From Polytrichum commune (Eukaryota > Streptophyta > Polytrichopsida > Polytrichales > Polytrichaceae), in NCBI GenBank assembly GCA_950295325.1, contig OX485809.1, positions 16,740,001 through 16,804,000 of the forward strand: 64,000 bases of DNA, given 5' to 3'. Below, in pieces: positions 1-64,000 of this stretch; the stretch's first letter is position 1; each line of letters starts with the position of its first letter. The translations under genes and the position numbers were made by a program. Below the pieces are notes generated by a model that was not told where the DNA came from, made no database searches, and saw nothing but the letters and a program-made list of their open reading frames with translations.

Positions 1-160
1 AGACTCTTTGGTCCAGCTATGTTCTCTTTCTATTCAACCCGATTGTTACCGAATGAACTATACTTCGTTTAGATGGCAAATGTGTAACTCAGCTTCTTAA
101 GCGATCTCTCAATCATACGAGTGTCATCTATGCCGTCTGAAGTCAATACACCAGCACTCA

Positions 161-637
161 TTGAGTGTATGTCTGGAATTCTTACATTTGCAATTAAGCG
201 CATGACACCCATTGCAATTTGAGGGGCAAGGGTGATCTTGCAAGTGTATGAGTTCTAGTTTTATTCCAGGCATCCATTGAGTGTATGCTTGGAACGCTTA
301 CATTTGCAATTGAGTGTACCCATTGCAATCTTTGAAAGGTAAGGGCGGTCCTGCAACTGTAAGAGTTCTAGTTTTATACATGGCACCCATTGAGTGTAAG
401 CCTAGAATTCTTACATTTGCAAATGAGTGTATGGTACCCATTCAATTTGAAGAGTGAAGATAATCCTGCAAAGTGTAAGAGTTCTAGTTTTATAAGCGGC
501 ACCCATTGAGTGTAAGCCTAGAATTCTTACATTTGCAAAGGAGTGTATGGTACCCATTGCAATCTGAAGGGTAAAGATAATCCTGCAAGTGTAAGAGTTC
601 TAGTTCTATAAGCGGCACCCATTGAGTGTATGCTATC
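161..637. repeat. Tandem array, about four 113-116 bp units, upstream of CAND1
   Basis: The phrase CCATTGAGTGTA with its following sequence recurs with TTGA at 161, 277, 390, 506 and 622, giving periods of 116, 113, 116 and 116. Each unit carries CTTACATTTGCAA, then CCCATT, then CCTGCAAGTGTAAGAGTTC and TAGTTTTATA. The last unit is cut short near 637. The third and fourth units are closest to each other, which suggests stepwise duplication. The array lies in the promoter or leader of CAND1, ending about 320 bp before its start codon. No gene is seen in 1-956. Confidence 0.85.
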
Positions 638-956
638 TATGCTGTCCAGTCACAACCACGCTATGGGGCATTACTCTTGCAGAGGCCTCTTAGCTTGAGG
701 AAAAATGTAGTGGGGAGCAGGTCAGGAGAGCTTGTTTCATATGGTCCAATGAGGTCCTTACACTCTGCAGATTCGAGGATTTCTTGTTGTCATGACCATA
801 TTGTGTATGTACCAGCAGATCGCATTGTTGGACCAGACCTTTCTTGAGATGCAACCACGAGGGTTACTGGTGATGCATTGACATTATAGATTACTGGAGA
901 ATCTGACAGAGGCACTACTAAGTGGCTTAAGAAAAGGATCAGACAGACTTTTCAAC

Positions 957-3900
957 ATGGCAAGTCTTGCAGTAGGCCTGATTTTGGAGAAGGTATGTGT
1001 TTATGCTCCCTTGGGCACTCTGTCAAGGTCTGTAGTCTAAGGATCTTGTGATGAACAGCATGTAAATTTACAACAGTGAATTACATGGGGTTGTTCGAGT
1101 ATTTGCTGGTTTACCTATTCCACAAGCCTCTTCCAATTAGAAGACAACAGACAAAAATGTATTTCTTCCACTTCTCCTCTTTTGCCATTGGCATTTGAAT
1201 GCTACAGCTGTATGAAGGAGTTGTAATTGTCTGGTGCAGATTGCATCAAAGGACAAGGACTTTCGATATATGGCCACATCTGATCTTCTGAACGAGCTCC
1301 AGAAAGATAATTTTAAATTAGACACAGACACAGAACGCAAGGTTTCACAGATAGTTCTACAGCAACTTGATGATGCATCTGGAGACATTTCAGGGCTTGC
1401 AGTCAAATGGTAAGTGGAGTGCTGTTTCTTACTTAAGATCCACTTGCACACAAAGTCTTGATCCCATTGGAAGTACTAGAGTGATCTAGGGGGATGAAGG
1501 GTTGCAGGGTAAGGGTAATCTTGCAAGTGTAGCAGTTCTAGTTTTATACCATGAATTATTCCTACCCTCCTTACGAATGTTGGGGGCCAATCACAAGACA
1601 CATGCTTTTGAAAAGATTTGGGAGAAGAAGGCGTGATCAATGTGTTTTTTACTGGATGCCTAATGGGGTGAGACAGTTCTTTCAGTAGGGATTATCATAG
1701 AAAGCACTGCCTCCAGAATTTTTTTTCTTCTCATTGTTACCTTTCAGGATTTGGAGGATACACATCTGATGGATGGTAATTCTGAATGCAGCTTAGCGCC
1801 ATTGGTGAAAAAGGTTCAGGAGGGTAGAGTTGTTGAGATAGTAGAATCATTGTGCCAAAAGCTGCTAACTGGAAAAGAACAGCAACGTGACATAGCGAGT
1901 ATAGCCCTCAAGACAGTAGTGGCAGAGATTTCCAGTGGGAGTGTAGCACAATGTGTAGTTGTTTCCCTTACTCCAGAGCTGATCAAGGGCATCACTTCAT
2001 CGGTTCGTCTTGATTCCCCTGCTTTGATTTACGTGTTGGCTTTTTGGTCTACATGTATGGTGTCCTTTGTCTTGCTGATGACATAGTCTGCTAATCTATG
2101 TGTATGACGTGTTTGAAGATGGTTCACACTAGGGAAGGTGGTGGCTGGTTCAGGACACAAGCACTGAAGTAAAGAGTGAGTGCCTGGACATCCTATGTGA
2201 TGTTCTCCATCGGTTTGGAGGTCTCATGACTGCAGATCATGAGAAGCTGATGAATGCTCTTTTGGTACAACTTAATTTGCAACGGGCAGGCCTTCGGAAG
2301 CGGGCCATTCAATGTCTAGGTAAGTATGCATACTTCAACGGAGCAGAATAATGATTTTGAGAGGTCTGTGGGTTCGTTTGACATAATATATTTGTTTTTC
2401 TTACCTTGTGGCCCATTGCGTCTGGCAATTGAGGTCTGGGTTTTCACATCCATGACATATGAATTAGTTTCTACCAGCATGTGGCTAATTCTATTCTCCG
2501 CATGCAGCAACTTTGGCTGCCAGCATGTCAGATGATCTACTTGGAAGAGCAACATCAAATGTTGTTCAGATTCTAAAGAACAAAGACATGAAGCCAGACA
2601 TGACTCGAACAAATATCCAAATGATTGGGGCTTTTTGGTGAGATATTTCACTTCTTATCACACATTTTCTGAGGAGCTGTCCCTTTTCCATATGGTTGTT
2701 AAGGCCTTTGTCTTCTGCAGGATATTTGGGAAGGTGTCCATTCAAATTTGCATACCCTAAAATTGTTGATGTAATCATTTCGTAAGCTATAGAGAATATC
2801 TGCCCATATGTACAATCACTTCTATTGGATAAAAAATAATTTTGGTGCAAAATATCTAGTGCTTGTAAGATTAGTTAGCACCTCTTTGAAAGAGCCTTGG
2901 GAAAAGGTATTGTAGATTCTACACCTTCTTAAGTTTAGTGAAAGAGGAGTTGCTATTTGAGTTGCAAAGCCACATGGCAGACTTGATAACTGGATAAATG
3001 GGGGAAAGAGGGGTCGCCCTTCTAATTCTTTATTATTCTTATTTTGCCTTAAATAGTCAAGTCATAAAAATTTCATCTATGTCACGAAGCACTTATGAAC
3101 TAGTTTTTAGTAATGCACATGAAATAAAAATGTGCTGTTGGCACTAATTTCAAATGGATTTCTGGATTCTGTGGGCAGCTATGTTGATAGAACAGTCTGT
3201 CAGTCGTGGGGGAATCTCATGGGATCGTGGTAGAAAATTATTGATGCTGATTGGTGCAATAGTGTACTTGTTCAACAGCTGAAGCCTTTTTCAGTGGGAG
3301 ATTGCCATACAGTCTTCATCTATATTTCAAGCGAGATGCAGCAAGTGTTTACATGACTAAGCTTGGATCACAGAAGGTGATTTGTCCAGAAGTCTTGTAC
3401 TGACTACAATTAATTTACTGTGTGGGCTTTTAATGCAGTCGTGCAGTTGGTTACCGATTTGGTCCGCACCTGATTGACGTTGTTCCACTGCTTGTCAGTT
3501 ACTGTCAGAATGCTTCTGAGAATGATGATGAACTTCGAGAGAATAGTTTGCAGGTATGGGTTTCCACTCTTGTTGCACTCTGCTGGGTATGTACTCAAGG
3601 CTGATGAGATTATCAGAGTTTATCTCCAGACAGCCTTTTGTAGATTGTTATTAACTTCAGCCTGTAGACTCCCATTACATCCCTCTGAATCCAATGTTTA
3701 CATTTTTTGTTATTAATGGTTAGTGCGGTATCCCTGGAAGATGTTTGAATGAGATTGTTTATACTCTGTAGGGCAGTGTTTTTCAGTGTCATGTTTTTCC
3801 CTTTTTGTTAAGTTTTCCTTTTTGACTTCTGATAAATTTTGTCTTAGTTTGGCTTGAATGGGCTTATGGGTGGTGCAGGCTTTAGAGAGTTTCATCCTAC

Positions 3901-6900
3901 GATGTCCTAGAGATGTTTCACCACACACTGACATAATTTTGGACCTAGCGCTGGAATACTTGAGCTATGACCCAAACTTTACAGATGATATGGATGAAGA
4001 TCAAGATGAGGATATGGATGGGGAAGAAGATGAGGATGAGTAAGAAGATTCTCACTAAGGCTTTTCAATTGTGCAAATGTTTTACTATTCAATTATTCTG
4101 GTGTGTTGGAGTGGGTTAGCTGTTGCATTGCAATGTGGAACACTCTGCATGTTGTCTTTCATAGGGACATCCTGCTTATTCGTTTTCTTCTGTTTTTTAT
4201 TACATCTGTTTTTTACTGGTTGTCAATGCAGAGAAAGTGCAGATGAGTACAGTGACGATGAGGATGTAAGCTGGAAAGTACGAAGGGCTGCGGCCAAGTG
4301 CTTGTCAGCTGTGATTTTTTCTCGGCCTGAGATGCTTACTACCCTCTATAAAAAGGTGTGATTTCTTTGTCATTCATCTTTGAAGTGCTCTTACAGGCCC
4401 ATGTGTTACAAATACTGTTCAGATACATAAATTTACTCATATGTGATGCTCTCTGTATATCTTTTGGAATGCAATAGTGATTGTCTAATCTAAAGACAAG
4501 TCTGGAAAGTTCAGACGTTTGGTGAAATTGTCCCCAGGTTCAAGTCTTCATTTGATGATTTTTCCTGAAGGATGGTGTGTACTCCTCCTAAGAAGTTGTG
4601 TTTGGAAGTTTGACAAAGTCTGATTAAGCTTGTTGTCTGGTGGTGCAGGCCAGTCCGAAGTTGATTGACCGTTTCAAGGAAAGGGAAGAAAATGTTAAGG
4701 TACGTTTTTCGGGAAGAAATATTAGATGCAGTACTTTCTGCAAGAGATCAGTGTGGAGTTTGCTTTCCTGTCCCAAGTCTTAACAAGTCTTTACTTGCTT
4801 TACAGATTGATGTTTTTAATGCATTTATTGATCTTCTTCGACAAACTGGGAATGTCACTAAGGGCTCTGGAGGACTTAGTAATCCATCCAGGTCTGTGCT
4901 TTCTTGTGCTTTATGCTCCTTCTGTAGCTACTTGAAGTGTTTTTGAAGGTTGGGTATACTTCTCAAGGCATTGGAGGTTGTCACAGTGGGTACCTCTTCG
5001 TATGAAATATGAAGGTTTTTTAGGATGTAAAGCTTATGTTTGTGAAACAGGCCAAGAGGTCTTAATTTCTATATTGAAGTGAGTTTTTTTCTATGCACTT
5101 GTGCAGCCCATTACATGTATTACAACAGGAGGTGCCCAAGGTTGTCAAGTCACTAAATAGGCAACTTCGTGAAAAGTCTCTGAAAACTAAGGTGCGATAA
5201 GCTTGCTTATGTTTTCAAAGTTTACATCATTCTGGGTTGCTGTAGCTCTTGAGATTTCATTTTTGGCCAGTTTTTTGTAGTACAAAAAAATGATCAACTT
5301 GGTGTGGATATGTCCATTGCAGGTTGGAGCATTTTCTGTTTTGAAGGAGCTGGTTATTGTGCTACCCAATTCTCTATCTGGTCACATGGGTTCCTTGGTT
5401 CCAGGCATTGAGAAGGCTCTAAATGTAAGTGACAGAATGTTGAAGTGATATTCAGACTGCTTCTCCTATGGATGTGTGTAGATGCTACTGCTGAAAGTTT
5501 TTGGTTTGATTACCACAGGATAAGTCATCAAATTCCAACCTGAAAATTGAAGCTCTGGTGTTCACTCGACTAGTTATGGCTTCTCATTCATCAGGAGTCT
5601 TTCATCCCCACATCAAGGTATGTGCATGAGAAGCCCATGAGATTATTTCGCCCATTGTAAGAATCTGCTGTCCATGTTTGACAACAGAAGTTCTGATATT
5701 CCTGTTAACTGTGTTTGGTATATTTCATGGGTATTTTTTCCTATTTCTCTTTTTTCCAGAATTCCAAGAGATTTATTGTCTCTTTTGAGGAACTCTTTTG
5801 TCTTGATTTCTGTAAGGAGATGGAGTTTCTATCCTGTGGCAAACTCTAACTTGTGGCCATTTCAGGCTTTGTCAGCACCTGTATTGGCTGCTGTCGGGGA
5901 GAGGTACTACAAAGTCACTGCAGAAGCTTTGAGGGTCTGTGGAGAACTTGTCAAAGCTATTCGCCCCAATTTTGACAACGTAAGAATATCCTGATAGCTG
6001 TAAGAATGTTGTCTTATTTCATAGTGTTTTTCTTTATTTAAAATAGATGACCACAGCTTTTTCAAGGCACTATATTTCTCACATTTAGATTGTTACTGCT
6101 TGTGTTAATATCACAAATTGTGAGAAGGTCTGTGTCTTACAGAGTTTAGTACCATTCAGAAAAATTACAATTTGGACTTGTTCAATATGTCAGTAGGGTA
6201 AGGGTTTGCCATAGTATGTATCTTTGGAACATGATGCAGCATTTGTTTGATATTTAAATATTTGAGGCAAATTTAAAAAGCTGTTTGCTCTTTCAATTAA
6301 GTGGTTGAAGAAATCTAGTAGCAGTTTGACTTGGTTGTGAAACATGTAGTATAAGAAACTGTGTTTCTTCGTACATTTAGGGAAAACCTTATGGGAGTAT
6401 TTAGGAGGCAGTTGCAGCCTGACTCATCAGCAGCAATTTTATGCATGTGCTTACCTCTTTCTTGTATGGACTGCAGCCTTCAGTTTTCAACTTTGTTCCA
6501 TTTGTGCAACCAATCTACAATGCAATCTTCAAGAGGTTGACAGCTCAAGACCAAGACCAGGTCTGTATGCTTCCGTGAGTGTGGTAGTAACCATATGGCC
6601 CAAGTTATTGTGTAGTTTCCTTGGAAATTCATCCACTATTTTGGAAATCTTTCAGCATTTTAAATGTGTTAACATCCTTGCCAAACAGTATGTATGTAGA
6701 GCTCACAAGCCAATGTGACAGTTCAGGAAGTGAAGGAGTGTGCGATATCCTGCATGGGTCTTGTTATCTCTATTCTCGGTGACCACTTGAAAAAGGAACT
6801 GGGCACATCCCTGCCACTGCTGTTGGAGCGACTGCGCAATGAAATCACGAGACTTACAGCTGTTAAGGTACGATAGTGGTCAAGATTGCAGAGCATGCAA

Positions 6901-9900
6901 CAATACTTGTACCTCTTGCATGGTGTTCTTTTGTAAATATGATGAATTGCTATGTTCACAGTTCTGTATATAAGAGAATCAATGGAATTATGAATCTCAC
7001 TGTAAAGAGTTTGGAACTTTTCTAAAACCACAGCATTTGGATTGCAGGCATTTGCAACTATTGCAGAGTCCCCATTGAAAATAGACTTGTCATCAGTTTT
7101 GGAACAAGTCGTTACAGAGCTCACAACATTCTTGCGCAAGGTAAGTAATGAAGGAGATTCTTTTTACTCCTTGAAGATAATTATACAGAACAATGTGCTT
7201 CCCACATGTATCCTGAGTCAATGAAAATGGTGCACCTCATGATTTTCTGGCTTATGTGATTCACAATTTTGTGTAATCTAATTGGGATTCTGTGCTGTGT
7301 AGGCCAATCGAGGTCTGCGACAAGCTTCACTTTGCACATTGAACTCATTGCTCATTGCTTACAGCAACAAAATCAGTCCAGTCAGTTATGAATCTATTGT
7401 TACAGAGTTATCTTCTCTAATCAGGTGAGTGCTTGATTGGTTCCAAGCTTATTTAGCAGTATCAAAGTTATGGCCTGGGACTTTTATGTTGATGAGGTCA
7501 GCTTGGACCTTGTCATCTTTGATTACTGAAAAGTAACCCTTCTTACTATTTCAAGGTTGAGTGTATCTTATTGTTTGTGGTGGATTTTGTAGTGATGCAG
7601 ACTTGCACATGACAGCATTAGCATTAGAACTGTGCTGCACAATGATGGTCGACAAACAGCACCATGCCAATGCTGGCACTGCTGTGAGGGAACGTGTCCT
7701 TCCTCAAGCTCTCATCCTTGTAAAAAGCCCATTACTGCAGGGTCAAGCATTGCAGGTGCCTCTCCAAATCTTTGAGCGGTTTTCTGGGGATGAAATTCAT
7801 TTACATATTCTACATGTTCATTAGACTGTTACTTTGAGTAGACTGACTTTGTCTGTGCTAAGTCTGCACGCTAACAGCTGTCTGAACAATCTGTTAGGCT
7901 TTCAGGTCTATTGTGTCAACTTTGATCTTGTGTCTCTTCTGCTTTCTGTACCACTTTATTCACCTTGACTCTTTGTCTGCTTACTGCACAATGTTCCTGG
8001 TCAACTCTACTGGGTTGATGTATTTTACTGTTGCAATTCTCCAAGTTTATATCAAGTACAAATTTGTGAATCCAATGACCAACATAGGGGGTTGTCTTCA
8101 TACTTCAGACACTTCAAGGCTTCTTTGCGGCACTTGTACAGTCAGCAAATACAAGTTTTGATACCTTATTGGAGGCCCTGCTGTCTACAGCAAGGAGTGC
8201 ATCCCCAGGTGGGCCAGCCAGTAAGCAAGCATTTCATTCTACTGCACAATGTGCAGCTGTTTTGTGCCTGGCAGCTGGAGAGACAAAGTGCTCCCAAACA
8301 GTGGGCATGCTGATCACCACTTTGAGAACAAGCAATGGCACTGATGCAGTAAGTTACACACAGTAACAATCCAACCTGTGTATATGTATGTGCTTTTCAT
8401 ATGTAAGGGCTAAGAATTTTTAGCAGGTTTTACAGCTTCTTATACATACATGTGAATTTGAGTAATCTGATTTTTTACACCCCAATGACAGGCATGTTGT
8501 TTGACAACTCAGTTAAAGGGTTCTAATGGATCAAATGCCAGTGCTCCTAACAGTTACAAGTTGAGGCATATTTATCAAGGATAGCATCTGTGCTCTTGAA
8601 TTCTACATTCACCATTTTAGACACAGTTTTGTTATGCTTGATAACTCTTTGTTTGGTTCAGACTGGATGAAATTTACCGTCCCATATTCATGTCATACTT
8701 GTTGCAGACACAACTCTTATCCTTGCTATGCCTGGGAGAAATTGGAAGGCGAAAGGACTTAAGCAGTCACTCCAATATAGAAGGGGTTGTAATTGGCTCT
8801 TTTCAATCACCATCAGAGGAAATAAAAGCAGCAGCATCCTACGCATTGGGCAATATTGCAGTGGGTAACTTAGCGCAGTACCTGCCGTTCATCCTCAACC
8901 AAATTGATCGTCAGGCTAAGCTTCAATATTTGTTGCTGCACTCTCTGAAGGAGGTGAAGACCTGCCCTTCTTTCTGTAATCATTCATGAATTTTCAGTTT
9001 CATTAGGTTGGCCAGCCATCAGGTAGTTTCAAATATTTGGAAGAGATGCCGCCATACTATAGTACACTCCATGAACAACAGAGATAACCCTACATTGACG
9101 AGGTCCTTTTAAAGCAAATCAAACCTTCAAAGTGGTCCATTATTTGAGATATAGTATCAGCATTCTTTGCTCACTTTGACGGGCTGATTTGCAATACTTC
9201 ACCGGGGTTTGGAGGAGAAAGAGGCTTCAGGAGGAACACACAAGAGTGTCTTTGAGCACAAATTTTGAAGTGTTGTTGGAATTTCTTTATGATGTTGTTC
9301 TTGCTTACTTAATCTAAGTGTCACACTTCAGGTCATAGCTCGACAATCTCTGGATGGAGAAGCAAAAGGCAAAGTGGACCTGCAAGATGCAGATGTGCAA
9401 AAAATATTGAGCTTGCTATTTACACACTGCGAGAGTGAAGAAGAGGGTGTTCGCAATGTGGTAGCAGAGTGTCTGGGAAAGTTGGCACTCATTGAGCCAG
9501 AGAAGTTGCTGCCCGCTCTTAAGGTCAGTAACTCCACCTCATTATGCTTATTAGACTTAGATTTCAGAATAAGCTTTGCAGCCCTGTACAGGAAAACCAC
9601 TCTGCATTGAGCTCAATAGCCATTTGATTCCTGACCTCTCCACATGAATTGTTCTGAATCCCTGCAGTATCTGATACCTTGCTAGACACACAAAGTAGTA
9701 CACACTCACCTCAATCACCTGGATATGGTACTGTAGAGTTACTGTTTCATCATATTTTGTATAGTCAATTTGAATAAACTTTGTGAAATGATACGCCCTT
9801 AAGAGTACTTCAATGTTCAAGCAGGCAATGGCTAGTTTCTTGTGTAGGAGACAAGCCATCTCCTCTTATTTAGTAACTTATGAAAGTTCTTGACTTCCAG

Positions 9901-11831
9901 AGGACACCTTGGTTTCTAAACGGAGGAATATTTCAAATCTGTACAGGTTTGCCTATTTTGGACAAAATTTCTTCAGAGAGTATAATAGGTTTTCATGTGA
10001 AAACTGTCTATGAATGTGTTATTGCAGGAACGCACTGCTAGCTCATCTGCATACACTAGAGCAACAGTGGTTATTGCAATCAAGTACACTATTGTGGAGC
10101 GCCCACAACCAATTGATTCCTATATAAAGTCTTGCATTGCATCGTTTCTTCTACTGATAAAAGATGAAGATAGGGTAAGTGACTTCTGCCCTTTTTGAGC
10201 AGAAAATGGTGTATGTCTTCTGACATGCTACATCTTTTGATTTGTTGGAGTTGTTTGACAGTTGCATATTTGTGTTTTCAAGAACAGGCAACGGTGTTTT
10301 CAAGGACTAGATTGGCTTTTGGTTTAGATTCTTTTAAGTATTATACAGAGCAAAAGAAGTTTCCAGTTTGTGACTGATTTCCTGATTGACAGCATGTAAG
10401 GAGAGCTGCTGTATCAGCCCTCAGTACAGCTGCTCATAATAAGCCTGCACTCGTGAAGGACCTACTGCCCACATTATTGCCACTTCTTTATGACCAAACA
10501 GTGGTCAAGGTACAACAGACCTCCTCATTTACACATTATGTTTCTTTGAAGTGCTGCACTGTTCTGATGTTCTCTTAACATTTGGTTAAGGACTCTAGGT
10601 TCATCAGTACAAAATGACAACAAGAGACCCTATTTTCTGGTTGGTCTGCAGAAAGAGCTCATCAGAACAGTGGATCTTGGTCCTTTCAAGCATATTGTCG
10701 ATGATGGCTTGGAGCTAAGAAAGGGAGCCTTTGAATGTGTGGATACACTTCTTGACAGCTGCCTTGATCAGATTGATCCTTCTTTCTTCATCACCCCTTT
10801 CCTACTGTCAGGCTTATCAGGTTCGTTCTTGGACAGTTCCACTTCTACTGGTCAATCGATAAGATTTGTTATATGTATTTTTGCAACATTTGATATTTCT
10901 ACATGTGTATTAATTTGCTACTACTGGTTACTGAAACGATCTTTGGATGAGATTCATGATATTTTTGGTCTGGGTCATTCTAAACGTTAGTGTGGTCTTG
11001 CTTTAGCAGCAAAGTACTGAGTGTTGTCTCTTTCATATAGATCACTATGATGTGAAGATGCCTTGCCACCTCATTTTATCAAAGCTGTCAGACAAGTGTG
11101 GGGCTGCAGTTCTAGCTGGTACCCTCCAAATTCCTTCTTTCTAAGTTGAATACATCATGCAATAGTGCTTGATAGGGATAAAGTTTCAAATGAACTTCAT
11201 CATTCACTTATGCAGGAATGTAACAAATTGCTAAACAAGTGTTTAATCTTCCAATGTATTTCTGCATAACATTGTTCATAGTCTGACACCTTGATATTTC
11301 TATGCAATTTTCTGCAGTAATGGACACACTGGTGGATCCGTTGGAGAAAACAATCTCTCACAAAACAAAGCCTGACGCTGTGAAGCAAGAAGTTGATCGT
11401 AATGAAGACATGATACGTAGTGCATTGCGAGCAATCGATTCCTTAAATCGGATAAGGTATTCCTTCACAGCCTATCCTGGTAACTTTGTGTTAATAAAAG
11501 TTGTTGTAGCAGCTTCTACCTTCATGCTAATGATTTAAAATTTTCCAGTTTCATTGTTCACACTGCATCATACAATAGGCAGTGTTATTTTAGTTGTAGG
11601 CTTCTTTACTGTGCTTCCATCTGAACCATGAGCTTAATCATTCAAGTTGTTTACTCAAACTGGGGTAATTACCTGACTCATTGGATGTGGGCTGGCAGTG
11701 GGGAACCTACTGCTCGATTTAAATCATTCATGAACCATGTCGTGAAGGTAGGTCCTCTTGCAGACAAATACAATGCAGTGCGTCATGAGAGTGTCACCAT
11801 GGGTGCTGGGGACATCATGGACCTTAATTGA
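957..11831 (+). CDS. CAND1: CAND1, cullin-associated NEDD8-dissociated protein 1, 28 exons, intact
   Basis: The protein is a HEAT-repeat solenoid that wraps unneddylated cullin-RBX1 and exchanges substrate receptors of SCF-type ubiquitin ligases; in Arabidopsis it is needed for auxin responses (family knowledge). I joined exons 957-992, 1240-1409, 1792-2002, 2154-2319, 2508-2637, 3439-3553, 3879-4039, 4232-4355, 4649-4699, 4806-4891, 5107-5191, 5323-5424, 5519-5617, 5866-5979, 6477-6560, 6727-6867, 7048-7140, 7303-7424, 7593-7755, 8109-8348, 8708-8953, 9332-9523, 10028-10174, 10393-10509, 10652-10820, 11041-11118, 11318-11456 and 11699-11831. All junctions are GT-AG and in phase, giving 1237 residues against about 1219 in Arabidopsis. 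Landmarks are the start [29 protein letters not shown], an acidic tract at the end of exon 7 ([16 protein letters not shown]), [20 protein letters not shown] and [18 protein letters not shown]. The exon 3 donor (GTTCGT) is weak. Introns longer than 300 bp hold no gene. No break is seen. Confidence 0.97.
1497..1545 (+). repeat. Stray partial copy of the upstream 115-bp unit inside CAND1 intron 2
   Basis: About 50 bp in intron 2 (GGTAAGGGTAATCTTGCAAG, then TGTAGCAGTTCTAGTTTTATA) matches the second half of the 115-bp unit that is arrayed at 161-637. The copy is in the same orientation and isolated. Confidence 0.7.
2638..3438 (+). other. CAND1 intron 5, longest intron (801 bp), no gene seen
   Basis: The donor GTGAGA follows GCTTTTTG, and the acceptor TAATGCAG precedes the exon that restores the conserved CRAVGYRFG. 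The intron is AT-rich. Its short open frames have no family resemblance. Confidence 0.85.
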
Positions 11832-13779
11832 AATGTCTAGCTGCTCCAGCTGGCTCTTCAATTTGTGCAGTACTGAATCAAGGTGGTGGGTAACTATCAA
11901 GTTGTGCAGATGTATCAATCTCACATGGAATTGGTTACCCTGGCTGATTAGAGATGCAGGAAATTAAGTGTTAAAGCCAGCAAAGTCACATGTGTATCAA
12001 GCACATTACCATGGGTCTGTGGGACAATGTATTTAGTGATTAAGATGGTTTTTTGAGGATCTATGCAGGGAGAATAAATTTCTCCACTGATGGAGATGAG
12101 GTGTGGGTGAAGGCTAAGCTGTTGCTCGTTTTTAGTTCATTTTTGTCATGGGAATCTCTTCCTTGCTTTGTCTTGTCTCCTGTTTATAGGGTACATTGTG
12201 TAAAATTCCAAGCTGTTTAGCTGAGCACATGCAGGGACCTGGACCCGAAGGGATTGGCAACAAGAAGTAAATAGCTTGTGCCTGTTAAGGCATTTTTTTC
12301 TCCTGGTTGATTATGACTTGCATGTCACTTTTGTCTTTCCTAATGCTTTCTATGAATGCAGCTTCTACAAATTCACAAAGGTCTGTTTAAGAGAACATTG
12401 AGTACAGAATGTTTGCCACACTCTGGAAGACTGTCCTTGTGCATACGTAAGAGTGCAAATTTAATGTAAATTGTGTGCCAAGTTTCATATGATTTTCTTT
12501 ATCAACTTGATATGTGCCTATGACATGCATAAAAGGTTTCAAAAATTTCTATTGCAGGCCACTAGGTTTGGGATGTACTGAATTCCTGAACCAGTGCAGG
12601 GTGACACATAGAATTGTACCTTTTGATTCTAAACTCTTATTTTAGATTTTAAATCAACAGCTTCGTGATTCCCAAATAAATAAAGCTGAGTCCTAGGTTC
12701 CTACTCCATAGCATGACCTCCCACAAGGTATCAATGTTGGGCAATACAAGGCAACTCACTCATCCATGACTTTGGAGATGGTGAAGTAATTGGCATTGAA
12801 GTTGGTAGTATCCTATTTAGGTGAAGAAAACATGGGAGTGAATGTGGATGTGTTTATTTATTGCAAGTACTTAAAGAAAAATGAAGAGAGTTAAAAAAAA
12901 AAAACATTTATTGCGTGAGATGGGAGGGAATTGACCTTATTCTTGATATGATTATATCTAAGGAATCTACAAGTTGTCATATGTAAACATGCAAAACAAC
13001 AAAACAACTTGTGCAAAGGATAAATGAGGGTGAAGGCATAAAACTTGTCTTGACTATGACACCAAAACATGCAGTAGGATGACTTTGTTACATTGAGCCT
13101 GATCAACATGATGAGAATGCAGTCATACTTGGTTGTTAGCCGACTACTAAGACATGTGGGTGTCACATGGTTTGTAACTCTAACTTCCACCGATTAAAGT
13201 TGCACAACGAAACCTGTGTTGCATTAGCAAATCTATGATGAAGCATGAGCAAAAATCGGATTGAAAATCAAACCTCCTTTGATTTAGTTATGATCATTAT
13301 AAGTGTATGTTTGTTAATTCTTTAATTGGATACATAAGTTAGCCTAGTTGTGATCACTATTGAGTGTGGGCTAATTAATAAAAGTTGAAGACATAGTCCA
13401 ATGTTTTTCAAACATATGTCTTATGGTGCTATTCTTTAATCCTCACTAAACCACACACCAATCAAATAATGGTGTCAGATTAAGAATAGTAGTTGAAGAA
13501 CACCTGCACACCTTAGTAGGGATGCTCATGTACCTCCAAAAGCATGTGTCAAGAGCTCCCCCAAAGGAGCGGAATAAGCCACCTTCGGGCACTTTGCATA
13601 ACAATTTTAGATGATTGGGGAGATGAAATCCTTGGAGATGACTTAAATATGGGATGAGGTAATGTAAGTGGCAAAGTAACCTTGCTAATACAATCCACCA
13701 AGATTTGGCCACACCCTCGCAACAATTTGTCCCACCTCCCGGGCAATGGGTCTAGGGTTCCAAAGGGAGGGACACACTT
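11832..13779 (+). other. CAND1 3' flank, no further gene
   Basis: AT-rich sequence follows the CAND1 stop. It holds candidate AATAAA signals (12073, 12675, 12679) and an A-run near 12894. The open frames here are short and have no recognisable motif. Confidence 0.5.
12675..12684 (+). terminator. Candidate polyadenylation signal for CAND1
   Basis: Two overlapping AATAAA hexamers (AATAAATAAA) lie about 845 bp after the stop. An earlier AATAAA at 12073-12078 is an alternative. Neither can be confirmed without transcript data. Confidence 0.3.
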
Positions 13780-14059
13780 GGGGTGGGTTTCCATGTCCGT
13801 CAGTCTAGATTCTAGATAGTAGTGGGTCGGATGTGTTCTCGTGAAGATAACGAAAACAACCAAATAACCATATTTTGGTTGCCTATTAGAATGTGGAGGG
13901 CAATGACCATGGGTCACTAAACTTTCACACATTCACTAAACACTAAAGATAATAGTGGTTGGTTAGTGCAAACAAACCCTACCCCACCAGATTTCATCTA
14001 CATTGCTCCTTACTCCCACCAGAGTCTAGTGGACGAACAACATACATGGAAATTGGTCC
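13780..14059. mobile_element. Remnant of a small TIR element (GGTTTCCATGT ends)
   Basis: The left end GGGGTGGGTTTCCATGT and the inverted right end GGACCAATTTCCATGTATG match loosely, and an inner TCTAG motif is also mirrored. The ends and interior resemble the better preserved element at 55031-55412, including a TTAGAATG...GAGGG stretch. No clean target duplication is seen, so the limits are approximate. Confidence 0.4.
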
Positions 14060-14125
14060 TTAGCACCCCATGTACACATGATGTTCACCCAAAAGATAAA
14101 AGTACGCCAACCACTAAAATCATAT

Positions 14126-14243
14126 GTGTCACAGCCATACTAAAACTACTACTAGATCCTATGAGAACTCTAAACTTAAGCACCTTTGGACCACAATAAT
14201 ACTTGGATGGGTGACCTCCCAGGAAATCCCGGTGCTACATCCA
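14126..14243 (+). pseudogene. 5S rRNA-derived pseudogene (possibly the head of a 5S-type SINE)
   Basis: The stretch aligns nearly without gaps to the whole length of plant 5S rRNA. The internal promoter C box is preserved (GGATGGGTGACCTCC, then CAGGAAATCC). The A-box region reads ACTTAAGCACC, where the gene has AGTTAAGCGTG. GATCCTATGAGAACTC corresponds to GATCCCATCAGAACTC. Substitutions elsewhere, especially in the 5' third, mean it is not a working gene. It is a lone copy, not a tandem 5S unit. It could be a retroposed 5S copy or a SINE3-like head; I could not find a shared tail. Confidence 0.8.
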
Positions 14244-14396
14244 TTTTGTTTCTTGCCATAAGTGATACATGGCCACAATATGGCATACGGAGAGACAATG
14301 CATACCTAGGTAGGTGTTAGGTTCAAAATGGTGAAATACTAGTTGATTCAAAGTGATGCAAGTAGAGATATTGGTTGACAAAGGAGTTCGGTTGTA

Positions 14397-16122
14397 CAGT
14401 AGGGTCCAAAAATATTTCAAATTTTGGATGTACTCCCAGTTTTGTGCTTCAAAACTAGTTGCATTCAATTGCATGTAGCTACCTCATTATACATTCTTTT
14501 TTCACCAAATCAATTGCAACTTGTGAAGCCATTAGTGGTCTTTAGTCACCACCACTTAATCATGAGCACATGTCAAAAATTTAAAGATTTGGTTGTAATT
14601 AGAAATTTGTGTTATCAAGAGCTCAAACATGCAACTTCCCTTTTGGAGCTCGTGGCGTCACGTCGTTGTTTTGATGGCATGTATTCATTGCAAGGTTTAG
14701 TGTATAGAGTTCAAGATTACAATGTGGAGTGTCATTGCAATGGAGATTGGCTTGCACATATGAGATATGGTGGCTTGAAGTTGTTTTGGAGGTAGTTTGG
14801 CAAGCAACATTGGAGTTGCCTTTGTTGTTATGTTGGTGATTGAATCTATTGATTTTTAGATTGTGCATTGGGTCATTGAGAGGTACCATGCCATACAAAA
14901 TCTTGAGTGATGAAGAAAGGGGTTGCATTGTGGGAATGTGTGAGGGTAGAATGAATGAAGAGTTTAGACATTGCATTTGTATTGAATGTTTCACGGTCAA
15001 TTGTTTCTACTATCTTGACAAATTGGAAGGTCCGAGGGAGTATAGAATCTTTGAAACCCTGATGTGGTAGGCATTGGAAGTTGAGTGATAGTGATGCTAG
15101 AATGTTGGCACATTATGTTAGAGATGATAGAAGACAATCATTGTCGAAATTATCAAGCCTATTGAATGTGAGTCGTAACACAACAGAGTCGTACTTACAT
15201 GACTTGGGTTTTAGAAATTGCATTGCACCAAAAGAACCATATTTTAGTAAGAAGCACAAATCAGATAGGCTTAAGTTTGCCCGTGCTCATGAAGGCTTGA
15301 GTTGTGAAGATTGGAGCAATGTGATTTGGTCAAATGAGTCATCATTTGAAATTGGTAAAAATTCAAGGCAAATTAGAGTGTGGCGAAGACCATACGAAAG
15401 ATATGCATGGGATTGCATAGCTCGAGTCTTTAGGAGTGGCCATACTTTGGTGATGGTTTGGGGTGCATTTATTGGCTTTGATAAATGTCCTCTTGTTACT
15501 ATGCCTCCAAACAAAAGAACAACAAGAGATTTTGTAACCATTGTTTAAGAGGTAGCATTAAGTGGATTTTACTTTTTACATGATCACTTTGAACAATTGA
15601 AACTCATGGAAGATGGTGCTCCACTCCACCGTAGATCAATTACGTTGCAATGGAGACAAGCTCATGCTTTGGTGAAACTAATTTGGTGTGCAAACTCTTC
15701 ATATTTGAATCCCATAGAAAATTTATGGAAGATTGTCAAAGATTTGTTACGACATCGTCCTAGACCCAAAATAAAGGAGGAAATGGCACAAACCATTCAA
15801 TTAACATGGGATACAATATCTTTGGAGCAACTCCAAACTTTGATTAGAACTATGCTTCTTAGAATGCAAGCAGTTATTTTAGCAAGAGGTGGTAGCACTA
15901 GATGATAGATACTATATTATGATAATTTTTTTTAAATTATGATTTTCTACTGTTGTAATGCAAATTTTTCATATTGTCAAAGTAGACTTTTTTATCTTTC
16001 CATCACAATTTACAGTTTGTGAATTGATAAATTTTTTAGCATGCAAGAGGTTTTCAAAGTTTGTAGTTTTCATTCTCATTCAACTCCAAGTCAAAAATTC
16101 GGAATATTTTTGGACTCTACTG
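14397..16122 (+). mobile_element. Tc1-type DNA transposon, 1726 bp, TIRs and TA duplication
   Basis: The ends are inverted repeats starting CAGTAGGGTCCAAAAATATT (left) and CAGTAGAGTCCAAAAATATT (right, inverted), about 29 bp with three mismatches. A TA dinucleotide flanks each side (14395-14396 and 16123-16124). The CAGT start, the TA target and the length fit Tc1 elements. A single decayed transposase lies inside. Confidence 0.92.
14888..15905 (+). pseudogene. Tc1-like transposase, DD34E class, inactivated
   Basis: The N-terminal helix-turn-helix part starts MPYKILSDEERGCIVGM at 14888. The frame shifts between about 15040 and 15066, after which GRHWKLSDSDARML continues in another frame. The catalytic core has WSNVIWSNESSF (15318-15353), RVWRRPYERY, MVWGAF, EDGAPLHRR and SSYLNPIENLW. 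An in-frame TAA at 15546-15548 splits the core, but the frame is unchanged on both sides. The first catalytic aspartate is replaced by Asn (codon 15333-15335). The second (15612-15614) and the Glu (15717-15719) are present with 34 residues between them, the DD34E spacing of Tc1. With a frameshift, a stop and a lost Asp it cannot work. Confidence 0.9.
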
Positions 16123-16702
16123 TACAAAACTCCACAAATTTCAAAGTTAACACAAGAACGTTATAATGATACCCTAAACCCTAAACTAACTCGATTCTTC
16201 AAATCCACATTGCCATATTTTGCATACTCCAATTTTCATTCTTTCATATCCTCAGATGAAACATTAAGATGCACAAATTCAAAGTTCTTCTCACCATTAT
16301 CCTTCATGCAATACCCAATCATGCCCAAGAAAGTATGCAACCCCTCATCTCTCAATTACTTGCAAGGCACCACACTCCCAATTAGAGGAATTTGATCCCA
16401 CCCAAGAGCAATCATGATTTTTTGCTAAGAAAAAGACTGCTAAAATTCTCCTTCACATCCAACTAGAAGTGCTTGTAAGTCAAAGCACCTCCCCTCTCAA
16501 ATTAACACGCCTCCAAGAGAATGCTCTTCTATAAATCTCCTCATGTTTGCCAATAATCTTATGTCAGTATCTACCCAACCAACCGCAATGGCAACATGAC
16601 CCTAAAAATACTTGAGGGTAGAATGCATGCACTCATGTGCATGAGCATGAGCTGCATTCCTCATCATGGGAACCATGTTTAGAAAACAAATAAGTAACAA
16701 AA

Positions 16703-16705
<3 letters not shown>

Positions 16706-16767
<62 letters not shown>
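16706..16767. repeat. (GA)31 microsatellite
   Basis: Uninterrupted GA dinucleotides over 62 bp. Confidence 0.97.
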
Positions 16768-16769
<2 letters not shown>

Positions 16770-17487
16770 TCAATTCTACAATCTCCCAACTAAACAAAAC
16801 CACAAACGAAGGAAATCTTGAATGCCAAAGTAGTTTGTGTACATGCTTCAAGGATGGAATGTTGTGCTGCAAAACGACACTAATAGCCAGTGCTCCCGAC
16901 CACAAAGCCCGCCACCTTCCAAATCCATGGCAGGCTGCAACTAGCCACTTGTCCAAAGACCACCTTTACTCTTGCAGAACTAATCAACCCCTATTTCCAA
17001 CCAATGAGGGCATTAATTGATACAAAATGTTTGTCATTGTGACTTCAGCTAATGGGCATTAAAACATGTTACTTATTAGCGACATGAACGAGGTTCCTTT
17101 GTCCATGATTGACCATGTAGGGTAGCAAATTGAAGAATGGCTCAAGGAAATGCCTGCAAAAAGCTACAAGGCCAAGTAAATTGCACATGTCATTTTCGTC
17201 AAATAGAAAAATGGAAGTTCAGTTGAGTATTGCCTTGAATGAAAGGATCATTAAGAATATATGCATGTTGCCACGGCTTTGAATGAACACCGCGGGGGAG
17301 GGGGGGGGGGGTTTAGGGTATGGCTTGTACATTTTGTTGTGGGTCTCTTCAAATTTCTTACGCCTTTCAAGTTGTGTACCTATTGCACAATCCACATTTG
17401 CAACTTTGATGAAAAGAAACTTTAGAGAATAAATGAACACTCATGTGATCAAATATATTGATCACATATTGGTGTCCCAATAAAATT

Positions 17488-17491
<4 letters not shown>

Positions 17492-17523
<32 letters not shown>
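17492..17523 (+). repeat. A32 tract preceded by AATAAA
   Basis: A run of 32 A follows AATAAAATTATTT, with the hexamer at 17479-17484. This looks like a retroposed poly(A) tail. I found no convincing target duplication (CTAAGGAATGC after it, against CAAGGAAATGC near 17144), so the origin is unproven. Confidence 0.6.
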
Positions 17524-17526
<3 letters not shown>

Positions 17527-19468
17527 AAGGAATGCACCAAACAAACGCTTGGAATGTTTATGTCAAAAGCTAAAGGAATACAAGTGTTGTGCAAATGGAA
17601 GGAAACATGGATTTGGATAGCTTGAAATGAAGCTATTGGGACATGCCTTGACTCAAGGTGGGGCGACACCATATGTCTACAAGATGGAGGCAAGCACAAT
17701 TTGGGAGAAGTCCAACCCAAAAGAAACCAAGGTTTTTCTTTCGGCTAGCATATCATTATCAACTTCTCATTCATAACTTCCCCAAAACCTCCAAGTCCTT
17801 TGAAAGCTTAGAGACAAACCTCCTCTTTGTTAGTGTCAAATTCTCCCCAAGTCGGAGAAACCTTTTGAGGTGCAACTTTAATTTGATTTTGTTTACAATG
17901 CACATGCAAGAGTAGCACCTGATTCTTGCAATGTTGTGGCAATTGCCAAGCATAAGGGTTTGTCACGCTATATATAGGACAACACCAAGGAGGTGTGCCA
18001 AAGATTCACATTGATTCCCTAGGGCTAGGGGTTGTCTAGGAGGTTGTGTCAAGGCAAAGTGTGAGGCAACTAAGTGCAAATTGCCATGGTGATTGGAGTT
18101 CTTGTCTAATTTGGATGAATAAGTTTCTTATTTAATAAATAATATGAAGGTTTTTCCAATGATATGTTGGACTTGGAAAACGGATAAGCTATGAGCATGG
18201 AAAAACCAACAAAAATGTGACCAAGAAGATGATGCATTAAAAAACGTATGTTTTGAATGTCCATGGAGCGAGTCTTCATAGCACGTACCACCCCACATAA
18301 ATGTAAATAGGGATATGTATTAAAACATTGGAGTACGATGTACGTACATAAGGTGAAGGTATTAGTTTGCTTAGTGGATACAATTGACAAGGCTATGAGG
18401 AGTATTAAGGTAGAATTAGGTCTACAAATGGAGCCTAAGGTTTAAAGGCAATATTAACATTAGGTTAGTTGGTTTCATTTAACACACATTCTCATCCTTT
18501 ATTTTCCATCTAGTCAATATCCACTCTCCACCCCTAAATGCTTGCCATCACTGTCATGTTAAGGTTAATCATGGTACTTCCAAGCTTCACTTGAGACTTA
18601 AGGTTGCTTAAGGTTTAATGAGACTGGAGCTTGTGTCATCCCTTGTAGCTTGGCATTTGGTTTTCTTAGGTGTTACCCACTGTTCAATCTGAAGTTTCTT
18701 GAAGCTTAGGAGGGTTGAGTACTAGGACTCCTAGAGTGGAGTTTAGTTTTACATGTAAATGTAATATTTGCATTTAGAGCTTCATTGACGTATAATGTAG
18801 GAATCACATCCTATGGAGAGAAAGATTTTTTAATGATTTTTATTCTTCTAATCATTGTCATTCTTCTACACATTATCTGATTGAGAACCAGACTACATAG
18901 TTTGTAAATTTCTTTTTGAATGTCATTATTTTGATCATCATTATCATCTTCACTCATTTTCCTCACAAACCAGTGCATTAGGATGTGGGCACTAAAGGGT
19001 GCACATAGGTTTGCAATATGATGATAAAAGGCTTTTTTGTCACTATTTTTTTTTACCATTTCCTCAAGACATCCATGTTCACGATTTGTGACCAAAGCAC
19101 CAACAGCTGTTTAATTGCTTCTGCCTTGACTAGACACGAACACACACAGGATGCTCACAGGTCAATACAGTTTTCCCTTTATACATTCTCTATCAGAGGA
19201 CCTTTGTTATCTAGAATGACAGACACCACAGCAGTTTATCCGCTCTTGTACCCTGAGGCTCTTTGCAAATCCAACCAATGCCATGTATTGAGTTCCAGAA
19301 AGATTCAAAAAAGCAGTATGGCACGGACATTTGAATAAATAGAGCATGATATTACAGAGTGAATTTGCATGACCAATGATTCATGTTTCCGAATCCTCAT
19401 TCCCTCTACTTGGGTTTTATTCTTTTTACAAATCCAACGAGACTGTTGAAATGTATAGCTCCCGAGTG

Positions 19469-22094
19469 TCAACTCACTCGTCGATCAAAGTGGAGCTTAG
19501 GAAGTGGCTTCATCTGCACACTTTCTGGATCAGACTCAAGGATGAGAGGATCATAGCCGACACGTTTCGAGCCACTCAGCTTTGCCACCAATGCAAATGC
19601 CAAAACTGAAAACAATGCCACACAGATAACATGACAGTTGAATGCCAAGTCCATAAGTGCCACTGCCCGAACCCTTGCTACTTCTACATCACAAATTGTA
19701 GAGCCATCAATTCCAGTGGGAAGGTCAAGTCTGTAATGGCATCCTTGTGGGATGTACTCCTCCACATAAAGGAAGAGTCCAATCTGGAAGAGCCAAGTGC
19801 CTTGCAAAATAATCGCCATGCACAGCACTACATCCACCAGAAACAATTTCGGTCGTAGTGCAAGGATGCCTGTCATGTACACAATTCCCCCGTCAAAATG
19901 CTTCCTGGTACTCTCAGAGTCAATCTAGCACCAGAAATCTGACAACCTTGCGAGAACCAATCAAGCAAAAGAAACATCATGCTCTGTTAAACTACTCTTA
20001 TCAAGATTGCTTGCGAGAACCAGCACCCATAGTCTAAAATAAGTACCACACAAATCTTGCATTTTATAGCCTAATCAAGAAACAGATAGGTTTTGGCTAC
20101 ATAAAACCTTGTTCACCCTTTGTCTTCCCCCTCAATTGCTGGAATGTTTTGTGAATTTCAAAAAAGAAAATGGTTTTACACTTGGATTCAGTAAATCCAG
20201 ACTCTTGCCTATTCACTAAATGTTAAATACATCCATGTGCAAGATATAAGCATCAAAATATGCTTGAAAGGCATCTGTTCTCTACCCACATTGCAAACCT
20301 TTCACAACAATGCTTTAATCAGCTAAACTTCCTTTTGCATGAATTTTTCATTAATACATTCTCCATGCCGCACTTCTTGCAATGACAAAGCTGATGAGCT
20401 CAGTTGGAAAAGTAGAATACTGGAAAGCTCAATTTGAGAGGATTTAAACTATCTGATTCATGTTGCTAAGCTACTTCTGCATCCCTTAATAGCATGCCCA
20501 TCATAATCCAACTATCAATGGAACGAAATTAACTTCAGTCAATGTATATTGAACGATTCACATACTGTTGGTAGGGAGAGTGCCAACTATCTTTGGGTCT
20601 TCAATTTGGTGGACTTTGAACGGGTTGTGGAGGTTATATTTTTTATCCCAAACTATAGGGTATAAGGTAATTAGAAAGAGAACTTAGACTTCGATACCCA
20701 GCTGATTATGTTCAATGGTGTGTAGGTGATACCATAATATTTGCAACAGTGAATGTGCAAATATCAAGTGAGTATCAATATTGGCATTGAATAATGTGAT
20801 ACCATCCAAGTCAGGTATATAATACCCACAGACATAACCATATTGATACCCAGATTATCCTAATATCCGCACAACAACATTGCTATGAACCATTATAGTT
20901 CATGTGCCTAGTACCTACTGATGAATTTTGAACCCTATATAAACCAGAGACATAGCGACTTCAGATTTCCTTACCTGAATTTACTGAGAACACGGCAGTG
21001 GCACCCAGCTGATCAAGGCATTAAAATTATTGGAAAATGTCCAATGTATAGTGAAGCATTTAATTTTACAAAGGTATACGTGCACATATCAAGTGGGTAT
21101 CAATATTGGTATTGAAGGATATGATACCCAGTTAGGTCGGGTATTTCATACCTATACATGATACCCTAATAGATACCCGACCTGATCCTCCTATAAACCA
21201 TTGTAGTTCGGTTGCCTACTCATGTATTTTCAACCCATAATCAACCTGGCGATCATAGAGACTTCATATTTCCTTCCCATGGTGCATGTGCAAGTATCAA
21301 TCTCGGCATTGAGAAATGTGATACCCGCCGGGCCCAGCATTTATACCCATACCCTTACTGATACCCGGGTTGATCCTCATACCCGAACAAATTTGCTATG
21401 AACCATTGTAGATCGTCTGCCTACTGAATTTTAAACCCTACATAAACCTGGTAACGATAGAGACTTCAGATTTCCTTGCCTGCCTTCACAAAAAACTAAG
21501 TGGTCATCCATCCATACCCTCCCAGAAAAACCTAACAAATCTCTGGAAAAAAAAGAAACGTAGCAAAAGGGAAAGGAATCTCGTACCAGCACTAACTGCA
21601 CACAACCCTGCAATGTATGCAAGCAAGAGGTTGCATTGACTCTCCAGCCCCGTATTCCGAGCTGCCTGATGCGCCACCGAAATCCACTCCAACGCAAACG
21701 CCAAGCTCGCGAACAAAAACGAAGTGTCAACGGGCAACGGCAACACTGCCGTGGTCTCGCTCAGCAGCACAATCGCCGCATACATCCAGAACATAACCAA
21801 CGTCGTGGAATGCTCGAAGCTCGTCACCCTGTTCTTAGGGATGACTCCATCCACCAAGGGTCGAAAGCTCGTGGACACTCCGAGCTCGTAGAAGACCGCC
21901 ACGGGAATGAATACCACCAAAAGGTACAGCTCAATGTGCTTAAGCCGTGATGGCAACCAGCTCACATAATGCCATGATTTGGCTACATACTCCCTCGGTG
22001 ACCTCACGTAGCTTGCGAATGACGAAAACAGATGCCATATCCCAACCAACACAAAAACCACCGAAGGTGCGATGTGCCCTACCAGTGTCCCCAT
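19469..22094 (-). CDS. TMEM45/DUF716 family multi-pass membrane protein, two exons
   Basis: Exon 1 is 22094-21587 and exon 2 is 19869-19469. The 1717-bp intron has donor GTACGA and acceptor ATGACAG, in phase, giving 302 residues. I chose the ATG at 22094 because the family typically begins MGTLVGH. The upstream in-frame extension lacks an ATG close by. About seven hydrophobic segments are visible: GTLVGHIAPSVVFVLVGIW, HIELYLLVVFIPVAVFYELG, STTLVMFWMYAAIVLL, FLFASLAFALEWISVA, LLLAYIAGLCAVSAGILAL (built across the splice), VDVVLCMAIILQGTWLFQIG and FNCHVICVALFSVLAFALVA. EHSTT, LQGTW and YIPQGCHY are family landmarks. The biochemical role is unknown; some plant members are linked to pathogen or stress responses. 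A minus-strand AATAAA at 19421-19416 may end the transcript. The family is fairly certain, the function not. Confidence 0.88.
20753..21486. repeat. Three degenerate ~205-bp repeats in the DUF716 intron
   Basis: Units start near 20753, 21076 and 21284. They share a TATCAA...GGCATTGA stretch, several GATACCC motifs, CTATGAACCATTRTAG, a CCTACTnATG...AACCC segment and GACTTCAGATTTCCTT. The first unit is separated from the second by about 90 bp of other sequence. The repeats account for nearly half the intron. No coding potential is seen. Confidence 0.75.
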
Positions 22095-24680
22095 CCTGAA
22101 TCCCTTTCCAACACTCTCAAACTCCAACCCCTAGAAATACCAAACCTCCATCCCCCTGTTAGACCTTTTGTTCCCTCCACTTCACCATCATCACCATCTC
22201 AAATTGCATTGTGCACAACCACGTTGTACATTTCACAATTTGCCACCATATATCCTACCACATCCTGTCCTCTGATAAAGCCACCATATTATGAACCCCC
22301 TCCCTCCCTAATTTTTGTGTAAATCTTTCTTTGTGATGCCTGCAAGACAGGAAAGTCAGATGTTAGTTTTGCATACGATTTGACATAGCCTACCACAACT
22401 GACACATCCAGCCTTGTGATGACGTTTCCATGTAAGTGAATGCAAGCACTGTGAGTAGGTAAGTACCTACCAGAGAGCTTCTTTCGAAGATTTCGAAGGA
22501 AGAGATTGTTGAGGGAGCAAATGAAGAAGAAGAAGAAGAAGCAGAAACCCTAAGTTCATGAGGAAGGCTTGAGTGAAGAAGAGTGCATTATTATGAGTGG
22601 ATTGCTCTGAATGGGTAGCCATAGCCCTCGGACCAAGACGAAGACCCACTCGTGCATTCTTTTTGACCAGCTGCCACACTGATAAGTTATTATTCCCCAA
22701 GTAATAATAAGGTAATAATAAGGTGTGAGTGTGTGTGTGGCACTAGTGTCATTTGGTGAGTGCACCTATTGTGGACACTTTTTGGGTTTTTGCATCATAT
22801 GTATATAGGGGTCGGATAACAAAATCATAAAGCACATGAGCACATCCAAATGATGAACACGAAAGTTGAGCTTCATCACCGATCGCTCATCCAAGGGCAT
22901 AAGGGTTATCATAATCTATCATGAACTTTCATCCACGGAGACGTGATGTCTTCAATGATTCTCATGTTCTCTTCATGAGTTCATTGGTCATGACTAATAA
23001 CCAGCTCGAGTAGGTGGTGACTCACTGCTCCCACGGCTTGCCTTGTACTCTTCTCTCTCTCTGATTATCCAGTTCATAACACTACTCAACAACTTTATGT
23101 TGCACCCTTGCTTGATTGAGAGCTTCAGATCAAAGAATAGAGATACGCTAACATCCCGACTTTGCCTTCAAGGTAGGTCCGATCCCTTGATTAAATTAAG
23201 CCAACAACAGTTGGTGTGGAGGCTACCCCTAGGCCGTGCCAACGTCAACCCTGTGTGTTGGCAGGTTGGTGGCTAAGTCACCACCAAGAAGAGCCAACAG
23301 GCACGGGCCTTTTACGCATCCAGCTATTGGTGTTACTCCCTTCAATGAGCTACAATGTTCATGTTGTATGGGCATCTCATAAATAAAGGGGGCATAATGA
23401 CTGCATGATATTTGACCCCACATAGCAGTGCAAAGTTGTTGAGTAATGATATGTTGTTGTTTATGAGGTCAAAATGAGCATTTTATGAAGTCTTGAATAA
23501 AAATTCATAATTGACCTGCATAAAATTTCTTCGAGATATGTACCGTTTCATGCTTGAATATGTAACTATAAGTTGTAAATCATTTATAGGTCACAATATA
23601 TGATAGGTGCATTGACCTTATTGTGGACACTCACAAACAAATTTAGGTCGTTGGACCACATTGGGAATTGTTACATCCCATTTGTAATAGCAAATCACGT
23701 AGCTTGTCGTTGCAAGTCTCGTTTTGTGATGCAAAAGTTTTAAGAGGTCAAAGTGAACATTCTATTTCTCTCTGAACGATCACATGCATAGACCATCATT
23801 ATTATGTTCACTTTTGATTCTATATTGGTGCACAACACCTTGACCCAACAAGACTATAAAGTTAGCAAGATGACCTTCAAGTCAAGCCCCAATGAAGAAG
23901 ACATGTTGGACTTTCATTGGCTTATGAGTGGGTTGAACCTAAGGCCTTGTGACACCAAAACTTAGGTTTTACCACTAGACCAATATTTTTGTGTTCACTA
24001 TTGAACCCATGATTATATCTATTTATTGATCGCATGGTTCAATCTCATCATAATGTGTGTATCTTTTTAGCATCCGCTCTTCAATCAATTTTTTACCAAA
24101 TACTACTCAAATACTTGTGTCTTGTTAAGAAAGGAAGCGACCACATAAGGAACAAACAATTGTGGACACTTCCAACTCATCTTGCAAGTTGGATAGTTAG
24201 ATCTCATAAGAAATTGTCTCATCCGGTTAGGAATTACAAATCATACACATTGTTAATTACGTTGTATATTCAAAGTTGAGATACAAAATTTGTAAGAGGT
24301 CGAAGTGAAAAAATCACACTTCCTTCAATGGTCACATAAGTCTTCCATGTTGTGTGAAAATTTAGAATATTGAATGGGTTGGGTATTTTTGGAAAATATT
24401 ACTTCAATCTCATTGTAAAACATGTATTTTCCACGTGAAGGGCTTGGCAGTAAAACCAAGCCTTGCAACTTCTATGAATGAGATAATTTCCTAGTATATC
24501 ATCATAGATTTTCATAATTTGAAACAAAACACCAAATCATGAAGGAACAAATGAAAATGTTGTGTCATATTTACATGCAACTTTTTCCCACTGGAAAAAA
24601 CATATGAAGGACAGTTCAAGTTTGCTAAAACCCCCAAGCCACTTCAAGTGCATTTGGGGGGGAGGTATATATGATTCCAT
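22095..24680. other. Intergenic, possible promoter of the DUF716 gene; no gene seen
   Basis: The first few hundred bases upstream of 22094 should contain the DUF716 promoter (minus strand). A GAA microsatellite lies at about 22525-22542. A stretch near 22770-23210 with a TATATAGGGG box might be a lone LTR, but I could not find its partner or target duplication. The rest is AT-rich without a gene. Confidence 0.4.
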
Positions 24681-25225
24681 GGGCCATGAGTTGTTCAACC
24701 ATGGACCATGAAGTCGTCCCAAGGCCCTATAAAATTTGTGATTGGATGTTAAATTCATCCCGGGCTCACTTCGGTTTACACCAAGGAAAAAATGTTCCCA
24801 AAAGACATATTTTAAGGCCTATATCATCCAATTACATGGTTCAGCGGGTTTTGCGGTGGGAGAGGCAAAAGAAGTGCTCTGGTGAAAAAGGTAGGGGCCC
24901 ATGGCAAAGAAATGTTGTTATAATAAAAATTTAAAATTGTGTTTTCGGAGAAGAGAAGATGAAGACAAAAGAAGACAAGAGATCGGTCAAACTTGATTAT
25001 TTTCCCAAAACTGCCTTTTTTGGACATATATTAATAAGAATCAGCTCATTCATTTTTTGGTGCATGGTCATGCCTCTCGGTCCACATTCAATTTACACCT
25101 ATCGAGAGGTCCAAAATCTTTGTAAATTGAATTCATAAGAAATCGGACCATGAAAGTTGGACCATGAAGTTGAAAAGGGCCATCTTCCATGGTCCGACTT
25201 CGTGGTCCATGGTGTAAACATGCCC
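24681..25225. mobile_element. Non-autonomous TIR element, copy 1 of a ~550-bp family
   Basis: The left part reads CAACCATGGACCATGAAGTC. The inverted right end is GGGCATGTTTACACCATGG, followed by ACCACGAAGTCGG. The interior matches the element at 53216-53772: AAAATTTGTGATTGG, TTTACACCAAGGA, TGGGAGAGGCAAAAG, and a GAAGATGAAGACAA stretch. No open frame is worth naming and no clear target duplication is seen. Confidence 0.65.
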
Positions 25226-25486
25226 TAACTATCATACATTTCGGGGGTTCAAATGTATGCCAACGGTACATATCTCGGTTTTAGATTGTGTGTTGGTTTT
25301 GGGCATGCCCTACTTAGGAGCTTGGTGCACACGAGAATCATGTCATGAGCGAGGTGTTTCAACCAAGCACGTGCCTCATGATCCATAGTAGCTTGTATGA
25401 TTGTCGAGCACTTGTGATCGCGCCCATTTCAATCAATTGATTGGGCATTATTGGGTAATCGAGCGTGAGAACAAATCTATTGACCC

Positions 25487-25850
25487 AGATAGATAGATAG
25501 AAACTCCAACCCCTTTCAAGCAAGGGGCCGGCGTGAATAAAGTGTCCATTCGTAATGCCAATGACCCGATGCCCACTGGACAAGGGGACATTGGGACAAA
25601 TACTACTCTCCCCTTTCGAGGATGGACACTATAGTGACATACTATACAAGTTCCTAGCTAGCCACTAGTGCCTTGAAGATACCGGACATGGTATCCCCCC
25701 AAAGGGCTTTGAGGTACCCATACAACAAGGTCCAAGGACCCCCCACCATAGTTGGGTAGACTAAGGTGGTGAGCACCATGCTGGCATGGGGAATAGAACC
25801 CACATCCTCCTCATTGGGGGTCATGAGCCCTAACCACCAAGCCAATGTTA
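25487..25850 (-). mobile_element. tRNA-derived SINE, long copy 1
   Basis: Read on the minus strand it starts with a tRNA-like head: TGGCTTGGTGGTTAGGG (A box) and GGGTTCTATTCCCC (B box). It ends with GGCCCCTTGCTTGAAAGGGG, then TTGGAGTTTC and (TATC)n. The body is almost identical to the copy at 59288-59662, for example GATACCATGTCCGGTATC and CTTCAAGGCACTAGTGGC. The 5' limit is uncertain and no clear target duplication was found. Confidence 0.85.
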
Positions 25851-25864
25851 CCATCAACGACCAA

Positions 25865-25894
25865 CCTAAACCCTAAACCCTAAACCCTAAACCC
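25865..25894. repeat. Interstitial telomere-type repeat, (CCCTAAA) x ~4
   Basis: About four CCCTAAA units in a row, the plant telomere heptamer in C-rich orientation. They lie about 15 bp from the tRNA-like end of the SINE and far from any chromosome end signal in this window. Confidence 0.92.
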
Positions 25895-27834
25895 ACACCA
25901 TTTGTGGTATGCCATGCAATTCTCAAATCCAAGTTTGACCATCAACATTGCTTCACCCATTAGCACGAATGTCAAGATGCATTTGGGATTACATAGAGAA
26001 ATCAACCAACTCGCATATGAAGCAACACCACAATTCACACTAGTGGTAACATCGGCGCCTCTCTCTCTCTCTCTTGAAGCATTAGTTTAATCCTCAATAA
26101 AACACTTAGGATTTTTGTATACATGTGCAGTCAACCACACCAAAGAGAGCACCGATGGATGTGTGACAATATCTTGTGCATAAACATCTCAAAAGGATAG
26201 TAACTTGCTCTACAAGAGGAGGGAGGGAGGGAGGGAGGGAGGGAGGGAGAGAGAGAGAGAGAGTTGTGTTGACGCTTCACCTTGATTACAGTTGCAAGCT
26301 CATATGTGAACCAAAATTGGGTTTACGGAGCTTCACAACATTTAACAAATGGGGGCCTAGTGAAACACCCCCCCCCCCCCCAACGAACTCTACTTTGGGG
26401 GTGGGGGTGAAAGGGCAAGGTATTAGTGCCAAACAAGATGCAAGCTAGGTAGAGGTAGACAATGACACTTGACAATTAGTATGCTCAAGAATACCTTCCT
26501 CTTGCACACTAATATGTAAACACATAACATTTTCTATTAGTAAGTTCATTAATCTCTTCCCCTTGCATACTTAAATGCAAAACTATCATCTTAAGTATCC
26601 CAATGTGCTACGGTAAATGTGATAATATATTTTCACTTGAAAAAATTACTTATGTTAACAAATAGTATAGTATTGACAATTAGTGAACTGACACTTTGAG
26701 ACCTCTAGGCATCTAGTTTAGGCCCTTCGTAAATAATGTATGTGACATTAAATACCATAAACAATGTAGTTCTTGAGGAGGTTGTGAACGGTGAACAACA
26801 ATAGTGATGCGTTCATCTTCCCCAAAACTTTGGTGCGCTTCCAAGTGGAGATTGGAAAAGGGAAGATTGCATCACACTCCATGTTGCATTATTGGAATTG
26901 TAGTTCCTCACCCCTAGTTCTCTTCCACTATAAGGGGTTTGAAATTTGTGAACAATAATTGAATACATATTGCTACAGTTGATTACAAAATGATCTATTA
27001 GTAAGGAACTGCAATTTATGTAGTGTTGGGATCACAAAACCCACACATGAAACTGATCGCGTTGGAGTTGTGAGTGGGCAATGTTCAACCTTAATGTTTG
27101 AGTACTTTCGCATGGATTTCATTTCTCAACACTTACCATGGGGGGTGCAATAAAAATTTGTCCCTGCAGGTTGATTGTTGATGCATAATCTAGGGACTTA
27201 GCATGTTTGACACCATCTTCATTTACTTTTAATCCCATAAGCCATTTGACCCTCGTGGATTTTAAAATCATTTCCATTTCATTTCATATTAGATAAATTT
27301 GAGAGACTAATTCACGGGTTTTTTTAAGATGTCGATTCAAACTAATGGTACCAGGACTCTACATAAGAATACTTTGGATGCGAGTCATCTTGACTTGTTG
27401 GACCCGTGCATATGAGTTAACACCCTGGGTCATCTTGCATCTTCCACTCAACATGTTGCCATTGATGACCGATCGTTTTGGAACTTTAAAACGGCGATTG
27501 CGTCAACACCCACCCTCAATGCTTCAAAGCTCTTAAATGTGTAATAGATAACCGCAAATTCAGTCCAAACCCTAGTGTTTCCAAACTTCTAATCAGTTAC
27601 ATGTGTGATCTTTCCAGTTTTTCTTTAATGATTAGAGGTATATTCTACAGATTCCTCTACAAGGATCGGTTATTTTCCTCAAGCTTTGAACTTCAACCAT
27701 TTATTTCTCAAACTCAATCGCTCTATCTGTAACTAGCATTCGGTTCTCCCCGTTCATTGCTCTGCATTGCATGTATCGGCATTTTCAAAAAATGATTGTC
27801 AAAACTTATCTAGTCATACATTGGTTTATGCCTT
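25895..27834. other. Intergenic with microsatellites, no gene seen
   Basis: The stretch contains (GGGA)7 at 26221-26249, running into (GA)n to 26264, a C14 run at 26368-26381, and a short CT run near 26060. No open frame shows family motifs. Confidence 0.6.
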
Positions 27835-28895
27835 GATCACACCGAATTCTCCGTCCGGTTCCAACTGTGAAATTGTTGGGGATTATGTTGAGAAAATAAA
27901 TGTTGGCCCACCACTTTTCACACTATTGTAGCCAGAGATGCCGACAAATGGTGTTTGAAGTGGCCAGTGTGATCAATCCCTCATGTCCCATTCACACGAA
28001 ACTCTCCGTCCAGTTCCAACTATGAGATTGTTGGAGATTGTGTTGAGAACTAGATGTTGGCCCAACGCTTTTCACAATATTACAGCCGGAGATGCCGACG
28101 GATGGTGTTTGAATTGGTTGGTGTGATCAATCCCTCATGTCCCATTTACACCAAACTCTCCGTCCAGTTCCAACTATGAAATTGTTGGAGATTGTGTTGA
28201 GAACTAGATGTTGGCCCAACACTTTTCACACTATTACAGCCGGAGTTGCCGACAAATGGTGTTTGAAGTGGCCAGTGTGATCAATCCCTCATGTCCCATT
28301 CACACGAAACTCTCCGTCCAGTTCCAACTATGAGATTGTTGGAGATTGTGTTGAGAACTAGATGTTGGCCCAACGCTTTTCACACTATTACAGCCAGAGA
28401 TGCCGACAGATGGTGTCTGAATTGGTTGGTGTGATCAATCCTTCATGCCACGTTCACATGAAACTCTCCATCCGGTTCCAACCATGAAATACTTAAAGAT
28501 TATGTTGAGAAGCAAATGTTGGCCCACCACTTTTCACATTATTACAGTCAGAGATGTTGACGGATGGTGTCTGAATTGGTTAGTGTGACCAGCCTTCATG
28601 CCCCGTTCACACCAAACTTTCCATCCGGTTCCAACCATGAAATAGTTGGAGACCGCGTTGAGAAACAAATGTTGGCCCACCACTTTTCACATTATTACAG
28701 GCGGAGATGCTGACATATGGTGTCTGAATTGGTTGGTGTGACCAGCCCTTCGTGCCCTGCTCACATCAAACTTTCCATCCGGTTCCAATTGTGAAATAGT
28801 TGGAGATTAAGTTGAGAAACAAACGTTAGCCCACCACTTTTGACACTATTACAGCCGGAGATGTCGACGGGTGGTGCCGGAAGTGGCCGCCTTGT
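27835..28895. repeat. Satellite-like block, seven ~154-bp units
   Basis: CCRTCCRGTTCCAAC recurs at 27851, 28006, 28160, 28314, 28468, 28621 and 28775, so the period is 153-155. Each unit also has ATGTTGGCCCA, CTTTTCACA, GGAGATGCCGAC and GGTGTGATCAATCC. Units 1 and 3 share one variant (AAATGGTGTTTGAAGTGGCC) and units 2 and 4 another (GGTGT..GAATTGGTTGG), showing that a 308-bp dimer was duplicated. Units 5-7 are more diverged. The period is not a multiple of three, so the block is not coding. Confidence 0.92.
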
Positions 28896-29380
28896 AGTCA
28901 ACCAACCGGAGCAGCTTGGGACCTTGTTCCATCTGCTGTGGATAGCCACCCCCAACTGCGGGGGTGCCCCAAACCGGCCGGGCTGGCTAGGGGGCAGCTG
29001 GACCCCAATGTGACTAGGGTATCAGTTTGTTGCAATGTTGTTGATGACGGTACCCCTACAAAAATTAGCAAAATCCTAATCTCGTTTTCAAAGACAACCC
29101 TCGAGGGATTAGGTAGTTCTTTTGCATATAAACAAGCACAAAAGAAATCTCAATTGGTAAGATCAGGTGAGTGGGAAGGCCCCGAGCTGCACAAAAGATG
29201 TAGGAACTGTTAAGCTGGAATCTAGATAGAAAACATTATTTTTGTTATGAACATCACATTTTCGATGACAAATTCTCATACTTGTCTTCTCTTGGCCATC
29301 ATTCCAGGATCCAACGTCTCTTATAAGTACATTATCTATTGTTTCTATATTGACAATACAAAAGGAGTTGGCACTCAGTG
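28896..29380. other. Short GC-rich stretch then AT-rich spacer, no gene seen
   Basis: 28930-29040 is GC-rich (GGGGGTGCCCC, GGCCGGGCTGGC) directly after the satellite. The remainder returns to the local AT-rich composition. I recognise nothing coding. Confidence 0.5.
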
Positions 29381-29863
29381 GAGTTATCCGTAAAGTAAGC
29401 TGGTGTTTTGACAGATTTTGAGTGCACTATTCACACGAACCCATGGAAACGCAAAGTAAGGCTCTTGAATTCCGGGGCATAATACACAAGGCTAGGGTTT
29501 AGGGTCAGAGTTGGTTTGCTTGTTTTTGGATGAGAGAATCCGCCTATTCGTGGTTGAGGCCGTCATGCGTGCTTGCTGATTTTGGGCGTGCTTCACTACT
29601 TACTTAGTCTTGTCTGCACCCCTAACAGAATTAGCGAAACAGGGCGACAGAATTAGCACCCTCTGACAAAGCGACACTAAATTCCCGGGGCGCGCTCGCA
29701 ACACAGGAGCAATTTTTTTTTTCACCATTTTCCGGTCCCTCAAAAGATTTGTGCCTGTGTTTTTTTATAGCTACAGACACCTGCTCCACTTTTAGGGCCT
29801 GTCACACAATTTTCTCAAATCCAGGCCCAAAACCCTCTCTTCAGCTCACTTTACGGATAACTC
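29381..29863. mobile_element. TIR element, GAGTTATCCGTAAAGT ends, ~483 bp
   Basis: The left end GAGTTATCCGTAAAGTAAGC and the inverted right end GAGTTATCCGTAAAGTGAGC differ at one base over 20 bp. The interior is GC-richer (CCCGGGGCGCGCTCGC near 29683) and has no long open frame. The target duplication is not clear, so the superfamily is not assigned. Confidence 0.7.
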
Positions 29864-31493
29864 TAGTATATAGAGTTTTTCAAAAACGTCAATGGGCACC
29901 AAAACAACACTCATGCCAATTGGTACATACTTTAAAGTGCACAAATAATCTTCAAGAGAGAGTTGTCATAAAACCATTTGAGAACTTTGAGTGGGGGTGA
30001 TTGCGATTGTGTAGACTAAATCAATGTGGTTGGAATTTTGGTGTAAGGCCATAATAGTGTTAACTTTAAGGTGCATTCTTACAAGCAAATTCTCATGTGC
30101 CAACCAAGTCAATGATGTCACCAAATGACCCCAAATTATTTATCAAAAAAATTAAAAAATAAACATCCGCGCTACACATGGAACTGTGCAAAAATATATA
30201 TATATATTAATAAAAAAATGAGAATCAGTAGCTACCACAGTTGTAGGTTGCAGTTGAAGTTTGAAGGGGATTTCACCACCTCGCCAATTTTGAAACATAA
30301 GTAGACTTTGGTTTGAGCGGGAGAGTTTAATTTCTAGACACATGTTGGTGTGGGGCCCAAAATTGTTGTATTTTCTCAGGGGGCGGACTCTTCATTGGAA
30401 ACCTCAAGTGGTGTTTGTGGGTGAATATGGAATGAAACCCCTTTTATACAAGCAAATTATACAGAAATACAAAATGTATACGAGTGAACAATGAGCCCCA
30501 AAACGGACTCATGTATTTATATTGATCTTTTTTAATTGATGTGATAAATCCATTCACTACATATATAATATATAAATCATGAAATTAATAGGCTTTAATT
30601 ACATATGCAATCTACTTCCACTTTCCGATGAGAAAGTCATGGAACAATTCTTCATCCATAAGAAGTAATTCATAAAACTTTGACCCTAAAACACATGTTA
30701 TTTTGTTATCAAGTAATTTGCATGAAACCAACACATCTCACGTCAATTTTGACTCTAAACCTCAAGGTCCCCTTTGGTACATCTACCTTTACTTCAAATT
30801 CCTCATAGCCTTTTTCAATGTACACACTAGAGAAAAGAAAAACCTCTCCCGCATGTATACTATGTGTGCTCATGCCTCAAATACTACCCCTTTCTACACT
30901 CACATTAGTTTGGACGTGGTATGAAGAGTCCACCCCCAGCTTGTATTTTACACACTTGTTTGCACAATGGGATCTAATCTCGTTACTCATACCCTACAAT
31001 TTTTATAGTTATGAGAGTCATTTCGACTTCTTAAATTTTTATATACATATCTCAAATATCATAAAATTCACTCATGTAACATTAAAAAATGGATAAACGC
31101 GATGACGACCACAATCCATTGTAAGTATTGTGGGGGCCATTTAGGGATTGCACATAGACTTCAAATGGTGGCAACATTGGAATCAACTTTCTTCGTATAC
31201 TTGGACTTAGAATCAATTTCAATCCAATCAATCTAAAATCTACATTCCATTACTCTAAGGCCTCCTTGAGTTCTCTTCTCAACTCAGAGAACCCTCGTCC
31301 ATAGGTTGGCGTTGGTTTAATGTTGAACATAAAAGAACTTGACCACCATAAGCCACCAAAAACAACATGAAAACAAGAGCAGTGTCAACAAATGCACAAT
31401 CACATGTACAGTATTCTCCCGCTAAATACACATTTTGAATTGGAGTTGTTGGTGCGTACTTTACTCATATCACCTTTTAGACCCTCTGATTCA
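29864..31493. other. Intergenic, no gene seen
   Basis: AT-rich sequence with short AT repeats (30195-30210 and 30560-30575). No recognisable coding region. Confidence 0.55.
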
Positions 31494-31772
31494 ATGTACC
31501 GCAATGGAAAACGGACGATACCAGAGGCAACCCACTTGACCGACGCCCAACGATGTGACATCACTGCAAAGTTGAGCAAGCTGAACACGCCGAGCAAGCG
31601 GGTGTTGGGGCGGGAGTATGAAGTTGGTGAAGGCGTCACCCGGAAAATCTGGGACAATCGGGAGAGCATACTGCAACAAATGGCGCTGATGTCTAATGAT
31701 ACCAAAATCCCTAAACGGAAGTTGGACAAATGTATGATGAACTGCAACGATCGTTTGAGATGTTTCAACTAA
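31494..31772 (+). pseudogene. Helix-turn-helix protein fragment, probably transposase-derived
   Basis: An ATG at 31494 opens about 92 codons with much higher GC than the surroundings. Visible pieces are LTDAQRCDITAKLSKL, then SKRVLGREYEVGEGVTRKIW, then DNRESILQQM. This pattern (helix, turn, REYxVxxxxxRKIWxNRE) resembles the DNA-binding N terminus of pogo/Tc5-like or related transposases. After PKRKLDK the frame closes quickly. The next frame from about 31733 reads YDELQRSFEMFQLNVNKLAL, an amphipathic helix, so a small frameshift is likely. No catalytic domain follows. It could instead be one exon of a host gene; I do not recognise the exact family. Confidence 0.45.
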
Positions 31773-32193
31773 ATGTTAACAAATTGGCATTGAATGTCAA
31801 GTGTAAAAAAGCATGCAATTCACAGCAAATGACTCCACATGACATGTTCAAACAATCAAATATGAACCTTGATTTTTGTTCAATTTTTTTTTACACTTAA
31901 CCAGGATGCGTACTTGAACGGGGGATTACTATATTTTGATGTGTTGCCAACCTAGGCTGTGGTGCTTGCATACTCCGCCCCTTGGCCTATTCATGAAACC
32001 GCGCTACTAGTTGATCTGGTGGTTGTTGTGGAATGCATGATACGTGATAGTATTCATTCACCTTATCCCTACCATATTCAATATAGCATGTCTTATTGTC
32101 TTAAGGGCTTGTATTTAACCTAAGGCATGCCCCAAGAAACATTTTAGAAATAATTTTTGTTTAGAATATTACACTTCTTTACTAAGAGATTAA

Positions 32194-33009
32194 GGGTTGG
32201 TTCATATGGGGTCTCAAGTCCCAAGTCCCACTTATGTTAGCAAGTCCCAACATGGAGGCAGAGTCCCAACTTGTGAGCCTCAAGTTACCACTAAAATATG
32301 GTCAATTATTAGTAAAGTTAGTTCTTGATTAATTTATGTAAAATATATATGCGGGACTTGGGTTCTGAGTTGGGTCTAGCTTTTTGCTCCACCCAACTCA
32401 CAACATGAGTCCCCAAGGTGGCAACTAATGCAAAACAATTTGTTTCAAATTATCCATCCATATTGTTCTTGTACATTCATACCAAAGAGCAATTTTACAA
32501 AACTTAGAATGCAGTGACGTAGTGACGTAGTACACATTGAGACCGTCCATAATACGTAATTTTTTGGGATTTGAACATGTCTATGTATGATAACACATGA
32601 ATAAATGAAAATGATGTGGACTTTCTCTTGGACATGCGGGCTCATCCATAATTTGGTCTCCATTATATTTAATTATAATTTATATAATCTACAAAAATTT
32701 GAAGATAATATAGAGTATTTTGGCTTGTAAGCCCTAACCCTAACTCTCTTCCCAATTTCTCTCGGTGGCTTCTCTCCCGCTTCTATTATGAACTTTTTGA
32801 ATCCATATAATTTGAAACATAATCTAGATTTCATGTACGATTGTGTGTACATAATCTATACCTTTGTGAAAAAAATTGGACGAGCCCCTTGTAATTGTTT
32901 GTTTGAGTTGCCACCATGGGCACAAGTCCAAGCCTCACATCCAACAAGATGTTGCCATGTAGGCATCCATGTCATAGTTGGGACTTGGGAACCCATGTGA
33001 CATGTCCCC
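32194..33009. mobile_element. Harbinger/Tourist-like non-autonomous element, 816 bp
   Basis: TAA lies on both sides (32191-32193 and 33010-33012). The left end carries CATATGGGGTCTCAAGTCCC; the inverted right end is GGGGACATGTCACATGGG, followed by TTCCCAAGTCCCAACT. The 3-bp TAA/TTA target and the GGG start fit PIF/Harbinger-type elements. No transposase is inside. Confidence 0.7.
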
Positions 33010-33461
33010 TAATCTAGATTAATTAAATAAAACCATACACTTCTTTTTTTTAACATACTGAAACTCGGCAATTGAGGCTCCAACATAACTTTATTCAAAC
33101 CCATAACAATGGTTGTGTGGGACTGACATATTCCACAAAATATTCATGGATATTCTTCACATTCAGTTATGAAGTGGACCACCAAAGAACTACAATTCTC
33201 TCTCTCACACACACATACCACCTGTATATATTGCAACATGAACAAACTGATCATTCTTATTCAACAATCATCAACAACAATCCTCATCCTTCAAGTCTTC
33301 GAATAATAGTATGCAAGTCACACACACAAACCCACTACAATTGCTTGTTTTCCACGATCGATCGAACAACAATCAACAATCTCCGTAAACGGCACATAGT
33401 AGGACACTTGCAAGCCTCATCACACACACGAAATCAACCCAAAACTAGAAAACGAGCAACA

Positions 33462-33886
33462 GCAGAAGAAGAAGAAGAAGAAGAAGAACTCCGGTCTCCA
33501 GAGAGGCCGGAGTGAATAGAGTGTTTGTTCGTAAAACATCCTTGGCCATGGCGTTAGATGTAAAACTACTTCACCCTTTGCAGGGAGTAGACACTATATT
33601 AGTAACTAATAGCCGCTTAGCCGGTAACCGGTAGCATATGACCGTTGTAAGTGGGGTTTATCCAACATAGTGGCATTGTTTTACACGGTAAAGTATACCG
33701 GGTTATAAGTTTGTTTATTTAGTTATGCCAGGTCTTGAAAGTTTGTGACAAATTGTTGGTTCTCTAGTCTTCATTTATGAACTAGTATCGAGTGTGCATA
33801 TTGTGTGACGATTATGTTAATTTGTTGGAATGTATTTTTTATTTTTATGAGAGGAAGTTTGAGTGTTGTTTCTAGGTTTTTCATTG
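33462..33886 (-). mobile_element. Retroposed insertion sharing only the SINE tail, 425 bp
   Basis: A perfect 14-bp direct repeat GAAAACGAGCAACA flanks it (33448-33461 and 33887-33900). On the minus strand its 3' end reads TTACGAACAAACACTCTATT, CACTCCGGCC, a short loop, GACCGGAGTTC and (TTC)n. This matches the last ~65 bp of the SINE copies, but the rest of the body shows no tRNA-like A or B box. It may be a second SINE type or a 5'-truncated LINE using the same tail. Confidence 0.8.
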
Positions 33887-34058
33887 GAAAACGAGCAACA
33901 CCACACACCGCAGCAATAGAGCACATACGACGCCAAAATCACAAGCCAAGGAAACAAATGCCAAGCATACAGATGGACGCGGTGGAGACATATCTCGTTC
34001 TCAGAGACAATTTCAACTAGCAAAGCCACCCTTCAGGAGAAAATCTCACTCCTTATTG

Positions 34059-34498
34059 TCACATTCCCTCCCATAGATCATATGTTTGGAGATCAATATA
34101 AACCATCAAAGAATTCAAACCACACACTCGCACACATCACATTGTCATCATCGTTCTTATTGTCATTATTGTTATGTTAACTTTGTGTTATTCCATAATG
34201 TCACATGATACACTAATCCTTTATTATCACGCACTCATGTTAACACTACATACCTCTTGAATATCACATGCATTTTGGTCACATTCCCTCCCATACATCA
34301 TATGTTTCGAGATCAATATAAACCATCAAAGGATTCAAACCACACACTCACACACATCACATTGTCGTCATTGGTATCATCCTCATTATTGTTATGTTAA
34401 CTTTGTGTTATTCCATAATGTCACATGGTACACTAATCCTCTATTATCACGCACTCATGTTAACACTACATACCTCCTAAATATCACATGCATTTTGG
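34059..34498. repeat. Two direct ~220-bp repeats
   Basis: TCACATTCCCTCCCATA and the following 200 bases occur twice with a 220-bp offset (ACATTCCCTC at 34061 and 34281). They include ATCAATATAAACCATCAAAG and GTTATGTTAACTTTGTG. The copies are very similar, so the duplication is fairly recent. Non-coding. Confidence 0.88.
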
Positions 34499-34564
34499 TT
34501 CCCACAGGCGTGAAGTTAGGAATTTTTTAAGACAGTTTGAGTTATATATAATGTCTTGGGATCG

Positions 34565-34674
34565 ATCCCCTTGTCTGGCGGGCATCGGGTCATTTGACAA
34601 TACAAACGGACATTTCATTCATGCTGGCCCCTTAAATTGGGACCGGAGTTTCTATCTATATATCTATCTATCTA
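34565..34674 (+). mobile_element. 5'-truncated SINE copy, 110 bp
   Basis: The 11-bp direct repeat TCTTGGGATCG flanks it (34554-34564 and 34675-34685). The insert holds the SINE end: CATTTCATTCATGCTGGCCC, then a short hairpin, GGACCGGAGTTTC and a (TATC)n tail. The tRNA-like head is missing. Confidence 0.85.
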
Positions 34675-34974
34675 TCTTGGGATCGGACTCGAGTGGGCCA
34701 TTGAGTTGGCTAAAAATGCAATTCGAGAGGCCTAATCGTAGAGTCCTTCAAGTTTTCTTTAGGCGTAAATTAACATGTTCAATGAGTGGTAGTGTCACGC
34801 GATTAAAAACTGGATGTCTAGCTAGTTATACTGGGATGGATGGGCCAAGCTAATTTTGCATAGGTTGATCTGGGATTAAGGGCGATGAGCTTCATGTGCA
34901 CATCTTATTTTCAATCTCAAAGTTTCCAAGATGGCAACATGAGGTCCAAGGAGTTTCACTTACCTTTGAAATAT

Positions 34975-35240
34975 AGTCATGGATGATGGATGAGTTCGTC
35001 CATTGGCCAAAACCCTACCTTCTCTTGTCAGCAACTTGTGATGAAATGTTGTCATGGATGACTGGAATTTGGATGAAAAATCACCTGGTAAGTGAGAGTA
35101 ATTGCAACTCTGTAAATCTCTAGTTACCCAAAAAAAATCTACAAGGAATGACAAATAATGTCAGGTTAATATTTAGTGTTGGCGACACTACACCACGGTT
35201 TACAATTAGTATTAAGCAAGACAAATAGAATTGATATTTG
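34975..35240 (+). repeat. Dispersed repeat pair with 43336-43595
   Basis: GATGGATGAGTTCGTCCATT, CTTCTCTTGTCAGCAACTTG and TTTACAATTAGTATT...GCAAGACAA occur in the same order at 43336-43595. The copies are clearly diverged. No ends or target duplications could be defined. Confidence 0.7.
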
Positions 35241-36837
35241 ATGTAGCTCCCCAATCCACGACAAGCTAGACATCCAATTTTTAAGAGCCCAATACTACTC
35301 TTTAAAAAAATAAATTAGGCTTTACAAAACTTGGGTGACTTCATGGCTACCCTCTCAAACTCACGTTTCGGCCAACTCAAAGGGAGTTCAATCCCAAGAC
35401 TTAATGCATAATTGCAATCCCAACACCCAAAATATTGCACCTCGACAATCTATTGTTCTACGAGATGTCGGTGTACATAGCAAACCTTCATCAAAATCAA
35501 CTCCAAGTGACCGAAGGAACGTCGGTAGTTGATGAATAGCCTCAACCTACCACAATGAACAAGTAACAATTTAAGCCAACTTGGTCATTGTCCTTACTTC
35601 CTTATTATCAACCAATTATTCATTGAAATGCTCTAGTTGTTCCTTGTATTTTTAACTCCGCTTGGTGGATTTTCCAAAAGATGGTTCGACTCATTATCTA
35701 GAGTTATGATTACGAATTGGTAACATGGGAAAATGAACCCATTAATTTGTAACTACACTAAATAATCCTAATATTGTGGGCCGCAGTAATTGCTTTTGTA
35801 GAAAATTAATGTGATTGATTACTTTATTTTGTGCTACATTTGTCTTTCGACTGATATTCAATGCCATGGTCAACTATTATACAGTCGATCGTGAACACAA
35901 TTGGGAAAACGTATATATGTATCCGATTACAAAACCAACAAACACGCACTTCCAACAACCATAAATAATTCATTGGAAGGTTGATTTCTAATCAGACTTT
36001 TGACAATGATTTGATTGGTCGAAGTTGGAGAACATGAAAAATTGCACCAAATATCACCACGTACCCTTACTTACAAAACTTCCACTTGACTCCGATGATG
36101 GATCGGTAAGTTGGACCACCATTTGATGATACACATACTAATGTGCATGATGAGCGTGATCTACAAGTCCATTATGAGGCTTTCCACATGCATGCGGCCC
36201 ATAATGGCCATCATGGATTAGAATGATCTCCGGCATGCATCCACATTCTCATGAAGTCGGACACCGACACAACTTTGCTTACCTACACCACATTCATGAC
36301 ACAAGACCCACCTAAACTTCAACTAGATGTTTTGTTAGTTACGACCGTGGTTTTCTTTTTCTTGGGGGGGGGGTGTGGTTAAACAAGGATTTGCATGTTG
36401 GTTGTCTAATGCACATCGAAGATTGTTAAATATTGGAGTTAGGTCACAAGGGAGGAGCTATTATGGATGACTGGCAACAACAGAGGTTGTTAATGTGACA
36501 TTTGATGTAAAGTTGGCATTGACATGCCAAATCATCGTGTATTGTTGGTTTTTTTACTTCTCTTTTCAAGGTGTTGTTCTAAAGAGAGAGAAAAAAAAGT
36601 CATCTTATTGTTTTTGGTGAAATTTGGCCTTATAAAGCCAAAAACATTTATTGATTATGATTCATGAGTGTCAGTTTGACCTCCTTTTAGTTGTCCTGCT
36701 TCTTTTTTCTTTACATTAAATACTACGGAGGCTACAACTTACACATTTAATGCACTAAAGATTGCAATGAGAATGCATTGAAATTTATGGGTTTTCTAGG
36801 ATGCACAATTTTCAAAAGTTGTGGGTAGCCATTTAGG
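35241..36837. other. Intergenic, no gene seen
   Basis: AT-rich sequence with a G-run near 36366. It includes GCTAGACATCCAATTTTTAA (near 35266), which is the inverse of AAAAACTGGATGTCTAGC at about 34785, possibly the ends of an unrecognised element. Confidence 0.5.
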
Positions 36838-37152
36838 GTGGGTTTACACTAAGGCCAAACACCAAAGAAACTCCAAAATCAAGTGATCATATTGGCTGAG
36901 AACATAAGTTGAGACCTAAAGAGTTCACACTAGGTTCAAGGCATGCAAGAACAAAGTAAGGCTAATGTGGCATCATTTCATGTCAAACTTTGGAGGACTC
37001 CACTAAAGAAAATATTTTCTCCAATTTTAGAAATCAAAGTTTTAAGCTTGGGTCCAATCTTGAGTCCAAAAATAAGGTCCATTCGAAGGGTTTTTGAGAT
37101 CATGATGTACTACATCTTGGTGACTTGGACCTAAACCCTAATGTAAACCCAC
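36838..37152. mobile_element. MITE, 315 bp, GTGGGTTTACA ends
   Basis: The left end GTGGGTTTACACTAAGGCC and the inverted right end GTGGGTTTACATTAGGGTTT match for most of 20 bp. The interior is non-coding. Only a weak ATTT flank is visible on both sides. Confidence 0.7.
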
Positions 37153-39109
37153 ATTTCACTAGGCAACAACTTGTGTATAGTACATGCTTCATTGAGAATG
37201 AACACTAAAATGACACATGTGACGATGAGATCAAACTATGTGCTTATAATATAGACACCAATCTAAACTCATTACTTAACATAATCGGAAGGGTCTCTGT
37301 GTGCTTTTGAAGCAAAAGAGTTAATCCAAATTGTCTTATTTGGTTTTTGGCATCTTGATTCTCAACTTTGATTTTGAAACTTGACATGGGAGTCTTCGTA
37401 GTTAGTAATTATGAACCGCACAAGGCAATTTCCAATACGCCACACTTATCCATGGGATTGAAACTCTAAGTGTCATCAGATTTGTAAAAATACATCACAA
37501 AGTGTTCGCACCTCAAGAGACATTTAGCATCATGAAAGATGGCATGACCGTGATCAACATACAGCTAACGGGCTCACACTCATGCCGGTACCTAGATACG
37601 GATGTTACTTCTATTATTTTATTCTAGCATCATGTACCTTATATCGAAGTCTACAAACTCAACGACAACCTTTCTAAAAGCTCCCTTCAAGATGAAATGA
37701 GTGCATTTAATCATTTACGAAACTCAAAGGCATTTAGGAGTTAAAGTGCCGGAAATAGGTCCCTCTAAAATAGATAGGTACCATAAATGGTGTACTAGAC
37801 CATGAAGAAGTAGATCGTCTACTTGACAATCAAAGAGTTTATATTAAACAAATGTCCATGGAGTTGGTGACATAAACTATGGCCTTGGTATAAGCACCTT
37901 AGTAGGTGACTAGTAACAAAGTGTGCGTTAAAGAGCATTCGGAAGCGGTAGATGATAGTGGAGGCATCGATGCAATAATAAAGATAGTGGAGGCATTGAT
38001 GCGATGATAAAGATAGTGGAGGCATGAGTTTCATGGTAAGTTATAGTTGCACTACCACTTGTGTAAGTTAGTGTACTTTAAAGTTAGAGCATGGCAGCCC
38101 TTGCAAATGTACTTCAAAATTATGCAGTTGACCAAGGCCCCAAACAATGAGCGAGCAGACCTGACAGCTACACTAATATGATATTTAGCGTCCCTTCCTA
38201 TTTGGAGTTACACAATGCTATTCATGTAAGCTTTTACCAAACAAAGTTGTTAGTGTTATATAATGTCCAACCAAACAACCAATTTGACTCTTTTTTTGAT
38301 AAACTATGAGATGTAGAGTAAATAGAATATTGCTTTGCACAATGATAACTAATTGAGGGTCTTTGAAGCTACTTTTGGTGTCAAATGAACCAAAAAGAAT
38401 AACCTCTAGGTTGCATACCATTGTAGTGCTTCTATATTGGATGAATGAGAGGTATGCACGTATGTGATAATTCTCTCCTTCCTTTCCACAAAACTTACTC
38501 AAATAGTGCCGATTTTGAATCTTGTCCATTGGTTTTTATTTATTTGTATATCATTGATTAGTAAGTGGGGTCGATTAACTTGTGGAGAATATACAAAGTT
38601 AACATAAGATTTGGGCGAACTAACGCATACACTCGTTCCTTGTTGGATACCTAAACCCTTGCCTCCAAGGAACAAGTGTGCAGGTTGCTTCACCCGAGTC
38701 GTTAACATAAATAAGTTAGCTTATCGGAGCCACACCTTGGATTTCATAGAAATGCAAGAGCAACCAGGACTTGCACTTTCACCCTGCAATTTTGCACGTG
38801 TCAAGTGAGTCCTCCAAAAAATGCGTTTTTGAATTTCTTTTTGCTTCAAATGTCGTCACTCGATTGGGACGGAAGTTCATGACATTATTCAACTGCTATT
38901 AGCTATTTCAATGACATTGGTACACCTCAGTTTATCATGTTGAATTTGCGCTACTAAGAAAATAAACAATGCATAATTTTGAATAATATATGGTGTATTC
39001 CCGGTCCCACCCAATGTACACACACAACTGAATAATGTTATGTTGTTCCTCTGCTCCTTGGTAATTAATTATGATGTTGACTAGGCTAAGCCAAGCACAT
39101 AATTTAAGC
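37153..39109. other. Intergenic, no gene seen
   Basis: AT-rich. It contains a small minisatellite (separate entry) and otherwise nothing recognisable on either strand. Confidence 0.5.
37954..38039. repeat. 29-bp minisatellite, about 2.9 units
   Basis: GATAGTGGAGGCAT recurs at 37954, 37983 and 38012. Confidence 0.9.
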
Positions 39110-40235
39110 ACAAAGGGTCATGAGTCATGACCATGAAAATTGTGAGGGGAGGGGCTCTTGAAACTCAATTGAAGGCCTTATTTAGGAATACTCAATTTCA
39201 ATTTTGTGTGGTCACGGGCTTTCAGGTGTATTTAGAAGGCATATGCAAGCAAGTTCTCAATTGGAGGCTATTTCAATATGGCTATAACATTGTACACATT
39301 GTATTATCAAGTGTTACGAGGTTTTAGAATGTCATGGTCTCCCAATTTTGTGCTAGCCACAATTCTTTGAGATGGGTTTGACGCATTTTACAATAGATTG
39401 TAGGATATGACACTTTGCATGTTGTGTAAGATTTCATGTAAGGTAGAGGGTGCTCAAACCAACACCCCATCCAAAACCAACACCTATAAATGCCTCCCAA
39501 TTGCCAACACTCTACAACCTTGAACCGTACCCGGCGGTGTAGGAGTGTCTGGGCCCACGGAGTGACGGTTTTAGGTGCCATTAGTGGTGCCACCTCATAG
39601 CGGCCTCCATGACCTTCATGTAGGGTCTGTAACGGGCTCCACTCTATCTCGGGTTGGTTCAAGGTGGGATTAGGGTGGCTTGTCAATGCCTATTCTAGCC
39701 ATTCTATTCACAACGCCAAGGAGGTAGGCCCACAAAGCACAAAAGGGTCATTTCCCGGGATGCAAGGTGATGGTTTTGCAAGCGAACCGGGAGGGATCAT
39801 GGAGGTAGCCCGTGTGGCTTTGCATACCATTACTACTTGGGCTTTGATGTAGTTTGGGTCTAGTACCCAACTATGTTGTGTTGGTTCTAGGCAATGAAGG
39901 TGGGGGTCCTCATCATATGTGAGGTTGCCATACACGGGGCCTATGGATTGGTATAAGGAAGCTAGTAGTTTTGACTTTGAATATTCATCAAATATTCAAT
40001 TGAGACTAAATTTATTTTTTCTTTCTTGATACCTATGTTTAGCCCAAAGGCTAATATGAATATATATATTTTATATATCAACCACATAGCCATATGTATG
40101 TGCAATAGCTTAAAGTGTTGGTTTAAGCACCCTCTACCTTAGGTCTTTCATCCATGCAAGCTTTCTTTCGGTTCTTTTAAGCCCTCAAGCTCCAATGTAA
40201 AGCGCCCATAAGAAGGAACTCCACAATTTCCACGA
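39110..40235. mobile_element. Diverged copy of the 41-43 kb element family, split by an insertion
   Basis: GTCATGACCATGAAAATTGTG, a GGTCACGGGC motif, ATGTCATGGTCTCCC and ATTTCATGTA are parallel to 41205-41530. After the insertion the parallel resumes with CATCCATG, TCCG/TTCG and CCCTCAAG. The family ends themselves are decayed here. Confidence 0.55.
39441..40139. mobile_element. TA-flanked TIR element nested in an older element, 699 bp
   Basis: The left end AGGTAGAGGGTGCTCAAACC and the inverted right end AGGTAGAGGGTGCTTAAACC differ at one base, and both continue AACAC. TA flanks both sides (39439-39440 and 40140-40141). Related DNA at about 41529-41532 lacks the insertion, which supports the TA target. 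A TA target fits the Tc1/mariner (Stowaway-like) group. No transposase is inside. Confidence 0.8.
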
Positions 40236-41182
40236 TCATGCTCCCATTCACCACCACCTTAATTTGATCTTATGCGGTTGTATGTCTTTATTATTTCCGG
40301 CACGGCCCCTTCATGCACAAATCCTTTGTAATATATTATTTTTAAATTTAGGTCAACCTTTGACCCTCATCAAAATTGAATTTTCAACTATGTATTAAGG
40401 GGAGCAATCCTTGCTTCGTTACTTTCCTCATTGCGACACTTGTATAGGAATAGCATGTTTGTAAGTTGTGCTTCTAAGAGTATGCACCACAAAGACATGC
40501 GTATAAAAAATATTAGACTATGTGCTCAAAATATGATAATTGATAGATTTCACAATCAACATAATTGGGAGGGGACATATAGGATCATTTGATGAACATG
40601 ACAATCTTCAAAATTGATTATGAAGAAGTCAATCATCCAAGCTCCAAGAATTATGAGGAGAGTGGATGTGTCTTGACATTGGATATGCTAACCATGTTGT
40701 ATAAATCGCTAGTCGGAAGAAAAATAATCATTTTAGGGTGGTCTACTTTATAGTGACAAGGGTTTATTAGTATTGTTTTTTGGGTGACATAAAGCCAATG
40801 CGCCCAATGGTAGACGAGTTTGATTTGGTTACCTATCTTCATTGGACACTTAAAACTGAGGGGTATGTGGTTGGGTGTGACTTCAAGGACGGATACCAAA
40901 CAAACATGTGTAAAAAAAAAGATTGGGTGGTGTGCTCAAAATAAGACAATTATTCTAGGATTCAATAGTTAATAGACATGTACGATCATTTAGTGAGCAT
41001 GAGAATCCTCACTTTGATAATGAAGAAGATATTCATACGATCTCCGAAAAATCATGAGGAAAGTGGTTGCGGCCTCATTTTGGATTCTGCTAATCATGTT
41101 GTACAAATTGTGGGCTTCATATCCTAGGAGAAGTGGGCTAGACAAAAAAGGTAACCATGTAAGACTTATATGCATGAACTTA
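40236..41182. other. Intergenic, no gene seen
   Basis: AT-rich. AAATATGATAATTGATAGATT...CGATCATTT-like stretches appear twice (about 40530-40710 and 40940-41110), including GATTATGAAGAAG/GATAATGAAGAAG, suggesting an old duplication. Confidence 0.5.
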
Positions 41183-42174
41183 GGGCCACTTCACACATGA
41201 GCCAAGAGCCGTGACCATGAAATTGTGAGTGCCCAAAAGAAAGTGTCCATAGGCCAATTCAAGACACCTACAAAATCATGTAGTGTGGTCACGGACCCTC
41301 ACGTGCAGTGTGAAGTTATATGTGACCGTGCCCTCAACCAAATGCTATTTCAATGAATTTCTTTTCACGCGGGTCCTCACACATGATAAAATAGAATAAA
41401 TCAAGAGTCATGAGCGTACGGAGTGCCATGGTCTCCCGGTTTTGTATTAGGCCTACCTCCAAGAGGTGGTTTTGGAAAATAATCTAAGTGACCATGAAAC
41501 ACGATCCTTTGATGCCATGTAAGAATCCATGTAGACTTTACATCCATCTTGCATTCACATACTCCGTTGGTCCCTCAAGCGTAGCGTGGAGCGAGCTTGG
41601 ACCGGCTCCACCTTTTCCACCAATGAGAGTGCTTGAAGTGGACTAGTCACGGGCTCTCAAGGCCGTATCATGGGTGTTGGGAAAGCCATTTTATGTAGTC
41701 TTGGTCCCTCAAGCATAGTGTGAAGTGAGAATGAACCATGTTGCAGGACCATTGCATATTTTGTTGGCGGAAAAAGAGAGGAGGACTTGGTTTAATATAA
41801 CATGTCTCAAACTTTATTAATTTAAGAGAATTGCTTGGCGGTGTTTGTCTATCCTGTAATATGTTATGGAGTTTGCCTTAAAATATGTCATGCTAAAGGA
41901 TAAAAATATTAAAAAAGGTGTGGTCTCCTAGAATTTGGGCTAGGCCCACCTCTTGGAGGTGGGTCTAACACAAATTAGGGTAGACCATACACCCTTATCC
42001 ATACCCTGCCATGTAGGACTCCATGTAGACTTTTCATCCACAAACTTTTGTTTAAATCTTTAGACCTTCACCTCCTAGTGTGAAGTAAACTTGGACGGTC
42101 TCCGCCTTTTTGACCAATGAGAGCTCTTACGTTGCCATGGTCAAGGGCCTTCAGCCTTGTGTGTGAAGTGACCC
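41183..42174. mobile_element. Harbinger/Tourist-like element A, 992 bp, TTA duplication
   Basis: TTA lies on both sides (41180-41182 and 42175-42177). The left end is GGGCCACTTCACACATGAG; the inverted right end is GGGTCACTTCACACACAAGG. The interior contains two related halves, each with a CCATGGTCTCCC/GTGGTCTCCTAG motif, CCATGTAGAC and CCAATGAGAG, so one family member seems duplicated or nested in another. No transposase is seen. Confidence 0.75.
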
Positions 42175-42565
42175 TTAAGGGTGTCACACTATTGTGTTTC
42201 ATTGTCGCCTTCAAATGCGACCACCTATCACATTCAAGTCATCGAATATATACTAAATTTGAAATTTGAAGTGAAATTGACCCCACTTGTTAGGCTATTA
42301 ATCGCCTATACAGCATCTACCTGATTTATCAACTCCCTCACTGGTATTGCTCAACGTACACATGCTTGAGTGGAGAGTGTACGTATGCCTTACTTATAAA
42401 TGGACACTATCCAAAGGGGATGAATTATATGCTACATTAACGAGTGGACCTCTCATCCATCCAACATAAAAACTTGATTTTGTATAGGTTTTATTTTTTA
42501 GTACATAAACTATCTAAGACAAAAGGTAAAAAAAAAAAAAAAAACCCAACATTAAAATGTGTTAA

Positions 42566-43079
42566 GGGTCACTTCACACACAAGCCTGAAGGCCAGTGAC
42601 CATTGTAATCTAAAAGCTCTCATTGGTCGAAAGGGCAGAGACCATCCAAGTTCACTTCACACACGAAGGTGAAGGCCTAAAGGCCTAAAGAAGACTTCAT
42701 GGATGAAAAGTCTACATGGAGTCCTACATGGTGGAATATGGATAATGTTCCATGGCTTTTTTAAATAACTTTTCATGTAGGACAAATTTCAAGACAGATT
42801 GCAGGGCGGATTCCAAGACAGACAAACACCACCAAGTAATTTTCTCAAATTGATAGAGTTTGAGACATATTATATTGAACCAAATCCTCCCCTCTTTTTC
42901 CCGCCAACAAAATATGCAATGGTCCCACAACATGGTCCATTCTCACTTCACACTATGCTTGAGGGCCCGTGACTACATAAATCGGCTTTCCCAACACCCA
43001 TGATACGGCCTTTTGGATGAGAGTCAAGGGTCCTCACCATTACAGGGTCATGGCTCTTGGTTCATGTGTGAAGTGGACC
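42566..43079. mobile_element. Harbinger/Tourist-like element B, inverted relative to A, 514 bp
   Basis: TAA lies on both sides (42563-42565 and 43080-43082). The left end is GGGTCACTTCACACACAAGC; the inverted right end is GGTCCACTTCACACATGAAC. Its content is the reverse complement of much of element A (for example AGTCTACATGGAGTCCTACA and CAACAAAATATGCAATGGTC), so A and B form a 1.9-kb inverted repeat with a ~390-bp spacer. Confidence 0.78.
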
Positions 43080-43335
43080 TAAGAATCTTGGAATATGGGA
43101 CTACTTTGAGGGGAGGCAGAGCTCCTTGGCACACAACACCGCCATGTCAAGAGTAACCAAGAGGTCCAAACCCCACCATAGACAACCCACTCAATCAAGG
43201 ACTACCCCCTAAGCCACCAAGTGACCACACCAAGGGGCGCACTACACTAAATACAATAATTAGTGTCATATGCTATTTTATGTCACTTTGGTAACCTTTT
43301 GGATGACACTTCTTATGTATAAGTGAACAAAAAAT

Positions 43336-43595
43336 GTCATGAATGATGGATGAGTTCATCCATTGGCCACAACCTTACCTTCTCTTGTCAACAACTTGTG
43401 ATGAAACATTCTCATAGATGATTGAAATTTGGATTGAAAGATCACTTGGGAAGTGACAATAATTGCAACATTGTAAATCTATAATCCCCCGAAAAAATAC
43501 AAGGAATAACAAATAACGTTGGGTTAACAATTAGTGTTGGTGACATCGTACCGTGCTTTACAATCAATATTGAGCAAGACAATTAGAATTGGATT
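43336..43595 (+). repeat. Dispersed repeat pair with 34975-35240
   Basis: Carries GATGGATGAGTTCATCCATT, CTTCTCTTGTCAACAACTTG and a GAGCAAGACAATTAGAATTG end, in the same order as the partner copy. No gene. Confidence 0.7.
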
Positions 43596-44109
43596 TTTCT
43601 TCATGACACCCTCTATTGTTTTATTAGGTATTTAAATATAGAATATCAAGATGGGATCTTCAATTCTTATCATTAAAGTATTGCTCAAAAGGTAATGGCT
43701 AAATATGCTTTGGACGTAGATTTCATGACCTTAAACATTTTGAAGTTGGAAAAATTTCCTTCATATTCTTTGAGTTCGTCATAAGCTTGAGGGCACCATT
43801 ACAAAAATTTGTAGAAAATATAATATAATCATATTTTAAACATATATCAGACAATTACGTGTTCAATATACCTACTTGCACACTACTAGCATTTTCATTG
43901 AAAATATGGCCAACATGACGCACCATTAGTATTCCTTCAACACTTTGGGATCCGCATCGGAAGGTGGAGCCTTTTTGGATATGTCTATAATGTCCCAAAG
44001 GTCTATGGGAGCCAAAACCATCTCCATTTTGAACTTCCAAAGGTTACATTTCTCTTTGTGGAACTTGTCCATGACTCTAGCTGCTCCGCTATCAAGATAT
44101 GTCATCTTC

Positions 44110-45420
44110 CACTCCAAGAATGGGTTCGTTCAAACTAGATCCTCTTCATCTCAAAAGAATCTCAAGACAGTCAAATTATTCAAATAAAATCTAGCTACTT
44201 AACCTCAATTATGCCTCACACTCTCAAATACTTCAAGTCGTATCTTCTACACCTCAAGAGAAGTATTAAGACACTCAAATCACTCAACCAATATCTTATT
44301 CACCTCAAAGGTGCCTTACACTCTCAAATACCTCAAGTTAGATCTTCTCCACCTCAAGAGAGATTCTAAGACATTCAAATCACTCAAACAAGATCCTCTT
44401 CATCTCAAACGTGCCTTACACTCTTAAATACCTCAAGTCATGTCTTTTACACCTCAAGAGAAGTCTTAACACATTCAAATCATTCGTACAAGATCTTTTT
44501 CTCCTCAAATGATTACCTTATGCCTCAAATATGTTTTCCATCACTCAAAACACTCAAGTATGCTCCTTTTGAGCTCAAAGAACTAGCCTATCTCTTAAGT
44601 CAATGTTTCAACATTCAAATGACCAAGTCATATCGTTTCAAACTCCAAATGAACCCTCTTGCCTTCAAACATTATGGTTCCATATCCACTCAAATAAGGT
44701 CCATGTGGACTCAAAAATGCTCTTGTGGTGTCAAATAAACTTTTAGACTCTTAAATCATTCAAGTCATATCCAATTCAAAACAATTAAAAGTTCTTGCTT
44801 TTAAATATGTCCTAGAATAATCAAATCATTGAAGTCATTCTTCTTCACCTCAAATGAGTCCATTTCCTTTTCAAGATGCTTAAAAATAGTATAAGTAATC
44901 AAATTAAATCTCACACACCTCAAATAAGTTCATTTGCTCTCAAATGTGTGTTAGGACTTTTAATCACCCAAGTTAGTTTTTGTTTCATTCAAATGAATGC
45001 TTTTTCTCTCAAATATGCCCTTCGTACTTTCCAGTCACTCGAATCATATGCTCTTGAACCAAAATCACATTTAAAGCACTCACATAAGTTTTTCCACATT
45101 TAAGGCATTCAAACAACAATTCCTTCAACTCAAAACACCTTGAATGGTTTAAAACAAGTCTTTCCAAATTCAATCCTCACAAATTAGCCTTAAAACATTC
45201 AAAACATTCGAGTCATATGCTTTTCAATTCTAAACACCTCAAAACCTCACAAATAAGTTTATCAACATTCAAAACACTTAAATCAAATCATTGAAAAGTC
45301 TAAACATCTCCAAACCTCTCAAAATAAGTTTCTCCATACTCAAAACACTCAAGTCATATGCTTTGAAAGTCTAAACACCTCCAAACCTCTCAAATAAGCC
45401 TCTCAACCCTCAAGGCTCAG
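44110..45420. repeat. 1.3-kb CTCAAA-rich degenerate tandem region
   Basis: CTCAAA or TTCAAA recurs every 10-30 bases on the + strand. The first part has units of ~100 bp (CCTTACACTCTCAAATACC-type motif near 44213, 44314 and 44414). The last part has units of ~70 bp (CCTCTCAAATAAGTTTCTCC-type motif near 45245, 45315 and 45383). The strand bias is strong: few G, many C, A and T. Open frames across it are a by-product of low complexity. Confidence 0.7.
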
Positions 45421-47859
45421 AAGTGAACATTGTTTGCATCAAACAAATATTTAAACAAAAGGAAAACACAAAGAAACACTTACAACAACCAAATGTGCAC
45501 TCGGACACCTCCAATGCCTTGAAGTGACAACTCCTCAAGATCCACTCCACAACCTCAAAGCAATCAAATTTAAAGGCACTTCACTTGTATGCGTGGGCCC
45601 AAATCTATTATAACTAATAGGATTAGAGCAATCGAATGCTCCACCTTCAACACTTTCAAGTAGTGTCATAAACTGATACAAAGTCCTTTATACATACCAT
45701 AGCCTAAAGAATCGCTCCTTGTTGTAAAGAACATAACCACTAGTCCTCTCAACTAGGGTAGAATGATATGAATATGGATGAGTCCATAATCCTTAATACA
45801 TTTTAAGATAATTGTCCTCTTGGGCAAAGTTAAAAGAATAGTGTCTTTGGGTCTCTCGAAAGAAAGAAAGAAAGAAAGGGGAAAAAAAAAAAAAAACACA
45901 TGCACACTCACACACACACCTACTCTTTTCTTCCATCTCACTTAGTATGTTTCTTGGGGCTACAACCCTTCCTATCAAACCATAGTCTTTCAAAGTCTTC
46001 CTTTCTCTATCTCCTAGGCTATGGCCTAGATCTTGGCACAAGTTATTTCTTTTAATTTATTTTCACATTTTTTTCTCATTGAAGCAAAAAATCCAAAATT
46101 TGACTCTATAGAAGGTATGCTTGTGTACATTGATTTCCTCTCTCTATTCATGGTCCATGGGTTTTAGATTTCTTATAAAGTCCATATTAAGTTAGATGGG
46201 TGTTAAATGTTTGCGTTTTCAAACTAACCCACTTATCCTTGACATGAAACATGCAATTGGTGCGAGATGGTGCACTATCCTCATAACTTCTGGGGGTCAT
46301 AGGGATATCTTCTTCAATATCAAATTGAATAAAATATAACATGTAATAATGTCTCAATGAGCCTCACAACCCATTGCCACACCATTTTCTTGCACTCACA
46401 TGATATGAGATATTTCGCATTCGTATTGTGTCGTTGCTCTTGGTTGAACTCGTCGTTGTTCCACTTAATCCCAATGGTCCACAAAGTGATGCAACATGGA
46501 AAATGCCAAAATTTATATTTGAATAAAACTAGGCCAAGGTCCAATTTATTATAACAACATGTTGAATTGTATAGTAGGAACATTCGGTAAGTTCTTCATG
46601 GGTAATAATCATCATGTTAAAATGTCAATTATTTGATTAGATCCCAAACCACAATTTGTTTGAAATTATAGTCAACCAAGAGGAGATTCTTCCATTTTCG
46701 ATTGCAAGGGGAGGGCTAGAAATGTAATTTGTGAGGATTTGTTTTACCAAAATTAGTGGTGTAGTCTAAGAAAACAACGTTCTCCAACTGTTTTAATCTA
46801 GCGTAAACCCATTGTAAGGTAAATCCTTTGCCATAGGAGTGTCAATGACGGACCTCATGAAAGTAATATTTACGACCGCCAAAATGATTAAGCTCGTCCA
46901 CTGTGCTCCTATAGTGGTGTCCCTTTGTGTAGCATTAGACTGAGAGTAATAAGGCGTATTGCACTACAATGATATACATGTGGTAGAGGGTGGCATACCA
47001 TTTTAAAGTCTACAATAGGGTCAGGTTGTCTTTCCCACTGTAGAGACTCGCCCAAGAACTTAATTTAGGGAGATCCTCATCCTCCTCCAAATAGGTTGTC
47101 GTTCGTTAAGGATACTAATAGTGAGATCCTTTTGCATATCATCTTCCACCAACTGGAAGCCAAACATTGTTCGTGCCTCTTGCCACAAAAAGGTACCCGT
47201 ATCCCAAACATCAAAGGTTGTTTAAAAACAATCCTTGGCTCCAATGTAGGAGCACGTGTTGCAAACAAAGTCAAGACATTTTGTCCACCAAATGTTGGCA
47301 CGAAAGACCCCACAAAGGTCACGTGGGGGAATATGCCTAAGTCCTACAACCACAATGTACCAAGCCTTGGAAACATGGCCACTAGGTTCAAACCCTCGAT
47401 GGGAACATAGTTGGGAGTCAAACTTGAAAAGATATCAAAGGCTTTCTAGGTTTGGGAGTTGGGGACACATCCTAGTCCCCAACTACCTCCATGTTGATGT
47501 TCGAAACTAGTGAGCATGTTTCCAAACCGGAGAGGTAGTCGGGGATTAGATGGGACCGGGTGTCATGCTTTCACTAGAATGATTTGTAGGTTAGGAGTCC
47601 TCGGTTGTAATGTTTGAATATTCCATTTGGTATGGAGGTTGGTCTTGGCCGCTTATGGGACACCAAATCCAAACCACCACACCTCTTTTTTCCTTACAAG
47701 AGTCCCTCCATGTGAGTTGCTATTTACCAAAGCAAAGGGTATTTCCTAATTACTCATATGATTTTAAAAGTAATTTGGGCACGCCCTACCCAAATTGTAA
47801 TAAAATACCATATGGTAGATAGCAAGATGTGGTTACCTATGTCCGGGAAGAACCGGCGG
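45421..47859. other. Intergenic, no gene seen
   Basis: Contains a GAAA repeat (about 45859-45879) followed by an A-run. The longest open frame (about 47096-47410) shows no recognisable motif. Confidence 0.5.
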
Positions 47860-48080
47860 TTAGTTGCAGATGAACCGGTTGAGTTTGAGAAATAACTGGA
47901 TGAAGTTGGAGACTTCAAGAGAGTTACTCATCATTTTGGAAGAATCTATAGAAGAATATACCTCAAAGGAATAAAGCGAAATTGGACGATGTCAACATGT
48001 AACCGGCTTGTTTTAAGAACCACAAGGATCTTGACCGACTATGCCCAAAAACTTTCCGGGCACCAATGAACGGGTAGTGT
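47860..48080 (+). repeat. Dispersed repeat related to 54185-54480
   Basis: GTTAGTTGCAGATGAACCGG, TTGAGTTTGAG, GGAGACTTC, ATCAACATGTAAC-like and CGACTATGCCCA stretches are in the same order as the later copy. A shorter echo (GTTAGTTACAAGCTAGCTGG) starts near 48085. Non-coding. Confidence 0.65.
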
Positions 48081-50598
48081 CGGCAGTTAGTTACAAGCTA
48101 GCTGGTTGATTTTGAGAAATTCTGAATGAAATAGAAATGTTTAGGAAGGGGTTCCGGAAGAAAAACAAGGTTTTCGGAAATGGGCCGATTAGGAAAAAAA
48201 AAATGTCGGCATTTAGACAAGCTACCCTAGAGTATCCACGGCAAACTACCGATTGAAAGGTATTTTTCATAGCGGGCAACCGACCAGACATATACTTTTT
48301 AGGAATTTTTTTAATACTATGCAAACTTGGAGACTTGGAGACTTGGAGTTACCATTGCCTTGCTAGCTTGTGCTTTAGGGTTAGTTGCTTGCTGCCACAA
48401 CTTGCATTTTTGTTACCATTTTGAGTTTTTTAATGCTTGACTTCTTGAATCGCTGACTCGTTGAGTGATTGACTATGTGCCACTCCGACATCTCTTGTTT
48501 CACATCTGGAGCTCTCAGCGCACAAAACCGCCATCGGAAAATACTTGGACCCTTTGTGGTGCTTATATTTTCTCAAGGCTAGATCCTTAGCCCTACGTTG
48601 AGGGGCTTTGCCAGGTTCAACTCCTACTAAGGATATTATTTAGACCAAAAAAGATAGATTGAATGCCAACATTTTAAAACCATGAACATGGGGGGGGGGG
48701 AGGAACAAATGACAATGAAACTTGAAGGGAAAATAAGTAAAGAGGGAAAAATAACCATCACCGAAATACAAAACCGGCCCCAATTTAAACATTTAGGAAA
48801 TTGGATAAATGAAAAAAAAATGATGGGCTAATTGCCTAAATACATTAGGAAGTGGGGAATATCAACTGATAAAATTTGCACTCTCTAGGCCCAGATCTGG
48901 GTAAAATTTGAAAAATTTGAGCCACCTCCTAGAAGCTAGGAAATTATCCATTTTCTCTACAAAACTGCCCGGACTTTGTCGGGCACTGGTGGTTACATAT
49001 GTTATGTTTCAACAAGATCAAGAGTTTGGTACCGGCAACAATAATAATGGAGTTGCGCCTACATCACTTATGAAGAGTTCAAGAGGAAGAAAGGACATTC
49101 TTCAAAATGACATGGCCAAAGAATGTAAAGGAGAGTTGGGAGAAGATCATTGAGAAGTTCTTGAGAAAGGTATGAAACTTCATATCAAAGTGTGCTCATA
49201 AATACCCCAAATTATTTCATATATGTTTCGTCTTGTTTGATGATTTGGGAAAATTCCACATGATATTATATGCACCTAAGATGGCTATAAGTTTTCAACA
49301 ATGTTCAGTCCAAGTACCCCCTCATGGTTAGTCAACCAAGCAACATTTTACCCATACTTCATTGAAAATTGTGATAATTTATTTAATGTACCAAATCACG
49401 CATTCTCATTGCACATGAAATCCAATTGATAAGTGTTTCGATTACTTTATTGCATGTACAATCCATATGACACTATGTTGAAAGAAAACAATAAATGTAT
49501 ATATAAATATAAAATATACATACCTAACTTTTTTTGATAAACACATACCTTGAATGTATTGAATTCTAATGTGGATGGAGAACTCCACCTCTTTCATTCT
49601 AGATTACAATATACATAATGGTTGTTGAATATCTCCTCCACTCTCTCTATATAATTCTATCCTTGATACTCAAGACACTCAACTTCAAGTAATATAAAAT
49701 TTAACATTTGATGATTGTCTCTCTCCCTTGATGTCACCCAATTCACCTAGAAGCTAATTATAAGTTTTCTTAATAATTCCTCTTCAACCAAGTAGAACTT
49801 GAGTTCTTCTCAACAAAAAATGAAGAGAAGAAAGAATATTAATATATAATATGTATATTTCTCTTTGAAATGTCATCTCTATTTCTCCACCGTGGCTAGA
49901 CACTAGTTGCATAATAAGCAAATTGAAGCATTTAGCTCAAGTAAGGAGGAAGTGAAAGGAAGTGAGAGTTGGACACTAGAGGATAAATAGACATTTCCCT
50001 CATAGAATGTCAAATTGTCTTATCATAAAACATCATGCTACCACTTTCTTTTCTTTTCTTTTTCTTTTCTTTTCTTTAATTTTACGTCTAGGAGGATTGC
50101 CGAATTTGTGACATAGTTCATGACATCCACAAATTGTTGGTTGCGGCTAGTAATAAGGATGGCCTAAATATTCAACAAGCTTTCGAATTCATGTGTGTAT
50201 TCACCCATAGATCTTACAATACAAATACGGACAATCCCAAATATGGATATTATTTTCTACTCACACATGAATGTGAGTTCATTTTACCAAAGTACATGTG
50301 ATGTATCAATTGTATTGTGACCAAGGAACAAAAATTCAAATTTGTGAATCACAAACCCGCCCTAGCTTTTGGGAAACCCGTTTATGATTAACGTTCCCAT
50401 TAACCAAGTTTCTCATAGGGCCTTTCTAAATGACCCTCCATGTGTATATGGAGCTTGTAGATGCTATAGGTTATTTAATTATTTAATTAATTTTAAAGTC
50501 ATTTCATGTTCAACACCCATAAACCTATCACCTATCAAGAAGTGTGGTACAATTCCAATCTTCCAAAATCTACTATTCCCAGGGAAGATTGGTCATGG
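48081..50598. other. Intergenic, no gene seen
   Basis: AT-rich, with a G-run near 48690, AT-repeat stretches around 49495-49520 and 49840-49860, and a TTTCT/TTTC run at about 50045-50076. No coding motif. Confidence 0.5.
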
Positions 50599-50997
50599 GG
50601 GGGTCACTCCATTGTCGAGTTGAACACCACGTGCGAGAAAAGTTTGCTACCCCCATATTATATGCCATAAATCATTTTTAAAATTATATATATTTTTTCT
50701 ACATATACATAACCATTGATAAAAAAAATTTGAAATTTTTAGTCGTCTTCCTTTTTGTAGTAATCGTTTTAGTTTAATTTTGCGTCATTCTAGTTAGAAA
50801 CAATATGCTTTATTTATAATAAAAAAAACTAGTCACTAAATGTGATTGCCAAGTTTTACTATGTAATAGATGCCGCATATATCTACTCATGAATAAAAAT
50901 TGATAAATTTTGACCCATTTTGGTGATGCAACTTAGAAAAAGAAAAAGAAAAAATTGTCTCGCACGTGGTGTTCTACTTGACAATGGAGTGACCCCC
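50599..50997. mobile_element. MITE with ~40-bp TIRs, 399 bp
   Basis: The left end GGGGGTCACTCCATTGTCGA and the inverted right end GGGGGTCACTCCATTGTCAA continue in parallel through GAACACCACGTGCGAGA, with about two mismatches in 40 bp. The interior is very AT-rich and non-coding. The target duplication is unclear because the left end sits in a G-run. Confidence 0.82.
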
Positions 50998-53007
50998 ACG
51001 TGAGATTGGTATCATTGTGGGAAAGCCTTGGGTTCGATTACATTCATAATATATCATCTCCCATAAAGGTTCAATAACATACTCAATGAAATATGGTTAA
51101 ATTACATCCAAAATCAACATACCCAACGGAACTTGGTTAGATTGGTACATGTAAACACTCAAATCCCGACCACATCCAAAGTTTTGAATTGTTGAAGGTG
51201 GAGCATTGGATTGCTCATAGTCAATAGAAATGTAATGGAAGAGGCATGAGAAATAATAAGGTTAGAATAAGGTCACAATGATGGTCCGAGAGGGATAAGA
51301 GTTATCCCGTATTATTTGTATGAACCAAGGAAAAAAAGAAATGCAATGAAAGGCAAAGCAAGGAGAGCATGAGACCATCTCACTCCAAGCATTGTTCACA
51401 TGCCTTTGTGTATGTGTAATATGCTTGTACAATCTCATCTCTAGTCCTATTGACTTCCAATACCAATATCCTCACCCGATTGAATGTTCTAACAAAAATC
51501 ATGCCTTCAATCCAAAATATGGTTTCCTTATTATATGAGCCCTTGTGAAAGTGTGGATGGCGCTTTAACCATGAAGAGAGAGAGAGAGAGAGAGAGAGAG
51601 ACTTTTGTCGGAGGTAAGTTAGTCTCTTTTTGTAACCATGTTGGTCGGAGGTTGAAGATGAACTTGTTGTGTGTATTATTTGAGGATATGAGGGTGGGTG
51701 TTATAGTGGGAAGATTTTTTTGATGGTTTCAATGTGTGTTGGGGGCTGGCCTTGGTTGGGTTGTCTAGCGCTAGTTGAGTTGGTTTGGGCACCTTGTTGT
51801 CAAATTATGGTACTTGAGCAAACTTGACTTTCAATACTCGGGTTTTTGCAACGTTGCATTGAGGTGGGTAGTACATGGAGTTGGTGGGTTTTTTTAAGTC
51901 TTCTTTTGTCGAACATTGGGAAGGTGAGATATTTGATGGCAATCAAATGGATTTGTTGGATGCGTGCATGCGTAGGCATGAGGGGTATGTGACATTGTTC
52001 ATTTCTTGTGGGTGATGGTATTTGTGTGAATGCCTCCTCGTAAAGACAATGAGGGTGACTCACCATATGACCTCTTTAAGTGTATCTAACAACAATTCAT
52101 ATTTACATTCTTGCGTTGTATTGTCAATGTGGGGAAATGGTCACGTAGTGCCAGTAGATGAATTTGATGAAGCGTATATTGGAGTAATGGGTGATGTAGT
52201 GTGTTTTGGCAATCACATGTTTGGCTTTCACGTGTTCTTTTGTCACCACCACTAGGATCGTTGTGAGTGGGATTCCAATACACACTATTGGTCTTTCTCC
52301 CCAAGCGTAACATTCCATAGTGCAGTATGAAGTGCTCACCCCCAAACAAAATCTCTTAAACTTTCCCACAAATCAATACAAAGAAAATCCATATGAAGTA
52401 TGCACGTCAAGTGTTTTTGGTTTGCTTCGTATAATTTCATTTGTGTTTGCAGGTCGTCTAAGGCTAACATACTCCCAAGAACAATTGCCACATGTGAAAT
52501 TAAATTGCACGTAGTCTCATGTCGTTTGAGAATCTTAATTTCATGCAACCCCCCCCCCCCAACCCACATACATATTGGAGTCAGCCTATCCATGGCCAAC
52601 ATATGTCCACTAAACCTACCAAACACGACTATCAAGGGGGGCATGTTGGCTCATCCTTGATATTTTGCCCAACCTACGTGTAATTGCTGCTTGAGGACAT
52701 GCATGAGCCCATCCTTCCATCGCATGTGTTTCATCCTTTGTACTATCAAGTGAGTAAAATTATTTCATTATTTGGAAGTTATGCTCTCATGCATTTTGGC
52801 TATTTCAACATCCTTTTCCTTTGTCACAAGGTTGGAATTAGTGTTTCTCATTGGTGCAAGTTTTGAAATTGGTCCCAACCATGTTAAACCTAGGGTGAGA
52901 CCGATTTCCTCGAAATAATTTTTCAGTGGAAAAGATATGATCCAACATGGTCTAAGCTCGAGCAAGGGAGTGCATCATCCTCGGCCCATGACCAGTTTCA
53001 AATTTGA

Positions 53008-53040
<33 letters not shown>

Positions 53041-53215
53041 AGGTCGTTTGAATGATTATGAAATCAAATGGCTCCATCTCTTTGTCTCTTCCCTTCATGG
53101 CTTTATGCAATGACCTCCATTCTTTGGCCTCAAAGACATCCTACATGGGAGAAGTGACCCTTCTTATAATATGATTACAATGAACAAGCTTACTAGAGAT
53201 TGGCCTCGAGGCGAA
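50998..53215. other. Intergenic, no gene seen
   Basis: Holds (GA)n at about 51576-51601, a C12 run at 52549-52560, and adjoining TA and CA runs at 53008-53041. Open frames up to ~100 codons overlap on both strands and show no family motif. Confidence 0.5.
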
Positions 53216-53772
53216 GGGGTTGTTTACACTGTGGACCATGAAATCGTCCCAAAGCCTTGTAAAATTTGTGATTGGCTATTTAACTTGTCGTGTGACCACT
53301 GTGATTTACACCAAGGAGAAAATGTTAGAGTGACCATGGAGTTTGAGGTCCCAAAAATACATATTGTAAGGCCTACACTATCCACTTACATGGTCCAACC
53401 AAATTTGCGGTGGGAGAGGCAAAAGAGGTGCTATGGTAGAAAAAAACAGGATGCCAATGGTAGAGAAATGTACTTATAATAAAAATTGAATTCTTTCTTT
53501 CTTTCTTTCTTTCTAGGGAGAAGAGAAGATGAAGACAAGAGAATGGTCAAATTCGATTATGTTTTGCAAAACTACCTTTTTTTCAGCATATATTGAAAAA
53601 ATCAACACATTCACTTTTAAAGTGCATGGTCAGTTCTCTTGATTCACAATTGGTTTGCACGTAACGAGGGGCCCAAAAGCTTTGTAGACTGGTTGTTTTG
53701 AGAAATCGGACCATGGAAGTCGGACCATGGGTGAAAAGAACATCGTCCATGGTCGCATGGTGTAAAGCGGGC
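53216..53772. mobile_element. Non-autonomous TIR element, copy 2 of the ~550-bp family
   Basis: The left end is GGGGTTGTTTACACTGTGG; the inverted right end is GCCCGCTTTACACCATGCG. The interior parallels 24681-25225. A TTTC microsatellite sits inside at 53491-53514. Target duplication not resolved. Confidence 0.65.
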
Positions 53773-53898
53773 GTAAGTTAATGGCGTGGTGGTGGTGGTA
53801 TATAGGGAGGTGATGAGCATGGCGGCCACACTTGTGTAGTTAATAATGAAGAAGAAGGATGAAGTTGAGGAAGATGCGGGAAGTCAGTTTTGTAGGAA

Positions 53899-53999
53899 AC
53901 CCAACCCAACCCAACCCAACCCAACCCAACATCTGAGCACAGCATGCAGGCGCCTGCCCACTCCGGAATGGGAATAGCAGGCAGGCAGGCAGGCAGGCC
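53899..53999. repeat. (CCCAA)n and (GGCA)n microsatellites
   Basis: About six CCCAA units (53899-53930) are followed after ~47 bp by GGCA repeats (53978-53999). Confidence 0.95.
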
Positions 54000-54088
54000 A
54001 GCCATCTCCACCATTTCCAAAATTCCATGAATCCCTTGTCAGGCTCTGAAGGATATGATCCCCACTAAAAGTGTCTGCCTCTACTATT

Positions 54089-54132
54089 CACGCTGGCCCC
54101 TTGCTTGAAAGGGATTGGAGTTTCTATCTATT
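54089..54132 (+). mobile_element. 44-bp insertion made only of the SINE tail
   Basis: A perfect 17-bp direct repeat TGTCTGCCTCTACTATT flanks it (54072-54088 and 54133-54149). The insert is CACGCTGGCCCC, a short loop with the hairpin partner AAGGG, then ATTGGAGTTTC and TATCTATT. It is therefore an extremely 5'-truncated copy of the SINE, ending in the same tail. Confidence 0.85.
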
Positions 54133-54184
54133 TGTCTGCCTCTACTATTGCCACAATCATCCCCAAAACCAAACCGCCCCCTAA

Positions 54185-54480
54185 GCTTATTAGTTACAGA
54201 TGAACCGGTCGAGTTTGAGGAGTTGAAGACTTCGCAAAAACAAATTACCCATCGTTTCAAAAGAATTTAGAGAATATATGTCCAATTAATGAAGGGTCGG
54301 TGGAAGAGATCAACATGTGATTGGTTGGAGTTGAAGACTTCACGAAAATTACGCATCGTTTCAAAAGAATTTAGAGAATATACGTCCTTTTAATGAAAGG
54401 TCGGTGGAAGATAGCAACATGTAACTGGTTGGACTTGGAAACACTAGGATGTCGACCGGTCATGCCCAGAAATATCCCCA
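54185..54480 (+). repeat. Dispersed repeat related to 47860, with an internal duplication
   Basis: Begins GTTACAGATGAACCGGTC. Inside, GTTGAAGACTTC...CATCGTTTCAAAAGAATTT, AGAGAATATA and GGTCGGTGGAAGA occur twice, about 110 bp apart. It ends with CGACCGGTCATGCCC. The copy at 47860 has the segment once. Confidence 0.7.
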
Positions 54481-54503
54481 GCTATTTGCATGTAGCAGAC
54501 TAA

Positions 54504-55027
54504 TGCCCCCTTCCCACCTGACTTTACCAAATAACCAAAGTATTTCCTAAAACCCGGGTAAAGCTCCCTCGGTTATGGCAGAGGCATCCGGCTCTCCCAA
54601 TGCACCTACAAGAACTTGCTCCGGAGATTTTCAAGTAGGTTTTAGGTAAGTAGCTTTCACACATGTTCATGGTTTTATCTACCAAGCAATGATATGTTGC
54701 GTAGTTTTTGTCCCATCCCCAAATGCCTTATTACTCACCTATCTTACCGTCGGTTTTTGTTAATGAAGCTTCTCGTGGCCTCATAGAGCTAAGACTAAAA
54801 AGCAACCAATCACAAGGGCGGGAGGCGACACTTTTAAAGGTCCTATATTCTTGCCTCATGTTTAGGTATTGATGGGAGGGTTGGTGCTTGAGACTTAAAA
54901 CCTCCACTTTTAAACCATGCCACATCATTTGCCAACTAGGCTCGGCACTAGATAATGTCGATGGTGTGAAGGTTGGGTCGTTAGAACCAACTTTTAGTCT
55001 CAGCTAAAGTCAAGTGGAAAGGGGGCA
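54504..55027 (+). mobile_element. TGCCCCCTTCCC element, copy 1, 524 bp
   Basis: TAA flanks both ends (54501-54503 and 55028-55030). The left end TGCCCCCTTCCCACCTGACT and the inverted right end TGCCCCCTTTCCACTTGACT match closely. The interior is shared with copies at 57509 and 61230 and includes ACCAATCACAAGGGCGGG, a CCAAT-plus-GC-box pair. A ~65-codon open frame on the minus strand is not kept in copy 3. The 3-bp TNA target suggests the PIF/Harbinger group. Confidence 0.85.
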
Positions 55028-55030
55028 TAA

Positions 55031-55412
55031 GGGCGAATTTCCATGTAGGTTGCTCGCCCACTACATTCTAGAAAGTATTGGGTTGGAGGTGTTCGCATGT
55101 AGTTAAGCGTAAGCCACCATCCAACCACATTATGGGAGGTTGTTAGAATGCAGAGGGTTGTGGACATGTGCCGCTAGACTTCCATGCGTCCCACTAAAGA
55201 ATCTTTAACTTGCGAATGCCAGCCACCAAAGGATCAAAGACCTAATTTAGAAGGAGGAGGAGGTTAGTAAAGTGGGCCTATATTTGAGAAGATGAGAGTA
55301 GCTAGTTGGCACATACGAACCCTAGCCCACTAGATTCCCTCTATATTTGGGCGCGTTTGTCCTCATTCAAACTAGAACATGGTGGGTGAGAGGCCTACAT
55401 GGAAATTCACCC
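55031..55412. mobile_element. TIR element, GGGCGAATTTCCATGTAGG ends, 382 bp
   Basis: The left end GGGCGAATTTCCATGTAGG and the inverted right end GGGTGAATTTCCATGTAGG are near identical, and TTCTAG farther in is mirrored too. The flanks are TAA (shared with the neighbouring element) and TAC. The interior is non-coding and related to 13780-14059. Confidence 0.75.
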
Positions 55413-57508
55413 TACCTTGAGCAAGTCAACAATCTCACATATGAATGATTTGGATAGCTTGAAATTAGTGGCCCATGGGCCTTAAATATGTGGTGAGGAG
55501 TCACTGTCTCTGATCGGAGATTCGGATATTGTATTTAATTTGTACTACATAGTACATACATGACTTGTAATTAAGATTGGACACCAAAAAGACACGTGTC
55601 ACATCAAGTTTGGTACGCTCACAATATATTAACTAGTATGATAGGTTCAGACGTCAATGCAGTTGGGACTCGAATGTTTATCATGTGGTCATTTGAGCAA
55701 ATATCTAAATTAAGATTGTCAATTTTCCTCTTATATCTTGCATCTCAATTTGATTTGAACTTGAAACAATATTATGAACATGATTTGCAATGGCCAACCA
55801 TACGAAACAATTCCGGAGCCAATCCAATAGTCACATATATGCATGGAGTTGGAGGTGCTCATGATCAAGCTACATACCTTGTAAGGCATGAAAGAAAGGG
55901 GAGAGGGGATGAAATAATGCAAACGAAAAGGACTCGAGAAGGAGGAGGTAGGAAGGAAGGAATGGATGAAGGATGGGAAAGAGGGATGTTTTGAGTGAGG
56001 GAAAGTAGATTTTAATCGATGTTTGCCAAGGGAAAGCCCGTGGTACTTGAACATGCATTTGGGAGGTTGCTAATAATGTATTGCTAGTTTTATGGCCTTT
56101 GGGATTGTAATGCATGATGTTTTCTTTTCTTGCATTGTGTGTTTATCTCTGCAAATCATGTATAGATGTATGAATATTTGCAAAATGAAAGATGAACAAG
56201 TGCTTAAATTAGATAAAGATATTATGTTATTTAGAATGGCAGTCTTCTTCTTTGATGTGGTACCTTGACATAACATTCTCTCTCAAAATAGGTTGGGTTC
56301 TTATTAAGTGCGGTTTATTACTAGCAAGTGTAAACAAAGTGGGAAAAAGATCATGAGGGCCACGCCATAAATTTATCAATAATGGCTTTAAACAAATAAA
56401 CGCTTTCATTTGTTTGAAATAAGTTAGCTTAAGGTACAAACAAGCACAATGATGAGGTTATTATGTAATGATTAAAGATAACTAGGAGGTTGTAAAGGTA
56501 CAAGAGAACAATTTGTATGTGCCTGCAAAAAGGAAAAAATTACAATACACATCAAATTTAGTGTGGCCCACGCCATTCATCATAGACCCACATATTGTGA
56601 TTGTTAGATAGCGTAAAACACTTGTTGCTACACTAAATGTCATGAAGTTAATTGTAGTCAACAATGCACATTAATTCTGACGGTGGATAATGAATCAAAT
56701 GTTTAAGTCCGTTATTAAAAATAAACTCATCGTATTATGGCTTGCTTAAGGCATCAATGACTAGTAAGAGCCAATGAAACCTACATAGGCTAGGGGCCTA
56801 GCACCAAAGCGAATGCAATGACATGTTGCCTTAATTAAGGCACAACCCAATACAAAGTTAGAATTGGTGTGAAAAGTACAAACACAACACCGTTTAGCTC
56901 AGTTATGCGCCCACCCCTAAATGAGGGATTGAAAACCATTGTAACACGAATAATGATTGATTCCATGTGCATTAAGGCCAAGTCTAGCTAGATTGGTTTT
57001 TACATGCCTAATTATAATAGCTTGTGTAGGATGTTTGTTCAAGAAAAATAGTTACATATCCACATCACGATGAGGTCACAAACACCCATAACATTATTCA
57101 ACTCTTTCAAAAGGAACCCCTTACGGCAACAATATTGGGCAAGGATAATGGAACATTGTAACTATTCATAAGGGTGAAAAATTATATGTAATAGGAGGTG
57201 AATTTAAAATACGCGGTTTTATTTCCTCCATATTTTCATGCTTGGGTACTACGGTTCCTCTTTTAACTGACAAAAAAAGAAAAAAAAGAAAAAAAGAAAA
57301 GTTTGTCGTGTTTACCATTTTCACCAAGTGAGCTTAGGGAAGCCGAGTGCAGAGTGCAAACACAATCATTATGTGTCGTTTTCTTTTCACCATTTCATTT
57401 TACTGTCCTAACACTACACTCTTTAAATATTGTTATGCTATAGAACATTATATCAAATGGTGAAACTAGACTTATCCCTACATAAGCATCTTGAACAATA
57501 TATGCTTA
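55413..57508. other. Intergenic, no gene seen
   Basis: AT-rich, with a GA-rich patch (55885-55985) and an A/G-rich patch (57270-57302). An open frame at 55596-55994 has no recognisable motif and ends in the GA-rich patch, so I do not call it. Confidence 0.5.
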
Positions 57509-58028
57509 TGCCCCCTCCCCACTTGACTTTGGCTAAGCTTAAAAGTTGGTTCTTAAAACACGGCTTTCACACCATCGATATTATCTAGTGCCGAGCCTAG
57601 TTGGCAAATGATGTGGCATGGTTTAAAAGTGGAGGTTTTAAGCCTCGAGCACCGACCCTCTCATCAGTACCTAAACATGAGGCAAGAATGCAAGACCTTC
57701 AAAAGTGTCGCCTCCCGCCCTTGTGATTGGTTGCTTTTAGTCTTAGATATGAGGGCACAAGGGGCTTTATCAACAAAAACCGATGGTAAGATAGATGAGT
57801 AGTAAGGGATTTGGGGATGGGACAAAAGCTATTCAACATTCATGGCTTGGTAGATAAAACAATGACCACGTGTGAAAGCTACTTAACTAAAACCTACTCG
57901 AAAATCTCCATAGCAAGTTCTTGTAAGTGCATTGGGATAGCCAGATGCCTCTGGTATAACTGAGGGAGCTTTACCCGATTTCTAGGGAAGATTTTGGTTA
58001 TTTGATAAAGTCAAGTGGGGAGGGGACA
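57509..58028 (-). mobile_element. TGCCCCCTTCCC element, copy 2, 520 bp, reverse orientation
   Basis: TTA flanks both ends (57506-57508 and 58029-58031). Ends: TGCCCCCTCCCCACTTGACT, and TGTCCCCTCCCCACTTGACT for the inverted right end. The interior is the reverse complement of copy 1. Confidence 0.85.
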
Positions 58029-59275
58029 TTAGGGAGATTATTATTAGCGAGGTATTTGAGTTGATTGTTGGTGTATATGAAAAGGCTTTGTGTCCAAAGA
58101 TAGGCAACAATGAGTGTCCACTTTTGAGAGTTAGCCACATGGCCATGCTCAACATCCATGCATGTACTCGAGGAGTTTGATTTTGGAAATTTGTTCTTGA
58201 ATCTAGGATAGAGAGAGAATGCCCTTACACAGGGCCGTGCAAATCCTCACACCAAAAAAACATAAGATCTTTGTGTTGGAAATGCTCTTTTGATTGTGCT
58301 TTGTGAACCTTTTAAACAATTTGCCCTCTGGCAAGCGCGTGTAAATCCCACAATGCACTCCCCTCGGGGCAAGTCACATATACATAATGACCCCCCAATT
58401 TTTGTCGTTTTCTTTATAATCGGCCCTTATATGACAAACCGACAAATCTTTGGACATAATGCATTATGCCGGGAGTATTATGTACAATACTTAAGGCGTA
58501 ATGCCCACCATACAAATCTTTCTAACAAAACTGGAAGAGTTTTGTGCATGGAAATGGCCCTCATGGTGTGCTTTATAAAAAAAAATTGGACACCGCCCTT
58601 GCACTTCCATCCTCGTACAAGTGCCCTTACATTCCACAATGCAGTCGCCTTATGACATTTCTTTGATGGCCATTTTAGACACATGACAATGACTCCAAGA
58701 AAAAAAGGTTTATGGTTGATTTGTGGTCGTGGTCAGTGGTTTGAAGACAACGACCAAAAGATCCACGTCACTTTTTGAAAGCCTTATCCATGCATCATAG
58801 TGTAAAGCGGGCTTAGACCACGACATAGTGTTTTTTTAATGCAAAATGAAGACAACAATGATTAAAAAAGACAACTATTCCTAAATTATATATTTCAAAA
58901 ACATGACAATTAGATCTGATCTACCTTATTTTGCGATGAGACAACTTATTTAAAATCTCTCGCTGCAATATTCGTGTGACCACCAAACATGATATATTTA
59001 TGAACACGTAGAATTCCATGTCACTTCTATTATCTAATCATGCTCACCCATGTTCACTTCTAATTTAGGTGACCATATGTAAAACGAAGTCGGAGCGCCA
59101 TTCATTTCTCAAGCAACGAGATATTTTAGAAAATGGTGGTCATTGTCACTAATCGCTAGTGTAAATTGGCTTTAAGGTATGCGGGGTTATTTGGTTGCCT
59201 TTCTTGATCAATTGTATTTGATTGGTGTGTGGTTGGTGAGGATCAAAGAAGAAAAACCATGAGAAGACGAATCTA
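58029..59275. other. Intergenic, probable decayed TIR-element ends
   Basis: TAGTGTAAAGCGGGCTTAG near 58798 and TAGTGTAAATTGGCTTTAAG near 59156 look like right ends of the ~550-bp family, but no matching left ends were found. No gene seen. Confidence 0.4.
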
Positions 59276-59287
59276 GAAGAGACTAGA

Positions 59288-59662
59288 AAGAAAGAAAGAA
59301 AGAGAAACTCCGGTCCCTTTTTAGCAAGGGGCCGACGTGAATAAAGTGTCCGTTCGTAATGCCAGTGAACATGATGGCCACTGGACAAGGGGACACTGGG
59401 ACAATACTACTCTCCCCTTTCGAGGATGGACACTATGTGACACACTATACTAGTTCCTAGCTAGCCACTAGTGCCTTGAAGATACCGGACATGGTATCCC
59501 CCCAAAGGGCTTTGAGGTACCCATACAACAAGGTCCAAGGACCCCCCACCATAGTTGGGTGGACTAAGGTGGTGAGCACCACGCCGGCATGGGGAATAGA
59601 ACCCACAACCTCCTCATTGGGGGCCATGAGCCTAACCACCAAGCCAAGGCCCGTGGTGCCCT
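59288..59662 (-). mobile_element. tRNA-derived SINE, complete copy 2, 375 bp
   Basis: A perfect 12-bp direct repeat GAAGAGACTAGA flanks it (59276-59287 and 59663-59674). On the minus strand it starts AGGGCACCACGGGCC, has the A box TGGCTTGGTGGTTAGG and the B box GGGTTCTATTCCCC at tRNA-like spacing, and a body ending GGCCCCTTGC...AAGGGACCGG, AGTTTC and (TTTC)n. Boxes of this type would direct RNA polymerase III. Stop-free reading of its body in one frame is shared with copy 1 simply because the copies are alike. Confidence 0.92.
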
Positions 59663-60049
59663 GAAGAGACTAGACTATGTCTTTGGTTGTTGTTGGCTAT
59701 TCCACGCTCAACAATTAACACAAGTTGGAGGACATATGTATTCAATGAAAGAATCGACAAACAAACACTCCCAGTGGCCATAAGTAAACTAGGGGAGGTC
59801 CATTGTTCAATTCAAATTCAGTGTTGATGTTTCATCATAGATTTGCTATTGCAACACATATTCTATTATGTAATTATTGGTAGAAGATGGAGAACATGTG
59901 AAACAAACATTATAACACCCACATATGTTAAGTTATACGTGTCTACCTTAGTGTAACTTGGTAAAAGCAGGGATGCAATGAATTGTACTTGAAAACCATT
60001 GAGACCACTCCAATGCAATATAATTGATGTTTATTGCACCTTGAATCGT

Positions 60050-60205
60050 ATACTTGCCATTGGGAATGGGTGGTGGTCAATTATCCTAATCCCCATGGAT
60101 GACAAATTATGCCACTTATGCTCTCACAATGCTACAATTGGGGCATACTTTGTGATGGAGTGTCCCGTCTACAACTTCATTAGAGACAAACTCCCTTCAC
60201 ACAAT
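60050..60205 (+). pseudogene. Fragment of a LINE-type reverse transcriptase C terminus (zinc knuckle)
   Basis: One frame reads GNGWWSIILIPMDDKLCHLC, then SHNATIGAYFVMECPVYNFI and RDKLPS. This fits the C-terminal zinc-knuckle segment of plant non-LTR reverse transcriptases, with C-x2-C, an expected His replaced by Tyr, and CPxYxxIR. Nothing of the polymerase palm domain is seen nearby, and an element of the 41-kb family begins just after it. A chance resemblance is possible given the short length. Confidence 0.45.
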
Positions 60206-60228
60206 ATGAGAATGCAAGTAGTACCAAA

Positions 60229-60894
60229 GGCCACTTCACACATGTACCAAGAGCGATAACCATGAAAATCCAGAGGCCCTTGAATATCACCCAAAGGCTA
60301 TACAAGTATGAATAAATCCCAAATTTGCAATTGATGGGCCCTCGAGCTTAGTGCAAGGGAGATCTAAATATGGTACAAAACCCAAAGATTCTATATGAAT
60401 TTATCTATCAAATCATTGAATTTCAGCTTTGTGTTTAGTTCATCCTCTGATTGATTTCACCAAGCAAGACTTTCAAAAAAGGTGAGAATGAAAAAAAATA
60501 AAAAATAAAAAAAAATGAACATTGTCTACCATGTTTAGGAACCACAACATATTTAATGGACAATCCAAAATTGTAGGTTGTGTGAGACCCCACCATGGCA
60601 ATGTAGTATTTACAAGAGCTGATGGCAATTTAATTGGTTGCCATGGCCCCTAGTTTTGCATTTGACCCACCTCGTTTTGATGTGCCTATTGTAGTATCAA
60701 GTAAACCATGAAACATTATCCACTTGGTGTCATGTACGATGCCATGTATATTTGCATCTATTCGAATCTCTATGGTCCTCAGACCCTCAAGGTCTAGTGT
60801 AAACTAAACTTGGAGTGTCTTTGATTTCTCAACCAATTACATTAACTCGTATATCCTAGGTCAAGGGCCCTCAATCTTTAGATGTAAATTGGCC
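60229..60894. mobile_element. Third member of the GGCCACTTCACACA element family
   Basis: The left end is GGCCACTTCACACATGTACC; the inverted right end is GGGCCAATTTACATCTAAAG, a weak match. The interior parallels elements A and B (CCATGAAA, CTAGTTTTGCATTTGACCCA, CCTCAAGGTCTAGTGTAAAC). It is more decayed than they are and has no clear target duplication. Confidence 0.55.
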
Positions 60895-61229
60895 CTCATT
60901 TAGCAGCCTCAAGTCTATCTTCCAATTGGACCATCAACTTGATATTAACCTCTATCTCATAGAGACCACTACTCTCGAGAGGGGGGGAATACCATACATG
61001 ACTATACCTATCATTCATCCGACATAAAAATCTATGAAACAATATGCAACATACAAATTTCTTTTAATAGTTGATTTGACACAAAAATTAGCTTGAAAGA
61101 TCCCGAGTTAGTGTACTCAAAGTCATTTGAGACGAATTGACAACAAACCTATAAGGAATCGAGTTTTTATGGTGGATGGGTGAGAGGTACGCTCGTATGC
61201 GGATAATTCCCTCTCTCCCACCCCGCTCA

Positions 61230-61755
61230 TGCTCCCTTCCCAACTGGCTTTACCAAATAACCAAAGTATTTCCTAAAACCCGGGTAAAGCTCCCTCGGTT
61301 ATAGTGGAGGCATCCGGCTACCCCAATGCACCTACAAGAACTTGCTCCAACGATTTTCTAGTAGGTTTTAGTTAAGTAGCTTTCACACACGTTCATCGTT
61401 TTATCTACCAAGCAATGAATGTTGGATAGTTTTTGTCCCATCCCCAAATGCCTTACTACTCACCTATCTTACCATTGGTTTTTTTGTTAACGAAGCTCCT
61501 CGTGCCCTCATAGCTAAGACTCAAACGCAACCAATCACAAGGGCGGGAAGCGACACTTTTAAAAGTCCTATATTCTTACCTCATGTTTAGGTACTGATGG
61601 AAGGGTCGGTGCTTGAGACTTAAAACCTCCACTTTTAAGCCATACCACATCATTTGCCAACTAGGTTCGGCACTGGATAATGTCGATGGTGTGAAGGCCG
61701 GGTTGTTAGAACCAACTTGGAGTCTTATTACTTAACGTCGGTTGGGAAGGGGGCA
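61230..61755 (+). mobile_element. TGCCCCCTTCCC element, copy 3, 526 bp
   Basis: TCA flanks both ends (61227-61229 and 61756-61758). Ends: TGCTCCCTTCCCAACTGGCT and inverted TGCCCCCTTCCCAACCGACG. The interior is collinear with copy 1, including ACCAATCACAAGGGCGGG. The minus-strand frame open in copies 1 and 2 has a TAA here. Confidence 0.85.
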
Positions 61756-64000
61756 TCAGCTACTTACTCCAGGAAACTAGCATGTTTGACACCTCGTTGA
61801 TGGTATTCTTAGTCCCCATGAGAAGGCTATCATCGGCTAAATAATTCCCGGACGTCGAGATCCGTGTCATTTCAATTCCGATTTCATTGCGGAGGAATTG
61901 AAATCACACACACACGCATTGTGATGCACTAATTGTGGAGGAGTTGCAACTGGCTTTTGTGATGATCAAAGGGGCTGCAGAGGTGCTGGAGAGGATTCAT
62001 CACCAGCCTTGACAGGCAGCTGACAGGCAGATCAGACAGAGGAGAGAGAGAGAAAGAGAGAACATCCATCCCTGCGGCTGGGCCGGGGCCCGAGGCGCAG
62101 AGATGGAGGAGATGATGATGATGATGCTGCTGATGAGATGGGTCGCTCGCTCGCCCGCCTGTCCGTCCGCGGGGAGATGGCTGGGCTGGGCTGGGCTGGC
62201 TGGCTCGATGATGCGTCATGGCGACTGATGATGGTGATGATGGTGCATACAGGCGATGAGGGTCCCCCGAAAGGCAAACTGCCGAGCGAGAATCAAGGGC
62301 CGCCATGTGAGGAGAGGAGTCGGGAGTCGGCGAGAGAGATCAGGGACCGGCCGGACGGACGGGACGGGGGGAGTCATGAGCGAGCTGCGAGGGAGGCTGC
62401 CGAATCGCCGAAAAGGGAAGCAGAACATGCATCAGGCTCGTCGCCATCTCCTCATCTCCCGCCCTCCTCGTCACGTAAGTAGTACTTGCACCATCACGAC
62501 CGCCAGCACCGCCCCCGGCTCCCCCCACCCATCGCCCGCTCCTTCCTTTCCGCTCGGCGACCCGCCAAGTCACCCCAACGCACATGCACCCTCCTCGTTA
62601 CCTCCTACCTTCCTTGCTCCGCTTTAGCTCCGAGGACTTGCTTTTTGTATCTGCTAGCTGCTGCCGTGTCGGAGGCACAGCAGGCGTAGCGCAGATAGAC
62701 CGCGTCAACGCGGTGCCAGTAAGTTAGTACTACATACCGCTTTCTACTGCCGTGGGCCCGCGGGAGCTACCTGCATTGTTGATTATCTGGTGGATGGATG
62801 TAGTTTAAGTTAAGTTAGTGGACTTGGAGGGGCCGCTTGTTTGTAAGTACTACAGACTCGAGCCCAGAGTGGGTTGAGCGAGCGAGTGGGCGAGCTGGCC
62901 GGATTCGCGGAGCCTGCAGGAGGACAATGCTGTACTACTTATTAGTAGCTGCTGGGAGATAGGTTATGGGCAGCGGTGATCCCGGCCACTCCATACTGGG
63001 CAGTTGGAGTGTAGCTCCCAGGTGGCGCTGTGGTGGTGTGTGGGAGCTCGGAACCGCAAGGTAACCCATCGATCAGTCTTCGCTAGGGTGTAACTCTAGT
63101 GGTTTGAGGCATTGGAGCATTTGGGGGCTTGTGTGTAAGCTGCAGGGGTGAGGAATCAGGTGGAGCTTTTAGAGGTTTGGTGGCATTGCATTGTGAGCTC
63201 GGAGGCTGTTTCCCCCTGGTGTTAGCTTAGCTCTCCCAAGTTGTTGGTGTGTTGGGTTTTGAGCTCAGGGTGGCACTTTGGGCTCTACTCCAGCTTCGGG
63301 ACTCGGCAGAGTACGGCATTCGGAAGTGTGTGCGGGTGGGTGGACAGGACTTGCGAAGAATCGAGGGTTTGGTGGGCGCAGCCTAATCCGGCTACATATC
63401 CTCGGATGAATCGGGTCGTGGATAATTGACATCCGCATTGCCTCGGCGGCGTTGACAATCGATGCGGCTAGGGGTAATGCAGTTTCGACTTCCTGAGTTA
63501 TCAGCGTAATTGTGATACATTACGTTGGTGGCGACCTCGCCAGCTACGAAGCAGGTACTTGCTGTCGAACTATCAAGTCCAGACACTTTCTTCTTCTTCT
63601 TCCTTCTTCCTACCGTCCATTGGTGCATGTGGCTCCTTGAGCTGCTGGGTCGGGGTAGTTCGAACTCTAAGTCGCTGATGATGCGATGGATTTAGAGATG
63701 GCATTGTGAGCCCAGCAATGGTTTGCTGCCGAGTTGCTGTCTTGCAAGAGATTTCTTTCAACCAGCCATATCCAGTCCAAAGCAATAACAGCGCGATGGC
63801 GATGACATTAGCCTAAATGCGCATACATTCCGTAGCTGAGGAAACAGTTGCTCCGCCCTGCACAAACTAACGGTCCTGCCAAGCCTACATTGTCAATAAT
63901 TGCAGTCTCTGCTTCCCGCTGACAATCATCATGTCAGCTGATTTTGTGGGGTCGAATCGGTGCTTGCCGGCGATGATACCGGGTGTCAGGGCAGTACTTG
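61756..64000 (+). other. GC-rich stretch, probable promoter/leader of a gene past the right edge
   Basis: Base composition rises sharply from about 61930. A hairpin lies at 61866-61907. A good splice donor (CACGTAAGTAG, 62474) and a six-codon upstream-type frame (ATG 63796, stop 63814-63816) suit a long spliced 5' leader. An ATG at 63931 opens MSADFVGSNRCLPAMIPG and stays open to the edge, but 23 codons cannot identify a product. The longer open frames at 61929-62690 overlap on both strands, as GC-rich DNA does, and I do not call them. Direction and transcription are inferred. Confidence 0.35.

Follow-up and report, generated by a model that had tools for sequence, protein, structure and literature searches.

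A 44-bp insert in Polytrichum commune is very probably a severely 5'-truncated SINE retrocopy, one of a series of ultrashort copies

In the 64,000-nt stretch of Polytrichum commune DNA analysed here (the window), the 17-mer TGTCTGCCTCTACTATT occurs as an exact direct repeat at 54072-54088 and 54133-54149 on the forward strand, where an exact search found no third copy. These repeats are the 5' and 3' copies of a target-site duplication and enclose the 44-bp insert CACGCTGGCCCCTTGCTTGAAAGGGATTGGAGTTTCTATCTATT (54089-54132, +), which corresponds to a SINE consensus from position 324 to its end and comprises the terminal hairpin, GGAGTTTC and the tail TATCTATT. A preliminary description of this DNA had given the insert the same composition, and the match of the insert to the 3' end of a longer SINE copy at 25493-25535 (-), 95% over 43 bases, bears it out. 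The 17-mer ends in TATT, and these 4 bases match the SINE sequence TTTATTCACGC at consensus 320-323 as well, so that the SINE-derived part of the target measures 44 to 48 bp. The 3' end of the SINE is kept, its 5' end is lost and the direct repeat abuts both ends of the insert, as in the severely 5'-truncated retroposed copy that had been proposed. The target stem reads GGGA instead of GGGG and has a weaker predicted fold, at -9.2 kcal/mol.

When a 301-bp query from the locus was searched against the whole genome (64 contigs totalling 407.8 Mb), the SINE tail alone accounted for 39 of the 40 scored matches, from 412 candidates, and the remaining one was the target site itself; no second copy of the target flanks was present among these 40 matches. 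In the right flank of the target, at 54219-54437 (+), a unit of about 115 bp is present twice in neighbouring positions, the two copies being 86% alike, and more diverged copies of it occur in several other loci.

The parent is a SINE-like element of about 367 nt, whose consensus was written by eye from five long copies, four of which align to a common 5' end, while the fifth lacks about 12 nt there. Within the window, a nearly full-length copy of the target's SINE, without about 12 nt at its 5' end, lies at 25487-25845 (-), and TTTAGGG repeats, suggestive of a plant genome, adjoin it at 25845. The head of the consensus carries a box A-like TGGCTTGGTGG at position 15 and a box B-like GGTTCTATTCC at position 59, which we take to resemble the Pol III box A and box B consensus of tRNA-derived SINEs; ARAGORN called no tRNA in any of four full copies, and Rfam returned no tRNA match in the one copy searched. 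At the other end, the final 44 nt have a predicted folding energy of -19.1 kcal/mol, whereas base-shuffled sequences average -9.6 (sd 2.5), with about 1 of 500 shuffles as low (p 0.002). The commonest tail, TATCTATC, is found in 23 of the 62 sampled copies with a duplication of at least 10 bp.

Several SINE subfamilies share the terminal hairpin followed by GGAGTTTC. Two copies from other subfamilies lie in the window: a full-length relative of a diverged subfamily (GGGACCGGAGTTTC, CTTT tail) at 59293-59660 (-), and a 5'-truncated copy of a sister subfamily at 34554-34685 (+), whose 110-bp insert (34565-34674) stands between two copies of the 11-bp duplication TCTTGGGATCG (34554-34564 and 34675-34685). 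A sister group marked by GGGACCGG occurs in the same genome, and a search with GGAGTTTCTATCT, which excludes the 5' hairpin arm of the target's SINE, led to 97 places against 9 in the control; on inspection by eye, some 43 of these places carry CCCCTTTAAATAGGGACCGGAGTTTCTATCT, and about 14 seem to be truncated within the hairpin or immediately before it. The family may be unnamed: the first 12 of 739 papers listed for TATC-tailed SINEs include no plant SINE with such a tail, which is weak evidence of absence.

A 30-base pattern from the SINE tail matches 247 places in the genome with at most one mismatch, and its reversed control matches none. We examined the first 100 exact tail matches listed, running from contig C1 to early C4, a sample that under-represents old copies since an exact tail match selects young ones; identity to the consensus in this sample ranges from 95 to 100%, with a median of 98.9%. 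Half of the copies (50/100) are full length, starting at consensus 1-4, and the other 50 are 5'-truncated at scattered positions along the whole element. Duplications of at least 10 bp flank 62 of the 100 copies (35 of 50 full, 27 of 50 truncated), leaving 38 without one, and the commonest duplication length is 11-13 bp. When the upstream flank of one copy was paired with the downstream flank of another under the same repeat search rule, the longest repeat in 800 pairs was 9 bp (4 pairs). The perfect 17-bp duplication reported at the target is thus real and more than chance would give.

The truncation points are not spread evenly. Three clusters, at consensus 84-96 (9 of 50, 2.0 expected), 257-272 (9 of 50, 2.5 expected) and 293-305 (7 of 50, 2.0 expected), together hold 25 of the 50, and a scan test on the largest 12-nt cluster gave p 0.017. 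In the predicted structure, the first of them falls on the 3' border of the folded 5' domain, where stopping at a folded block would be expected to place it.

Very short copies were sought with patterns that required the tail and left the upstream sequence free. Of the 21 places found, nine, counting the target, hold an insert of 28-53 bp between perfect duplications of 11-17 bp. By increasing insert length they are L040 (28 bp, duplication 12 bp), L039 (33 bp, 12 bp), L041 (39 bp, 12 bp), L050 (42 bp, 14 bp), L055 (43 bp, 13 bp), the target (44 bp, 17 bp), L044 (44 bp, 16 bp), L052 (53 bp, 12 bp) and L054 (53 bp, 11 bp). The target is therefore neither alone nor the shortest, there being eight further such inserts of 28-53 bp with duplications of 11-16 bp, and the proposed check, a search for more copies of this small size flanked by direct repeats, gave a positive result. 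Their starts are scattered over the consensus from about 315 to 341; L039 and L040 begin in the loop of the hairpin and include its 3' arm alone, so a complete hairpin is not required in the cDNA. Nine is a lower bound, as the patterns miss copies with more mismatches.

Among the other places, two (L046, L053) are copies of 65-72 bp, and L043 and L059 are short pieces with no detectable duplication. L042, L047, L048, L051 and L057 were ruled out as ultrashort, being long copies with point changes, and L045, L049 and L056 are not the target's SINE. L094, a 58-bp piece of the 100-copy sample with a 9-bp duplication, was not counted because chance alone can give 9 bp. L046, L047 and L048 duplicate the entries L029, L073 and L074, respectively, and were excluded from the counts, as were L051 and L057.

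Full-length, truncated and ultrashort copies share a nick-site preference. This comparison used 79 copies with a duplication of at least 10 bp, odd ones removed: L123, L070 (28-bp repeat) and L026 (40-bp repeat) were set aside, the last also from the overlap counts below, while L026 and L070 do count among the 62 sampled copies with a duplication. A T opens the duplication in 36 of the 39 full-length copies, 24 of the 31 truncated ones and 8 of the 9 ultrashort ones, and a G stands directly ahead of it in 18, 15 and 5 of them, respectively, in flanks whose nearby composition is A 0.31, C 0.19, G 0.20 and T 0.30. The target site, AAAAG|TGTCTG, fits this preference. Annealing to the tail, the unit of which starts with T, may account for some of the excess of T.

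The 5' junction of the target has an overlap of 4 bp between the end of the duplication and the SINE, the TATT at 320-323, and L044 also has 4. For 43 truncated copies with a duplication of at least 9 bp, the mean overlap was 1.0 bp, while consensus positions drawn at random gave 0.69 (sd 0.16; p 0.031), and overlaps of at least 4 bp occurred in 4 of the 43 against 0.90 expected (p 0.0135). With the target removed, the mean falls to 0.93, and overlaps of at least 4 bp remain in 3 of 42; the 28 truncated copies of the 100-copy sample average 0.75 bp against 0.69 expected, no clear excess. Copies L002, L004, L005, L007, L008 and L126-L136 came from the whole-genome locus search, outside the 100-copy sample, and some of them are included in the 43-copy and 79-copy sets. 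Unmatched bases stand between the duplication and the element at 14 of the 43 junctions. The data thus point to a weak use of annealing at the 5' junction, resembling the weak use of microhomology at truncated human Alu copies reported by Kojima (2010; PMC2912911). Truncation is attributed, in PMC4760211, either to low processivity of the enzyme or to early joining by host repair, two views that the present junction data do not separate.

We put at roughly 0.9 the probability that the insert is a severely 5'-truncated SINE retrocopy, in which target-primed reverse transcription stopped early and the end of the cDNA was joined to the target. A LINE endonuclease would have nicked the bottom strand opposite AAAAG|TGTC, and the freed 3' end would have primed reverse transcription at the TATC tail. 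Synthesis would then have stopped or been interrupted some 44-48 nt along, slightly beyond the terminal hairpin; the end of the cDNA would have been joined to the upstream target end over the 4-bp overlap (TATT), and fill-in of the staggered ends would have left the 17-bp duplication. We infer the order of these events, an RNA template longer than the insert, and a putative LINE as the enzyme. That reverse transcription can stop after a few dozen bases, as the preliminary description held, is supported by the ultrashort copies with duplications.

The 4-bp overlap is what would remain if a full-length SINE had inserted and a later deletion between two TATT motifs, one at the end of the 5' duplication and one at SINE 320-323, had removed the first 323 nt, and full-length copies are common (50/100). 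Against this very unlikely course of events, the other eight ultrashort copies also have perfect duplications, with overlaps of 0-2 bp in seven of them (4 in L044; the measure is not meaningful for L040, L054 and L055, which have an unmatched base in the junction), and each would need a deletion ending exactly at its duplication. The truncation points, moreover, lie along the whole element, as early stopping predicts.

It is also very unlikely that the template had been a short 3' piece of the SINE RNA from the start and was copied all the way, in which case the insert would reveal what the enzyme is able to use. The target does begin just outside the terminal hairpin, and the unmatched bases at 14 of 43 junctions fit either route, but the ultrashort starts are scattered from about 315 to 341, the fragments giving L039 and L040, which start in the loop, would have lacked the hairpin, and the clusters at 84-96, 257-272 and 293-305 suit stopping on a longer, folded template. 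That the repeat arose by chance, or the insert as filler DNA at a repaired double-strand break, is extremely improbable: although two short pieces (L043, L059) lack a detectable duplication, no shuffled pair of flanks gave more than 9 bp against the 17 bp here, the duplication always directly adjoins the tail, and the site preference matches that seen in full copies.

A further claim of the preliminary description is that the insert marks the minimal sequence a LINE enzyme needs to recognise. This is not supported, since shorter copies exist (28, 33, 39, 42 and 43 bp) and an insert represents the cDNA synthesised rather than the RNA to which the enzyme bound. Were length read as recognition, the minimum would fall to 28 bases without the 5' arm of the hairpin, contradicting the picture from which the claim was drawn. 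If the hairpin counts, copy length is no measure of recognition, because the 28- and 33-bp copies hold its 3' arm only; the tail is present in copies of any length since it is where synthesis begins. The RNA may have to carry the hairpin, or more, for recognition, whatever the point at which its DNA copy ends. The length of the insert tells where synthesis stopped and sets no minimum for recognition. Retrocopies of this truncated kind, flanked by target duplications, are a familiar phenomenon. The observation was correct and neat and its mechanism ordinary, while the conclusion was over-read.

A search of the genome for the reverse transcriptase domain RVT_1 listed 150 matches out of 2620 candidates, of which about 40 were longer than 600 nt and were taken as LINE-type. 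Downstream of five of these (L137-L141; for L141, within 300 nt after the stop), neither TATCTATC nor GGAGTTTC with a tail was present, and two of the five have A runs after the frame. When reverse transcriptase places were compared by eye with SINE-tail places, one near pair emerged, on C1, where a reverse transcriptase at 4909017-4909688 has a tail at 4904604-4904633 on the same strand; it was rejected as the partner LINE because the tail is that of SINE copy L010. The window itself holds, at 46353-47840 (-), a broken LINE relic related, by tblastn pieces, to the L1-type L137 and L138; in the 2.2 kb below it there is no SINE-type tail, and a CTTT run is present. Locus L141 (1-3701 of G000:C5:33411300-33415300) encodes a LINE-type reverse transcriptase in an open frame of 2372 aa, followed in frame by RNase H (E 6.4e-15), and has a stretch resembling the PCIF1 WW-domain family (E 1.7e-6, below the curated cut-off) and a very weak chromo match; to judge from this reading frame, it is an unusual giant LINE.

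The human 5'-truncated Alu and L1 copies treated by Kojima (2010; PMC2912911) are like the present ones in keeping the 3' end and losing the 5' end, in having duplications mostly above 10 bp and in carrying extra nucleotides at some junctions. Unlike them, the moss copies end in (TATC)n rather than poly(A), and unlike the TT/AAAA site of L1, the first base of the duplication here is T, in many cases preceded by G and followed by G or A. A terminal hairpin followed by a short repeat tail recalls the stringent-type SINE/LINE pairs of Ohshima (2013; PMC3747384), except that no LINE with a common 3' end was found at the five places examined. In that review, flowering-plant L1 LINEs have (A)n or no repeat tail and RTE LINEs have (TTG)n or (TTGATG)n, and its table does not contain TATC. 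By description only, the sharing of a hairpin and GGAGTTTC among several subfamilies also resembles the Angio-domain superfamily of angiosperms (Seibt 2020, as described in a review, PMC9033089), in which a 37-bp 3' domain is conserved across several families.

As a tentative possibility, which we rate as somewhat unlikely, the (TATC)n tail, the shared terminal hairpin and GGAGTTTC would mark a SINE clan mobilised by an undescribed LINE that prefers G|TG sites; the ultrashort products of the clan, the smallest of 28 bp, would offer a natural series for mapping where the enzyme stops and how cDNA ends are joined. The hairpin, the TATC tail and the G|TG site provide a handle for finding that LINE. 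As little as 28-50 nt of cDNA is enough for an insertion to be completed with a full target duplication, and annotation that demands a tRNA-like head or a minimum length would probably miss such inserts. It is also tempting to read copy length as enzyme recognition, an interpretation corrected here, as length measures where synthesis stopped.

Elsewhere in the window, a lone 5S rRNA-like sequence, perhaps a stray copy, lies at 14127-14240 (+), scoring 43 bits against a gathering score of 38. A frame with a Tc3-type transposase helix-turn-helix follows at 15063-15545 (+), and two DUF716 frames occupy 19472-22130 (-).
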